A DNA stretch of 54,328 bases from assembly GCA_030695925.1 (NCBI GenBank), contig JAUYOH010000104.1, positions 1 through 54,328 on the forward strand, in the 5' to 3' direction. A model generated the notes under the pieces. That model did no database searches. It was not told the origin of the DNA and saw only the letters and a list, made by a program, of their open reading frames with translations. Positions 1 through 54,328 of the stretch are shown here, in pieces; within the stretch, counting starts at the first letter, position 1, and the number at the start of each line of letters is the position of its first letter. Position numbers and translations under genes: made by a program. The stretch is from Candidatus Omnitrophota bacterium (lineage in GTDB: Bacteria; Omnitrophota; Gorgyraeia; Pluralincolimonadales; Pluralincolimonadaceae).

Positions 1-1470
1 AAACATTGTCGATAATGGATTTAAAAAATCTCGGTCTTTAAAATCATCATTACGGCGACCAAACTGCTCCATCATAATTCTATCTGGGCTTTCGTTAACG
101 CTCTTTATGATTTCGCCAAAATCAGTCCACGCTGGCTCTAACTCCCGCATAGACCATAAAGCCAGTGCCAGACTGTAAACAGCGTCATCGTGGGGCTGTC
201 CGCCAAATTTAGGCGGATTCATTGAAGTATCTACGCTAAAGACTTCCAATTCTTTTTTAAGTAACTCAAAATCTGGACTAAATTTTAAGCGTCCTTCGTC
301 AATAATCCTATAAAGTAAATTAAATATCGGCATTTGCGCCTCACGGCTTAGATGTAGCAATTCGCTTTTAAACCCCTGCGACAGTGCCCAAGAATGAAGA
401 TCGGCGGACTGGTATACATCAGAGACAACGTTCTCCAGCCCATAACTTTGTCTCGCCTCGACTAAAGCGCTCTTAATGGAATCCGCATCGGAGAACGTTA
501 TAATCTTTGAATCAACAACATAAAAGACTTCCTTCTCCTCCCGCAAGCCTTTCGCCAAGAACGTCAATACCGTCCTGTCTGCGTTCTTGCTGAAGGCGAG
601 GGCACGGTCTAAGCCAGCGCCAAGAACATAACCGCTCAAATCGGATAAAGAAAATTCCTTGTCGAGGCATTTTAAGATTTGCTCCTCATTAAATAAACTT
701 TCTCCGCCCTCAGACCATTCGTTGCGGTGATATGCCCTGAACTGGCTGGGGAGCATCTGCTTCTGCCTGCTTATTAAAAAACTCTCGGCTATTAAAGGGC
801 TAAGATTCTTTTGCGTATAATAAAAATAAACGCTCTCATCTTCCTTTGAGCCTTGATACAGGCGATAAAGAACATTCGTCTTGGATGAAGCCTGAGAAGG
901 TAAAATTATTTGACCGTCCCTATCGGCGCACTGCGAAGCTAAAACTTGGAATAAACCTTCTCCGTTATCTTCGCTGGCGTGGATTTCGTCAACAACTCCG
1001 ATTGTAATAGGATAACCAAAACTGGTCTGGAGCTTGGCAGAGAGGCAGACTACCTTTGATTTCGTTTCGGGTAATAATATTTTATCCTCGAATATGTTCT
1101 CGGCCTTGACCAGTTCCAACAAGACAGGGCTACACCGAATAAAATCTTTAAACGTATCGAAAAGGACGTTCTGCGCCTGCGTGTAGGAGTTAGAGCACAC
1201 GACCCCCTGACAATTAAAAGTGGTGATAAACTTCCAAGTCAATATTAAACTGCCCAGCATCGTTTTGCCGTTACGTTTTGGCATCGACAAACAGAGAACT
1301 CGATAGCTGGGCTTACCGTCCTTCAGGCTGGTCGCTTCCTTTAAGATTTCCTTCTGGTAATCCCAGAGATGTAATTTTTGGATGCCCTTAGGGGTAGGAA
1401 TCCAAACAGTATCCTCAATAAACTCAACAATATCTTTTTGCCACGCCTTTAAGAGTTCCCTATCTATCAT
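1..1470 (-). CDS. Phage terminase large subunit, 3'-truncated by window edge
   Basis: This is the packaging motor ATPase/nuclease of a tailed phage or phage-derived element. The reading frame is open from an ATG at 1470 to base 1 (490 codons) and continues off the window. A Walker A-like loop (SMPKRNGKT, residues 62-70) and a Walker B (VVDEIH, residues 159-164) mark the ATPase domain. The RNase H-like nuclease half shows Asp288 in GAGLDRA, Asp351/Asp357 in DVYQSADLHS and the final HDD at 427-429. The start overlaps the stop of the small-subunit candidate by 11 bases and has a GAGGGG ribosome site just upstream. The family assignment rests on motif order and is secure; which terminase family it belongs to is not clear. 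Confidence 0.93.
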   Translation of the reverse strand, partial: MIDRELLKAWQKDIVEFIEDTVWIPTPKGIQKLHLWDYQKEILKEATSLKDGKPSYRVLCLSMPKRNGKTMLGSLILTWKFITTFNCQGVVCSNSYTQAQNVLFDTFKDFIRCSPVLLELVKAENIFEDKILLPETKSKVVCLSAKLQTSFGYPITIGVVDEIHASEDNGEGLFQVLASQCADRDGQIILPSQASSKTNVLYRLYQGSKEDESVYFYYTQKNLSPLIAESFLISRQKQMLPSQFRAYHRNEWSEGGESLFNEEQILKCLDKEFSLSDLSGYVLGAGLDRALAFSKNADRTVLTFLAKGLREEKEVFYVVDSKIITFSDADSIKSALVEARQSYGLENVVSDVYQSADLHSWALSQGFKSELLHLSREAQMPIFNLLYRIIDEGRLKFSPDFELLKKELEVFSVDTSMNPPKFGGQPHDDAVYSLALALWSMRELEPAWTDFGEIIKSVNESPDRIMMEQFGRRNDDFKDRDFLNPLSTMF

Positions 1471-1786
1471 CTGTCCCCTCTTTTGATAAGATTAAATCGC
1501 CTAAAGTAGGCTCTTGCGCCTGTTTTATCCGCTCCATACTGCGCCCCTTCTGGATAACTTTAAGGTAGGTATTGCAGACCTTGTCCAAGGCTATAATTTG
1601 AGGCATAAGCCCATCTATTGCCTTGAGGCCGTCGCTGGCGTAGGCTTCTTTGATATATCTCGCCAATAACCGAGCCACAAATTGCAGGTTAAGGCTTAAA
1701 ACCTTGACCATTTTTGCTGGCTCTTTCTCTCTAATCCTAAGCCTTTTGGGGATGGGTCTATAAACCCCTGCCTTGATGTTTGCCAT
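1460..1786 (-). CDS. Probable terminase small subunit
   Basis: A 108-aa basic, helical protein directly upstream of and overlapping the terminase large subunit. It has no motif I can name. The role (recognition of the phage packaging site) is inferred from its position, size and coupled translation with the large subunit. The ATG at 1786 is preceded by an AGGAG site with usual spacing. A hypothetical phage protein of other function remains possible. Confidence 0.6.
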   Translation of the reverse strand: MANIKAGVYRPIPKRLRIREKEPAKMVKVLSLNLQFVARLLARYIKEAYASDGLKAIDGLMPQIIALDKVCNTYLKVIQKGRSMERIKQAQEPTLGDLILSKEGTDDR

Positions 1787-1944
1787 CTATATCATCTCCT
1801 ATATCCTTATCGCTGTAACTCATTACCTTTAAATCAGATAACTCATATTAATTTCGGTATATATTCAAGGGCAGACCTGCTTCTGAACAATGACGAAAAT
1901 AAAGCCAGTCAAAAAACAGGGGATAACCCTTTAATCTCCCACTT

Positions 1945-1962
1945 TTCCACCCGAAGGCGGAA
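1945..1962 (-). other. Hairpin with UUCG-type tetraloop
   Basis: On the minus strand, TTCCGCC-TTCG-GGTGGAA forms a 7-bp stem (one G-T pair) closed by a TTCG tetraloop, in the non-coding stretch between the D5 helicase gene and the terminase genes. No T-run follows, so it is not a standard intrinsic terminator. It could be an mRNA stability or processing element. Confidence 0.4.
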
Positions 1963-1983
1963 GCCAAATAAAATAACCTATAT

Positions 1984-2101
1984 GTCCACATACGGACGTA
2001 AAGGACACATCCTTCTTTACCTATATTCCCTTATATATTTAATATTCTGTTACGTGCGAATAGGAAAGAGACGATACGTCCGTTATGTCCGTTCCTGTCC
2101 G
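1984..2101. repeat. GGAC/GTCC iteron cluster, candidate replication or regulatory site
   Basis: Three direct copies of GTCCG start at 2078, 2087 and 2097 (spacing 9 and 10). On the other side lie GTCCA at 1984, CGGAC at 1993 and GGAC at 2003. TACGTCCGT at 2075-2083 is exactly inverted as ACGGACGTA at 1992-2000. An AT-rich stretch (about 2017-2050) sits between the two groups. The cluster adjoins the 3' end of the D5-type helicase gene. Iterons beside a replication helicase are typical of phage or plasmid origins, so an origin or an initiator-binding site is the inference. Confidence 0.45.
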
Positions 2102-3396
2102 CTTTTTAGACTAAGACACGACTCAAAACCAATTCCCACCCAAGTTCGTGTCCGCCCCGCTCCAACCCTGTCCTCTGATATATTCCTAAAGTGTCGCAAT
2201 AATTCCGCCCCTAACTTCCGCTTACTGACTGGCCTATATCCGCTTGTCCTGCACCATTCGGAGTAAGAGGAATAAAGTCCCTGCTTTGATATGGACAGGT
2301 CTTCCCTGATGACGCAGTCCTCTTCCACAAATAACAGAACATTATTATTCTCCTTGCGGTATTCTTTTATCTCCTGCTGGATGCCTTCGCCTATACGAAA
2401 GTATCCTCGCCCCCGCAATCGCTTCAATCCTTCCAGACACCATAAGAAGATGCCGTCCAGCTCCACCGCTAATTCCGCCTTTAGGTTCTTATTTTGCTCC
2501 TCTTCCGCAAAGGTTTTATTAAATCGGATTATCAGAAGCCGTCTAAAGAAGCTATCTGTCTTGTCATCAACCCTTGGCAGGGCGTTTACGGCGAAAATTA
2601 ATTTGCAGAATGGCCTAAAGGTAAAAACTTTTTTATATTTATGGTCGGCGGTTAAAGAGTCCCCCGACACAATACCCTTAAAATTTGCGTCATAAACTTC
2701 GCTCTTGGCGTTCGTCTCTATGGAAATATTGGTAAGTTTCCCGAATAGGGAAGCGACGTAGAAATGATTATTAAATTTTTCGAGCGGTATTGCCACGAAG
2801 TTACCCGCACCCAATATCATTTGAAGAAGATGTAGCAGGGTGGACTTTCCGTTTGCGCCTTCTCCGAGGAGTAATAACGCTTTTTCAAATTTGGTCTCTC
2901 TGGTCAGGCATAATCCGAAAAACTCCTGCGTAGCCTCTATCTTTTCCGCATCCCCTTCAAATATCTCCGAGACGGTCTTGTCCCATTTCGGACATCGAGC
3001 ATCTGGGTCGTAGGAGACATCAAGCCTGATTGTGCTATATATATCGGGACTATGCGGTAATAATTCAAGGGCAGTCAGGTCAAGCAACCCATTTTTCAAG
3101 TTTAAAAAAGGAGTATTATTCAGCTTATCCGTTTCGAGGTAGGTATCGGTCTGCAAGGCAAATATGACCTCTTCCGCAAATCTTATTTTAAACTTATCGC
3201 CGACGACAGCCTTAATCCAGCTATGTATCCGCTCCTCGGCAACAGGGTGATAACAACCATCCTCGTATTCGTAGAACTCTTGGCAGAATATAATTTTATG
3301 TTCATCGCAGATTTTTTTAGCGATGGCTAAATGGCTTATGTCTTCAAGCCTTTTTGAAATCTCCTCGATTTTTTTATCAACGAGCGTGTTAACCAT
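2083..3396 (-). CDS. D5/P4-type phage replicative helicase (primase-associated)
   Basis: A 437-aa protein of the D5_N plus superfamily 3 helicase type that unwinds DNA at phage or plasmid origins. Residues about 1-140 match the D5_N-like lead-in. The Walker A GEGANGKST is at residues 178-186, a sensor-type Asn in FAVN at about 271, and the arginine pair in FFRR at 284-286. I chose the ATG at 3396: it overlaps the stop of the upstream zinc-finger gene in an ATGGTTAA junction and follows a GGGGGAC ribosome site. A longer open frame to 3462 exists but would read far into the upstream gene. No polymerase or TOPRIM catalytic domain is visible, unlike full-length P4 alpha proteins. Confidence 0.88.
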   Translation of the reverse strand: MVNTLVDKKIEEISKRLEDISHLAIAKKICDEHKIIFCQEFYEYEDGCYHPVAEERIHSWIKAVVGDKFKIRFAEEVIFALQTDTYLETDKLNNTPFLNLKNGLLDLTALELLPHSPDIYSTIRLDVSYDPDARCPKWDKTVSEIFEGDAEKIEATQEFFGLCLTRETKFEKALLLLGEGANGKSTLLHLLQMILGAGNFVAIPLEKFNNHFYVASLFGKLTNISIETNAKSEVYDANFKGIVSGDSLTADHKYKKVFTFRPFCKLIFAVNALPRVDDKTDSFFRRLLIIRFNKTFAEEEQNKNLKAELAVELDGIFLWCLEGLKRLRGRGYFRIGEGIQQEIKEYRKENNNVLLFVEEDCVIREDLSISKQGLYSSYSEWCRTSGYRPVSKRKLGAELLRHFRNISEDRVGAGRTRTWVGIGFESCLSLKSGQERT

Positions 3397-3946
3397 TAAA
3401 GTCCCCCAAACGACAAACAGCGTCCTTAAAGGACAGGCCAAAAAGATGCTCGGCAAGAGCAATCACATCCCCCGCTTTATGACAGCCGAAGCAATAAAAA
3501 GAATTAGTCTCAGGGTAAACATAAAACGAGGGGTCTTTATCAGGATGAAAAGGGCATATGCCTTTAAAATTTTCGCCCGACCGTTTCAATTTTAGAGACT
3601 CGGCGACTTCCAATATAGGCACGGCTTTTGCCCTCTCAACGGCTTCCCTAAAATCGACATTCGGAGACTTGCCTTCGCTTACGGCCTTCAGGTGTTTAAG
3701 CCGTTGAATCTGCCGAGTTGCTTCCAGCAGAGCTGGCTCAACATCCATCTTCACCAGCTCTATCATAAACCAACGGCTGAACTCGTCCTTAGTCGAAGCC
3801 CTAATCAAAATAAGGTTGAACTCGATGACGTCCTCTATTTCTTTAAGGCGTGCCCGCCACTCTTTGAGCTTTTGCGGGATAAACCTCTTCGCCTCTGGAA
3901 AAATGCTCACGAGCTCGGAATCATTTATATTTTTTATACGGTTCAT
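3389..3946 (-). CDS. CHC2 zinc-finger primase-like protein
   Basis: A 185-aa protein whose last 60 residues form a DnaG-type CHC2 zinc finger. The ligands are Cys131, His134, Cys152 and Cys155, in CPFH...YCFGC followed by KAGDVIALAEHLFGLSF. In DnaG primases this finger recognises the template and is followed by a TOPRIM domain; here the protein ends after the finger. The first 125 residues are helical and unassigned. It overlaps the downstream helicase gene by 8 bases and the upstream 48-aa ORF by 26, so the three are translationally coupled. The likely role is template recognition in priming, together with the helicase. Confidence 0.8.
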   Translation of the reverse strand: MNRIKNINDSELVSIFPEAKRFIPQKLKEWRARLKEIEDVIEFNLILIRASTKDEFSRWFMIELVKMDVEPALLEATRQIQRLKHLKAVSEGKSPNVDFREAVERAKAVPILEVAESLKLKRSGENFKGICPFHPDKDPSFYVYPETNSFYCFGCHKAGDVIALAEHLFGLSFKDAVCRLGDFNG

Positions 3947-4067
3947 CTTTATCCTTTAAAATATCCCGAATAGTCCACTGCACCAGCATATCGAGGATGA
4001 AATCCTTGGCCACATTTGGCATCGCTTCGTCAGCATCAAGTTCTATAAACTTAATGCTTTCGGTCAT
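3921..4067 (-). CDS. Small 48-aa phage-element protein
   Basis: ATG at 4067 to TGA at 3921, overlapping the HTH gene upstream by 17 bases and the zinc-finger gene downstream by 26. The product starts MTESIKFIEL and ends in a lysine-rich tail; it is acidic in the first half with a hydrophobic middle. Without it there would be a 100-base hole in an otherwise overlapping gene run. I do not recognise a family. The ribosome site (AGGGCAAG) is modest. Confidence 0.55.
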   Translation of the reverse strand: MTESIKFIELDADEAMPNVAKDFILDMLVQWTIRDILKDKDEPYKKYK

Positions 4068-4242
4068 CTTGCCCTGTTAATTCTTTTATCCGCTCGATGT
4101 CCTGCTTGCTAAAAACACGCCAGCCATTCCATTCCTTCTTGGGTTCGGGGATTAGTCCCCGCTTGATGTAACGTCGGATTGTGTTCTCGTGCTTCCCAGT
4201 CGCTTCTGCTACCTCGTGGATATAAAATGTCTTCTTGCTCAT
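4051..4242 (-). CDS. MerR/excisionase-type helix-turn-helix protein
   Basis: A 63-aa protein consisting almost only of a winged HTH_17/MerR-like DNA-binding fold (IHEVAEATGKHENTIRRYI, then RGLIPEP and WRVFSKQDIERI). Proteins of this size and type in phage elements act as excisionases, AlpA-like activators or repressors. The sequence cannot separate these. It heads the replication gene run (HTH, 48-aa, CHC2, helicase). A perfect 7-bp inverted repeat lies 63-78 bases upstream of its start and is a candidate binding site. Confidence 0.8.
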   Translation of the reverse strand: MSKKTFYIHEVAEATGKHENTIRRYIKRGLIPEPKKEWNGWRVFSKQDIERIKELTGQDDRKH

Positions 4243-4304
4243 CTCTTGCCTTTCTTGCTTTCATTTTGAATATACCTTATGAAACCAAGAGAAGATATCC
4301 CAAG

Positions 4305-4320
4305 AATCGAAAATTCGATT
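4305..4320. promoter_or_regulatory. Inverted repeat, candidate operator
   Basis: AATCGAA-AA-TTCGATT: perfect 7-base arms with a 2-base centre, in the non-coding gap upstream of the MerR-like gene and downstream of the neighbouring terminator. Position and symmetry fit a dimeric regulator's binding site. No clear promoter hexamers were found around it, so this is inference. Confidence 0.35.
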
Positions 4321-4340
4321 TATGGGGGGACTTTGAAGAC

Positions 4341-4369
4341 AAAAAAAGAGACCGACTGTTATCGGTCTC
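4341..4369 (-). terminator. Intrinsic terminator after the 219-aa gene
   Basis: On the minus strand, GAGACCGA-TAACAG-TCGGTCTC forms a perfect 8-bp stem with a 6-base loop. It is followed directly by TTTTTTT. It starts 26 bases beyond the stop codon of the gene at 4395. This is a textbook rho-independent terminator. It separates that unit from the HTH/replication genes. Confidence 0.9.
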
Positions 4370-4394
4370 CCATAAAAAGGGTATTGGTTATGCT

Positions 4395-5054
4395 TTAATC
4401 GTATTTTTTAGAAAGGACTATATCCTTAACTCGTTTATTTGGAGGCGGGTCTTGAGGGTTCTTGGCCCTCTTATGTTTTATCTGGTATTTCTCTAATAGG
4501 TTATCTATTATGTCAGTAGGTTTCTCACCTTTTTTCCTGCGGGTTACATATTCCTTCTTCATCGCCTTATTACGCTTTATGTCTTCTTTCCTGCCCTGTG
4601 TTATTGTAGCTTTGCCGAGATAGTGATTCTTTAATAGGGTTTGGAGAGAGCTAAAGGCTAAAGAGTCCTGCCGTGTTGCCTCCCTTGAAATTTGGGTTAT
4701 GCTCGGCAAGCCTTCCCTATCAATAGACAGTTTTATCGTGCCTTTTAACATAGGTTTGTTGCCAATCATAAATTTTATACCCCGTCTATCCATAAAATCC
4801 TGCCACGCCTTAATGCGCTCTTCCCATTCCTTAGTGCCATATAATTTGACGACCTGTTTTTCTGTAAGAGGCGGATATTTTGAAATCATAACTTTGAGGT
4901 CTTTTTTAAAGATGGGATTTTTGATAAGCTCCTTCGCCTCTTTGGACAATTTTTTATAATATTTTGACTTAAAGAAAAGCCTAAGCGCTTCTTGCTCTGG
5001 AGTCCCTTTCTTCTTCATCGTGTAACCTTTAATTCGTGGAGTCATTTTGCTCAT
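4395..5054 (-). CDS. Unknown 219-aa element protein
   Basis: I do not recognise this gene. The product is very basic and mostly helical, with a lysine-rich N-terminus (RIKGYTMKKKGTPEQEALRL), a central part with a possible HTH (SISTQ-type region around residues 115-140) and a basic C-terminus. No catalytic motif is evident, and it is not a tyrosine or serine recombinase. ATG codons at 5054 and 5045 are both possible starts; the TTG at 5063 is less likely. It sits between the zinc-ribbon gene (44 bases upstream) and its own terminator. Basic charge suggests nucleic-acid binding. Confidence 0.7.
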   Translation of the reverse strand: MSKMTPRIKGYTMKKKGTPEQEALRLFFKSKYYKKLSKEAKELIKNPIFKKDLKVMISKYPPLTEKQVVKLYGTKEWEERIKAWQDFMDRRGIKFMIGNKPMLKGTIKLSIDREGLPSITQISREATRQDSLAFSSLQTLLKNHYLGKATITQGRKEDIKRNKAMKKEYVTRRKKGEKPTDIIDNLLEKYQIKHKRAKNPQDPPPNKRVKDIVLSKKYD

Positions 5055-5097
5055 CGCTCTCAAAGTTAAATTTGAAGTTTGTCATTTTATTTTAACC

Positions 5098-5274
5098 TTA
5101 TATACTTTTCGCTATTTTTACTATCCCCCCGTGCTTTTTGATGCAGTCATTACACGCATCTATTTTTTTACGAGGCTCTTTACTCATATAGCCTGCCTTC
5201 AATTCGTTATTTTTGATGCTATTTATACGCTGGGTTTCTTTCAGTTCACCGCAATAATAACACTTGTGTTTCAT
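5098..5274 (-). CDS. Small zinc-ribbon protein, 58 aa
   Basis: ATG at 5274 to TAA at 5098, with a strong AGGGGGA ribosome site directly in front. The product carries two CxxC knuckles (CYYC at residues 5-8 and CNDC at 41-44), which together make a treble-clef or zinc-ribbon. The rest is lysine-rich. Many phage accessory proteins have this architecture, but I cannot assign a function. It is the first gene of the element next to the tRNA. Its leader contains two interleaved, perfectly complementary segment pairs (5296-5375). Confidence 0.75.
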   Translation of the reverse strand: MKHKCYYCGELKETQRINSIKNNELKAGYMSKEPRKKIDACNDCIKKHGGIVKIAKSI

Positions 5275-5295
5275 ATTTCCCCCTATAAATAATTA

Positions 5296-5375
5296 GCCCG
5301 CTGGGGAAACCCTGAGAGATTAACCCCAGCGGGCAACGGTGCACCGTAAAAACCAAATTGTCTCTCTCAGGGTTT
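5296..5375 (-). promoter_or_regulatory. Interleaved complementary leader segments (RNA switch or pseudoknot-like)
   Basis: Read on the minus strand the order is A-B-A'-B'. Segment A (5375-5363, AAACCCTGAGAGA) is fully complementary to A' (5319-5307), 13 bp. Segment B (5334-5324, GCCCGCTGGGG) is fully complementary to B' (5306-5296), 11 bp. A' and B' touch, so both helices cannot easily form in full at once; two competing hairpins are more likely than a full pseudoknot. A 12-base perfect palindrome, ACGGTGCACCGT (5336-5347), lies between A and B. The B-B' hairpin ends about 21 bases before the start of the zinc-ribbon gene. No known riboswitch class is recognised. Confidence 0.6.
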
Positions 5376-5470
5376 TAAATCAACAATGGACTATCTTCTT
5401 TTTACTTCCAGCACTTCCATATCGCATAATTCATTGATGATGCTGGAGTTATAAAATTTCTCTGTTAAAT

Positions 5471-5555
5471 TGGTGGGCAGGGAAGGGTTCGAACCTTCGA
5501 AGGCGTAGCCACCAGATTTACAGTCTGGCCCATTTGACCGCTTTGGTACCTGCCC
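5471..5555 (-). tRNA. tRNA-Tyr (GTA)
   Basis: An 85-base class II tRNA. The acceptor GGGCAGG pairs with CCTGCCC and is followed by discriminator A and an encoded CCA. The anticodon loop is in CAGACTGTAAATCTG (GTA). A long variable arm and GGTTCGAACC T-arm are present. Its 3' end is the last host feature before the phage-like element, so it is a candidate integration site. It lies 6 bases downstream of tRNA-Thr and is probably co-transcribed with it. Confidence 0.97.
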
Positions 5556-5561
5556 ACATGC

Positions 5562-5637
5562 TGGAGCTGGCGAAGGGAATTGAACCCCCGACCCGCTGTT
5601 TACAAAACAGCCGCTCTACCAACTGAGCTACGCCAGC
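5562..5637 (-). tRNA. tRNA-Thr (TGT)
   Basis: A 76-base tRNA. The acceptor GCTGGCG pairs with CGCCAGC, followed by discriminator T and an encoded CCA. The anticodon stem GCTGT/ACAGC encloses loop TTTGTAA with anticodon TGT. D-arm TAGCTCAGTTGGTAGAGC and T-arm GGGTTCAATTC are normal. The first ten bases overlap the end of nnrD: the TAG of the D-arm start doubles as the nnrD stop codon. Confidence 0.97.
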
Positions 5638-6491
5638 AACTTTATCGCTTCGGGTAATTTATTTAAAAGATCGGAGGCAATTAAACTTACCTCGCCTTTT
5701 TCCCTCGCCGCTAGATCTCCGGCGAGGCCGTGCAAGAAAACTCCTAGTCTGGCGGCGTCGAAAGGCTTGATCCCCTGTCCGATAAACGACGCTATCATAC
5801 CAGTCAGGATATCGCCCACGCCGCCCGAAGCCATTCCGGGATTTCCCGTCAAATTCACGTAGACCTTCCCTTTCGGGTCGGCCACGACCGTGCGGCGACC
5901 TTTCAAAACGCAAACGACATTATACTTATTGGCAAAATTTTTTGCAACTTTTTCTTTCACCTTTACTATCGCGTCACGCGATAGAGAAACCAACCTTGCC
6001 ATCTCGCCGGGATGAGGCGTAATTACTATCGGCGCCTTCGCCGAATTTAATATCGAGGCCTCTCCTTCCAGCGCGTTTATCCCGTCGGCGTCCAAGACCA
6101 TCGGCTTATCCAAGGAGACGACCAACTCCTTGACTAATTTCTCCGTGCTGAAATTCCTCGAGAGGCCGGGCCCGATGGCCACGCAATTTGCTTTCTCGGC
6201 GAATTTCAATATCTTGGAAAAAGCGCCTTCGCTTAAAGTCTGGTCATCCGTCTCCGGCAAGGGTTTTGTCATGACCTCGGTCAACTTGACCTCCAGGATA
6301 GGATTCAAGCTCTTCGGGATGCCGAGTGTCACGAGCCCGCTTCCGGACAATAGCGCGCCCATCGAAGTCAATGTCGCGGCGCCTGTCATACCGACAGAAC
6401 CCGCTATCACGAAGACATGGCCGTAATCGCCTTTATGCGCATCCAGCTTCCTTTTAGGCAGTAACTTTTTAATATCGCCCGGAACCCTCAT
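5628..6491 (-). CDS. nnrD: ADP/ATP-dependent NAD(P)H-hydrate dehydratase
   Basis: This enzyme dehydrates the damaged cofactor NAD(P)HX back to NAD(P)H in the cytosol. It is the ribokinase-like YjeF C-terminal domain only; the epimerase half (NnrE) is not fused. Visible motifs are HVFVIAGS near the N-terminus, LDADGINAL, ITPHPGEMARL, and the nucleotide-binding GNPGMASGGVGDILTGM near the C-terminus. I chose the ATG at 6491 (287 aa); a TTG at 6497 is also in frame. It follows acpS by a few bases. Its last four codons and stop overlap the tRNA-Thr gene. Confidence 0.93.
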   Translation of the reverse strand: MRVPGDIKKLLPKRKLDAHKGDYGHVFVIAGSVGMTGAATLTSMGALLSGSGLVTLGIPKSLNPILEVKLTEVMTKPLPETDDQTLSEGAFSKILKFAEKANCVAIGPGLSRNFSTEKLVKELVVSLDKPMVLDADGINALEGEASILNSAKAPIVITPHPGEMARLVSLSRDAIVKVKEKVAKNFANKYNVVCVLKGRRTVVADPKGKVYVNLTGNPGMASGGVGDILTGMIASFIGQGIKPFDAARLGVFLHGLAGDLAAREKGEVSLIASDLLNKLPEAIKLLA

Positions 6492-6498
6492 CTTCAAA

Positions 6499-6882
6499 TC
6501 AACCTTTCCCTACCAGTATGCAATTGCCTACCGCGTAATTTTTCGTGTGAGAGAGACTTATGACCGCCTTCGCGATCTTTCTTTTGTCCATCAATTTCTT
6601 CGCGCTGCCTTTCAATATGACCTTGGGTTTTCCGTTCTTCTCGTTTATTATCTCTACGTCGGTCCAGGCGATCGTAATCTTGCCGTCGCCGCCGAAGGCT
6701 TTATAAACCGCTTCCTTCGCCGCGAACCTTGCCGCCAGATGCTGCTCGGGAGCGCTTTTACTCCTGCAATAATCAAGTTCCCGCTTCGTATAGATCTTGT
6801 TTAAGAATCTACTGCCGTATTTCTTGACCGCGGCCTTGACTCTTGTTACCTCTACTATATCTACCCCGAATCCCTCTATCAT
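6499..6882 (-). CDS. acpS: Holo-[acyl-carrier-protein] synthase
   Basis: Transfers the 4'-phosphopantetheine arm from CoA to acyl carrier protein, activating fatty-acid synthesis. The 127-aa length is standard. The metal and CoA site is visible as [12 protein letters not shown] near the N-terminus and [13 protein letters not shown] around residue 70; the late [12 protein letters not shown] is also conserved. Its ATG overlaps the pdxJ stop by 4 bases (ATGA), so the two are translationally coupled. Confidence 0.97.
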
Positions 6883-7592
6883 CTTATGAGCGCCAGCATT
6901 TCTTTTACGGCCCGATCCAGCCCGACGAATACCGCCCTCGAGATTATCGAGTGGCCGATGTTCAGTTCTTCTATGCCTTCTATCTTCGCGACAGCCGAGA
7001 CATTGCTGTAATTCAGCCCGTGTCCGGCATTGACGCGTAACCCTGAGCGGATGGTATATTCAGTCGCCTCAACCAGTTTCTTCAGCTGTGTCTGTCTTAC
7101 GTGGTTATCTTTCGCGTTCGCGTACTCACCGGTATGCAGTTCTAAGAACTCCGCTCCTGTTTTGGTCGCGGCGTCGATCTGTTTTCTGTCCGCGTCTATA
7201 AATAGACTTACGACTATCCCTTTCTGCCGCAGTTTATGTACAACCTCGGAAATCTCTCTGCCGTATTTAACGCAATCAAGCCCTCCCTCGGTCGTAAGTT
7301 CCTTACGCCTTTCCGGGACCAGCGTGGCTTCATCGGGCCTTACCTTCAGGGCTATACCTACTATCTCCTTGGCGATAGACATCTCCATATTCAGCCGGGT
7401 CCTTATTGTCTTCCTTAATATATATAAGTCTTTTTCGTTTATATGCCGCCTGTCTTCGCGCAAGTGGCTGACTATGGAATCGCATCCGGCCGCCTCACAT
7501 AGGCTCGCCGCCAGGACGGGTTCCGGCTCAACGCCTCCCCTCGCCTGTCTTAATGTCGCGACATGATCTATATTTACGCCTAATTTTGGCAT
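6879..7592 (-). CDS. pdxJ: Pyridoxine 5'-phosphate synthase
   Basis: Condenses 3-amino-2-oxopropyl phosphate with 1-deoxyxylulose 5-phosphate in the DXP-dependent vitamin B6 pathway. The 237-aa TIM barrel starts with the family signature [16 protein letters not shown]. It also shows [15 protein letters not shown]-type strand (NMEMSIAKE), ELHTGEYA and [11 protein letters not shown], and [15 protein letters not shown] near the end. It sits between the ybbR gene (15-base gap) and acpS (4-base overlap), a common pdxJ-acpS pair. Confidence 0.97.
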
Positions 7593-7607
7593 CTTGATTT
7601 ACGGGGG

Positions 7608-8036
7608 TTACCGGGCTTTCTCGATAGGAATGGTGACATCAACGATTCCGCCGGAGCCGTAGAACCTCACTCCCTTGACCAGCTCTAATGGCGCCATCAA
7701 AGTACAGGTCTTGTTCTGACCGGTAACATCGATCTGCCATGTCCTCAAAGAGCCTATCTTGTCTACTATGCGTTTTGGCCCCATTATAAAAGTAGTATCC
7801 GGCTTTACCGTTATATTGTCCGAACGGAGAACGTAATTTTCTGCTGGATGGCCGACGATTACGGGGACGATCTTTACTTCTTTGACGACATTCGCCTGCG
7901 TATAACTGACCCAGAACGGCAGTCTTTCTTCGCCCGGCATATGCCGCGACTCTTCAGCGACATAATACCAAGTGATGATCGCCAGCGCCAACGATACTAT
8001 CTTAAGCCAAAAATTTTTTCCCAGCCAGCTAGTCAT
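7608..8036 (-). CDS. YbbR-domain protein, probable CdaA regulator
   Basis: A 142-aa protein with an N-terminal membrane anchor (residues about 8-26, LKIVSLALAIITWYYVA) and one YbbR-like extracytoplasmic domain. Proteins of this kind (CdaR in Firmicutes) adjoin and modulate the diadenylate cyclase CdaA. The start overlaps the cdaA stop by 8 bases, which supports that pairing. It is shorter than CdaR, which normally has several YbbR repeats. Confidence 0.82.
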   Translation of the reverse strand: MTSWLGKNFWLKIVSLALAIITWYYVAEESRHMPGEERLPFWVSYTQANVVKEVKIVPVIVGHPAENYVLRSDNITVKPDTTFIMGPKRIVDKIGSLRTWQIDVTGQNKTCTLMAPLELVKGVRFYGSGGIVDVTIPIEKAR

Positions 8037-8865
8037 GTTTTTTCTTAAAGAATAGGTTGGCGGATAATTTTATCCGCGGCCGTTTCTCTTTCTTCGGCCT
8101 GTATAAAAGCACGCGCAGATGGTTTATCAGGCGCTCCCTGTCCAGATCATGTGTCAATTTCCCGGCATTCGCGACGGAGATAATGCCCGTTTCCTCGGAT
8201 ACCACGACACATACCGCGTCGGTCTCCTCGCTTAACCCTATCGCCGCCCTGTGCCTGGTGCCCAATAATTTGTTCACGTCCGGATTTTGTGTCAGCGGAA
8301 AAAGACAGCCGGCCGCGACTATCCTGTCGCCGTGGATGATGACGCCGCCGTCATGTAAAGGGGTATTCGGCATAAATATCGTGTTAAGGAGCTCGCTGGT
8401 CAGGTTGCTGTCGATCGCCACACCGCTTTCCAGATACGGTTCCAGACTTACTTCTCTTTGTATCGCCAGGATCGTCCCTATCTTCTTCTTGGATAGCATC
8501 GAGGCGGACTTAGCGACCTCCTCGATAGTCCTCTCTTCGGTTATTATGCTGCCGAAGACCTTCTCCCTGCCTATCCTCGCAAGGCCGCTGCGCATCTCCG
8601 GCTGGAATACGATCAGGAAGGCGATCACCGAAAGGGCGAATAACTTCATGAATATCCAGTTGATGACGTCGAATCTTAGCTGCTGGGTAAGAAAAAATAT
8701 TATCGCTATGATTATTATGCCGCGCAGGACCTGCACGGCGCGCGTGCCTTTGATAAAGACAAACAAACGATAGATAATAAACCACAGGACCGCTATCTCT
8801 ATTATAGGTTTCCAGATCAGATTCACTATCTCACTTATCGTCCCTATTCTGCTGATATCAAACAT
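8029..8865 (-). CDS. cdaA: Diadenylate cyclase (c-di-AMP synthase)
   Basis: Makes cyclic di-AMP from two ATP at the inner membrane. Three hydrophobic helices fill residues about 20-95, followed by the DAC domain. The two signature motifs are HDGG at 171-174 (DGA in most family members) and RHR at 204-206 in LGTRHRAAIG; VVVSEETG follows. At 278 aa the length is normal. The gene overlaps folP upstream (8 bases) and the YbbR gene downstream, so c-di-AMP synthesis and folate synthesis share a transcript. Confidence 0.95.
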   Translation of the reverse strand: MFDISRIGTISEIVNLIWKPIIEIAVLWFIIYRLFVFIKGTRAVQVLRGIIIIAIIFFLTQQLRFDVINWIFMKLFALSVIAFLIVFQPEMRSGLARIGREKVFGSIITEERTIEEVAKSASMLSKKKIGTILAIQREVSLEPYLESGVAIDSNLTSELLNTIFMPNTPLHDGGVIIHGDRIVAAGCLFPLTQNPDVNKLLGTRHRAAIGLSEETDAVCVVVSEETGIISVANAGKLTHDLDRERLINHLRVLLYRPKKEKRPRIKLSANLFFKKKHD

Positions 8866-10054
8866 TTAAAATGGCATCCGTTAAGCGCGCGACTTGGCGC
8901 ATCTGGTCAACATCATGGATCCGTAATATGTTCACTCCGTTTTGGATCGCGACCGCGACCGATGCCGCGGTACCGAACAATCTCTCTTGCGCTTCCGCGG
9001 CCAATACTTTTCCGATAAAGGACTTCCTCGACGTCCCGACTAAGATAGGATAGCCTAACGACTTGAATTCGCGCAACCTCTTAAGTATCTCCAAGTTGTG
9101 CTCAACCGTCTTGCCGAACCCTATCCCGGGGTCGATGATTATACTATTATCGGATATCCCGGCGTCTTTGGCGATACTTATGCTGCGCCGCAGACCCTCT
9201 GTTATATCGCATACCAAAGACTTATACTTGGGATTCTTCTGCATCGTGCGTGGCGTCCCTTTCATGTGCGTAAGGACGATCGCCGCTTTATGCTTCTTTA
9301 CGAGCCTCGCTATCTTCGGCTCTTTCTTTAATCCCGATATATCGTTTACTATAACGGCTCCGCAATCAAGCGCCTTTCGCGCGACCGAAAGTTTCGAGGT
9401 ATCGACCGAAATCGGCACTTTTATTTTTTTTGCCAAGACTCTTATCAGAGGGACGACTCTTTCGCATTCCTCTTCGGCCGAGACCGTCCTCGCACCGGGC
9501 CGTGTGGATTCGCCGCCGACATCGATTATATCCGCGCCCTGGCTTTCCATCTCGATGGCGCGTCTTACCGCTTCTTCCCTGTCCGTATACAGCCCGCCGT
9601 CGGAGAAGGAATCCGGCGTGACGTTCAATATCCCCATTATATGCGTCCGCGCGCCTAACTTCAATTTATATCTGCCGGCGCTAAGGATAAAATCGCGCTT
9701 GTTGAGATTATCCTCAAGCAAGCGCAACTTCTTTCCCAATTCGGAAAGGCCGAGCGGTTGTCTCTCTAATTTTTCACAGAGCTGATCTATCTGGGCTATA
9801 GTACCGATTATGATGCCTTCGGCATTTTTAGTTCTTTTTATAAACGCGTCCCACGAGACGGCACAATCGCCGCCTATCGAGAGCATATCCTGTTTCAATA
9901 TATTAAGCGCGACGGAATCCAGCCCTTTAATTTTTATTACTCTTGAAAGCGCTTTAGGCGCCATGATACCGATTCCGCCCGGATGCACCTTCAGCGCCCG
10001 CAGCTCATCCGCTATCTCGTCTATATCTTTAAGTTCCAGCAGCCGGAGATTCAT
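8858..10054 (-). CDS. folP: Dihydropteroate synthase with N-terminal extension
   Basis: Joins pterin pyrophosphate and p-aminobenzoate to dihydropteroate in folate synthesis. The catalytic TIM barrel begins near residue 135 with MGILNVTPDSFSDGG, followed by DVGGESTRPGA, VSVDTSK-type strand (PISVDTSKLSVA), VNDISG, LTHMKGTP, DPGIGFGKT and GTSRKSFIG. About 130 residues precede the barrel and are absent from short enzymes such as that of E. coli (about 280 aa); their role is unknown to me. The gene overlaps ftsH upstream by 26 bases and cdaA downstream by 8. Confidence 0.95.
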   Translation of the reverse strand: MNLRLLELKDIDEIADELRALKVHPGGIGIMAPKALSRVIKIKGLDSVALNILKQDMLSIGGDCAVSWDAFIKRTKNAEGIIIGTIAQIDQLCEKLERQPLGLSELGKKLRLLEDNLNKRDFILSAGRYKLKLGARTHIMGILNVTPDSFSDGGLYTDREEAVRRAIEMESQGADIIDVGGESTRPGARTVSAEEECERVVPLIRVLAKKIKVPISVDTSKLSVARKALDCGAVIVNDISGLKKEPKIARLVKKHKAAIVLTHMKGTPRTMQKNPKYKSLVCDITEGLRRSISIAKDAGISDNSIIIDPGIGFGKTVEHNLEILKRLREFKSLGYPILVGTSRKSFIGKVLAAEAQERLFGTAASVAVAIQNGVNILRIHDVDQMRQVARLTDAILNV

Positions 10055-11924
10055 TATCGGGAAGCCCTAAGAGCCGCCTTACCTCTTTAACGTCCAAGAC
10101 CTCTTTTTCGAGCAGCGTCTCAGCAAGCAGTTTTAACTTGTCCCTGTTATTAGTGAGCGCCTCTTTCGCGCGGTTGTAACAGTCGTCTATTATGCGTTTG
10201 ACCTCTTGGTCTATCAATAAGGCGGTCTGGTCGCTGTAATTTCTCTCTTCCAAGATGTCCCTTCCTAAGAATATCTGATCCTGCCTCTTTCCGAACGTGA
10301 GCGGGCCCAGTTTATCGCTCATTCCAAACTCGGTGACCATGCTCCGTGCCATCTCGGTCGCCACCTGCATATCGTTCCGCGCGCCGGTAGTTATATCGGC
10401 AAATATCAATTCTTCCGATGCCCTGCCGCCCAGCGAGACCGTAATATCGGCAAGCAGTTCTGACTTGGCTCTATAATATCTGTCTTCGGTCGGTGCCGTA
10501 AGAGTATATCCGCCCGCCATACCCCTTGGCAGTATAGTCACCTTGTGCAGGCTCTCGGCGCCGGGGATCAATAAAGATAATAAAGCGTGCCCTGCCTCGT
10601 GGTACGCCGTTATCTCTTTCTCGTGAGTCGTGATGACACGGCTCTTCTTCGCGGGCCCGGCTATGACGCGTTCGATAGACTCCTCAAGCTCCTCCATCGT
10701 AACGGCCTCCTTGTTCCTGCGCGCGGCAAGTAATGCCGCCTCGTTTACAAGGTTCGCCAAATCCGCGCCCGAGAAACCCACGGTCCTGCGGGCAATTAAT
10801 TTAAGGTCCACCTCAGGCGCTAATTTCACATTTCTCACATGAACCTTCAATATCGCCTCCCTGCCGACGATATCTGGCCTGCTTACGACTATGATTCTAT
10901 CAAATCTGCCGGGACGCAACAGCGCCGGGTCCAGGACATCGGGCCTGTTTGTCGCGGCGATTAATATGACACCTTCCTGCGTATTAAATCCGTCCATCTC
11001 GACTAAAAGCGCGTTTAGGGTCTGCTCACGCTCGTCGTGCCCGCCGCCTATGCCGGCGAAACGCTGCCTTCCGACCGCGTCTATCTCATTGACGAAGATG
11101 ATACATCCTTTTCCGCCGATGTGCGCGGCCTTCTTCGCCTGCTCGAAGAGGTCACGCACTCTGGATGCGCCCACGCCGACGAACATCTCGACAAAATCGG
11201 ACCCGCTTATCGAGAAGAAAGGCACTCCCGCCTCTCCGGCGACCGCCTTGGCCAGAAGGGTTTTTCCCGTGCCCGGCGGGCCGATCAATAAAACGCCTTT
11301 CGGTATCTTGCCGCCGAGGCGCTGGAATTTTCGGGGATCTTTTAAGAATTCTATTATTTCCTGAAGTTCTTCCTTCGCCTCATCGACTCCAGCGACATCC
11401 TGAAAGGTGATCTTTAACTGTTCGCCTAATATCTGCCTCGCGCGGCTCTTGCCGAACGACAGGATCCTGCCGCCTCCGGACTGCGCGCTGCGCGATATCA
11501 GAAACCAGAAGAGCAGGACAAATATAAGCGGCCCCAGGATCGTATAGAATACGTTAGCCCAGAACGTCCGCGGTATCCTGATCCTGAAATCGGATACGTT
11601 CTCCCTTAAGAGTCTGATAATATCCGGGTCGTTTTCCGCGATATTGACTAGATAGCGCGAGCCGTCCGTAAATTCCCCCTCGATTATATTCTCCGACTTT
11701 ACAGCCGATTTTATCTTCTGCTCGGCTTTATTATGGACGACATAATTCGAGAACTCGGAGAGACTGAGCTCCCTCGGCTGTGCCACTCCTATGGACTGGT
11801 TTGTGGTGCGCCATATATACGATAGCATCAACAAGAGCATGATCCCAAACAGGAGACGCTGGAGCGTTATCTGCAGCCGATTATTGTTCTTCTTGTTATT
11901 CTTTCTCTTTTGGCCGTTACTCAT
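10029..11924 (-). CDS. ftsH: ATP-dependent zinc metalloprotease FtsH, variant Walker B
   Basis: A 631-aa membrane AAA+ protease that degrades misfolded and regulatory membrane and cytosolic proteins. Two membrane helices (residues about 22-38 and 125-144) flank a small periplasmic domain. Walker A GPPGTGKT is at 215-222, the SRH with RPGRFDR at 337-343, and the zinc site HEAGH at 442-446 with SEELIFAD as the third-ligand region. The Walker B reads [12 protein letters not shown], with Asn279 where the family has Asp (FIDEID). Glu280 is kept. A strong AAGGAAGG ribosome site and an extended -10 promoter (11952-11981) lie upstream. Confidence 0.97.
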
Positions 11925-11951
11925 CTTGAATCCTTCCTTTAGTAAAATTTG

Positions 11952-11981
11952 ATTATATCAGAAAAAATCCGTAAAAGGCAA
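11952..11981 (-). promoter_or_regulatory. Sigma-70-type promoter for ftsH operon
   Basis: On the minus strand, -35 TTGCCT (11981-11976), an 18-base spacer and -10 TATAAT (11957-11952) preceded by TGA, an extended -10 element. It lies in the 62-base gap between tilS and ftsH. Transcription would start about 20 bases before the ftsH ATG, leaving room for the AAGGAAGG ribosome site. Confidence 0.75.
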
Positions 11982-11986
11982 GAAAA

Positions 11987-13408
11987 TTAGGCGGCCCTTT
12001 TATAGGAAAGTTTAAGTATGCGCCTTGTCCCGGAAGTCATCTTTACTTCATCGGAAAGGCGCAGGCCGCAGACCCAGATTATCTTTCTGCCGGATACGAC
12101 GAGGGGGATTGAACTTCTCCGGCCGCGGGGGATCTTTCCGTCAACGTAAAAATCCTGGAGTTTCTTCTCGGATGCCATTCCGAGCGGCTTAAACCTGTCG
12201 CCCTTCTCCCATGTCCTTAAATACAAGGGATGTTTTAGTCTCGCGTAATCCATATATTCTACATTAGTTGGCTTGCCGAACCTGACCCTCGTCCTGACAA
12301 ACTCTGACTCGAATATCAGGCCTAATTCGGGCACATGCGTCTTCCCGGGAATCAGAAGTTGCCTCCGGATTTTCCCCGAAGGGGAAGGGCGCAAACCCGA
12401 AGGGCTTGAGCGGGGCGCTTCTTCGGTCTTATTGAAAATGAGCGAATTCCCTGCCCTGCTGACTCTTATCTTATCCGGCAAGTCTAGGGCGCCTTTATTT
12501 GCCTCGATTAACCCTTCTATATCTTCGATATGGGAATAGTCTATCCTGCGCAAGTCCCCTTTTAAGACCTCTATCGCCTTCCGTAATATCCCCCTGCGTA
12601 TGCCGGTTGGCTTAGTCTTAAAATTACGAAGCGGGATCCTGACCGAATGCCTATTTATCTTGGCGCATCTTTCGAATTCTCTATCGATTAGATCCGCAAG
12701 GACCTCATAGTCATAAGTAAGGCTTTGAGCATTTCTAACCAAAGCCTCTTTTATATTCGGATTATAGCCCTTTAGATAAGCGAGCAACTCGTGCCTTATC
12801 CTGTTCCTCAAAAATTTCGTCATCGTATTTGTGATATCTTGCCTTGGCTTGATATTCAGGGCGCGCAGATAGACCTCGACATCGCTCCTCCAGGCCTCGA
12901 TCAATGGCCTTATAATCAATTTGCCGTCCATCTTTCGCGACGGCGGGATCCCGCGCAAGCCTCCAAGTCCGGCACCGCGTATCATCCTCATTAAGACCGT
13001 CTCGGCTTGGTCGTCCAAGGTATGGCCGAAGGCGATCTTTGAGGCACCCACTTCTTTGGCCGTATTCAACAGGAATTCATATCTCTTCTCGCGGGCCGCT
13101 TCCTCCAAAGAAAGGCCGGCCTTTCTGGCGTATGCCGGAACATCCGCTTCTCCGAATATCAAAGGCAATCTAAGCCTCTGGGAGAGCGCGTAGACATAAT
13201 CGCGGTCTTTCTTCGCCTCCCCGGCGCCGCGGAACATATGGTTAAAATTGGCGATAGACAATTTGAGGAGGTAATCGTACTTAAGGTCGTTTAAGACGAA
13301 GAGGAGCGCTGTGGAGTCCGGGCCGCCCGATACGGCGACGACGACGCTGTCCCCTCTCTCGAGAAACCTGTATCTTTTAACGGTATTTTTAACCTTCTCT
13401 AGTAGCAT
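11987..13408 (-). CDS. tilS: tRNA(Ile)-lysidine synthetase
   Basis: Converts the wobble cytidine of CAU-anticodon tRNA-Ile to lysidine so that it reads AUA. The 473-aa protein has the PP-loop VAVSGGPDSTALL at residues about 24-36 and the family's HMFRG and GHTLDDQAETVLMR motifs. RNRIRHELLAYL follows, then the C-terminal TilS domain (KLQDFYVDGKIPRGRRS, IPLV, IIWVCGLRLSDEVK). The start overlaps the upstream 79-aa ORF by 10 bases. A tRNA with a CAT anticodon is encoded 240 bases upstream. Confidence 0.95.
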   Translation of the reverse strand: MLLEKVKNTVKRYRFLERGDSVVVAVSGGPDSTALLFVLNDLKYDYLLKLSIANFNHMFRGAGEAKKDRDYVYALSQRLRLPLIFGEADVPAYARKAGLSLEEAAREKRYEFLLNTAKEVGASKIAFGHTLDDQAETVLMRMIRGAGLGGLRGIPPSRKMDGKLIIRPLIEAWRSDVEVYLRALNIKPRQDITNTMTKFLRNRIRHELLAYLKGYNPNIKEALVRNAQSLTYDYEVLADLIDREFERCAKINRHSVRIPLRNFKTKPTGIRRGILRKAIEVLKGDLRRIDYSHIEDIEGLIEANKGALDLPDKIRVSRAGNSLIFNKTEEAPRSSPSGLRPSPSGKIRRQLLIPGKTHVPELGLIFESEFVRTRVRFGKPTNVEYMDYARLKHPLYLRTWEKGDRFKPLGMASEKKLQDFYVDGKIPRGRRSSIPLVVSGRKIIWVCGLRLSDEVKMTSGTRRILKLSYKRAA

Positions 13409-13638
13409 GATAGACTCAAGAGCACCGTCGCTAGGGCGGCGATAATAAGGAAAAGGCCCATGATCCTGGTGTTGCGGATTTCTTTTGACATGGAGACCGG
13501 CTCGATTCGCCAGTTTATCTGCTCATAGAATTTTTTCTGGAACTCGATCGCCGAAGAGGGCTTTAGCGACAGGAATAATCCTATCGCTATGCTTCCTGCG
13601 GAAACTAAGATAAGGAATAACTGAAATAACATTCTCAT
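13399..13638 (-). CDS. Small two-helix membrane protein
   Basis: A 79-aa protein of unknown function. It has hydrophobic segments at residues about 4-24 and 58-77 with a charged loop between them, so both ends should lie on the same side of the membrane. It overlaps the tilS start by 10 bases and starts 9 bases after the tRNA-Met gene ends, so it is probably transcribed with both. Confidence 0.7.
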   Translation of the reverse strand: MRMLFQLFLILVSAGSIAIGLFLSLKPSSAIEFQKKFYEQINWRIEPVSMSKEIRNTRIMGLFLIIAALATVLLSLSCY

Positions 13639-13646
13639 ATAAATCT

Positions 13647-13723
13647 TGGTGGCGGCGATCCGGATCGAACGGATGACATAGCGGGTATGAGCCGCTCGCT
13701 CTAACCAACTGAGCTACGCCGCC
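13647..13723 (-). tRNA. tRNA-Met (CAT)
   Basis: A 77-base tRNA. Acceptor GGCGGCG pairs with CGCCGCC, followed by discriminator A and an encoded CCA. The anticodon stem AGCGG/CCGCT encloses CTCATAC (CAT). The body closely resembles elongator tRNA-Met of many bacteria. A CAT anticodon is also found in lysidine-modified tRNA-Ile2, and the nearness of tilS makes that worth considering, but the sequence favours Met. Confidence 0.93.
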
Positions 13724-13735
13724 CTCATTTTGTAC

Positions 13736-13763
13736 CTTATAAATGTTATCACAACCTCGTCAA
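13736..13763 (-). promoter_or_regulatory. Promoter of tRNA-Met / tilS unit
   Basis: On the minus strand, -35 TTGACG (13763-13758), 16-base spacer and -10 TATAAG (13741-13736). It lies 12 bases before the tRNA 5' end, in the gap after larE. It makes the tRNA-Met, the 79-aa protein and tilS a unit separate from the long operon upstream. Confidence 0.75.
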
Positions 13764-13778
13764 AAAGCAAGCCTTCGT

Positions 13779-14591
13779 TTAATCGGAATGCCTTTTCCTA
13801 CTCAAAACCTCATTCATGCTGCCTGTGCGATAACCTTTTAAATCGACCGTCACATATTTAAAACCGAGCGCGTTAAGTCTTTTGACGATATCCCCGCCTG
13901 CTTTATCATCGATGAGCCTTTTTATATCTTCAGGCGCGACCTCGATCCTGGCGACATCTCCGTGAGAACGGACCCTGACCTGTTTGAGGACAAATCTCTT
14001 ACGCACTGCCTCCTCTGCCGCCTCGATCCTGTTTAATTTCTTTCCGGTGACCGCCTCGTAATAAGGTATGCGCGACGCAAGGCACGCGTAAGAAGGCTTA
14101 TCCCATGTCGGCAACCCTAATCTTTTTGATAACCTTCTTATATCATCCTTGGTCAGGCGCGCTTCTTTTAACGGGCTCCGGACTTTATTTTCTTTCGCCG
14201 CGAGGGCCCCCGGCCTGAAATCTTTTTTGTCGTCATAGTTTGAGGCATCGGCGACATATCTAAAACCGCCCCTTTCGGCTATCCTACTTAACTTACAGAA
14301 GAGCTCACTCTTGCAGTAATAACACCTGCGCGGAGGGTTCGCCTTAAAATTCGGGTCCTCCAGTTCTTTGGTCCTGATCACCATATGTTTTACACCGATC
14401 AATCGGGCCAGCCTCTTTGCGTCTTTCAGTTCGGATTTCGGGAAAGTCTCTGAGGTAGCGGTGACGGCCAATACATTCTTCCTTCCGAGGATATCTTTCG
14501 CGGCTTTAACTAAAAAGGTGGAATCAACCCCTCCCGAGAACGCGATCACCACCCTGCCCATCTTCTTAAGAATCCTCTTTAATCTATCCAT
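13779..14591 (-). CDS. larE: LarE-family ATP-dependent sulfur transferase
   Basis: A PP-loop enzyme that adenylates a substrate carboxylate and transfers sulfur. In the characterised pathway it makes the nickel-pincer cofactor of lactate racemase. The 270-aa protein has [15 protein letters not shown] at residues about 13-27, [11 protein letters not shown] near residue 88 and [13 protein letters not shown] near residue 160. The Cys in CLASR is the sulfur-donating or cluster-binding position in the family; together with the CxxC it could hold an iron-sulfur cluster. No larB, larC or larA is nearby. It overlaps mnmA upstream by 13 bases, so a different thiolation role is conceivable. Confidence 0.88.
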
Positions 14592-15646
14592 CCGCCCCCC
14601 AAGACCTTTTCATCCCCATACAAAACTACCGCCTGCCCCGGAGTAATGGCATGTTGCGGTTCATCAAATACCACTTTTATCTTGCTATCGGAAAACGGGA
14701 AAACTTCGCAGCCGGCCTTTGGGTGATTATATCTTATCCTCGCTTTCGCGCGGATACCTTCCTTAAGGCCGCCGAGCGCCATCCATGAGATATCAGAGGC
14801 GACTAGTTCATTACCCTTTACCGCCTCGATGTCTCCTAATACGATCTGATTTTTTTCGGTGTCTATCTTGACTATATATAAAGGCTTGGACGCGGCGATA
14901 CCCAAACCCTCCCTTTGCCCTATCGTATAAAAAGCGATGCCCTTATGTTCACCCAGGACTTTTCCGTCCGTATCCACTATCCTGCCCGGCTTGATGCCGC
15001 TTATCTTATCCTTTATGAAATCCCTGTAGTCGCCCTTGACTATGAAACATATATCCTGGCTCTCGGGCTTATCGGAGACTCTTAAGCGGCTCGATTTGGC
15101 TATTTGCCTTACCTCTTTTTTTGTAAGTCCGCCCAGCGGAAGTAGGACATCTTTAAGTTGCTCCTGAGTAAGGTTAAACAAGACATACGACTGGTCTTTC
15201 GATTTATCCTTTCCCTCGTTTATAAAATACCGTCCGCTTACTCCGTCTTTGGCTATTAACGCATAATGACCTGTAGCGATATAATCGGCATTTAAACTCT
15301 TTGCTTTATCCAATAACCTGCCGAATTTTATCTTCTGGTTACAGACGATGCAGGGATTCGGCGTCCGGCCCCTCGCGTACTCGGCGCAGAAATAATCTAT
15401 GACGCCGCTTTTAAAATCATCCTCGAGGTTCATCACATAATGCGGGATCCCAAGTTGGGCAGCCACGGCACGCGCGTCTTCAATGGCCTCAACAGAACAG
15501 CAACTTTTCTCGCCGTGCGCTCCGCACAATGACGAGGGCCATAACCGCATCGTAACGCCGATGACCTCGTAACCCTCTTCCTTCAACAAAAAAGCGGCGA
15601 CCGAAGAATCAACGCCGCCGCTCATAGCGACAACCGCTCTTCTCAC
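14579..15646 (-). CDS. mnmA: tRNA-uridine 2-sulfurtransferase
   Basis: Makes 2-thiouridine at the wobble position of tRNA-Glu, -Gln and -Lys. The 355-aa protein opens with the PP-loop [15 protein letters not shown]. It carries the catalytic Cys in [15 protein letters not shown] and the second Cys in SQDICF; ATGHYA, DQSYVLF and [10 protein letters not shown] are also conserved. The start is GTG at 15646. It is followed by larE (13-base overlap), another PP-loop enzyme, and follows the lipoprotein gene by 8 bases. Confidence 0.97.
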
Positions 15647-15654
15647 TTATCCAT

Positions 15655-16725
15655 TTACCTCTTGATCTTCCGCAAAATTAAAATGACCACGGTCATCAGC
15701 GCAACGGCTAAGATAGCGACGGCGACATAATTCAGTTTCCTTGACGTCGCCCGCAGCGTATATTCTTTAAATAAAAAATCAGCCGGTGAGAACTCCCATT
15801 TCGCGACATTCCTGCTGACCTCTTGTGAGTTGGCGCTTACGATCTTACCCGGCATAACAACTGATATATTAAACGGGTAACTCTTAAAGATCGACATGCC
15901 GTAGACTCCGAAGGCATCATCATAATTATCCTCCGCTAATCGTTCCCCGTAAGCACCGGCCTTCTCCTCGTACTTCTTATAGGCCTCTCTTAGTTTACGC
16001 AAAACCTCTTGCCGGTTTACTCCCTTGTCGCGCGATACGATATAATCGGCCATGAACGGCAGAAATTCTTCCTCGCCATATCTTCTCTCGTACTCATCCA
16101 TCTTTTCCTTAAATTCCACGTTATCTTCGTCGGCAAGGCTGCTGCCCTTCTTTAAGAACGCTGTCATTAAATAATCGACATAGGGACGATATCTCTCGTT
16201 TAGGAGCGCCTTTATTTTTTCTTTCTCAAGAAGCCGGGGGAATATATCCGTTAAATCCTTGACGGCCTCATCCAGGTTGTGGCTATACCATCTCTCGCAA
16301 AATTCCCTGAACTGTCTCTCATCGGTCGAATCCTTATAGGTCTCTTCATATTCATAAGTCGCGAATAAGATATTTTTCCTGATCTTTAGCGAGAACCTAT
16401 TATCTGAGACGTACCCCGGCTTTGCCCCCTTTCTCACATAATCAGGCGCGAGGTTATTTAAGTCCTTAAATAACCGCTTGGCCTCGTAGGTATAGTCCGG
16501 AGATTTGTCCTTTACGTCCTTCTCCGATTCCAAGCTGCCTCCGGCGGGTAAATCATAATTTTTGATCAATTCATCTTTCTCGCTTGCCCCGTCGGCGGTA
16601 TAGGTCGTTATCCTGAAACCCGAGCCGTCATCGTTTATCTTCGTCAAGGCCGTAAAATTGATATAGCACCCGCTTAAGGATAAGGTGACAATGGCCGACA
16701 AAAACAAAAGAGAAATCCTTTTCAC
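15655..16725 (-). CDS. Predicted lipoprotein with C-terminal membrane helix
   Basis: A 356-aa exported protein of unknown function. The N-terminus is a lipoprotein signal peptide with lipobox LSGC (Cys20). A membrane helix (about 332-350) is followed by the positive tail LRKIKR, so the protein would be held at both ends. The body is charged and probably largely helical, with a beta-rich start. The GTG start overlaps the nfnB stop (GTGA). Confidence 0.75.
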   Translation of the reverse strand: MKRISLLFLSAIVTLSLSGCYINFTALTKINDDGSGFRITTYTADGASEKDELIKNYDLPAGGSLESEKDVKDKSPDYTYEAKRLFKDLNNLAPDYVRKGAKPGYVSDNRFSLKIRKNILFATYEYEETYKDSTDERQFREFCERWYSHNLDEAVKDLTDIFPRLLEKEKIKALLNERYRPYVDYLMTAFLKKGSSLADEDNVEFKEKMDEYERRYGEEEFLPFMADYIVSRDKGVNRQEVLRKLREAYKKYEEKAGAYGERLAEDNYDDAFGVYGMSIFKSYPFNISVVMPGKIVSANSQEVSRNVAKWEFSPADFLFKEYTLRATSRKLNYVAVAILAVALMTVVILILRKIKR

Positions 16726-18119
16726 TTTTGCTCCTTAAGATATCTGTCCATCGCCACGGCCGCTCTCTTGCCGGCGCCCATAGCCGCGATGACCGTACCC
16801 TCGCCTATCGTGATATCGCCGCCTGCGAATATGCCCTTTATCGAGGTCATGTAATTTACGTCTATCTTAAGTTCTCCCGACTTCTCATCTACCGCAAAAC
16901 CTTTGGTGGTATGAGAGATAAGGGGGTTCGGGCCTTGCCCTATCGCTATTACAACCGTGTCTACCGGCATTACGTATTCCGAGCCCTGTATCGGGACAGG
17001 CCGCCTTCTTCCGCTTGAATCAGGTTCTCCTAATTCCATCTTTATGCAGGTCATGCTGCTCACCTCGCCTTTATCATTATCCTCTATCTTCAAGGGCGCA
17101 GTCAGGAACCTGAACTCTATACCTTCCTCTCGGGCGTGTTCGACTTCGGCAAGACGCGCCGGTGCCTCTCTCTCGGACCTCCTGTAGACGATCATCGCGT
17201 CTTTTGCCCCGAGCCGCTTGGCGACCCGCACGCAGTCTATAGCCGTGTTCCCTGCCCCGACGACGGCTACGCGCTGGCCGACCCTGACAGGCGTCTTGTA
17301 CTTGGGAAACTCATAAGCATGCATAAGGTTTACCCTTGTTAAAAATTCGTTCGCCGAATAGACGCCGTTTAAGTTCTCGCCCGGGATCCCGATAAAATAA
17401 GGAAGTCCCGCGCCGGTGCCTATAAATATCGCTTTATATCCGTCCTTGAACAGATCCTCGATGGTGAACGTCCTGCCAATAAGGATGTTATAATTTATCT
17501 CGACACCCAGAGACCCGATATAATCGGTCTCCATGTCAAGTATCTTCCTGGGCAGCCTGAATTCGGGTATGCCGTATCTTAAGACGCCGCCGCTTGAACT
17601 AAGCGACTCGAAGAGCGTTACTCTATATCCGAACTTTGCCAGTTCGGCCGCGGCTGTCAGCCCCGCAGGGCCTGAGCCCGCGACCGCTACTTTTATGTCT
17701 GATTTATTTTCGATCTTCGGCATAGAGGCATCGGGGTTATCCATCTCCCAATCGGCAAGGAACCTCTCAAGGCTGCCGATAGCGACCGGCTTATCTTTAC
17801 CCACCAGGACGCAACATACCTCGCACTGCGTCTCCTGAGGACAGACGCGCCCGCATATCGCCGGCAGGTTATTCTTCTCTTTTATCTTCCTTATGGCACC
17901 CCTGTAATCTTTCTTCGCTATCAACGCGACAAAAGCCGGGATATCTATATCGACGGGGCAACCCGCGATGCAGGGTTTCTTCTTACAGGCGAGACACCGC
18001 TTCGCCTCCAGAAGGGCCTCCTCCTCCGAAAACCCGAGCGCTACCTCCTTAAAATCCTTGATTCTCTCATTTGGGTCTCGTGTTCGCAGAGCCTGACGGG
18101 CAATTTTATCCTTAGCCAT
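16722..18119 (-). CDS. nfnB: NfnB, large subunit of NADH-dependent ferredoxin:NADP oxidoreductase
   Basis: A 465-aa flavoprotein of the GltD family. With NfnA it couples NADPH, NADH and reduced ferredoxin by electron bifurcation. N-terminal cysteines RCLACKKKPCIAGCP and CGRVCPQETQC hold two 4Fe-4S clusters. FAD binds at VAGSGPAGLTAAAELA and NADPH at VVGAGNTAIDCVRVAKRLG; the C-terminal GIFAGGDITIGEGTVI is typical. A longer open frame to 18269 exists, but the ATG at 18119, next to the nfnA stop, is the natural start. A glutamate synthase small subunit is the alternative, made unlikely by the adjacent nfnA. Confidence 0.92.
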   Translation of the reverse strand: MAKDKIARQALRTRDPNERIKDFKEVALGFSEEEALLEAKRCLACKKKPCIAGCPVDIDIPAFVALIAKKDYRGAIRKIKEKNNLPAICGRVCPQETQCEVCCVLVGKDKPVAIGSLERFLADWEMDNPDASMPKIENKSDIKVAVAGSGPAGLTAAAELAKFGYRVTLFESLSSSGGVLRYGIPEFRLPRKILDMETDYIGSLGVEINYNILIGRTFTIEDLFKDGYKAIFIGTGAGLPYFIGIPGENLNGVYSANEFLTRVNLMHAYEFPKYKTPVRVGQRVAVVGAGNTAIDCVRVAKRLGAKDAMIVYRRSEREAPARLAEVEHAREEGIEFRFLTAPLKIEDNDKGEVSSMTCIKMELGEPDSSGRRRPVPIQGSEYVMPVDTVVIAIGQGPNPLISHTTKGFAVDEKSGELKIDVNYMTSIKGIFAGGDITIGEGTVIAAMGAGKRAAVAMDRYLKEQK

Positions 18120-18120
18120 C

Positions 18121-18945
18121 CTACGACTCCAATGCTCTCTTTTCTTCTTCCAAAAATCTTTTATTCCTGTGAAGCAATTCGTCGAAATCCACTTTATAAC
18201 CATCGAATTCAGGGCCGTCGACGCACGAGAAAACTGTCTTGCCGGCCACGGTGCAGCGGCAGGTCGCACACATCCCGGTGGCGTCTAATAAAATGGCGTT
18301 TAGGCTTACTACCGTGGGGATGTTCTTCGGGTTTGCGGTCAAGGTGACCGCCTTCATCATCGGTATCGGCCCACAGCAGATTATCCGGTCTATCTTCTCG
18401 CCGCGCTCGAATAAACTCTTCAGGGCATCGGTAACGAGGCCTTTCATACCGTAACTCCCGTCATCAGTCGTGATAAGGACCTCGTCCGCTAATTTTCTGA
18501 ATTCGTCCTCCAATATCACCAGATCCTTGCACCTTGCGCCTAAGATGGTTATTACCTTATTGCCCTTATCCTTCAGCGCGCGGACGACCGTATATAACTC
18601 AGCCGAACCCACCCCGCCTCCTATCATGAGTACGGTCCCGAACTTCTCTATCTCGCTGGGGTTACCCAACGGCCCTAATATGTCCCTTATTCGGTCTCCT
18701 ACCTTAAGGGCACAGAGGTCTTTTGTCGATCTTCCCAGTTCTTGTATAATGAGGGTTATTACCCCGCGGGATTTATCCATATCACAAATAGTAAGCGGAA
18801 TACGTTCCGCGTATTCGTCAAGTCTTACGATTACAAATTGCCCCGGCCTTGCTCCGCGGACGACCAAAGGCGCCTCTACTTTAAGAAGTGTTATCGTATT
18901 CGCTAAGATTTTTTTCTCGATTATGTTATGCATATTATTAATCAT
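18121..18945 (-). CDS. nfnA: NfnA, small subunit of NADH-dependent ferredoxin:NADP oxidoreductase
   Basis: A 274-aa ferredoxin-NADP reductase-like subunit that binds FAD, NAD(H) and a 2Fe-2S cluster. The FAD region includes RPGQFVIVR and RIPLTI; the NAD-binding turn is MIGGGVGSAELY. The C-terminal cluster ligands are in TGMCATCRCTV and FSCVDGPEFDGYKVDF, the NfnA/PyrK-like signature. It is immediately followed by nfnB, the usual pair in anaerobes, and balances reducing equivalents for the one-carbon genes upstream in the operon. Confidence 0.92.
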   Translation of the reverse strand: MINNMHNIIEKKILANTITLLKVEAPLVVRGARPGQFVIVRLDEYAERIPLTICDMDKSRGVITLIIQELGRSTKDLCALKVGDRIRDILGPLGNPSEIEKFGTVLMIGGGVGSAELYTVVRALKDKGNKVITILGARCKDLVILEDEFRKLADEVLITTDDGSYGMKGLVTDALKSLFERGEKIDRIICCGPIPMMKAVTLTANPKNIPTVVSLNAILLDATGMCATCRCTVAGKTVFSCVDGPEFDGYKVDFDELLHRNKRFLEEEKRALES

Positions 18946-18947
18946 GC

Positions 18948-18970
18948 CCCCTCGCCTTTATGGTGAGGGG
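18948..18970. repeat. Short palindrome between panE and nfnA
   Basis: CCCCTCGCC-TTTAT-GGTGAGGGG, 9-base arms with one mismatch, in the 31-base gap between panE and nfnA. The arms match the outer arms of the larger palindrome at the 3' end of rnhB (31824-31871), so both may belong to one dispersed repeat family. As RNA it would form a hairpin between two operon genes. Confidence 0.6.
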
Positions 18971-18976
18971 TATTTA

Positions 18977-19945
18977 TTATTCCTTTTTGACTTGCTTGAC
19001 GTAACTTGCCTCGAGCGTCTTTACAAGGTCCGTCAGAACGGAATTTACCGGCGCAGGGATCTCCAGATTCTCCGCTTCACTTACGATGGCGCCGTTTATA
19101 TAATCTATCTCGGTGCGCTGCCCGTCCAAGATATCCTGAAGCATAGAACACACATTGGAGTCGCACGACGAACATACAGACTCGACCTTCTTTATCGGGT
19201 CGGAATAAATAAGGTTTATACGCCTGCGCTTCGCGACCTTGGAGGCCTCCAGGACCGCCTGCCTCATGATATTTCTGCTCCATTCATATTTAATCAAGTC
19301 CCCGTTCTTCAGGCGCGTTATGGCCCCTAAGGCGTTTATCCCGACATTTATTACTAATTTAGACCATATGACATCTTTTATATTATCCGATATCTTGGTC
19401 TCAAAATTCGCTTTCTTCAATATCGCCGCCACTTCTTCCAGCCTCCTCCGAGGGATATGCCATTTCTTAATATCTTTGCGCGCGGAAGGCTGGAACCATC
19501 TGCCTATTATCGTCTCGCCACGTCCGGCATGCCTGATGTGGCCGTCACCCAAATACGTCGAGCCGTGAGATGTCACTCCGCCGATCACCTTCTCCTGCCC
19601 GACTATCTCGACGATAGCCTCGACATTACCGAGGCCGTTCTGTAAAGTAAGGACCAGGGTACTATCCCCGATTGCGGGTTTCGCTTTTTTTGTCGCCTCT
19701 TCCGTGTCGTAGGACTTGACGCAGATTATCACTAAATCCGATGCGCCGATATCCTTGGAATCGGCCGTCGCCTTGACTTTTACATTATAGTCACCGCTTA
19801 GGCCTTCCACTTTTATGCCGTTATTACTTAATTTTTTCGCGCGCTCCGGACGGTTATCCAAAAACCAGACGTCCTCGCCTGCTCTCACCAAAGAAGCGCC
19901 GACCAAACAACCCAACGCCCCGGGTCCTACAATCGTTATCTTCAT
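18977..19945 (-). CDS. panE: 2-dehydropantoate 2-reductase
   Basis: Reduces ketopantoate to pantoate with NADPH in pantothenate and CoA synthesis. The 322-aa protein opens with the Rossmann motif ITIVGPGALGCLVGASL. It has LTLQNGLGN and GGVTSHGS typical of the family. Near residue 190 the conserved lysine and asparagine lie in WSKLVINVGINALGAIT. It overlaps panB upstream by 4 bases, so two sequential pantoate enzymes are coupled. Confidence 0.94.
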   Translation of the reverse strand: MKITIVGPGALGCLVGASLVRAGEDVWFLDNRPERAKKLSNNGIKVEGLSGDYNVKVKATADSKDIGASDLVIICVKSYDTEEATKKAKPAIGDSTLVLTLQNGLGNVEAIVEIVGQEKVIGGVTSHGSTYLGDGHIRHAGRGETIIGRWFQPSARKDIKKWHIPRRRLEEVAAILKKANFETKISDNIKDVIWSKLVINVGINALGAITRLKNGDLIKYEWSRNIMRQAVLEASKVAKRRRINLIYSDPIKKVESVCSSCDSNVCSMLQDILDGQRTEIDYINGAIVSEAENLEIPAPVNSVLTDLVKTLEASYVKQVKKE

Positions 19946-20802
19946 TTGGCTTTCCTCTTTGTCTTTATCTTTTTAAGTTCGGCCTCGTCCATCGTAAAAC
20001 TATGTTCTTCGGTGGGAAATTTCCCGCCCTCAACTTCTTCCCTATATTTCCTGAACGCCTCTGAAAGTTCGGGCCAGAGGTCCGCGTATTTCTTCACGAA
20101 CTTCGGCGTAAAACGGTCGAACAGTCCTATCATATCGTTTGTAACCAAGACCTGTCCGTCGCAATAAGGACCGGCGCCGATGCCTATTGTGGGGATGCTT
20201 GACTTTTCTGTTATTAATTTCGCGAGTCTGTCGGGCACGCATTCAAGAACGATCCCGAAACAACCCGCTTTTTCAAGCGCCAGAGCCGAATCGAGCAGCC
20301 GCTGAGCGTTCTTGGCATCCTTTCCCTGTACCTTAAACCCGCCGAGCTGTGTGGCTGTCTGCGGAGTAAGGCCGATATGACCCAAGACAGGTATGCCCGC
20401 TTTTACGAGGGTCTTCGTGATATCCGCCATCTCGACTCCGCCCTCAAGTTTTACCGCGCCGCATCCGCCTTCTTTTATGAACCTTCCGGCGTTTCTTATC
20501 GTCTCTTTCTCGTTTATGTTGTAGGACATAAACGGCATATCCCCGATTAGAAGCGCGTATCTGACGCCGCGCTTTACCGCTTTTGAGTGATGTATCATCT
20601 CGTCCATCGTGACAGGCACAGTAGATTCATAACCTAAGACCGTCATAGCGAGTGAATCGCCGACCAAGATCATATCCATCCCCGCCTCGTCTATGAGGCG
20701 GCCTGACGGATAATCGTATGCGGTCAGCATCGTTATCTTCCTGCCTTCTTCTTTCTTTCTTTTGATATCGGGGATTGTGATCTTCTTGCGCTCCATATCC
20801 AT
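19942..20802 (-). CDS. panB: 3-methyl-2-oxobutanoate hydroxymethyltransferase
   Basis: Transfers a hydroxymethyl group from 5,10-methylene-THF to ketoisovalerate, the first step to pantoate, and so draws on the folate pool made by the same operon. Signatures are MLTAYDYPSGRLIDEAGMD, ILVGDSLAMTVLGYEST, KLEGG and GHIGLTPQ, and IGIGAGPYCDGQVLV. I chose the ATG at 20802, which overlaps the metH stop in TGATG and follows a GAAAGG site; a GTG at 20805 is in frame. Length 286 aa is usual. Confidence 0.96.
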   Translation of the reverse strand: MDMERKKITIPDIKRKKEEGRKITMLTAYDYPSGRLIDEAGMDMILVGDSLAMTVLGYESTVPVTMDEMIHHSKAVKRGVRYALLIGDMPFMSYNINEKETIRNAGRFIKEGGCGAVKLEGGVEMADITKTLVKAGIPVLGHIGLTPQTATQLGGFKVQGKDAKNAQRLLDSALALEKAGCFGIVLECVPDRLAKLITEKSSIPTIGIGAGPYCDGQVLVTNDMIGLFDRFTPKFVKKYADLWPELSEAFRKYREEVEGGKFPTEEHSFTMDEAELKKIKTKRKAK

Positions 20803-23216
20803 CACGACCTTTCTTTCATGAGCGATTTGACGATATTTACCGCCTCAATGGCGTCACGGGCATAGGCGGACGCGCCTATCTCTTTGGCAAACGCCTCTGT
20901 CACTACCGCGCCGCCGACTATCGTCTTGAAATTCAGCTTCTGTTTCTTTAATTCCCTGATGACGCGTTCCATCTGGATCATAGTCGTCGTCATGAGCGCG
21001 CTTAGGCCGATTATATCGGCTTTATTCTTTATGGCTTGCTTTATTATTACATCCGACGGGACGCTCCTGCCCAGATCATATATCTTATAGCCGTGGTTAG
21101 CGAGGACTGAGATGACGATGTTCTTTCCGATATCGTGGATATCGCCCTCCACAGTCGCGATGACGATCGTCCCTTTGTCTTCCACCTCTTCCGGTTTTAT
21201 CTCTTTTTTTAACCTGCCAAAGGCGCGCTGAACCGCCTCGGCGGATAATATCACCTGCGGAAGAAAATATTCTCTTTTGCCGAACTTCTCTCCGACTATC
21301 TCCAGCGCCGGTATCAATATCGAACTATTTATTGTCAACGGCGCGATGCCGCTTGAGAGCGCCTCTTCTACATATGATACGATATTATCCTTATCGCCGT
21401 ACAGGACCGCCTCAAAGAGGCGCTGCCTGATATCTTTGGGTTTACCCGCTTCTGTTCGCGCCTCCTTCTTGACTATTTCCTGAGCCGGGCTCAAGGCATC
21501 TCTTAAGAATTTCTTTATCTCGGCCTCAGTCGTCTTACGTTTTATCTTCGCCTTCGCGACCCGGAACATATTGTCGTCGCTTGGGTTTATAATCGCGAGG
21601 TCTAATCCGAAGGCCAGCGCCAGCGAGAAGAAATCCGCGTTTATCTTCCTCCTGTTCGGAAGCCCGAATGAGATATTACTTACCCCCAAAGACGATGAGA
21701 AACCTTTTTTCTTTAATTCCCTTATCGCGCAGAGCGTCTCTTTGGCCTGTTCGGGCTTCGCGGAAATAGCGAGGGTAAGAGGATCAACTATTATATCTTC
21801 CTTCGCTATACCTAAAGAGACCGCCTTGTCAATGATACGCTTGGCAACCTTAAGGCGCGCTCTCGAATTCTTCGGGATACCGCGCTTGTCAAGCGCAAGC
21901 GCGAGGACCGCCGCCCCGTATTTCTTCGCGAGCGGCAATATGGATTTTATCTTATCTTCTTCTCCATTGACGGAATTTATGAGCGGCTTTCCGGCGGTTT
22001 CTTTTAACGCCGCCTCTATAGCGGCCGGGTCAGCGCTATCTATTGCGATCGGCACCTCGGTCACTGCTTCTACCGCGCAGACCGCGGAGACTATGGCAGC
22101 GGATTCGCTGCCTCCCGGGATACCTACATTCACATCCAGTATATCCGCGCCTTTATTTGTCTGCTCTATCGCTTCGCGCCTGATTATGACCGTCTTTGCG
22201 TTCCTTATCTCCTCCTCTAATTCTTTCTTGCCCGTGGGGTTTATCCTTTCACCGATTATCAGAGGCCTTGTCTTCGCGTTAAGCTCGACGGCTTTGGTCC
22301 TCGATGAGAGCCTGAACGCGGGAATATAAATTCTTTTTGCGGGCTTCCCGCTCTTCAGCGCGGCCTTTATTTCTTTAATATGTTCGGGCGTCGTCCCGCA
22401 GCATCCGCCGATCAGATTAACGCCGAGCCTCGCGAACTCGACCGCGTATCTCGCGAAAGACTTAGGGCTCTCGGGAAAGTATGTCTTGCCCGCGCGCAGT
22501 TCGGGAAGACCGGCATTAGGCAGGCACGATATAAATTTATTCGTGCGTGGCGTTATCTCTTTTATGACTCCTAAAAGCTCCTTCGGGCCTGTCGAACAGT
22601 TGGTCCCGATTATATCCGCGCCGAGCGACTGAAACAAGACAGCAAAAGCCGCAGGAGGAGTGCCATAAGTGCTGCGCTCGCCTCCCTCAAAAGTCATCTG
22701 CGCCTGGACCGGGATATTGCCGACTTCTCTTGCGGCTATAAACGCCGCTTTTAACTCTTTTATATCGGCGAAAGTCTCCAGTATTATGATGTCGCATCCG
22801 CCTTCCTTGAGCGCTTTTATCTGTTCCCTGAAGAAACCGACCGCTTCGTCAAAAGATAGGTCTCCCAGAGGAGTTATCTGTCTATCGAGAGGGCCGACTG
22901 ATCCCGCGACATAGGCTTTGCCGGAGGCGGCCTCTCTCGCTATCCTTACCGCCTCGTAATTTATCTTGTAGGTATCGTTCTGGAGCCCATATGTCTTAAG
23001 TTTTAACCTGTTAGCGCCGAAGGAGTTCGTCTCGATGATATCCGCGCCGGCCTTTATATAATCCGAGTGGATAGATTTTATGACGCCGGGCTTAGAAAGG
23101 TTTAATTCCTCGGGGCAGGCTCCAGCCTTGAGGGCGCCGCTCTCCTGCAGGAGAGTCCCTGTAGCCCCGTCGTAGATCAATATCTCACTTTTTAGGCGGC
23201 TTAATATGTTCCTCAT
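20802..23216 (-). CDS. metH: Cobalamin-dependent methionine synthase lacking the activation domain
   Basis: Transfers the methyl group of methyl-THF to homocysteine through cobalamin. The 804-aa protein has the homocysteine domain with zinc ligands Cys207 (GTNCSTGP) and Cys272/Cys273 (GGCCGTTPEHI). The pterin-binding barrel follows from about residue 318 (IIGERINPTGK), then the B12 cap (about 590-670) and the B12 domain with GDIHDIGKN, the cobalt-ligating His being His694. The C-terminal AdoMet-binding activation domain of E. coli MetH (1227 aa) is missing. The gene just upstream, overlapping by 32 bases, supplies it separately. Confidence 0.96.
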   Translation of the reverse strand: MRNILSRLKSEILIYDGATGTLLQESGALKAGACPEELNLSKPGVIKSIHSDYIKAGADIIETNSFGANRLKLKTYGLQNDTYKINYEAVRIAREAASGKAYVAGSVGPLDRQITPLGDLSFDEAVGFFREQIKALKEGGCDIIILETFADIKELKAAFIAAREVGNIPVQAQMTFEGGERSTYGTPPAAFAVLFQSLGADIIGTNCSTGPKELLGVIKEITPRTNKFISCLPNAGLPELRAGKTYFPESPKSFARYAVEFARLGVNLIGGCCGTTPEHIKEIKAALKSGKPAKRIYIPAFRLSSRTKAVELNAKTRPLIIGERINPTGKKELEEEIRNAKTVIIRREAIEQTNKGADILDVNVGIPGGSESAAIVSAVCAVEAVTEVPIAIDSADPAAIEAALKETAGKPLINSVNGEEDKIKSILPLAKKYGAAVLALALDKRGIPKNSRARLKVAKRIIDKAVSLGIAKEDIIVDPLTLAISAKPEQAKETLCAIRELKKKGFSSSLGVSNISFGLPNRRKINADFFSLALAFGLDLAIINPSDDNMFRVAKAKIKRKTTEAEIKKFLRDALSPAQEIVKKEARTEAGKPKDIRQRLFEAVLYGDKDNIVSYVEEALSSGIAPLTINSSILIPALEIVGEKFGKREYFLPQVILSAEAVQRAFGRLKKEIKPEEVEDKGTIVIATVEGDIHDIGKNIVISVLANHGYKIYDLGRSVPSDVIIKQAIKNKADIIGLSALMTTTMIQMERVIRELKKQKLNFKTIVGGAVVTEAFAKEIGASAYARDAIEAVNIVKSLMKERS

Positions 23217-23733
23217 ACACCTTCCTTATCGGGCGCGGTCCTTTCCTTATCAGGCCTATACAGGCAGTAACTGATTTTTCCGGGACCATTATGCAACTCT
23301 TTATGGCCTTGACACCCACTTTGTTCGCCTTTAATAGTTTTAATATCTTCACCTGGTCGAATATCGTCCAATCGCCGTATCCGGGACTAAATCTTATGAC
23401 CGTTGAATAACCTTCACTGCTTGCCTTTTTACGGATCAAGTCATCGACTTTTTCGGCGAGCGCTTCGGCTGCCTCTGAGCCGACGGCATCTAAGACCGTC
23501 GCGCGCGCTATCTCGCCTTTGGCGGCATAATCGTTGACCTTATGCGCTAATTGGCCGCCTATAGTGCAGACGAAGAGCGCTATCTTGGAAGCGCCTTTCA
23601 GATGCGCGGCGAGGGAGCGGCTTTTTATGACGGACCTCTTGCCGGAAATCCTTACTTCGTCCCGAAAGATTTTAACGTCGAATATCTCATAAGAGGCTTT
23701 CGGCTCGATAAGGGCATAGCCCTCCTCTATCAC
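23185..23733 (-). CDS. Stand-alone methionine synthase activation domain protein
   Basis: Homologous to the AdoMet-binding reactivation domain that restores oxidised cob(II)alamin in MetH. The RFSPGYGDW motif near residue 112, the CTIGG turn and the closing PEKSVTACIGL identify the family. It overlaps the metH start by 32 bases. The GTG at 23733 is the only conventional start, but the frame stays open upstream to about 23864. The residues there (IPTDLVLSRL and on to FISGVIEEGY) fit the family's normal N-terminal helix. The real start therefore probably lies upstream at a rare codon; an ACG at 23847 sits 8 bases after GGAG. Confidence 0.87.
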   Translation of the reverse strand: MIEEGYALIEPKASYEIFDVKIFRDEVRISGKRSVIKSRSLAAHLKGASKIALFVCTIGGQLAHKVNDYAAKGEIARATVLDAVGSEAAEALAEKVDDLIRKKASSEGYSTVIRFSPGYGDWTIFDQVKILKLLKANKVGVKAIKSCIMVPEKSVTACIGLIRKGPRPIRKVYEEHIKPPKK

Positions 23734-23861
23734 CCCGGATATAAAAGCGAAGATCTTCTTGTCTGCCTTCGTCTTATATTTTGCGAATTTGAGGCGAGAG
23801 AGGACTAGGTCCGTCGGGATCTTTATCGAGATGTTCTTTAAGAACGTGGTCTTATCTCCGT

Positions 23862-24734
23862 TTAAAGTCCGGCCGCGTCCAGGATGCGGGGAACTAATTT
23901 ATTCCAGCCTATAGACATGATGTGAATACCGCCGAGACGGGCCAGTCCTTTCAATTCCTTTATCGTGCGCGCCGCAATTTCCACCGCTTTCGCCTTAGTG
24001 TCGGCAGCACCCTCTATCTCCTTGATGAGATCCTCGGGAACAGATATCCCGGCGACATTCTCGTTCATGTATCTGGCCATATTCGCGGACTTAAGCAATA
24101 TGATACCGGCGATTATACAAGTATTATATCCTTTGACTTTCTCCATAAACCTCGCAAAGGACTCTACATCATAGACGCCCTGCGTCTGAAAGAATTCCAC
24201 TCCCGCTTTTATCTTCTTCTCAAACTTGATGAGTTCGGGCTCAATGGGATTAGCGCCGGGGTTGACAACCGCCCCCACACAGAACTTAGGCGTTCCTTTC
24301 AGTTCCTTTCCCGCCATATCCTTCCCCGTTTCCAGTTTTTTTACGACCTCTATCAACTGCACCGAATCGAGGTCGTAGACGGGCTTCGCCTCTGGATGGT
24401 CTCCGCGGGAAGGATGGTCTCCCGTAAGAACAAGTATATTTTCTATGCCCAGCGCGGCCGCGGAAAGCGCGTCGGATTGAAGCGCCAGCCTGTTCCTGTC
24501 GCGGCATGTCAACTGATATATCGGTTCTATCCCTTCTTTCTTCAAAAGATATGATACCGCAAGCGAGCCGAGCCTCATCACCGCACTCTGTAAATCGGTG
24601 ACATTTACGGCGTCAACCCTGCCTTTGGTAAGCTTTGCCTCTTCGATCAATTCCTTGACGTCGATGCCCTTGGGCGGGCCTATCTCACTGGTGACTACGA
24701 ATTTATTGGATTTTATCTTTTCTTTTAAGGTCAT
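23862..24734 (-). CDS. metF: Methylenetetrahydrofolate reductase
   Basis: Reduces 5,10-methylene-THF to 5-methyl-THF with an FAD-dependent TIM barrel. The 290-aa protein has the N-terminal VVTSEIGPPKG with the catalytic Glu, NVTDLQSAVMRLGSLA, LTCRDRNRLALQSD, ILVLTGDHP and GAVVNPGANP; the C-terminal GGIHIMSIGW is also conserved. It is paired with metV 17 bases upstream, as in acetogens where MetV is needed for MetF activity. Its electron donor is not evident from the sequence. Confidence 0.95.
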   Translation of the reverse strand: MTLKEKIKSNKFVVTSEIGPPKGIDVKELIEEAKLTKGRVDAVNVTDLQSAVMRLGSLAVSYLLKKEGIEPIYQLTCRDRNRLALQSDALSAAALGIENILVLTGDHPSRGDHPEAKPVYDLDSVQLIEVVKKLETGKDMAGKELKGTPKFCVGAVVNPGANPIEPELIKFEKKIKAGVEFFQTQGVYDVESFARFMEKVKGYNTCIIAGIILLKSANMARYMNENVAGISVPEDLIKEIEGAADTKAKAVEIAARTIKELKGLARLGGIHIMSIGWNKLVPRILDAAGL

Positions 24735-24751
24735 CTTGACTCCATCAAAAA

Positions 24752-25417
24752 TCAGATTCTATTTTTGGTTATATTGCTTAAAACGACCTTCTTCGGCTTC
24801 ACGGATCTTGAATGGTCCTTCGCCGGCTGGATCTGCCTCATCTTGTCCAGTTCGCCGATGTCTTTAAGGCGTTTATAGATCAATATCCAGCCGCAATCGA
24901 TATCCGGATTTGTCTCGCATTTTCCGTCTTTGGCTCCGCCGCAGGGGCCGTTCTGCAGGCCCTTCGGGCAAAGCGTATTCGGGCAGTAACCGCCAGTGAT
25001 AGCTAGGGTGCAGTCGCCGCACAAAGAACAGGCCTCGCTGAAATGACCCGCCCTTTCCACGACGCCCAAAAAGAGCGTATCGGTGGCGGGATAGACTTTT
25101 TTAACCGTCCCCTGAAATATAGTGTAAGTGCCGTCGCCACAGGACATCGACAAGATGGCATCTGCCTTTGAGATGATGTCCTTCTTGTCGCGCGCCCTCC
25201 TCTTTACCTCCAGGAGATGGCACGGCGGGTCCCACACCTCGGTTGCGAGCACCTCTTTACCGTGCTGCTCCAGTATCTCTTTCATCTTCTTGACCTCGTC
25301 TTCACCGCCGGTCTTGCAGACGGTAGCGCACTGGGCGCATCCTACAATGAAGATCTTTTTGCAGTCTTCCAGATATTTTAATATCTGATCTATAGGTTTC
25401 TGTTTTGTAATAATCAT
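24752..25417 (-). CDS. metV: MetV, zinc/iron-sulfur partner of methylenetetrahydrofolate reductase
   Basis: A 221-aa member of the MTHFR C-terminal-like family found beside metF in acetogens. It is cysteine-rich: VGCAQCATVC near residue 36, then SMSCGDG, a CSLCGDC knuckle, and C-rich GGYCPNTLCPKGLQNGPCGG near residue 150. These suggest iron-sulfur or zinc sites that relay electrons to MetF. I chose the ATG at 25417, overlapping the folD stop by 4 bases (ATGA). The frame stays open to 25618, but that part only reads through folD in another frame. Confidence 0.9.
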   Translation of the reverse strand: MIITKQKPIDQILKYLEDCKKIFIVGCAQCATVCKTGGEDEVKKMKEILEQHGKEVLATEVWDPPCHLLEVKRRARDKKDIISKADAILSMSCGDGTYTIFQGTVKKVYPATDTLFLGVVERAGHFSEACSLCGDCTLAITGGYCPNTLCPKGLQNGPCGGAKDGKCETNPDIDCGWILIYKRLKDIGELDKMRQIQPAKDHSRSVKPKKVVLSNITKNRI

Positions 25418-26235
25418 CTTCCCGGCCTCATTTGTTTCTTGAACAACTCCACACAGTTGCGCATAGACATCATGACCGTAAGCGGCCCTACGCCGCCCGG
25501 CACAGGCGTTATGAAACTTGCCCTGCGCCTGGCCGCCTCGAATTCCACATCGCCGACTATCTTGTCGCCGACCTTGTTTATCCCGACATCGACTACGATC
25601 GAGCCGCGTTTGACCCAACTGCCCTTTATGATATTTGGCTTACCTACGGCCACGACCAGTATCTCGGCATGACCGATATGAGTCCTTAGATTTCCCCTCT
25701 TTGCCGTGCCTATATGGCAGACCGTCACGGTCGCGAGTTTATCCAACAGCGACATAGCGATCGGCTTTCCGACAAGATCTCCGTGGCCCACGACAACCGC
25801 CTCCCTGCCGAAGAGGCTTATGCCGGTCGATATTAGAAGCTCCATCACTGCCGAGGCTGTCGGATTTATCTTCTCCACATTCTTTTTCGGGTCGATAGAG
25901 CAGAGGGCCTGTCTTAGGTCCAACCGTTTGGGAAGAGGCAGTCCCAGCATAATTGCCGTTATCCGCTTGTCTTTGTTTAATTTTTCAATCTGTCTTATTA
26001 AGTTCTCCTGAGAGATTAGACTCCCGAATCTCACTATTCTATAACCGATGCCTATCTGCTTTGCTATCCGCTCCTGCGAATTTATATAAACGGCCGCGGC
26101 TTTATCTCTGCCTATCTGGATCACCGAGAGCAAGGGGACCCTGCCGCATCTCTTCTTGATAGCGGCTACCTCGCGCCTTAACCGCGCTTTTATCTTCTCG
26201 GCTAACGCTTTTCCGTTTAACAATCTCGCCGGCAT
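25414..26235 (-). CDS. folD: FolD-family methylene-THF dehydrogenase with degenerate cyclohydrolase site
   Basis: A 273-aa FolD homolog: IKGSWVKRG, VVDVGINKVG and TPVPGGVGPLTVMM are intact. The catalytic residues numbered as in E. coli are not: Tyr50 is kept, but Lys54 is Gln (YINSQER), Gln98 is Gly (LGLPLP) and Asp121 is Glu (NVEKINP). The cofactor loop reads GHGDLVGKP in place of the usual GRS/GAS type. Loss of the lysine abolishes cyclohydrolase activity in studied FolD enzymes while dehydrogenase can remain. It directly follows fchA (no gap), which encodes a separate cyclohydrolase. It is most likely a one-function dehydrogenase, perhaps NAD-dependent. Confidence 0.93.
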   Translation of the reverse strand: MPARLLNGKALAEKIKARLRREVAAIKKRCGRVPLLSVIQIGRDKAAAVYINSQERIAKQIGIGYRIVRFGSLISQENLIRQIEKLNKDKRITAIMLGLPLPKRLDLRQALCSIDPKKNVEKINPTASAVMELLISTGISLFGREAVVVGHGDLVGKPIAMSLLDKLATVTVCHIGTAKRGNLRTHIGHAEILVVAVGKPNIIKGSWVKRGSIVVDVGINKVGDKIVGDVEFEAARRRASFITPVPGGVGPLTVMMSMRNCVELFKKQMRPGR

Positions 26236-26718
26236 CTAACGCCCTATCCTTTTTTTATTCAGTCTCACCAGATTATCCGCCGACCTTTCCGAAGCTGAAA
26301 GCAAGGCTTCAGCCACGTAAAGGTCTCCTTTAAGGTGCCTGGTTCCTATCTTTTTGAGGATTCCGCATAATTTACCCGCGTCTTTTGATAGTTTTGCAAT
26401 CTCTGCAACGCATGCCGCCGCTCTCTTCAATGAATCCTGACTTCTTGTCTCGGCGTACTTATTGTAGACTTTCGCGTCCTTTTCTATGTGTGCATTCAAT
26501 CTATCTCTTAACGATGTCGCCTTCCTCGCAATCGACTTCGCTTTTTTTTCATATTTCTTATATTTCTTTTTGCCTATAGTAAAATTCGCAACTTTTATGA
26601 TTAACGCCGCCCCGACTGCGCCGGTCAAGGCCGCGGCCGCTCCGCCTCCCGGAGACGGCCTTCTGGCTCCGAGCGCGTCACAGAAAGAAATTATCCTGTT
26701 TTTTGCGCTTATCTTCAT
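26236..26718 (-). CDS. fchA: Methenyl-THF cyclohydrolase of the cyclodeaminase (FchA) family
   Basis: A 160-aa all-helical protein of the formiminotransferase-cyclodeaminase family. In clostridia and acetogens FchA interconverts 10-formyl-THF and 5,10-methenyl-THF. The family signature RRPSPGGGAAAALTGAVGAAL is near residue 20, followed by KVANFTIGKKKY. It lies between fhs (1-base overlap, TGATG) and folD, exactly where the cyclohydrolase step is needed. It is somewhat shorter than typical family members (about 200 aa). Confidence 0.88.
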   Translation of the reverse strand: MKISAKNRIISFCDALGARRPSPGGGAAAALTGAVGAALIIKVANFTIGKKKYKKYEKKAKSIARKATSLRDRLNAHIEKDAKVYNKYAETRSQDSLKRAAACVAEIAKLSKDAGKLCGILKKIGTRHLKGDLYVAEALLSASERSADNLVRLNKKRIGR

Positions 26719-28397
26719 CAGAACAACCCCGTTATATTCCCCTCGTCGTCTATGTTTATGCGTTCGGCAATCGGCGTTTTGGGCATCCCCGGCATAAGAT
26801 TCAGTTCGCCGGTCAAGGCGATCAAAAATCCCGCGCCGGCAGAGACCTTTATCTCGCGCACCTTAAGCCGCCAGCCGGTCGGAGCTCCCTTCACCTTCGG
26901 GTCGTCCGTAAACGACAGGTGCGTCCTTGCCATATTGACTGGCAACTTATCGAACGCGTTCTCGGTTAAAAATACTATATCGTCCTCCGAAGTCCCAACG
27001 TAGACCGCGCCTTCCGCTCCGTAAATCTCCCTGGCTATATTATCTATTTTGTCTTTTATCGGAAGTTCCGGGCCATAAAGCGGCTTGAACTTTGAAGGGT
27101 GCTCCTGTAAAGTCGCAAGGACCGCCTCGGCTAATTTGATCCCGCCCTCGCCGCCAGAAGCGACTACGTCCGCGACCTCGGCTAATACGCCTTCACTCCT
27201 GCAAAATTCCCTTATCCTGTTTAATTCCTTATCGCTATCGTCAGGAAACTTGTTTATCGCGACAACCGGCCATATGCCGAATTTCTTGACATTCTCGATA
27301 TGGCGTTTGAGGTTAGAGAGCCCTTCCTCAAGCGCCTCTAAATTTTCTTTTCCCAAGTCCTCGTCCTTTGACCCGCCGTGCGATTTAACCGCCCGCGCGG
27401 TCGCCACGACGACAGCGCAATCGGGTTTTAATTTTCCCTGCCTCGAGACGACATCGCAAAATTTCTCGAGCCCCAGATCCGTTCCGAAGCCTGTTTCTAT
27501 GACAGCATAATCCGCGAGTTTCAGCGCCAATTGAGTCGCGAGAACGCTGTTCGTGCCGTGGGCGATATTTCCGAACGGCCCCATATGGACGAGCACAGGT
27601 TGACCTTCCAAAGTCTGGACGAGGTTCGGTTTTATCGCGTCTTTAAGAAGCGCGGTCATAGCGCCGACGACCTTTAATTCGGATGCCGAGACAGACCTTC
27701 CTTTCGTCGTAACACCAACGATGATCCTGCCTAACCTCTCTTTTAAATCTTTGTAGCCGGTCGTAAGGGCAAGGCAGGCCATTATCTCAGAGGCGGCCGT
27801 GATATCAAAACTGTCCCGCCTCCTTACCGCACCCTCGCTTAAGCCCACCTGTATGTCGCGCAGGCTCCTGTCGCACAGGTCTATCGCCCTGCGCCAGATG
27901 ACCCTCTTGGGGTCTAATTTAAGCTCATTTCCTTTCGCGAGGTGATTATCGATTATCGCGCTTAACAGATTGTGCACCGCCGTAATGGCATGGATATCTC
28001 CTGTAAAATGAAGGTTTACGTCTTCCATCGGCAGTATCTGGGCGTATCCCCCGCCACAACCGCCACCCTTCATGCCGAATGCCGGACCTAAAGACGGCTC
28101 ACGTAAACACAAAAATACCCTCTTCTTAAGGCGCCCCAAGGCCTGAGTCAGGCCTATCGAGATACAGGTCTTACCTTCGCCGTATCTTGTCGGCGTCATA
28201 GCGGAGACGAGGATGAGTTTTCCGTCGGGCCTTTGCTTTAATCTCTGCAAGACGCCAAGGCTCACCTTGGCTTTGTAATTCCCGTATAGCTCAAGCTCGT
28301 CGCCGTTTATGCCGGCTTTTGTCGCAACCCCCAATATCTGTTTAGGATGCGTAAGCCTGGCGATCTCTATCGTAGAATGCGGTTTTTTTATGAACAT
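26718..28397 (-). CDS. fhs: Formate-tetrahydrofolate ligase
   Basis: Condenses formate with THF using ATP to give 10-formyl-THF, the entry step of the Wood-Ljungdahl methyl branch. The 559-aa protein has the P-loop TPTRYGEGKTCISIGL near residue 67, then REPSLGPAFGMKGGGCGGG, PMEDVNLHFTGDIHAI, and ATARAVKSHGG. The ATG at 28397 places the conserved STIEIARL 8 residues in, as in the family. There is no ribosome site: a consensus promoter ends only 10 bases before the ATG, so the mRNA should be leaderless or nearly so. First gene of a 14-gene operon. Confidence 0.97.
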   Translation of the reverse strand: MFIKKPHSTIEIARLTHPKQILGVATKAGINGDELELYGNYKAKVSLGVLQRLKQRPDGKLILVSAMTPTRYGEGKTCISIGLTQALGRLKKRVFLCLREPSLGPAFGMKGGGCGGGYAQILPMEDVNLHFTGDIHAITAVHNLLSAIIDNHLAKGNELKLDPKRVIWRRAIDLCDRSLRDIQVGLSEGAVRRRDSFDITAASEIMACLALTTGYKDLKERLGRIIVGVTTKGRSVSASELKVVGAMTALLKDAIKPNLVQTLEGQPVLVHMGPFGNIAHGTNSVLATQLALKLADYAVIETGFGTDLGLEKFCDVVSRQGKLKPDCAVVVATARAVKSHGGSKDEDLGKENLEALEEGLSNLKRHIENVKKFGIWPVVAINKFPDDSDKELNRIREFCRSEGVLAEVADVVASGGEGGIKLAEAVLATLQEHPSKFKPLYGPELPIKDKIDNIAREIYGAEGAVYVGTSEDDIVFLTENAFDKLPVNMARTHLSFTDDPKVKGAPTGWRLKVREIKVSAGAGFLIALTGELNLMPGMPKTPIAERINIDDEGNITGLF

Positions 28398-28407
28398 ATA
28401 GAATTTT

Positions 28408-28436
28408 ATTATAAGAAATTAAGGGGGTTGCGTCAA
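28408..28436 (-). promoter_or_regulatory. Consensus promoter of the fhs one-carbon operon
   Basis: On the minus strand, -35 TTGACG (28436-28431), 17-base spacer and -10 TATAAT (28413-28408). Only 10 bases separate the -10 box from the fhs ATG, so the expected transcription start is 1-5 bases before the start codon. Confidence 0.82.
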
Positions 28437-28456
28437 GGGATATTACGCGGCTAGTC

Positions 28457-28476
28457 ATTCCCGTGAAAACGGGAAT
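28457..28476. repeat. Short palindromic repeat with GAAA loop
   Basis: ATTCCCGT-GAAA-ACGGGAAT: 8-bp perfect stem with GAAA loop, in the context GTCATTCC...GGAATCCAGAATG. This is the widely scattered intergenic repeat type whose translation reads FWIPVFTGMT. It lies 20 bases upstream of the fhs promoter. Confidence 0.8.
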
Positions 28477-28518
28477 CCAGAATGTCATTGTAAGCGCAGC
28501 TAAGCAATATAACTTATC

Positions 28519-28674
28519 ATAAATTTCGATTTCCGTCTTTCGCCGCATCGCTCGCTTTTCCCCGCCGAGGAAAAGCTCACTCCGCGGAAATTCTCGCTCG
28601 TCCGACGATACGTCGGACACCGTGGCCGCTCGAATTTCCAAGGTGCGGCTCAAGACCGAAAATCTCCAATTTAT
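28519..28674. repeat. Large imperfect palindromic element with internal hairpins (MITE-like or structured RNA)
   Basis: The outer arms are ATAAATT (28519-28525) with AATTTAT (28668-28674), TTTCCGTCTT (28530-28539) with its near-complement at 28652-28661, and GCCGC (28542-28546) with GCGGC (28645-28649). Inside are GGAAATTC (28586-28593) with GAATTTCC (28632-28639) and a tip hairpin GTCCGACG-ATA-CGTCGGAC (28600-28618). A side hairpin CTTTTCC/GGAAAAG lies at 28555-28575. The nested symmetry spans about 156 bases and has no coding sense. A non-autonomous mobile element or a structured RNA both fit. Confidence 0.6.
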
Positions 28675-28689
28675 AAGTACCTATTTGCA

Positions 28690-28838
28690 CAGGCTTGGAT
28701 TTGCGCAGGGGCCTTGCTGGTCCGAGCGGGCACGGTTCCCGAGCGAAGCGAGGGAGAGCGAGGGCCAGCGCGGAGCGAGTCCCGCACGCTGGGCGGGACG
28801 AGCGTCCCCGAGCAAATCAAGCCGGAGCAAATTATATA
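28690..28838. other. GC-rich non-coding repeat-like segment
   Basis: This completes the gene-free gap between rlmN and fhs. It contains repeated GAGCGA/GCGAGG words (for example GAGCGAAGCGAGGGAGAGCG at 28741) and a 7-bp hairpin GTCCCGC/GCGGGAC at 28779-28799. Short open frames here have low-complexity translations and no ribosome sites. I see no gene. Confidence 0.5.
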
Positions 28839-28839
28839 T

Positions 28840-29880
28840 TCAAATTGTTTCGCGCAGGCGGAGTTGCCCGCAGGCGGCGTCGATGTCGGCGCCGCGTTGG
28901 GCTCTTATTGTGGAATTGACATCGTGATTCTTAAGGATATCCTGAAATTCTTTTACCTCTTTACCTGAAGGCGGCATAAAGTTAAAACTTGATACAGGGT
29001 TAAATGGTATGAGGTTGACCTTGCCGGGCAGGCCCTTAAGCAATTTCGAGAGCGCTGTCGCGTCTTCGCGCGACGCGTTTACGCCTTTTATCAATACATA
29101 CTCAAAAGTTATTATCCTGTCCTTCTCTCTGACGTATTCGCGGCAGACCTTCATAAGTTCCGATAAAGTATATTTCTTGTTAATCGGCATAAGATATGAG
29201 CGCGTTTCGTCAGTCGCGCCATGTAAAGATACCGACAGCTCAATTTGCGCTTTCTCGTCCATAAAACGTTTTATCCCCGGGATATATCCGGCGGTGGAGA
29301 CCGTTATCTTTCTCGCGCCGATACCGAAACCGTAGGGCGAATTCATTACAGAGATCGCCTTCATTACATTATCATAGTTCGCGAGCGGCTCGCCGGTTCC
29401 CATCATGACTACATTCGTTATCCTCGCGCCTTTGATGTCTCTGGATATTCCGAGCGCCTGTTCCAGTATCTCGCCGCAGCGTAAATCCCTCTTGATGCCC
29501 AGAAGACCGCTGGCGCAAAACTTACAGCCGTAGGCGCATCCTACCTGCGACGAGAGGCAGACGGTCTGGCGGCCTTTCGCGGGGATTAAAACAGCTTCGA
29601 CCGCCTCATTATCATCCAAACGGAAGAGGTATTTCCTTGTGCCGTCTAATTTTGAGATCTGTCTCTTGATAATCTCGGAGGTCAGGACGCGGAATTTATC
29701 GCTTAAGATATGGCGAAGCGGCAAAGGCAGGTCAGTCATCTCTCCGAAATTCTTCGCGCCCTTTTGATACATCCATTCGAAGACCTGCTTTGCCCGGTAC
29801 GGCTCCACCCTTAAACTCTTTAAGCGGGAATTGAGTTCGTCTAAGGAAAAATCTTTCAGGTCTTTCTTGGTCTGAGGCAT
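28840..29880 (-). CDS. rlmN: 23S rRNA (adenine2503-C2)-methyltransferase / dual rRNA-tRNA methyltransferase
   Basis: A 346-aa radical SAM enzyme that methylates A2503 of 23S rRNA and often A37 of some tRNAs. The cluster motif CxxxCxxC is in VGCAYGCKFCASG. The N-terminal FEWMYQKGAKNF segment, MMGTGEPLANYDNVMKA, SLHGA, and C-terminal INSTIRAQRGADIDAACGQL-like end (the methyl-carrying Cys in DAACGQL) are all in place. Cfr resistance enzymes are the alternative, but the RlmN-type elements favour rlmN. It is the last gene before the repeat block. Confidence 0.95.
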   Translation of the reverse strand: MPQTKKDLKDFSLDELNSRLKSLRVEPYRAKQVFEWMYQKGAKNFGEMTDLPLPLRHILSDKFRVLTSEIIKRQISKLDGTRKYLFRLDDNEAVEAVLIPAKGRQTVCLSSQVGCAYGCKFCASGLLGIKRDLRCGEILEQALGISRDIKGARITNVVMMGTGEPLANYDNVMKAISVMNSPYGFGIGARKITVSTAGYIPGIKRFMDEKAQIELSVSLHGATDETRSYLMPINKKYTLSELMKVCREYVREKDRIITFEYVLIKGVNASREDATALSKLLKGLPGKVNLIPFNPVSSFNFMPPSGKEVKEFQDILKNHDVNSTIRAQRGADIDAACGQLRLRETI

Positions 29881-29889
29881 AAAATCCCG

Positions 29890-31197
29890 TTATTCCACCT
29901 TAATGGACCTATTGGCTGTCGCGACATTACCGTAGCCGTCGTTTACAAATACATATACCCGGTAGAGCCCTTTTTCGATCGGGGCTGTCATCTTGAAATT
30001 TATACCCTCGCATGTAAATTCGGCCGGCACTTCCTCGTTGACGTAATACTGCAATACCCCTTCACGGGCAGTCGAGACCGCAAAGGTGTAATCAAGAGGG
30101 TTGCTGTCATTGTCAAGCGCCTCAGCGGTTATATCTATGACTTCCCCCGGCGTTATTTTATCTATCTTGCTTAGATTAAATCTGGCTATCCGTGGCGGTT
30201 TATTGGATGGCTTGCCGCCGGTGTAGATCTTATATATCTCCCAAAACGAGGCTCTCTTAAACATCTTATAATTTAAGTTCCACCACGTAAGCGACTCCTG
30301 CGATGTCTCTCCGAGATGAAACGCGAACCCTCCCAGATTATAGCCCTTAAAATTTATTATCTCATTAGTCATGTTCCTGTATATCGCCGCTTTCGCCTGA
30401 TCCGGTTGGTCCGTAGAGGCGCCGTTACGGTCTTTCTGGACGGACCAAGGGCCTAGCGGGCCGTATTCCGTCACTATATAGGGTATATTCAAACTTGATT
30501 TATACCATTTTGTGTGCGCGACCCTTATGCTGCCGTAAATATTCATCCCGAAGGCATCGAGGCTGGGAACGTACCTTTCGATATACGGCATATCCGAGAC
30601 ATCGGCGGAAGCGTAGATGACCGGATGGTTCGGGTCCAACTTATGGACGAGTTGGACCATCTCCTCCATGAATTTACTCAGGGCCACCCGTTCCTGCTCG
30701 CTCTTCGTGAAGAATATTGCCTCGTTTCCGACGTTCCACATTAGGAGGGCCGGATGGTCTTTGAATTTATTGACGTATTCTATTATCTCGTTTATCTTTT
30801 TTTCTTTATATTCCTTATCGTCAATATAACTGATCTCCTTCTTATCCGAGACATAGTCAAGCCAGATACCGGCGTCTACCATAAGACCGTATTTCAGGGC
30901 GGCCTCAAAGTATGCCTCTGTCCCTTGGTCTGTTCCCCACGTCCTCAACGTATTGGCGCCTGTTTCCTTTGCTAATTTAAGATAATCCTCCCCGCCTTTG
31001 CCGGTCGCCAAACCGCAACCCACCCCCTTAATATAAAAGGGCTTTCCGTTTACGGTCAGGACCCAACTGCCCCTCTTGCCGGTGATCTTTACGATACTTC
31101 CGGCCTTAACCTCTCCCTCGGCGCGCACGGCCGGTAAGATCAGTGAAAAACCGACTGCCGCCGTTATAAAGATCCTCGCTATTCTGCTCCTTCCCAT
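29890..31197 (-). CDS. Secreted glycoside hydrolase (GH2/GH5-type TIM barrel)
   Basis: A 435-aa exported enzyme. A signal peptide covers residues 1-26 (cleavage near AVRAEG). The TIM barrel opens with VNGKPFYIKGVG and TGANTLRTWG. The likely acid/base is Glu159 in MWNVGNEA and the nucleophile Glu244 in IVTEYGPLG, the clan GH-A arrangement. After residue about 340 a beta-sandwich follows (PPRIARFNLSKID to the end), resembling a cadherin-like or Ig-like domain. The substrate cannot be read from the sequence; a beta-linked glycan is expected. Confidence 0.85.
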   Translation of the reverse strand: MGRSRIARIFITAAVGFSLILPAVRAEGEVKAGSIVKITGKRGSWVLTVNGKPFYIKGVGCGLATGKGGEDYLKLAKETGANTLRTWGTDQGTEAYFEAALKYGLMVDAGIWLDYVSDKKEISYIDDKEYKEKKINEIIEYVNKFKDHPALLMWNVGNEAIFFTKSEQERVALSKFMEEMVQLVHKLDPNHPVIYASADVSDMPYIERYVPSLDAFGMNIYGSIRVAHTKWYKSSLNIPYIVTEYGPLGPWSVQKDRNGASTDQPDQAKAAIYRNMTNEIINFKGYNLGGFAFHLGETSQESLTWWNLNYKMFKRASFWEIYKIYTGGKPSNKPPRIARFNLSKIDKITPGEVIDITAEALDNDSNPLDYTFAVSTAREGVLQYYVNEEVPAEFTCEGINFKMTAPIEKGLYRVYVFVNDGYGNVATANRSIKVE

Positions 31198-31206
31198 TTA
31201 TCGCTC

Positions 31207-31812
31207 CTATTTTAAATGCCGTGTATCATTTATGAATTGTATGACCGATCTTCCGTCTCTATGAGAAAATTTGCTTAGGCCGCAATTATCCATCCTTATA
31301 GTCCTAAATAACAGGTCAAAATCCGTATCGAGAGCCCTCGAGAGATAAGCCGCGATGACGCCCATGTGTGTCACGACACAGATACGGGAAGCTGAATTGT
31401 TGTTTAAGATAGATTTAAAAGCGCTGTCGACTCTCTTAGTGAATCTTCTTATACCTTCCCATCCCGGGATCCTGGCTCTAGAGGGCGCCTTAAGCCACGC
31501 TTCATAGACTTTCGGGTAGATCTTTTTGACCTCCTCAACAGTCCTGCCCTGCCAGTCGCCCAAGATTATCTCTTCGATACCGGAGGAGACTTTCACGCTG
31601 GCCCCGGTCTCTTTCGCGATCATCCTCGCTGTCTGGACGCAGCGCTTAAGGCCGCTGGTATATATGATCTCTACATTCTCTTTCTTAAGCCGCCTGGCAA
31701 GCGCCTTTGCCTGGCGTTGGCCTTTTTCGCTTAAGCCGGGGTCTTTCCTTCCTTGTATCCTCTGTTCTCTATTCCAGACCGACTCGCCGTGCCTGACTAA
31801 GAATATTTCCAT
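31207..31812 (-). CDS. Histidine phosphatase family protein (phosphoglycerate mutase-like)
   Basis: A 201-aa member of the histidine phosphatase superfamily. The catalytic RHGES is at residues 7-11, with NREQRIQGRKDPGLSEKG following, the acid Glu around residue 84 (EIILGDWQGRT) and the second His in VVTHMGVIAAY. GpmB-like mutases and CobC/RibR-type phosphatases share this pattern, so the substrate is open. It lies between rnhB and the glycoside hydrolase. Confidence 0.9.
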   Translation of the reverse strand: MEIFLVRHGESVWNREQRIQGRKDPGLSEKGQRQAKALARRLKKENVEIIYTSGLKRCVQTARMIAKETGASVKVSSGIEEIILGDWQGRTVEEVKKIYPKVYEAWLKAPSRARIPGWEGIRRFTKRVDSAFKSILNNNSASRICVVTHMGVIAAYLSRALDTDFDLLFRTIRMDNCGLSKFSHRDGRSVIQFINDTRHLK

Positions 31813-31819
31813 TGATATT

Positions 31820-32455
31820 TTACCCCCTCACCCTTCCCTCTCCCCTATGGGGAGAGGATAAAGGTGAGGGGCATCTTATCGGAGCAAAGGTAAACCTGTG
31901 TATCGGACAAGGCCCGTGTCTTTTGATCGCGCCGAAATGGGCCTTTGTGCCGTAACCCTTATGCCGCGCGAAACCGTATTTAGGGTAAAGCGCGTCATAA
32001 TAAAACATTATGAGGTCTCTGGTGACTTTCGCGACTATCGAGGCGCATGCTATGGATATCGAATGGGATTCGCCGTTTATTATCGCAAGTTTCGGGTGAG
32101 GAATTACGGGGCAGGTTATGCCGTCGATCAATAGGTAATCCGGCTTTACGCTTAAGTCGCGCACTGCCATTTCCATTGCGCGCAGTGTCGCCTGCAGGAT
32201 ATTTATCCTGTCTATCTCCTTCTCGCCTACGACGCCGATGCCGACATATGCCTTCTCTAATATCTCTTCGTAGGCCCTTTCGCGCGCCTTTCGGCTCAAG
32301 GCCTTTGAATCGGCGATCCTATTTCTGAATCTGAAATCCTTTAATACGACGGCTGAGGCGACGACCGGACCGGCCAGCGGGCCACGGCCCGCTTCGTCTA
32401 CTCCCGCGATGTGCCTTTTACCCTGCTTCTTTAATTTACGCTCATAATAGAGCAT
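31820..32455 (-). CDS. rnhB: Ribonuclease HII with repeat-derived C-terminus
   Basis: Cleaves RNA in RNA-DNA hybrids, including single misincorporated ribonucleotides. [14 protein letters not shown] carries the catalytic Asp-Glu pair; [16 protein letters not shown] and [13 protein letters not shown] supply the remaining acidic residues. The normal end is around [11 protein letters not shown]. The last 16 residues or so ([17 protein letters not shown]) are encoded by an intergenic-type palindromic repeat that has taken over the 3' end. ATG at 32455 is chosen; a TTG at 32458 is in frame. Confidence 0.95.
31824..31871. repeat. Palindromic repeat forming the 3' end of rnhB
   Basis: Outer arms CCCCTCACC (31824-31832) and GGTGAGGGG (31863-31871), inner arms CCTCTCCCC (31837-31845) and GGGGAGAGG (31849-31857), loop TAT. 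This is a common dispersed REP-like unit. It contributes the rnhB stop region, and a shorter relative occurs at 18948-18970. Confidence 0.85.
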
Positions 32456-32786
32456 CAACCTTCTTGCCGACTTTTTTACGCAGATAATACAACTTTGCTC
32501 TCTTCACCTTTCCGGCCTTGACCACCTCTATCTTGTCAACCGAAGGTGAATGAAGGGGAAAGGTCCTTTCCACACCTTCGCCGTAAGATATGCGGCGCAC
32601 GGTAAAGGACTCCGAGATGCCGCTTCCTCTCCTCCTGATCACGACCCCCTCGAACGCCTGCAGGCGGGTTTTGTTATCCTCTTCGGTTATCCTGACGAAT
32701 ACCTTGACGGCATCGCCGACGTTAAACCGCGGGGTCTCCTTCTTCATATACTCTTTCTCGACAAGCGAACACTTTGTCATTTTCAT
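32442..32786 (-). CDS. rplS: Ribosomal protein L19
   Basis: A 114-aa large-subunit protein located at the 30S-50S interface. The signatures [51 protein letters not shown] and [15 protein letters not shown] are complete. It is coupled to trmD by a 4-base overlap and its end overlaps rnhB. Confidence 0.98.
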
Positions 32787-33472
32787 CTCTCCTTATCGTT
32801 GTATCTTCTAAACATATCCGGACGCTTCCTTCGCGTCCTTTTAAGCGCCATCGTCTTTCTCCATTGCTCTATTCTTTTATGGTCGCCGGATAATAATATC
32901 TCCGGTACCTTTAGCCCTCTGTATACGGCAGGCCTTGTATATTGAGGGTATTCCAATAGGCCCGACGTAAAAGACTCGAACTCCAGTGAACTTTTATCTC
33001 CGACCACACCGGGTATAAGCCTGACGATGCAATCAATCAAAGCGATCGCAGGTATCTCTCCGCCGGTCAGGATGAAATCGCCGAGTGATATCTCCTCGGC
33101 AACGGCCTTTTTCATGAACCGTTCGTCGATCCCCTCGTAATGCCCGCAGACTAATATTAAATGCTTAAATTTAGATAATTTTCTGGCGATGGCCTGATCA
33201 AGGGTCTTTCCTTGCGGCGTCAGCAGAACCACACGCGACGACGGAGATTTTAAATCATCTATTGCGTCAAAGAGCGGCTGCGGTTTTATCACCATTCCCG
33301 GCCCGCCGCCGAACGGCTTATCATCTACTTTCTTATGCTTGTCCTTGCTCCAATTGCGTAAGTTATGGACCTCTATACTGACCTTGCCCTTATTCTGGGC
33401 ACGTTTAATTATGGACTCTCCCAATACGCCCTCGAACATCTTCGGGAAAAGAGTAAGTATATCTATCAGCAT
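32783..33472 (-). CDS. trmD: tRNA (guanine37-N1)-methyltransferase
   Basis: Methylates G37 next to the anticodon to prevent frameshifting. The 229-aa SPOUT enzyme shows [13 protein letters not shown] at the start, [17 protein letters not shown], the trefoil-knot region [13 protein letters not shown] with [13 protein letters not shown], and [10 protein letters not shown]. It follows rpsP directly; the ffh and rimM genes that commonly stand between rpsP and trmD are absent. Confidence 0.98.
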
Positions 33473-33475
33473 AAA

Positions 33476-33718
33476 TTAAATAATGCCTGATCTCCTGAAG
33501 ATTATCGAAACGGTGGACGAAGGCTTCGCGCCGACCTTAAGCCAATACAATATCCGATCCTTCTTCAGGTTTCCGAAGGGCGGGTTCTTGGTCGGATCAT
33601 AATAGCCCAACTCCTCCAGCGCCTTCATGTCTCTTCCCTTGCGTGAATCGATAACCACGATCCGCTGATGCGGTTTCTTCTTTGTGCCCAGCCTCTTTAA
33701 CCTTATTACCGCTGACAT
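33476..33718 (-). CDS. rpsP: Ribosomal protein S16
   Basis: An 80-aa small-subunit assembly protein. IRLKRLGTKKKPHQRIVV and the GYYDPTKNP motif are typical. It follows murA by 3 bases and precedes trmD by 3 bases, forming a compact rpsP-trmD-rplS-rnhB run. Confidence 0.98.
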   Translation of the reverse strand: MSAVIRLKRLGTKKKPHQRIVVIDSRKGRDMKALEELGYYDPTKNPPFGNLKKDRILYWLKVGAKPSSTVSIIFRRSGII

Positions 33719-33721
33719 CGA

Positions 33722-34987
33722 TTACTCCTCCTTTTCTCTGTGAATATTGGCGCCTAATAGCAATAGTTTCTGTTCTATTTTATCATAACCTCTGTCCAAA
33801 TGATAGACCCTTGAGATATCCGTGCGGCCCCCTGCTGCCATCCCCGCGAGTACTAAAGCGGCTGACGCGCGCAGGTCGGATGCCATGACAGGCGCTCCGC
33901 TTAATCCCTTTACGCCTTTGACTATCGCGGAATCGCCCTCGAGTTTTATCTGTGCCCCCATCCTTGCCAGTTCACTCACATGCATATACCTGTCGGGATA
34001 TATCTTTTCGGTGACGACGCTGATACCGTCAATGACCGACATCAAAGCCATCATCTGCGCCTGCAGGTCCGTCGGGAATCCCGGATAAGGAAGCGTGGTA
34101 AGGTCGACCGGCTTTAATGAACGCAAGACGCGCACGCGGATATCTTTTCCGTGCCGGGTGATCGCCACTCCGGCATCCTGTAACTTATCGATCAAGGCCC
34201 CCAGATGGTCGTACCGGGCACCCTTTATCGTGATATCGCCCTTGGTGATCGCTGCGGCCACCATAAAAGTGCCGGCCTCGATCCTGTCCGGGATTATCTC
34301 ATATTCGGCGCCGCCCAGTTTTTTCACCCCGTCTATCTCGATAAAATGTGTGCCCGCCCCTTTTATCCCAGCGCCCATCTTCGTCAAAAATTCGGCTAAG
34401 TCCACTACTTCCGGCTCACAGGCGGCGTTCTCAATGACTGTCTTTCCCTTCGCGAGGGTAGCGGCCATCATGACATTATCCGTCGCAAGGACCGAAGAAC
34501 CAAATGCGCCGCCGAGATATACATGAGCCCCTTTCAGTTGCCTTGCCTTAGCGACGACATAACCGTGCTCTATCTTTAGATCCGCGCCCAAGGCTCTTAT
34601 CCCCTTCATATGAAGGTCGACGGGACGGTTTCCGATGGCGCATCCGCCGGGATATGAGACCTGAGCGCATTTTAATTTCGCCAGGATCGGCCCTAAGACA
34701 CAGAACGACGCGCGCATCTCTTTGACATATTTATACGGAGCCACATAATTTTTATAACCGTTGGGGTCTATGATCAGACGGCTGTCCTCGAACTGGACCT
34801 TTACGCCCAGATTCCTCAGGATTTTTATCATAGTGTTGACGTCACGCAAAGGAGGGACTTTCTTTATGACGCATTTCTCGTTCGTCAGAAGTGTCGCGGC
34901 CATTATCGGAAGTGCGGAATTTTTCGCTCCGCTGACCTCGACCGTCCCTTTTAACTTCGTGGGTCCTTCAATTACTATTTTGTCCAT
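33722..34987 (-). CDS. murA: UDP-N-acetylglucosamine 1-carboxyvinyltransferase
   Basis: Catalyses the first committed step of peptidoglycan synthesis. The 421-aa protein starts IVIEGPTKLKGTVEVSGAKN. It has the active-site Cys in the loop YPGGCAIGNRPVDLH, so it should be fosfomycin-sensitive (Asp replaces this Cys in resistant forms). PYPGFPTDLQAQ and the late YHLDRGYDKIEQKL are also present. Together with the outer-membrane-type secretins, it supports a diderm with a peptidoglycan wall. Confidence 0.98.
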   Translation of the reverse strand: MDKIVIEGPTKLKGTVEVSGAKNSALPIMAATLLTNEKCVIKKVPPLRDVNTMIKILRNLGVKVQFEDSRLIIDPNGYKNYVAPYKYVKEMRASFCVLGPILAKLKCAQVSYPGGCAIGNRPVDLHMKGIRALGADLKIEHGYVVAKARQLKGAHVYLGGAFGSSVLATDNVMMAATLAKGKTVIENAACEPEVVDLAEFLTKMGAGIKGAGTHFIEIDGVKKLGGAEYEIIPDRIEAGTFMVAAAITKGDITIKGARYDHLGALIDKLQDAGVAITRHGKDIRVRVLRSLKPVDLTTLPYPGFPTDLQAQMMALMSVIDGISVVTEKIYPDRYMHVSELARMGAQIKLEGDSAIVKGVKGLSGAPVMASDLRASAALVLAGMAAGGRTDISRVYHLDRGYDKIEQKLLLLGANIHREKEE

Positions 34988-35776
34988 TTATCTATGCTTT
35001 CTCGCGAAGAATACCCTATTTATCCCGTTATGATCTTTTACGATCTCCGTCTCGACGAAAGAGCCGGTACTATCCGCTAATTTTTTGATCGTCTCGGACT
35101 GCCCGAACCCCATCTCCATGACCAGATAGCCGGACTCTTTTAATCTCTTTGCGCTTTCGGGGATTATCTTCCTGTAGAACTCCAGCCCTTTCTCTCCGCC
35201 GTCAAGGGCTAGCCGGGGCTCGCTCTTTACCTCAAGCGGCAACGCATCATAATGGTCGGCGGGGATATAAGGCGGATTGGATATTATCAGATCGAACCTT
35301 TCGTTCTCGTCGATCCCGCTGAAGAGATCCGACAAAATAAAATGTATACTGTCCGTTACGCCGTTTAAGGCAGCGTTTGCCTTCGCGACTTCCAGGACCT
35401 CTTCCGAGATATCGGAGGCTACTATTTTACACAATGGGTTATGTTTTGTCAAACTGACCGCTATGGCGCCCGAGCCCGTCCCAAGGTCCAGTACATACGG
35501 CGACGCGAAACCCTCTTTGCCCATAAGCTGCAAGACCCGTTCGACCAAGACTTCTGTCTCGGGACGCGGGATAAGGACAGAGGGATTCACCTGAAATTCA
35601 AGCCCCATAAATTCGGTCTCGCCGGTTATATATTGGGCCGGTACACCGCGGGCATAGGAATCAAGCGCTTCATGAAACGCTTTCATCTTCTCTTCGTCCG
35701 CCTCATAATCGCCCAGATATAACTGAGTCCGGTCGCAGTCAAAAGCCCAGCACGCCAGTTGCTCCAATGAATCCAT
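34988..35776 (-). CDS. prmC: Peptide chain release factor N5-glutamine methyltransferase
   Basis: Methylates the glutamine of the GGQ motif in release factors. The 262-aa protein has the N-terminal helical domain, SVLIPRPETEVLVE, the SAM site VLDLGTGSGAIAVSL and the catalytic ISNPPYIP near residue 185. It follows its substrate gene prfA by a single base, the usual arrangement. Confidence 0.98.
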   Translation of the reverse strand: MDSLEQLACWAFDCDRTQLYLGDYEADEEKMKAFHEALDSYARGVPAQYITGETEFMGLEFQVNPSVLIPRPETEVLVERVLQLMGKEGFASPYVLDLGTGSGAIAVSLTKHNPLCKIVASDISEEVLEVAKANAALNGVTDSIHFILSDLFSGIDENERFDLIISNPPYIPADHYDALPLEVKSEPRLALDGGEKGLEFYRKIIPESAKRLKESGYLVMEMGFGQSETIKKLADSTGSFVETEIVKDHNGINRVFFARKHR

Positions 35777-35777
35777 A

Positions 35778-36848
35778 TTATTTAACCTCTCTTAAGCGCA
35801 TATCTTTTTCAGCTTTAAGTAATCCCAGTATTATCTCGTCGAGGTCCCCCTCTAATACGTTCTCCAAGTTATGGATAGTGAGACCGATCCGGTGGTCGGT
35901 GACCCGCCTGTCGGGATAATTATAAGTCCTTATCTTCTCGCTGCGCTCGCCCGTGCCGATCTGGGTCTTGCGCTCCTTGGCTATCTTCTCGTGCTGTTCG
36001 GTTATCGCCTTATCCAAAATCCGGGCGCGCAACACTTTCATGCCCTTATTTTTATTCTTTAACTGCGAGCGCTCATCCTGGCATTGGACGACTATACCGG
36101 TCGGTATATGCGTTATCCTGACGGCCGAATCCGCGGTATTGACCGATTGGCCGCCGGCGCCGGAAGATCTGAATACGTCTATCCGTAAATCCTTCGGGTC
36201 TATCTTGATATCGACTTCTTCGGCTTCAGGCAGGACCGCGACCGAGACCGTCGAGGTGTGGATCCTCCCCGACGCCTCAGTGGCGGGGACCCTTTGCACC
36301 CTGTGAACGCCGGATTCGTATTTCAGCCTTTTATAAACACCGCCCCCATCTATGCCGAAGACCACTTCTTTCAATCCGCCCGCCTCAGAAGGACTTGAAC
36401 TTAATATCTCGACTTTCCAACCCTGTCTTCCGGCGTATTTTGAATACATCCTGTAAAGGTCAGCGGCAAAGAGCGACGCCTCGAGGCCACCTGTCCCGGC
36501 GCGGATCTCAATTATTATGTTTTTATCCGCATCAGGGTCATCTTCCAGCAGAAGTTCCTCAATAGCTTTCTCCGACTCCGCTTTTTTCTTCTTAAGTTCG
36601 GACAACTCTTCTTTCGCCAGCTCGACGAAATCCGCCTCTTGCGCCTTTTTCTTCAGCAATTCTTCCAGCTCGCGGATATCTTCGTCAGCCTTTTTGTATT
36701 CCTTATATTTCCCGACGATCTCCTTTAAGCGGGCAAGCTCCTTTGTATATCGCTGATAGGCCGACGTATCCGATATGACCTTAGGATCGGCGATAAGGTG
36801 CTCGAGCTCCTCGTAACGTTTTAATTTGGCTTCTAACGCCTCATACAT
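35778..36848 (-). CDS. prfA: Peptide chain release factor 1
   Basis: Terminates translation at UAA and UAG. The stop-codon reading motif PAT (in RVPATEASGRIHTST) identifies RF1 and not RF2, which has SPF. The catalytic GGQ lies in SSGAGGQSVNTADSAVR near residue 232. The 356-aa length is standard. It is followed directly by prmC. Confidence 0.98.
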   Translation of the reverse strand: MYEALEAKLKRYEELEHLIADPKVISDTSAYQRYTKELARLKEIVGKYKEYKKADEDIRELEELLKKKAQEADFVELAKEELSELKKKKAESEKAIEELLLEDDPDADKNIIIEIRAGTGGLEASLFAADLYRMYSKYAGRQGWKVEILSSSPSEAGGLKEVVFGIDGGGVYKRLKYESGVHRVQRVPATEASGRIHTSTVSVAVLPEAEEVDIKIDPKDLRIDVFRSSGAGGQSVNTADSAVRITHIPTGIVVQCQDERSQLKNKNKGMKVLRARILDKAITEQHEKIAKERKTQIGTGERSEKIRTYNYPDRRVTDHRIGLTIHNLENVLEGDLDEIILGLLKAEKDMRLREVK

Positions 36849-36866
36849 CTGAAAACCTTTTGCCTT

Positions 36867-37064
36867 TTACTTCTTGTATTTCCTCTTGAATTTCTCGACT
36901 CTTCCAGCGGTGTCCAGCAATTTATGCAATCCGGTGAAAAATGGGTGGCACTTTGAACAGATCTCGACCTTTATATTCTGCTTTGTCGAGCGCGTGTGGA
37001 TCACTTCTCCGCAGGCGCATGTGATGGTCGCCGCTTGATACTGCGGATGAATTTTTTCTTTCAC
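36867..37064 (-). CDS. rpmE: Ribosomal protein L31 (zinc-binding form)
   Basis: A 65-aa protein at the intersubunit bridge. It keeps four zinc-ligand cysteines: Cys16 and Cys18 in TCACGE, and Cys37 and Cys40 in CSKCHPFFTG. It is therefore the C+ form used when zinc is sufficient. The start is GTG at 37064. Confidence 0.97.
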   Translation of the reverse strand: MKEKIHPQYQAATITCACGEVIHTRSTKQNIKVEICSKCHPFFTGLHKLLDTAGRVEKFKRKYKK

Positions 37065-37075
37065 TTTTTCCTCCT

Positions 37076-38452
37076 TTATTTCTGCTGGTTTAAGCTCATC
37101 AAAAATTCCGCGTTTGATTTGGTCTTGCCGAGCCTGTCAATCAATAATTCCATCGCCTCGTCGGAATTCATATCGTTTAAGACCTTCCTTATTATCCAGA
37201 CCCGTTTTAATTCATCTTCCTTGAAGAGAAGTTCTTCTTTTCTGGTATTGGAACGCTTGATATCTATAGCGGGATAGATCCTCTTCTGGAAGAGGTTCCT
37301 GTCCAGCTGCAATTCCATGTTGCCCGTCCCCTTGAACTCCTCGAATATGACCTCGTCCATCCGGCTTCCGGTATCGACGAGCGCGGTCGCTATGATCGTA
37401 AGCGAGCCGCCTTCCTCCACTGCTCTGGCCGCGCCGAAGAACCTCTTGGGCTTATGCAAAGCGCTTGAATCGACACCTCCCGAAAGTATCTTCCCGCTAT
37501 GGGGTGCCACGGTGTTATAAGCGCGCGCTAAACGCGTTATTGAGTCAAGGAGTATAACGACGTCTTTCTTGTTCTCGACGAGCCTCTTGGCTTTCTCGAG
37601 AACGATCTCCGCGACTTGAGTATGCCTCTCGGCAAGTTCGTCAAAAGTTGAACTTACGACCTCGCCTTTTACCGAGCGCTGCATATCGGTGACTTCCTCA
37701 GGCCTCTCATCGATCAGCAAGACGATAAGGATGACTTCCGGATAATTTTTCATAATAGAGTTCGCTATCTTCTGTAAAAGTATCGTCTTTCCGCTATACG
37801 GCTGCGCGACAATTAAACCTCTCTGGCCCTTACCTATGGGGGTCAATAGGTCCATGATCCTCATAGATATCTCGCCGGGCTCCGTTTCCAGGACGTACCT
37901 CTCGTAGGCATAAAGAGGCGTGAGGTTGTCAAAGAGAGTGCGTTCTTTCATAGATTCAGGATGTTCCATATTTACCACTTCCACCTTCAATAACGCGAAA
38001 TACCTCTCGCCTTCCTTCGGTGGACGGATCTGTCCGCTCACCGTATCCCCTGTGCGCAAGTCAAATCTCCTTATCTGGCTCGGAGACACGTAAATATCGT
38101 CCGGCGAGGGCAGATAATTATAATTGGACGACCGCAGGAAACCGAAACCGTCCGGCAGGATCTCTAACACTCCTTCGCCGAACATAAACCCTTCCTTCTC
38201 GGCCTGCGCCTGAAGTATCTTGAAGATAAGGTCCTGTTTCTTGAGGCCGCTTATGGAGTTGATGCTCAAGTCCTTCGCGGCCTTTGTTAGTTCCTGGATC
38301 GTCATCTTCTTTAATTTCGCGATGTTGAAACCCGTTCCTGAGGGTTCCTTCGCAGCGGGCGCCTCTTTTGCGCCGTTTGCCCCGTTAGAAGACTCTTTTT
38401 TAACGGGGTTTACCTGTTTTGTCCCGTTTGTCTCTTCGTTACTATTCTTCAT
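37076..38452 (-). CDS. rho: Transcription termination factor Rho
   Basis: A hexameric RNA helicase that ends transcription. The 458-aa protein has a 40-residue Ser/Asn/Lys-rich N-terminal tail, the Rho-N helix domain (about 44-88), the RNA-binding cold-shock domain (about 93-165, with [15 protein letters not shown] and [13 protein letters not shown]) and the ATPase domain. The P-loop reads AQPYSGKT at 216-223; most Rho proteins have a basic residue where this has Tyr219. [12 protein letters not shown] and [12 protein letters not shown] are normal. It overlaps the GGDEF gene by 11 bases. Confidence 0.97.
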
Positions 38453-38960
38453 TCCATTCCTCCTCTTCCATAAAAACCTTAAACGTCCCTACTTCCTTTT
38501 GAGCTAAAGTTAACGCCTCGACAACGCATCCGATAAACTCGTCCGTCGAGAAGGCAAAAGAAAAATAATGCGCTATCCCGATCGAGACGGAAATCCTGAT
38601 CTTGTGCGAGGCGAATTCATGAGTTTTTATCGCACTTAAGATCTGTCGTGCTTTCTCCTTGGCCTCCTTAAGCGTCGTATCGCGCAGGAGGATCAGAAAT
38701 TCGTCTCCTCCGAACCTGACTAACAGGTCCTTCGGCCCTATAACCTTTTTGAGGATCTTTGACGTCGCCTCCAGGACTTCATTTCCGACAGACCTTCCGT
38801 ACCACCGGTTGATCCTCTCGAGATTATCTATATCGACAAGCAGCAATACAACCGCCGGCAGCGACCTTTTGTCCTTGGAGGAAGCGATCTCGCTCTTTAC
38901 GACTTCGAGTATGTCTTCTATCCTATAAGAACAGCTTATTCTCTCACCAGATTCTTCCAT
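38442..38960 (-). CDS. Compact GGDEF-domain protein, probable diguanylate cyclase
   Basis: A 172-aa protein that is essentially a lone GGDEF domain, expected to make cyclic di-GMP from two GTP. The active-site GGDEF is intact at residues 84-88 ([12 protein letters not shown]), with [14 protein letters not shown] and SVSIGIAHY conserved. There is no sensor domain, and no RxxD inhibitory site is evident ahead of GGDEF. It overlaps coaE by 25 bases upstream and rho by 11 downstream, an unusual place for a signalling gene. Confidence 0.9.
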
Positions 38961-39535
38961 ATCTCTACCGCCTGTCTTTCAGTCGCGCAGAGCGAGCCCT
39001 TATTATCTATGACAAAATCCGCGGCTTTCTCCTTTTCGCCAAGCGGCATCTGTGCTTCCATACGTTGCAGGACCTCTTTGCGCGTAAGGCCGAACTTCCT
39101 GACCGCGCGCTTAATCTGGGCATCGCTCCCGGCCGTCACGACCACTAACTTGTCCACCTTCGATCTCCCCCCGGATTCAAGAAGAAGAGGAATGTCCAGC
39201 ACTACGACGGCCTCCGCGTTTATTTTTTTTATCTCTTTGACTTTCTTCTCTATCTCCTTATAGACCAGCGGATGTATTATGCCGCATAACTTATCTAAAC
39301 GCCGCCTCTCGGAAAAGACCTCTTTGGCAAGCGCCTTTCTGTTTATCTTACCGTCTTTCCTTAATATACCGTCTCCGAAATAACCCCTTATCCTCCTCCA
39401 AGCCGGCGTATTCGGCTCAATCAGGCGGTGCGCGATCTCGTCGGCATCGAGCACAACAGCGCCCAGTCTTTCGAATATCTTCGCGACCGTCGTCTTTCCG
39501 GTCCCCAAACTTCCGGTTATACCTATGATCAGCAT
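38936..39535 (-). CDS. coaE: Dephospho-CoA kinase
   Basis: Performs the last step of coenzyme A synthesis. The 199-aa protein has the P-loop IGITGSLGTGKTTVAKIF at residues 3-20, LDADEIAH, VVLDIPLLLESG and the late FVIDNKGS. It follows glgA by 5 bases. Confidence 0.97.
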   Translation of the reverse strand: MLIIGITGSLGTGKTTVAKIFERLGAVVLDADEIAHRLIEPNTPAWRRIRGYFGDGILRKDGKINRKALAKEVFSERRRLDKLCGIIHPLVYKEIEKKVKEIKKINAEAVVVLDIPLLLESGGRSKVDKLVVVTAGSDAQIKRAVRKFGLTRKEVLQRMEAQMPLGEKEKAADFVIDNKGSLCATERQAVEIWKNLVRE

Positions 39536-39540
39536 ATCTT

Positions 39541-40935
39541 TTACGCTATCTTTTTGTACAAATCTACGTATTCCTTTGCGGAACTATCCCAAGAGAAATC
39601 GCATCTCATCGCGTTTGTGACTAACTTCTTCCATAGGCCGCTCTGCCTGTAAATATCCGTAGCCCTCTTGACGGCGTTGAACAATTCGCCGGCATCATAT
39701 CTGTCGAAGACAAAACCGGTTCCCCGTGTCGTCTTCGGGTCGTATTCGGTTATCGTATCCGCGAGCCCGCCCGTATTCCTGACGATAGGTATCGTGCCAT
39801 ACCGCAGGGAAATGATCTGTCCTAAGCCGCAGGGCTCATATCTCGACGGCATCAAGAACATATCGGCGCCGGCGTAGATCTTTTTCGCCAATAAAGCGTC
39901 AAACTTCAGATTGATCGAGGCCTTGCCGGGAAATTTTCTTTTTATACCCTCAAATAAACGGTGATATCTCTTTTCGCCGGTCCCCAGAAGAATAAGCTGC
40001 AGATCCATACCTAATAGGGAATGGATGATCCGGGAAACAAGGTCCAGCCCTTTCTGATCAGCAAGCCTTGAGATGATGCCGATAAGCGGGGCATTTGCCC
40101 TCTCTTCCAAGGCCGTCTTCTTCTGAAGCGCTGATTTGTCTTTATATTTCCCGTCCGGCCTTGAGGGCGAGAAATGATATTTCAATTCTTTGTCCTTCGC
40201 GGGATTCCATTCGTTATAATCTATCCCGTTTATGATCCCGGATAACGAATCCTTCCTCTCGGAAAGCAGGCCGTTTAATCCGTATCCGAATTCGGGCGTC
40301 TGGATCTCCCTCGCGTAGGTGGGAGAGACAGTCGTAATGAGGTCCGCGAATACCAGTCCGCCTTTTAATATATTCACCTTATCGTAGAACTCCAGCCGAT
40401 GAACGGTAAAATAATCCCACGGAAGTCCTATCTTATGGAATTCGCTCTTTGGGAAAAGGCCCTGATACGCGATATTGTGTATGGTCATTACCGTCTTTAT
40501 CCCCGAGTAGAAGGGGTCCGTCCCGTATATCTCCTTAAGATATACCGGCACCAGAGCCGTCTGCCAGTCGTTACAATGTATGATATCCGGCTTGAAATCT
40601 ATCTCTTTTAATAGTTCCGGGATCCTTTTCGAGAAAAAGACGAACCTGTCAAGGTTATCTGAATAATCGCCCTTTTCGTCTCCGTAGAGGTTATCCCTCA
40701 TAAAATATGCGTCGTTCTCTATAAAATAGACCGGCACTCTGCCGTTTAATCTCGCTTCGCTGCCGAAGATATTGATGGATTTATACCTTGGCGTGACTAC
40801 CCTGATGTCAATGCCCGCCTTATGAAGCGCCACCGGTAAACTTCCCGCTACGTCAGCCAGTCCGCCGGTCTTCGAGAAAGGAGCGACCTCGCTCGAAGCG
40901 AATAAGACCTTTAATTTCTTCTTGCCTTCCGCCAT
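39541..40935 (-). CDS. glgA: Glycogen synthase (ADP-glucose type)
   Basis: Elongates alpha-1,4-glucan from ADP-glucose, GT5 family. The 464-aa protein shows ASSEVAPFSKTGGLADV with the KTGGL substrate motif, HCNDWQTALVPVYL, TIHNIAYQGLFP, ISRLADQKGLDL and MPSRYEPCGLGQIISLRYG. It has a GGAGG ribosome site. Its presence points to glycogen storage. Confidence 0.97.
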   Translation of the reverse strand: MAEGKKKLKVLFASSEVAPFSKTGGLADVAGSLPVALHKAGIDIRVVTPRYKSINIFGSEARLNGRVPVYFIENDAYFMRDNLYGDEKGDYSDNLDRFVFFSKRIPELLKEIDFKPDIIHCNDWQTALVPVYLKEIYGTDPFYSGIKTVMTIHNIAYQGLFPKSEFHKIGLPWDYFTVHRLEFYDKVNILKGGLVFADLITTVSPTYAREIQTPEFGYGLNGLLSERKDSLSGIINGIDYNEWNPAKDKELKYHFSPSRPDGKYKDKSALQKKTALEERANAPLIGIISRLADQKGLDLVSRIIHSLLGMDLQLILLGTGEKRYHRLFEGIKRKFPGKASINLKFDALLAKKIYAGADMFLMPSRYEPCGLGQIISLRYGTIPIVRNTGGLADTITEYDPKTTRGTGFVFDRYDAGELFNAVKRATDIYRQSGLWKKLVTNAMRCDFSWDSSAKEYVDLYKKIA

Positions 40936-40937
40936 CT

Positions 40938-43601
40938 TTATGCCGCCTCCAGCCAGTTCTTGCCGACTTTGATCTGGACTTTTATCGGCACCTTTAACTT
41001 CGCCGCCTGCTCCATCTTCGCCTTGACTATCTTCCTCATCTGTTCGACTTCGTCCTTCCGTACCTCAAAGACCAGTTCATCGTGGACCTGGAGTATCATC
41101 CTGGATTCCAGGCCTTCCTCCTTTATCGTCCTGTGGATATTTATCATCGCGACTTTGATCAAATCGGCGGCCGAACCCTGTATGGGCGTGTTTACCGCCG
41201 TCCTCTCGGCAAACTGCCTTAAGGAATTATTATGGCTGTTTATCTCGGGGATGTATCTCCTGCGGTTTAATATGGTCGTGACATAACCTTTTTCCCTGGC
41301 CTCCTCTATCATCTCCTCAAAGTAGACCTTGATCCTTCCGTACCGCTCGAAATATGAGTCTATAAATTCCTTCGCCTTCGAGGGCTCTATCTTCAGGTCT
41401 CTCGCCAGGCCATACGGGCTCATCCCGTAAACTATCCCGAAGTTCACGGTCTTGGCGATAGAACGCATCTCGGGTGTCACGGCGGCCTCGTCCACGCCGA
41501 ATACAAGAGAAGCCGTATGCGCGTGGATATCCCTGTCTTCCTTAAATGCCTCCACAAGTTCCTTATCGCCTGAGAAATGGGCCAGTACCCTGAGTTCGAT
41601 CTGTGAATAATCTGCCGACATTATAACGCAATCCTTCCGGCCGGCGATAAAGGCCTTCCTTATCTGCCTTCCGGCCTCCGTCTTTACCGGTATGTTCTGA
41701 AGGTTGGGATCGGAAGAACTCAGGCGCCCTGTGGCAGTCACGGTCTGGTTGAAAGAGGTATGGACGCGGCCCGTCTTCGGGTTTATCAATTCGGGCAAAG
41801 CATCGACATATGTCGACTTCAATTTAGAAAGTTCGCGGTATTTCAAGAGCGATGCCGGAAGCGCATGTACCGCCGATAAAACCTCTAAAACTTCCACGTC
41901 GGTCGACGGGCCGGTCTTGGTCTTCTTGACTACGGGCAACCCCAGTTTCCCGAACAGCACCTCGCCCAATTGCTTCGGTGAATTTATATTGAACTCGGAA
42001 CCGGCAATCTCATGTATCTCGGACGTAAGTACCCGCAGTTGTTTATCCAGATCCTTCGACATGGCCGACAGGAAATCGAGGTCAATCGCGACACCGGCTA
42101 ATTCCATATCGGTAAGGCAGTCCACCAGCGGCATCTCCACTTCATAAAATAATTCGCTTAGGTCCTTCTCGCCAAGTTGCGGCTCAAGTACCTGCTTTAA
42201 CCTGAAGGCGGCGTCCGAATCCTGACAGCAATAGTTTTTAATAGTCTCCGTGTCGACTTCTTTCATCGTGATCTTGCCCTTGCCCTTTCCAAGCAGATCG
42301 GAAATCGGCGTCTTCCTTAATTGCAGATATTCCTGCAGGATATCTCCGAGGTTGTGATTTAGCTTTGAGGGATTCAGGAGATACGATGCTACCATCGTGT
42401 CGAAGAGGGTGCCGTTCAACTCGACCCCGTTGACCGCCAAGAGCGCTTTCTCGAATTTTATATTCTGCCCTATCTTAATCTTTTTGGCATCCTCGATCAC
42501 GGGCTTTAACTTCGACAACAGATATCCCGCCTCAAAACCTCCTGCCTCGTCTTTGATCGGCACGTAATATGCCTGTGCCTCTTTCCAGCAGAACGAAACA
42601 CCCACCGGCTCGCATGTCAACGGGTCCGTCCCGGTCGTCTCAAAGTCCAAAGCGAATTCCCTGCACTTTACTAACTCCTTTATTATCTTCGCCAGCTCAT
42701 CCTCGTCGCTGATAAGCGTGTATTTCCCGCCTATTTGCTGCCCGACGGGCTCAAAATTCTTCATCAGGCTCTTAAATTCAAGCTCGGTAAACAGTTCATA
42801 TAACCTGTCCCTGTCCGGTTCTTTCAGTTTTAACTCGTCAAAATCTATATCGAGAGGGACATCGGTATCTACGGTCGCTAGTTCCTTGCTTAACCTCGCC
42901 TGGTCCATGGATTCTTTCAATTTTCTTCGCAGGCTCTCGGATTCGATCTTATCTGTACCTGAGAGCACTTTGTCCAAACTGCCGAACTTCTCGATCAATT
43001 GTCTTGCCGTGACCTCTCCTATGCCGGCCACCCCCGGTATATTATCGGAGGAATCCCCCATCAGCGCTATCAGGTCCACTATCTTATCCGGCCCCACTCC
43101 GTAGCGCTCTTTGACTTTTTCCTTATCGTATATCAACCCGTCTTTGTGGACATTATAAACTTTTATGCAGGAATTAACTAATTGGAGCATGTCCTTGTCG
43201 CCGGTGGCGATATAGACCTCGTATTCCTTCTTCTCAGCCTTTTTCGCGAGGGTCGCGAGGACATCATCCGCTTCATAACCCTGCATCTCAAATAGGGGGA
43301 TGTTATAGCCCTTGACAACCTCTTTTATTATGGGCATCTGCTCGATCAATTCATCGGGCATCGGTTTCCTGTGGATCTTATAGTCCTTGAATTTTTCATG
43401 CCTGAAGGTCGGCCCCTTTAAGTCGAAGGCTATCGCCAAGGACTCGGGTTTCTCTTCCTTTATTATCTTGTTGATCATGCTGATGAACCCGTATACGGCG
43501 TTCGTGGGCTGCCCTTTTGATGTTGAGAGGTTCCTGATGGCATAAAAAGCCCTGTAACAAAATGAATTTCCGTCGATTAAAAATAATTTGTCGCGTCTCA
43601 T
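40938..43601 (-). CDS. polA: DNA polymerase I
   Basis: An 887-aa three-domain enzyme for repair and Okazaki fragment maturation. It has a 5'-3' exonuclease (residues 1 to about 290, IATGDKDMLQLV and GDSSDNIPGVAGIG). A 3'-5' exonuclease follows (about 305-480), with its acidic residues kept (FALDFETTGTDP, IGQNIKFE). The polymerase domain has SADYSQIELRVLAH, RSIAKTVNFGIVYG and QVHDELVFE. Proofreading is therefore expected to be active. Confidence 0.98.
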   Translation of the reverse strand: MRRDKLFLIDGNSFCYRAFYAIRNLSTSKGQPTNAVYGFISMINKIIKEEKPESLAIAFDLKGPTFRHEKFKDYKIHRKPMPDELIEQMPIIKEVVKGYNIPLFEMQGYEADDVLATLAKKAEKKEYEVYIATGDKDMLQLVNSCIKVYNVHKDGLIYDKEKVKERYGVGPDKIVDLIALMGDSSDNIPGVAGIGEVTARQLIEKFGSLDKVLSGTDKIESESLRRKLKESMDQARLSKELATVDTDVPLDIDFDELKLKEPDRDRLYELFTELEFKSLMKNFEPVGQQIGGKYTLISDEDELAKIIKELVKCREFALDFETTGTDPLTCEPVGVSFCWKEAQAYYVPIKDEAGGFEAGYLLSKLKPVIEDAKKIKIGQNIKFEKALLAVNGVELNGTLFDTMVASYLLNPSKLNHNLGDILQEYLQLRKTPISDLLGKGKGKITMKEVDTETIKNYCCQDSDAAFRLKQVLEPQLGEKDLSELFYEVEMPLVDCLTDMELAGVAIDLDFLSAMSKDLDKQLRVLTSEIHEIAGSEFNINSPKQLGEVLFGKLGLPVVKKTKTGPSTDVEVLEVLSAVHALPASLLKYRELSKLKSTYVDALPELINPKTGRVHTSFNQTVTATGRLSSSDPNLQNIPVKTEAGRQIRKAFIAGRKDCVIMSADYSQIELRVLAHFSGDKELVEAFKEDRDIHAHTASLVFGVDEAAVTPEMRSIAKTVNFGIVYGMSPYGLARDLKIEPSKAKEFIDSYFERYGRIKVYFEEMIEEAREKGYVTTILNRRRYIPEINSHNNSLRQFAERTAVNTPIQGSAADLIKVAMINIHRTIKEEGLESRMILQVHDELVFEVRKDEVEQMRKIVKAKMEQAAKLKVPIKVQIKVGKNWLEAA

Positions 43602-43638
43602 TATAATCTAATTTTTGGAATTTGCGCTGATGGACATC

Positions 43639-44358
43639 TTATTGGGAATTTGGTTTATACTTATTAAATATATCGTCCGCTTTTTGTTCCATGTCCTTAA
43701 GCCCTACCCCATAGGCCTTAGCGAATCTGTCTTTGAAAAATCCGCTTTCCTTGAATACCTGCTTTAACTTTTCCTTCCCGTAGACATCCACTAGGTATGA
43801 CATGATTGACCATGCGTAATAATAAGCATCCGCTTCGGTCCTGCTGGCCCCGAAATTCGCCTCTAATCTTGTAAAGGAAAAATCTTTGAATGGCGGCCTT
43901 GAATTCCAGTTACTCTGCCTTATATCACCGGATCCGATATATTGGGCCAACCCCTCATGGAACCACGTAGGAGCACTCGGCAGAGGTTTGTGTATGACAA
44001 TGTGAGTTAATTCGTGCCTTAAGAGCTCCATATCGTTAAAATCCGCGTCTAAATTTATATGCGCCTCTCCGGCGCTCGCCCTCAGGCCTCTGCCCGCCTG
44101 AGGTTTCAGATATACGCTTACCTCTATCTTCCCGGATTTGTATGGGTCTACGCCCAAAAAAGTAAATATATCGGCGTAAGCGGATTCTAGATTCTGCCCT
44201 ATCCTTTTAAGTTTCTCCTGCGGAACGGTCCCTCCGAAGGCCATGATCCTGAAATGCTCGGTCTGCACAGGGGAAGCGGCGAAAGCGCTACCCGCGCTAA
44301 CGAGGGTCAGGATGACAAATACGGCAGAATAAAGTATCTTTGAATACATTGAATACAT
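43639..44358 (-). CDS. Exported gluzincin metallopeptidase (peptidase MA-like)
   Basis: A 239-aa protein with a signal peptide (about 1-28). The zinc site is HELTH (His115, Glu116, His119) and the third ligand Glu135 in WFHEGLAQYIG, the peptidase MA pattern. It starts with an exact repeat of nine bases (ATGTATTCA twice), so ATG at 44358 and 44349 are both possible. It is the last gene of the secretion locus; a role in processing an exported substrate is possible but not shown. Confidence 0.82.
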   Translation of the reverse strand: MYSMYSKILYSAVFVILTLVSAGSAFAASPVQTEHFRIMAFGGTVPQEKLKRIGQNLESAYADIFTFLGVDPYKSGKIEVSVYLKPQAGRGLRASAGEAHINLDADFNDMELLRHELTHIVIHKPLPSAPTWFHEGLAQYIGSGDIRQSNWNSRPPFKDFSFTRLEANFGASRTEADAYYYAWSIMSYLVDVYGKEKLKQVFKESGFFKDRFAKAYGVGLKDMEQKADDIFNKYKPNSQ

Positions 44359-44420
44359 TCTTAAAGTAGGTATTTCGCGGGAATATAAAAAAGGCGTGAA
44401 CTCATCCGGTCTTGAACGTT

Positions 44421-44741
44421 TTATTCCTTAATCTTTACCGCCGTCCCATAGGCATATAGATAACCACCCTGCACATAAAAATAGCGGACGCCTATGACGT
44501 AATCGGCGCCTAAATCCTTTGCTGCCTCCTTCAATTTATCATTTAAGGTATCGAGGTTTGTCTCGCCGGTCCTTGTTGAGATTATCCCGATGACCTTGTA
44601 GGAATCCTTGATATCTGTGGTGGTAAGTATTACTTCTTTCTTAGGCTTACCTTTTGTCTCGGCTTGGGCCGAAGTAATAAAAGACATTGCCAACAGCCCT
44701 GACAAGACGAACAACGAGATCAAATAAAAGGCGCGTTTCAT
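44421..44741 (-). CDS. Exported YbjQ-like small protein
   Basis: A 106-aa protein with a signal peptide (about 1-27, ending SAQA) and one domain resembling the YbjQ/UPF0145 family (ILTTTDIKDSYKVIGIIS, then LGADYVIGVRYFYV and GTAVKI). That family forms pentameric rings of unknown function and is normally cytosolic; this copy should be periplasmic. It overlaps the upstream secretin gene by 4 bases. Confidence 0.75.
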   Translation of the reverse strand: MKRAFYLISLFVLSGLLAMSFITSAQAETKGKPKKEVILTTTDIKDSYKVIGIISTRTGETNLDTLNDKLKEAAKDLGADYVIGVRYFYVQGGYLYAYGTAVKIKE

Positions 44742-45829
44742 ATAATCGGCTCTCCTCTCGAATCTATTATCGTGGCGGTTAAGAAGATGACCAGATTCTT
44801 CTTCTGTTTCTCTACGTGCTTTGTCTTAAATAAATAACCCAGTATAGGTATATCTCCCAGAAAAGGAGTCTTACGTTCGGTTATCGTCTCATCTTCCCTG
44901 ATCAGGCCGCCTAAGACGACAGTCTGGCCGCTCTTTATGACCACCGATGTCTGGGCAGATCTGGTATCCATTAAGGGATAACCCAGATTGGTGGGAAAAT
45001 CCGCGGAAGTAGAGATAGGTATCTGTCTGACTACAACGGTGACCTCAGGATGAATATCCATAGTGATGATCTTACTTTCTCCCGCGACTTTCGGCGTCAC
45101 CTCAAGGGTTATTCCGCTTACCTTCTCGGTGACTTTATATTTTTCAACCATGATAGGAGCGGCCGTGGTACCTATATTCGTCCTCTCGAAATCGGAGGCG
45201 TAAGGAAGGATATTGGCCATCTGGATATTGGCCATCTGTCCGGATAATGTCGTGACCGACGGAGAAGACAACAGGTTCGCTTTCCCCTCCTCTTCAAGCG
45301 CCTTGATATAGACCCATAACTGGCTTCCAGTCAACATACTCTTTCCGATTTCAATACCTAACCCGGAAGTCTCGGTAGCGGTCCCAAAAGTATAAGGCGA
45401 ATTGCTGCTTACAGGAGGAGTAATGACATTGATCCCCAAGTCCCGCTTGAGTGTTGTGTTCTGATTCCGACGCCAAAACCATTCGACTCCCAGCTCTCCG
45501 AGCGCGGTCACATCTACTTCCACAAATTTTGCCTGAATGCGGACCTGCTTGGTGCCTACGTCCCAGAGCTTTATCAGTTCCTTTACGACCTGCTGGTTGC
45601 TCGGTGTATCCGTGACTGTAAGCATACCGGTCGTCTCATCTAAGACGATCCTTCTATTAGGATTAGCGGGTAGCGCCTGCTCGAGGTAATCCCTGATGGA
45701 TTGTCCGCCTGACTCGGTCGTCTCGGATTCTTCCTCTTGCGCGAACAGAGGACTTGTCACGGCCAAAAGGCTTACCGTCAAAAACAATGAAAATATTAAA
45801 CCATAAAATGGACCATATCTTTTTTTCAT
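44738..45829 (-). CDS. Secretin-family outer-membrane protein, copy B
   Basis: A 363-aa protein with a signal peptide (about 1-30). A short N-domain (RIVLDETTGMLTVTDTPS) is followed by the C-terminal secretin barrel domain (KQVRIQAKFVEVDVTALGELG to the end). The barrel contains VVLGGLIREDETITERKTP and FLGDIPILGYLF, the family signature. It lacks the long N0-N1 periplasmic domains. It is a paralog of the gene directly upstream, aligned along its whole length, and overlaps it by 4 bases. Proteins of this family form the outer-membrane gate of type IV pilus and type II secretion systems. Confidence 0.92.
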   Translation of the reverse strand: MKKRYGPFYGLIFSLFLTVSLLAVTSPLFAQEEESETTESGGQSIRDYLEQALPANPNRRIVLDETTGMLTVTDTPSNQQVVKELIKLWDVGTKQVRIQAKFVEVDVTALGELGVEWFWRRNQNTTLKRDLGINVITPPVSSNSPYTFGTATETSGLGIEIGKSMLTGSQLWVYIKALEEEGKANLLSSPSVTTLSGQMANIQMANILPYASDFERTNIGTTAAPIMVEKYKVTEKVSGITLEVTPKVAGESKIITMDIHPEVTVVVRQIPISTSADFPTNLGYPLMDTRSAQTSVVIKSGQTVVLGGLIREDETITERKTPFLGDIPILGYLFKTKHVEKQKKNLVIFLTATIIDSRGEPII

Positions 45830-46932
45830 CTTATGATGTCACCGTCAGCCGTCATTATGCTTGCCGTAATAAAGATAAGCAGGTTAATCTTGCGCCGGTT
45901 CTTATAATCGTACTGGAATGCCCTACCCAATAACGGAATGTCCCCTAAAAGAGGAACTTTTCTTTTTGTTATCTTCTCGTCATCTTTTATCATTCCGCCT
46001 AAGATTACCGTCTGGCCGCTATCGACAGCCATGCTCGTCTGCGTAGATCTTACATCCACGACAGGCCAGCCTAAGTCGGCTGAGATAATAGGCGTTCCTG
46101 CCGTCGCGCCGAGCCCTGTCAGGTTTGATATCCTGACCTGACTTTTCAGGACGCTTACCTCGGGATGAAGATCTAAAGTTATGGTATTTGTGCCCTCACC
46201 GACGTACGGCGTGACTTCAAGTGATATACCGATAGGTTTCTCGGCAAGCGTCAATTTATAATTCCATCTCGGGAACTCTGCCGTCCCTATATTCTCGAGC
46301 GTAAAATCCGAGACATACGGGTATGTCCTTGTGACCTGGATATTGGCCATCTGTCCCGAGACTGTCGTGACCTTCGGGGCGGATAGGAGATTTGCCTTGC
46401 CTTCCTGCTCCAGCGCTCTTAAGTTACTGATGATATAATCACCGGCTGAGGTCGTCTTAGAAATCCAAAACTGCCCTGCCAGGTTGCCTACTTTCGGAAA
46501 GGTAACGGTAGTGCTGTCATCCCATTGTACTCCATGATATGTGCCTGTGCCGCTTATTGTAGGTTTATGGAACCACGACTTATTCTTTGAGACTGATGTC
46601 TGATTACCGTCCTGATAGAAATCCCATTCGATACCCAATTCCGCCAAGTCCGTCTCATCTATCTCCACAAAACGGGCCTCTATTATGACCTGTTTCTGGC
46701 CTATCTCAAACTGCTCGATTAATTGTCTTATAAGTTTGTGGTTGGTCTTCGTATCAGTGACGGTGAGTAATTTTGCCTGTTCGTTATAGGCTACCTTCCT
46801 TCCCTCTTCGGGCGGAAGCGCCTTCTCAAGGTAATCTTTGATGGTCAGCTGGGTCTCTTCCTGCGAAAAGGCGTTCATCTGGGGGATCGAGAATAGCACT
46901 GCCATCAATAGTAAGGCCGATATTTTTTTCAT
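45826..46932 (-). CDS. Secretin-family outer-membrane protein, copy A
   Basis: A 368-aa protein with a signal peptide (about 1-23) and the same layout as copy B: KVAYNEQAKLLTVTDTKTN, then KQVIIEARFVEIDETDLAELG and VILGGMIKDDEKITKRKVP with LLGDIPLLGRAF. It has longer insertions in the gate region (around FYQDGNQTS and TSAGDYIIS). It starts 1 base after the TPR-STN gene ends. Hetero-oligomer formation with copy B or use under other conditions are both possible. Confidence 0.92.
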   Translation of the reverse strand: MKKISALLLMAVLFSIPQMNAFSQEETQLTIKDYLEKALPPEEGRKVAYNEQAKLLTVTDTKTNHKLIRQLIEQFEIGQKQVIIEARFVEIDETDLAELGIEWDFYQDGNQTSVSKNKSWFHKPTISGTGTYHGVQWDDSTTVTFPKVGNLAGQFWISKTTSAGDYIISNLRALEQEGKANLLSAPKVTTVSGQMANIQVTRTYPYVSDFTLENIGTAEFPRWNYKLTLAEKPIGISLEVTPYVGEGTNTITLDLHPEVSVLKSQVRISNLTGLGATAGTPIISADLGWPVVDVRSTQTSMAVDSGQTVILGGMIKDDEKITKRKVPLLGDIPLLGRAFQYDYKNRRKINLLIFITASIMTADGDIIR

Positions 46933-46933
46933 A

Positions 46934-48031
46934 TTATTCCAGCTTCTCTAACTCCACTTTTCTCGTCTGGCGCACGCCGTACTTTAACCGATATGTCCTT
47001 GTCACGAGTTCCTCTTTACTGATCTCATCTTTAGTGGAGACTAAAACATAGTTTGCCTCGACCTTATAGCCTAACGACGTTGTCCTAAAGGCTATGTTCA
47101 GGATATCAAGAAGGGGCATCGGATTGGCGGTAATAAGGGATATCTTTATCGGCTTATCTTTTGTCAGTTCGGATATCTTCACTTCATCGACGACAATTGT
47201 GACACCGGTCAATTCCATCAATTGACGGATCAGGTCCTGAACGTCGGCGTCCGTGACCGAAAGAGCCGGTACTACAACGCTCGCCATCTTTTCTTCGAGT
47301 TTTTTCTTAGCTTCCTTATCGGCTAACTCCTCCGGAGAGACGATCTCTTCTACCTGCATCTCCTCGCGAGGCAGTTTCTCAGGCGGCAACCATCCCTTAT
47401 CTACGTCGAGCAGCATCGCTTGTTCCGCGGCGTCTTTCTCTACCTTCGCCACATTCCTTTCCCTGATTGTTCCTTTCTCGTCTTCTCTCGCGGCCGCCTT
47501 CTTATCTTTCAATCGCTCGGATTGTTTTGCATTAGCAAATGCCGCCTGCGCTTTGGCAATCCATTCCTGAGCTTCGGAATCACTGGGATTTGACGCCAAC
47601 GCGGTCTCAAAATCGGCTATCGCCGCCGCATATTGTTTTTTATTATAATTGGCCTTCCCGCGTTTTACCAAGGACCCGGAAACGGTCAGAGGTATCTCTT
47701 TTGATATGGCATCATCGCAAAGTTCTACGTAATGCCTCGCGCTTTTATTTTTCGGGTCCATCTGGACGACCTTCTCGAACAACTGTTTCGCGGCCTCATA
47801 ATCTTTCGCTTCATAACTGGCCTTTGCTTCATTAAAGAGGCTGGAAACAATAGATTTCTTCTCAACGCGCTTCTCTCTTGATAGCTCCTCTTCGATTATC
47901 TTAGCCTCAAAAGATTCGTCGGATCCGCCTGTCTTCGCTTCCAATAATGAGATAATAAAGAACGTATTAAAAGCCAACGGGATAAAAAACACAATTACGC
48001 TCTTCTTTTTAAGTCTCCTTATTATATCCAT
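46934..48031 (-). CDS. TPR and STN domain protein, N-terminal part of a split secretin
   Basis: A 365-aa protein anchored by an N-terminal hydrophobic segment (about 11-31). Two or three TPR-like repeats (about 62-150, KDYEAAKQLFEKVVQMDP and KQYAAAIADFETALASNP) follow, then a charged coiled region. An STN (N0) domain (about 255-330, LSVTDADVQDLIRQLMELTG) is next. It ends with TRTYRLKYGVRQTRKVELEKLE-like sequence, which is the beginning of the next secretin N-domain. The two genes downstream carry the rest. Confidence 0.85.
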   Translation of the reverse strand: MDIIRRLKKKSVIVFFIPLAFNTFFIISLLEAKTGGSDESFEAKIIEEELSREKRVEKKSIVSSLFNEAKASYEAKDYEAAKQLFEKVVQMDPKNKSARHYVELCDDAISKEIPLTVSGSLVKRGKANYNKKQYAAAIADFETALASNPSDSEAQEWIAKAQAAFANAKQSERLKDKKAAAREDEKGTIRERNVAKVEKDAAEQAMLLDVDKGWLPPEKLPREEMQVEEIVSPEELADKEAKKKLEEKMASVVVPALSVTDADVQDLIRQLMELTGVTIVVDEVKISELTKDKPIKISLITANPMPLLDILNIAFRTTSLGYKVEANYVLVSTKDEISKEELVTRTYRLKYGVRQTRKVELEKLE

Positions 48032-48036
48032 TTACG

Positions 48037-48732
48037 TTATCTCTCCTTATTTATTACCCACTGCTTATTTTGGCCATATAATATCACACTATCCGTTTTT
48101 ATGTCAAGGATTTTATATCCGCTTATCTGGTCCTCTTTGCGGACTTCATAGGTCTTCTCATCTATTGAATTATAAAGCTTCGCGATAAGTTCCGTGCCTT
48201 TTACGGGCTTTTTGTAATCTAAGACTAAGAGCTGACCGTCTTTATTTTCCACCGTCATCGCCTTTTTGTCTATACCTATGACTTTATAATCTTTGAACTT
48301 TCCGCTTTTTTTAACGAAATAGGTCTTGCCCGACCAGCTTATCTGACCGATTATCGTGCCATCGGGGATCTGAATGAAACCGTTATACATAAACGGAAGG
48401 CGGACAGGCTGAACCGATACCAATTTAAGGCTATCGGGCGTAAAGATGACCTGCGGTTTCTCCGGCCTTAGAAAGATATTTCGCGTAATTAACTCATTGT
48501 ATCTGGATATGGGGGAAGGAGACTTTAGTCGTTCTATTATGTCCGAATAAGAAATGCCTTCCGCGCTCTGGCCGCCTTGGCCGTTCCGAGAGGCCACGAC
48601 AGATGGTGATGAGGCGTCTTCTTCCGGCGTAATGGCGACGCCTTTGGGAGAAAGGACCGTCGGCAGCTTCCACATTACGAGAAGCCAAAGTATGAATAAA
48701 ACTACAGTGCTTATCTTGTATATCTCTTTCAT
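48037..48732 (-). CDS. PilP/GspC-like inner-membrane assembly protein
   Basis: A 231-aa protein with one N-terminal membrane helix (about 7-24), a linker with Pro/Ser/Gly, and a periplasmic beta-rich part. NIFLRPE and PFMYNGFIQIPDGTIIGQI resemble the homology region of PilP/GspC, which links the inner-membrane platform to the secretin. Two similar strands (YKVIGIDKKAMTVEN and YKILDIKTDSVILYG) suggest a duplicated module. The assignment rests on features plus its place between pilO and the secretin genes. Confidence 0.7.
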   Translation of the reverse strand: MKEIYKISTVVLFILWLLVMWKLPTVLSPKGVAITPEEDASSPSVVASRNGQGGQSAEGISYSDIIERLKSPSPISRYNELITRNIFLRPEKPQVIFTPDSLKLVSVQPVRLPFMYNGFIQIPDGTIIGQISWSGKTYFVKKSGKFKDYKVIGIDKKAMTVENKDGQLLVLDYKKPVKGTELIAKLYNSIDEKTYEVRKEDQISGYKILDIKTDSVILYGQNKQWVINKER

Positions 48733-48782
48733 ATCGTCACCTTATCCACAGGATAGACCTTCCTATCCATTAAGGAAGGGTC

Positions 48783-49535
48783 TTAAGGAAAGACGGCCGC
48801 GGTAATAATGAGTTCGACCGACAGATCGCCTTTCCCCTCGGCCTTCGCTTCCGAGGCCTTTAACTTCATATAATCCACTTTAAACGCTATGTCTGAAATA
48901 GTCAGGGTATGTAAGAAATTTATAAGATTTTCATTTGTACACACAAATCCGATCTTAAGGGGAAATTCCTTATATACGATGTCCTTCCCGCCTTCCGCGG
49001 ATATATTCTTGATATCGCCGAATTCCACGGCGGCAATCGTGGAGATCTTGTTATTTAACATCAGAGTGCCCGCTTCTTTGATGATATCGAGTTGCTTGAC
49101 TCTCAGGGGCAGGTCGGCGGCGGTGGGGATATCGTGCTCGTACTTATCGAACCCCAGCCAGAACGGGAATTCAAAATTTACGGACTTGCCGTCTTCCTTT
49201 AACTTGTTTTGGACCTTATATAACTCTTCCTTGAACTTAAGGGGGTCTCCCGGATCCTTGGACATTCTCGATTTCGGATTGGGCGCGACCAGACCGGTGA
49301 TCTCATCGTAAGAACTTTCAATCGCCTTCAGCTGCTTCTCGAGCCTCACTTTCTCACGGTTAAGCTTGGTCAGGCCGTCTTTTTGGTATGTCTCGAGTTC
49401 TTTCTGTTTGTGCTCTACGGATTTTTCTAAAGAGGAGACCTGATAGACCGCCACGATCAAGTACGCGAACGACAACACAAAAAGTATCGCTAGTATAAGT
49501 TTGGTCGGGCCCGCTGTCCCTGTAATCTTAACCAT
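48783..49535 (-). CDS. PilO/GspM-like inner-membrane protein
   Basis: A 250-aa protein with a membrane helix at about 13-31, a coiled coil (about 35-75) and a periplasmic ferredoxin-like domain, the PilO layout. It follows the PilM-PilN gene by 4 bases, as pilO does in type IV pilus operons. Sequence similarity is low across this family, so position and architecture carry the call. Confidence 0.78.
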   Translation of the reverse strand: MVKITGTAGPTKLILAILFVLSFAYLIVAVYQVSSLEKSVEHKQKELETYQKDGLTKLNREKVRLEKQLKAIESSYDEITGLVAPNPKSRMSKDPGDPLKFKEELYKVQNKLKEDGKSVNFEFPFWLGFDKYEHDIPTAADLPLRVKQLDIIKEAGTLMLNNKISTIAAVEFGDIKNISAEGGKDIVYKEFPLKIGFVCTNENLINFLHTLTISDIAFKVDYMKLKASEAKAEGKGDLSVELIITAAVFP

Positions 49536-49539
49536 ATTC

Positions 49540-51159
49540 TTACTTTCCCTTCGCCGCCTGTTTTTCTTCCGGCATGTCTTTTAGTTTAAACTTGATGGAA
49601 AAATCCCTGATCTGGCCGCCGTCTTCTTCGGATTGCCTCGGCAGGCTGGCATAGAGTATCTCGACCGCCTCGAACAGCGGCGAGGACTCAAGACGTTTCT
49701 TGTACTCGGTTATAGTCGAGAGATTAGAGAGAGTCTTCCCATCAAGGACCACATAACCTTTGTCGTCCGTAAAAGCGGTAAGCCATGTATCAAAAGGAAG
49801 AAGCTTTTCCACCTCTAATAATACCTCCAATAAAAGCGCCCTCTTGACGGTCAGGTCCCTGAAAGGTTTGATCTTCGCGTCCGCCTTTTTGATATCTGTT
49901 TTTAATGTCGCTGTCCTGTCTTTCACGACTTCATATTTTGTGAGAAGGCCGTTTATCAATTTAAGCTCTGATTTGAAATTTCCCGCGCGCGATGAGATAT
50001 TAAGGGCGATGGTCAGAGGTATCACGGCAAGAAGCAGGCCAGCGGCGATGATGTAGAGTCTCTCCTTCTTAAAATCTCTCTCCGCCTTTCTCTCGAAGGG
50101 TAAGAGATCGATGCGGGCCGGGCATTTCTGGATAAGGCGCAGCGCCAGTCCGATAGCGGAGCCGAACCTCGTTTGAAAATCGGCATCCACCCTTAGATTC
50201 GAGGGACATTTTATCTTTTGAACGAGGTTGGCGCGCCTTATCTGCATGCCCAGATTCTTGGCTAAAAAATTCTCGATGCCTTTCAATTTGGAACCGCCGC
50301 CCGAGAGGATCACTTCATTAAACGGAAGGTCGCGGTTTTGCTTAGTCCGATAAAATTCCAGCGACTGGACGATCGAGGCGACTAAATCCGATAATACGGG
50401 ACTTAGTATGTTCGCGACTTCTTTAGAGGTTGGAGGCAGATCGGACGGCATATCAGCGGACAAGACCACGCCTTCTCTCTTCTTTAACTCTTCGGCCTTA
50501 TCGAAGGGTATATTAAGTTTGGAGGCGATGGCGTGGGTCATTTCGTCACCCGCGATCAATATCGACCTTCCCCAAAACCCTTTCTCCTCTACAATTATCA
50601 GATTTGTGGCCTTAGCCCCTATATCGATTATTATGCCGCGCTTTAAAGGCTCGTTGAACGTTATGGCGTTTAAGAGCGCCAGAGGGCTTATATCCACGAG
50701 TTCAACGTCAAGACCAGTATTGGAAAGATAGCCTAAAGTGGTCTCGACGATATCTTTCTTTGCCGCCACGAATAAGACGTCTTCCTCAGGCCCGGCGGCG
50801 GCACCGAAGATCTGGTGATCCCAGGTTATCTTCTCCAGAGGAAACGGGACCTGCTGCTGAGCCTCATATTTTATGATCCTGTCTATCTTGCCTTTTTGGA
50901 TTTTGGGAAGCTTTAAGAACCTTATGAATACCGACTGGCCGGAGAGCGAGACCACGGATTTTCCGCCACGTATCTTCTCCGTCCTCAGGAGCCCTTCTAT
51001 GCTTGTCTTGATTAACGCGTCTCTTTTTTCCTGGTCGGCATGCTGGGTTAAGTCGAAGAATTTCGCTCGAAGGAGTTGGGTTCCCTCGGAGGTCTTTTCG
51101 AGCTCGACGAGTTTGACCGAGCCCGCACCTATATCTATACCTAACGCGCGTTTTCCCAT
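49540..51159 (-). CDS. PilM-PilN fusion protein of the pilus/secretion inner-membrane platform
   Basis: A 539-aa protein. Residues 1 to about 350 are an actin-like PilM domain (LGIDIGAGSVKLVELE, RGIIIDIGAKATNLIIVE, ILSGGGSKLKGIENFL). A membrane helix at about 370-388 leads into a PilN-like periplasmic domain with a coiled coil and a ferredoxin-like end. In most bacteria pilM and pilN are separate genes whose products bind each other, PilN's cytoplasmic tail docking on PilM. Here the tail has become a covalent link. A promoter lies just upstream and the ATG has no ribosome site. Confidence 0.9.
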   Translation of the reverse strand: MGKRALGIDIGAGSVKLVELEKTSEGTQLLRAKFFDLTQHADQEKRDALIKTSIEGLLRTEKIRGGKSVVSLSGQSVFIRFLKLPKIQKGKIDRIIKYEAQQQVPFPLEKITWDHQIFGAAAGPEEDVLFVAAKKDIVETTLGYLSNTGLDVELVDISPLALLNAITFNEPLKRGIIIDIGAKATNLIIVEEKGFWGRSILIAGDEMTHAIASKLNIPFDKAEELKKREGVVLSADMPSDLPPTSKEVANILSPVLSDLVASIVQSLEFYRTKQNRDLPFNEVILSGGGSKLKGIENFLAKNLGMQIRRANLVQKIKCPSNLRVDADFQTRFGSAIGLALRLIQKCPARIDLLPFERKAERDFKKERLYIIAAGLLLAVIPLTIALNISSRAGNFKSELKLINGLLTKYEVVKDRTATLKTDIKKADAKIKPFRDLTVKRALLLEVLLEVEKLLPFDTWLTAFTDDKGYVVLDGKTLSNLSTITEYKKRLESSPLFEAVEILYASLPRQSEEDGGQIRDFSIKFKLKDMPEEKQAAKGK

Positions 51160-51172
51160 AGTGTTGTGCTAT

Positions 51173-51201
51173 ATTTTATAAGAGAAACTCTAAGTTGTCA
51201 A
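51173..51201 (-). promoter_or_regulatory. Promoter of the PilM-PilN operon
   Basis: On the minus strand, -35 TTGACA (51201-51196), 17-base spacer and -10 TAAAAT (51178-51173). The ATG follows 13 bases after the -10 box, so the leader should be only about 5-8 bases, with no ribosome site. It lies in the 70-base gap after the beta-helix gene. Confidence 0.75.
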
Positions 51202-51229
51202 TTATTTCTTTCGGAAGGGCAAGAAAATA

Positions 51230-52120
51230 CTATTCATTCTTGACGCCATAAGGTAGCGCGCCCATATCGCTTCTCGAACCATCGGGGTCATTATATTTTG
51301 AATCAGGGTCGCCGGCATCGATACAAGGCGAGCCCGGCTGTAAATGGTAATTGCTTTCACTTACGAATTTGGGGTCTTTCGATATATCGTGCTCACCGGC
51401 TTCTATGCCGTAATAATTACGCGATGAACCCCATACATCGTTATATTCTAAGGTTACTTTTATCTCTCCGCCGCCTTTCTTCTTCGGCTCGGTCGGCTTT
51501 CCTGTAATATTACTAAAATGAACCCCTTCAGTTTCATTGAAACCAATATGAACCCCGAATAGCCTATTGTTGCTAATGATGGAATTTTTCAGAAGGAGGC
51601 TAACCGGAGGATAGCGGACAAAAACCCCTTTAGTGAAATTTACAATCGAACAATTCATAATATTTACGTTCTCGCTCTTTTCGATAAATAGGCCGTTACC
51701 GATCCCGCCCGTTCCCTCTATTAAGCAATTCTGCAATGTCGTATTATCCGCCGCATTCAGATATATCTGCCCCGTCTTTAATTTAAATCCGATCCCTTTT
51801 ATTATATTGTTACCGGCTAGAATCATTCCTACGCCGCCTAAAGTAACTTTCGTCTTATCTGCTCCATCACCATGAAGTTCACGTCCGTCTTTCAGCCGTA
51901 AACCTGACGGTTCTTCGTAAACTCCCGCCTTTACATAAATTTTATCGCCTTCCTCTGAATTCTGCAGTGCCTCTTTAATAGTCTTGTAATCCTCTGGTAT
52001 ATATATCTTTTTACCCTCTTTTTTGGATTCGGCGGCCGCAACAGAACTAAACATAACCATAGAAAGGCTTATAATCAAACTTAATGTTATTACCTTATCA
52101 AATCTTGTCATAATATTCAC
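51230..52120 (-). CDS. Exported right-handed beta-helix protein
   Basis: A 296-aa protein with a signal peptide (about 1-30, ending VAAA). The YKTIKEALQNSEEGDKIYVK and GVYEE segments begin a parallel beta-helix with repeated short strands and Asn-rich turns. It closes with GSPCIDAGDP and DPDGSRSDMGALPYG, an end typical of exported beta-helix proteins of polysaccharide-associated type. No catalytic residues can be assigned. The GTG at 52120 overlaps the preceding stop (GTGA) and follows GGAG; an ATG at 52111 is possible. Confidence 0.85.
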   Translation of the reverse strand: MNIMTRFDKVITLSLIISLSMVMFSSVAAAESKKEGKKIYIPEDYKTIKEALQNSEEGDKIYVKAGVYEEPSGLRLKDGRELHGDGADKTKVTLGGVGMILAGNNIIKGIGFKLKTGQIYLNAADNTTLQNCLIEGTGGIGNGLFIEKSENVNIMNCSIVNFTKGVFVRYPPVSLLLKNSIISNNRLFGVHIGFNETEGVHFSNITGKPTEPKKKGGGEIKVTLEYNDVWGSSRNYYGIEAGEHDISKDPKFVSESNYHLQPGSPCIDAGDPDSKYNDPDGSRSDMGALPYGVKNE

Positions 52121-54328
52121 TCTATCTCCGTACGTTGATATAGCATTTCTGCCTGTGGAAGATATGTTATGGTAACGTCCTTAAATACGGGCCTGACCCC
52201 ATCCTGAGCCGTATCGGTCATAATAACTTTATACTGAAAGAACTTAGCATTATTTAAATTCAGGGCCTGACCGTTAGAGCTGCTATAAGTTACCCCCCAC
52301 GACCCCCACGTTGAAGGGTCGCTGGTAAGCCCTGTTAACGCATCGGCTGTTCTACCTTCCATAGAGATCGCTTTACCTGACGGCAATACCTCATTCCAAG
52401 AGATATATCCCCAGTTTACTCCACCTTCCTCTGCGGCGACAATCTCACAAAATGGAGCGGAAGCAAAAAAACCTTTTTGAGGAATCCAGTTAAAATTATC
52501 CCAATAAGTAGTAAGGGGGCCTTGGTCTTGCCAGTTTCCGCTTCCTAATGGGTCGTCTACCCGATCTGCGTTATAACTAGATAACACCGCACAAGCCGGA
52601 TTATTTTCGTCTCTACTTTTTTGCGCGCCGGCAATACCGTCTATGTAAGCCTGGAAACTATTCGAGATGCCTACAACTTTTAAAACCTTGCTTTTTCTAT
52701 ACGGATTAATGTCTGCTTGTGAATTCCAAGTCCCATCGTAGTTACTGGCCAAATTTAACTCGCTAATACCTCTATCGGCACCGTAAATAGCCACATAATC
52801 TTGCTTCATGAGATTATAATAATTTCGAAGGTTTGTTCCACCTTTAAAATCGGATTCGCCTTGAAGGATAAAAGAATGTTTGAGATTAAACCAGCCGACA
52901 TCCCAAGCTGTCGCTGTCCGCTCCGAAGGGCTTTCTGCGTCCATCTCCCAACACTGGGTAAATAAATCATAACCGGTCCTGTTGTCCACATAATAATAAT
53001 AACCATTAAGCTCTACCGCCTTGTTCTCACTTTGTGCTGCTGTTATGGAAAATTCTCTATCCGTATCCCCATCAAGACCGCAATCCTGAAATTTGTTCCA
53101 ATTGGTGTCATCATTAGAAGGAGCTGACGGCAGCCTTTCTTCCCTAAGATTATTTACCGAATAAGCGCAATCCTCATCAAAATTGTCCCAAAATCCTAAT
53201 TTTAGGGCGTTCGGGCTGGTTCCCTCGCTAGTCGGACAGCTGTTCAGCCAAGTCACATTCAAGAACTCCCCGTCGGTAAAATCGTTGAGCGTGGAAAACC
53301 ACGGAGCATAAAATTCCGCTCGTGTAGTCTGGGTCCATGCCCCAAAAATTCTTGTTTCTGCGGCGATCTTCTTCTTAGCTAATACAGCCCCTGCCGCTGT
53401 CTTTACTTTTCCGGTCGAAGTTATCTTGTAAAAACCCGCGGAGTTATAAGTCGTCTCGGTCGCTGTCGTCGCCGCATAGGGACCGGCATATGGTGGGGGG
53501 TGATAACCAAGATACTCTGCTGGAACATAATCTTTGGAACCCAAGCCGTCCCACTTTAGCTCGCATCCATTGGCACCTCCCTGATCATAATATTCAATCG
53601 TAATAGGATGCCAACCTGCGGAATTAAAGGTATGACTTCCGCTTGTCTCAGTCATGCCTTGGTCCTGCCACATATTGATCTCCCTTTGTCCGTCAAGCCA
53701 AAGCCTTGAACCGTCGTCGGTACGAAGATAAAAGGTAATGGAGCTGCCCACCTTATTCAGCGGCACATAAACAAAACCCGTAAAGATCACACCAAATTGG
53801 TCTATCCCGAACTGCTCGTTTACTAAATACCCGCCGGCCCATTCGGCATCATGAGTCTCGTCCCAACTATCTGTACCCCCTAGCCACAATTCCCTTACCT
53901 TCCCAAGCTCTACGACTTTGCCTTTATAATAGGACAGATTCAGGATCGTGTCTTTGCTGAAACCGGTCTTGTTCACATAATACTTTCCTATTAAGCCGCC
54001 TCTGATTATGGGCGCGGAAACCGTGACGATATCCTTAATACCGTTATACTTATTATTATCGTTTAAGACGACCCTGAGTTCTTCTACGGTGGCATAAGGG
54101 GCATTTTTGGCGTTGGTTTCATCCCCTGTGGCGACCTGCGGACCGCCAGAGCCTGAAGTCAGAATCTGTGTAGTGACATCCGAATTCGCGTCTCTATAGT
54201 CAATGATCTTGGCGATATCGTTATTACTTAGCCCGTTAGCCGTCAGAGTAGATATCCACGGATAATCCGTCTCATCGAGAGCGTTAATATTTACTTTCTG
54301 GTCCTCGCGTTCAATAGTCACCTCATAT
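52117..54328 (-). CDS. Giant GspK-like minor pseudopilin with inserted PA14 domain, 5'-truncated by window edge
   Basis: The frame is open to the right edge (a GTG at 54321 is only an internal codon), so the start lies outside. The first 105 residues read like GspK: EDQKVNINALDE, NDIAKIIDYRDANSD and NAPYATVEELRVVL. A PA14 domain follows (about 110-285; GGLIGKYYVNKTGF, SITFYLRTDDGSRLWLDGQ, GWHPITIEYYDQGGANGCEL). Then GFYKITSTGKV, typical of PilX/GspK, and a long Trp/Asn-rich beta domain to the end. PA14 folds often bind glycans. It is coupled to the beta-helix gene by a 4-base overlap. Confidence 0.82.
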   Translation of the reverse strand, partial: YEVTIEREDQKVNINALDETDYPWISTLTANGLSNNDIAKIIDYRDANSDVTTQILTSGSGGPQVATGDETNAKNAPYATVEELRVVLNDNNKYNGIKDIVTVSAPIIRGGLIGKYYVNKTGFSKDTILNLSYYKGKVVELGKVRELWLGGTDSWDETHDAEWAGGYLVNEQFGIDQFGVIFTGFVYVPLNKVGSSITFYLRTDDGSRLWLDGQREINMWQDQGMTETSGSHTFNSAGWHPITIEYYDQGGANGCELKWDGLGSKDYVPAEYLGYHPPPYAGPYAATTATETTYNSAGFYKITSTGKVKTAAGAVLAKKKIAAETRIFGAWTQTTRAEFYAPWFSTLNDFTDGEFLNVTWLNSCPTSEGTSPNALKLGFWDNFDEDCAYSVNNLREERLPSAPSNDDTNWNKFQDCGLDGDTDREFSITAAQSENKAVELNGYYYYVDNRTGYDLFTQCWEMDAESPSERTATAWDVGWFNLKHSFILQGESDFKGGTNLRNYYNLMKQDYVAIYGADRGISELNLASNYDGTWNSQADINPYRKSKVLKVVGISNSFQAYIDGIAGAQKSRDENNPACAVLSSYNADRVDDPLGSGNWQDQGPLTTYWDNFNWIPQKGFFASAPFCEIVAAEEGGVNWGYISWNEVLPSGKAISMEGRTADALTGLTSDPSTWGSWGVTYSSSNGQALNLNNAKFFQYKVIMTDTAQDGVRPVFKDVTITYLPQAEMLYQRTEIE

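Follow-up and report, generated by a model that had tools for sequence, protein, structure and literature searches.

A putative dehydrogenase-only FolD paired with FchA in Omnitrophota, and candidate complementary FolD pairs in Clostridia

Introduction

The combination of a dehydrogenase-only FolD with a separate cyclohydrolase, FchA, is already known in bacteria, from Clostridium perfringens, whose FolD was reportedly found by Aluri et al. in 2016 to act solely as a dehydrogenase, the cyclohydrolase activity being supplied by FchA. In yeast, the NAD-dependent monofunctional dehydrogenase MTD1 (PDB 1edz) also lacks the catalytic lysine of bifunctional enzymes. MTD1 catalyses the same reaction as that proposed here for an Omnitrophota FolD, but is a eukaryotic enzyme with only remote sequence similarity (E 4e-5) and has no FchA partner. 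From Peptostreptococcus productus, a bacterial methylene-THF dehydrogenase that lacks cyclohydrolase activity has been described and reported to use NADP (Wohlfarth 1991, as related in PMC5688156 and PMC6443876), and our comparison with it is confined to that description.

In bifunctional FolD, Lys54 serves as the general acid/base of the cyclohydrolase reaction, Gln98 positions this lysine and Asp121 binds the pterin (PMC3338484). Published mutagenesis has established that Lys54 is needed for cyclohydrolase activity and dispensable for dehydrogenase activity (PMC5688156, PMC3338484). The Escherichia coli K54N variant retains ~19% of its dehydrogenase activity with no detectable cyclohydrolase, whilst Q98H retains about 8% and ~1% of the two activities, respectively (PMC5688156). 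FolD proteins are nevertheless annotated routinely as bifunctional, an assignment inherited by genome-based metabolic models of Omnitrophota and Clostridia.

A folate gene cluster in Omnitrophota

The window, by which we mean the whole stretch of 54,328 nucleotides analysed here, derives from a Candidatus Omnitrophota bacterium and harbours a tightly packed cluster in the order fhs-fchA-folD-metV-metF (Table 1). The fhs and fchA genes have one base in common (TGATG), the stop codon of fchA directly abuts the start of folD, and the overlap between folD and metV spans four bases (ATGA). Both folD and fchA are intact; FolD passes the cut-offs of its two Pfam domains and FchA scores 111.7 bits against an FTCD_C cut-off of 24.5, which bears out the assignment of this neighbour to the cyclodeaminase family in an earlier note on this DNA.

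Table 1. Coordinates of the folate genes and of the FolD features discussed in the text
Feature	Coordinates	Strand	Evidence or remark
metF, methylene-THF reductase	23862..24734	-	MTHFR 8.7e-41
metV-like gene, methylene-THF reductase C-terminal family	24752..25417	-	PF12225 1.6e-34
folD, methylene-THF dehydrogenase of FolD family	25414..26235	-	273 aa; Pfam THF_DHG_CYH 3.5e-29 and THF_DHG_CYH_C 3e-51
Cofactor loop GHGDLVGKP	25762..25788	-	Most FolDs of the phylum have a GHS(E/D)IVGKP-like loop
Junction of 16-residue hinge deletion, Pro125-Thr126 of window FolD	25858..25863	-	Alignment to E. coli FolD
Codon 121, GAG (Glu), replacing Asp121	25873..25875	-	Alignment to E. coli FolD
Codon 98, GGA (Gly), replacing Gln98	25942..25944	-	Alignment to E. 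coli FolD
Codon 54, CAG (Gln), replacing the cyclohydrolase lysine	26074..26076	-	Alignment to E. coli FolD
fchA, cyclodeaminase/cyclohydrolase family, presumed methenyl-THF cyclohydrolase	26236..26718	-	160 aa; FTCD_C 4.5e-32
fhs, formate-THF ligase	26718..28397	-	FTHFS 4.3e-236

The window FolD resembles the bifunctional enzymes E. coli FolD and human MTHFD1 in its fold, in the possession of both domains and in sequence (37-38% identity). It differs from them in lacking a hinge loop and in carrying Gln54, Gly98 and Glu121, as numbered by alignment to E. coli MG1655 FolD, in place of the Lys54/Gln98/Asp121 set. The alignment and the codons themselves confirm these three residues as first read in the earlier note; the gap-free alignment that it claimed holds only to about residue 125, after which 16 hinge residues, overlooked at the time, are missing. 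Lacking Lys54 and encoded in a genome with an FchA-family gene, the protein has the sequence pattern of the C. perfringens type. It is likely, in our judgement, that this folD encodes a methylene-THF dehydrogenase that would be unable to hydrolyse methenyl-THF, with the neighbouring FchA taking over that step; we infer that FolD is active as a dehydrogenase and FchA as a cyclohydrolase.

FolD and FchA across Omnitrophota

A sample of 384 Omnitrophota genomes was searched for FolD and for FTCD_C, the family of FchA, giving matches in 364 and 357 genomes, respectively. Among the matches listed, and with a few of the 'neither' cases inferred, 356 genomes possess both, 8 FolD only, 1 FchA only and 19 neither, such that the two are jointly present or absent in 375 of 384 (Fisher p 7e-25). 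Six of the eight FolD-bearing assemblies without an FchA match have a cut or partial folD, truncated by a contig end in four (G326, G353, G371 and G341) and read only partially in two (G057 and G180); the other two, G313 and G092, are 80% and 72% complete. In the 138 genomes, the window's included, in which FolD residues and gene neighbourhood were read, fchA adjoins folD (same strand, within 1.2 kb) in 129, and in two (G029 and G085) it lies elsewhere in the genome.

Residue 54 is Gln in all 136 FolDs that cover the position and residue 121 is Glu in 138/138, whilst residue 98 is variable (Gln in 85, His in 26, then Gly, Asn, Ser, Ala and others). This phylum-wide invariance excludes sequencing error or chance as the source of Gln54, and because of it the Gln54/Glu121 combination is best read as a conserved alternative site and not as a decaying triad. 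Several suggestions of the earlier note find no support in the same counts: that the window FolD in particular had lost its triad, that Glu121 could weaken folate binding, and that its cofactor loop is unusual, given that a GHS-like loop is a feature of the phylum and the loop His occurs in 89 of 138 FolDs.

FolD and FchA in Clostridia and other bacteria

The comparison was extended to 150 Clostridia genomes, drawn from the phylum to which C. beijerinckii belongs; 148 have FolD and 88 have FTCD_C. FolD residues were read in the 148, a FolD being termed intact if it has Lys54 and Gln98 and altered if it is changed at 54 or 98. Every genome with only altered FolD is FchA-positive (58/58), as against 25 of 79 with only intact FolD, the remaining 54 being negative (p 5e-19). 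When adjacency was judged in stretches of ~3 kb, fchA adjoined 41 of 72 altered and none of 93 intact FolDs. The 25 FchA-positive genomes with intact FolD count against the division of labour; their matches are non-adjacent and may be explained by the breadth of FTCD_C, which also takes in products of histidine-breakdown operons, one of them encoded in a hut operon in Peptoclostridium.

A scan of the genome collection used two approximate Clostridium FolD sequences as queries, with only the retrieved sequences serving as evidence. Gln54 with Asp121 kept was found in C. beijerinckii, C. puniceum, C. neonatale, C. uliginosum and other named Clostridium species. These relatives of C. perfringens, whose FolDs stand in here for its own, also have Gln98, their cofactor loop reads GRSNIVGK, and no fchA was found next to their folD; the Omnitrophota form differs in its Glu121, its mostly GHS loop and its adjacent fchA. 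Amongst the genomes searched, FTCD_C is present in 25/25 with a Gln54 FolD (17 from Clostridium and 8 from Omnitrophota), as against 0/5 with a Lys54 FolD, a co-occurrence that the earlier note had proposed as a check and that, together with the associations in Omnitrophota and Clostridia, supports the core of its proposed division of labour with a dedicated FchA. Other altered FolDs include that of Collinsella aerofaciens (Ala54/Phe98, with fchA beside it), that of Acetoanaerobium noterae (also Ala54/Phe98, in a genome with an fhs-fchA-metV-metF cluster) and that of Fusobacterium vincentii (Gln54/Asn98, with an FchA-like gene elsewhere).

The earlier note had held that many Lys54 relatives beside fchA would speak against its reading. 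Such relatives are indeed frequent in Clostridia, yet they always carry Glu98, and none combines Lys54 with Gln98. One Clostridia FolD group (L284, L288, L289, L293, L294 and L298-L301) keeps Lys54 but has Glu98 and the loop GRGETVGK, and most of its members are adjacent to fchA; in these proteins, Lys54 might be quenched by Glu98. An Aneurinibacillus sp. genome that lacks FTCD_C encodes a Lys54 FolD whose loop is GHSHIVGR, and the loop His alone is therefore no mark of the Gln54 type.

Complementary FolD pairs in Clostridia

An altered FolD without FchA was found in six Clostridia genomes, all of which carry a second FolD with Lys54, Gln98 and Asp121 and a changed cofactor loop, located within a few kilobases of the altered gene in three of them. 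Gln54 FolDs in genomes lacking fchA, which the earlier note had listed as potentially refuting, thus exist literally in four genomes (G467, G535, G507 and G470), but each has a second, Lys54 FolD. Four further Clostridia genomes combine a FolD pair with an FTCD_C match, weak in two.

In the ten paired genomes (FolDs L273, L278, L279, L285, L267, L259, L262, L251/L321, L257/L322 and L253/L323), the altered member is changed at 54 and has Glu121; eight are Gln54/Glu121 and group with the Omnitrophota FolDs in a single clade (support 98). The ten Lys54 members likewise form one clade (support 100), with Tyr50, Lys54, Gln98 and Asp121 invariant in the nine aligned. Their nucleotide loop is unrecognisable in four (LVGDSFDL...) and altered in the others (VVGWSIEIGKP or the like, with VHP or a similar motif in place of CHS), whilst the predicted fold is intact.

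The simplest reading is that each pair apparently consists of one dehydrogenase-only and one cyclohydrolase-only FolD, loss of cofactor binding being less certain in the six milder Lys54 members than in the four with an unrecognisable loop. On balance, evolution appears to have split FolD into complementary single-activity enzymes, a Gln54/Glu121 dehydrogenase in Omnitrophota and some Clostridia and a cyclohydrolase-only second FolD in the ten Clostridia genomes. If so, the pairs would represent natural separation-of-function variants of an enzyme that carries out both reactions at a single site. We know of no cyclohydrolase-only FolD in the literature, and a non-exhaustive search for FolD paralogues or such an enzyme returned nothing relevant by title or abstract. 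The Clostridia pairs, the Gln54/Glu121 form found throughout the phylum and a simple rule to predict single-reaction FolDs, based on residues 54 and 98 together with fchA, are new to the extent that this could be checked.

Independence of the association

The association between altered FolD and FchA could also reflect shared descent of a gene cluster instead of functional dependence. On a FastTree phylogeny of 212 sequences, from which the trait columns had been removed, only about six changes of this state are seen, and genome counts consequently overstate the independent evidence. Four independent pairs are available, none against the rule, a number too small for a sign test to reach 0.05. 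Shared descent is still unlikely as the whole explanation: separate altered groups nested inside intact clades, a Met54 pair and a Gln54/Asp121 pair, are also FchA-positive, and simple co-inheritance does not explain why every altered FolD lacking FchA is accompanied by a Lys54 FolD.

The hinge deletion and the integrity of the fold

The residues missing from the window FolD correspond to about 126-141 of E. coli FolD, a hinge loop between the two domains. In combination with Gly98 and Asn119, this 16-residue deletion is specific to the window's own family (five genomes, the window's and four sisters). Gly98 and the deletion count against the proposed dehydrogenase role, in that they could harm this activity too, and a crippled FolD, its reaction performed by another enzyme, would be compatible with the position of the deletion between the domains and with the low residual dehydrogenase activity of E. 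coli Q98H (PMC5688156). We regard such a loss as quite unlikely, since no FolD other than the short form was found in the four sister genomes, which are 92-97% complete, and this form is 68-74% conserved among them. G002 shows a similar deletion, and four further genomes (f8/g21; L009, L010, L019 and L098) a partial one at the same place. Furthermore, the AF2 model shows a confident, complete fold (pLDDT 96.5), which Foldseek matches to human MTHFD1 (9iuo, TM 0.94) as well as to E. coli FolD.

A hinge-loop deletion at the site of the window's is also seen in L059, from another Omnitrophota lineage. A second FolD in the assembly (L379; Gln54, full length), encoded in an fhs-fchA-folD-metF set on contig C94, was considered as this organism's own and rejected as probably foreign: it is 82% identical to the FolD of another Omnitrophota family, each sister genome has one FolD and the assembly is 7.4% contaminated, which together make contamination the probable source.

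Catalytic consequences and cofactor preference

A bifunctional Omnitrophota FolD, in which Gln54 and Glu121 form an alternative site that hydrolyses methenyl-THF and FchA merely adds capacity, is very unlikely. Invariance of both residues over the phylum does resemble selection for function more than decay. Against this, K54N abolishes cyclohydrolase in E. coli (PMC5688156), in agreement with the premise of the earlier note that the lysine is essential for this activity and not for the dehydrogenase; residue 98, whose role is to position Lys54, varies freely among Omnitrophota; and fchA almost always accompanies a Gln54 FolD, a Lys54 FolD being present where it is missing in Clostridia. A formimino-THF cyclodeaminase that serves amino-acid or purine breakdown and lacks cyclohydrolase activity is a highly improbable identity for the window's FchA-family protein, for although FTCD_C spans both activities and has the Peptoclostridium hut member, the window gene is placed directly between fhs and folD, in overlap with the former and abutting the latter, with metVF following, an arrangement that recurs across the phylum.

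With a dehydrogenase-only FolD and FchA as cyclohydrolase, the reductive (Wood-Ljungdahl) direction would begin with formyl-THF made by Fhs, which FchA would close to methenyl-THF; FolD would reduce this to methylene-THF and MetVF would convert it to methyl-THF, all steps being encoded in one tight gene cluster. A Gln54 FolD is also predicted to be insensitive to carolacton, because E. coli K54N is insensitive (PMC5688156).

The changed NAD/NADP preference at which the earlier note hinted is a reasonable possibility. The cofactor would be NAD(H) rather than NADP(H), to judge from the loss of the usual contacts to the NADP 2'-phosphate. These contacts involve the Arg173/Ser197 region of the human enzyme and Arg191 of E. 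coli FolD. The window FolD has instead the loop His and an Ile at the 191 position, which is Ile in 103 of 138 Omnitrophota FolDs, with no Arg among the states listed. The contact roles are in part those given in PMC6443876.

Neighbouring genes

Two overlapping genes at 16722-18945, on the same strand as the folate cluster, resemble both subunits of an NfnAB-type transhydrogenase and bear on the question of which cofactor FolD uses. The region 20802-23733 encodes a methionine synthase-like protein with homocysteine, pterin and B12 domains and without a reactivation domain (Met_synt_B12), which is present as a separate small protein adjoining it. At 2083-3462 lies a gene for a D5_N/DUF5906/Pox_D5-like primase-helicase, possibly of mobile-element origin.
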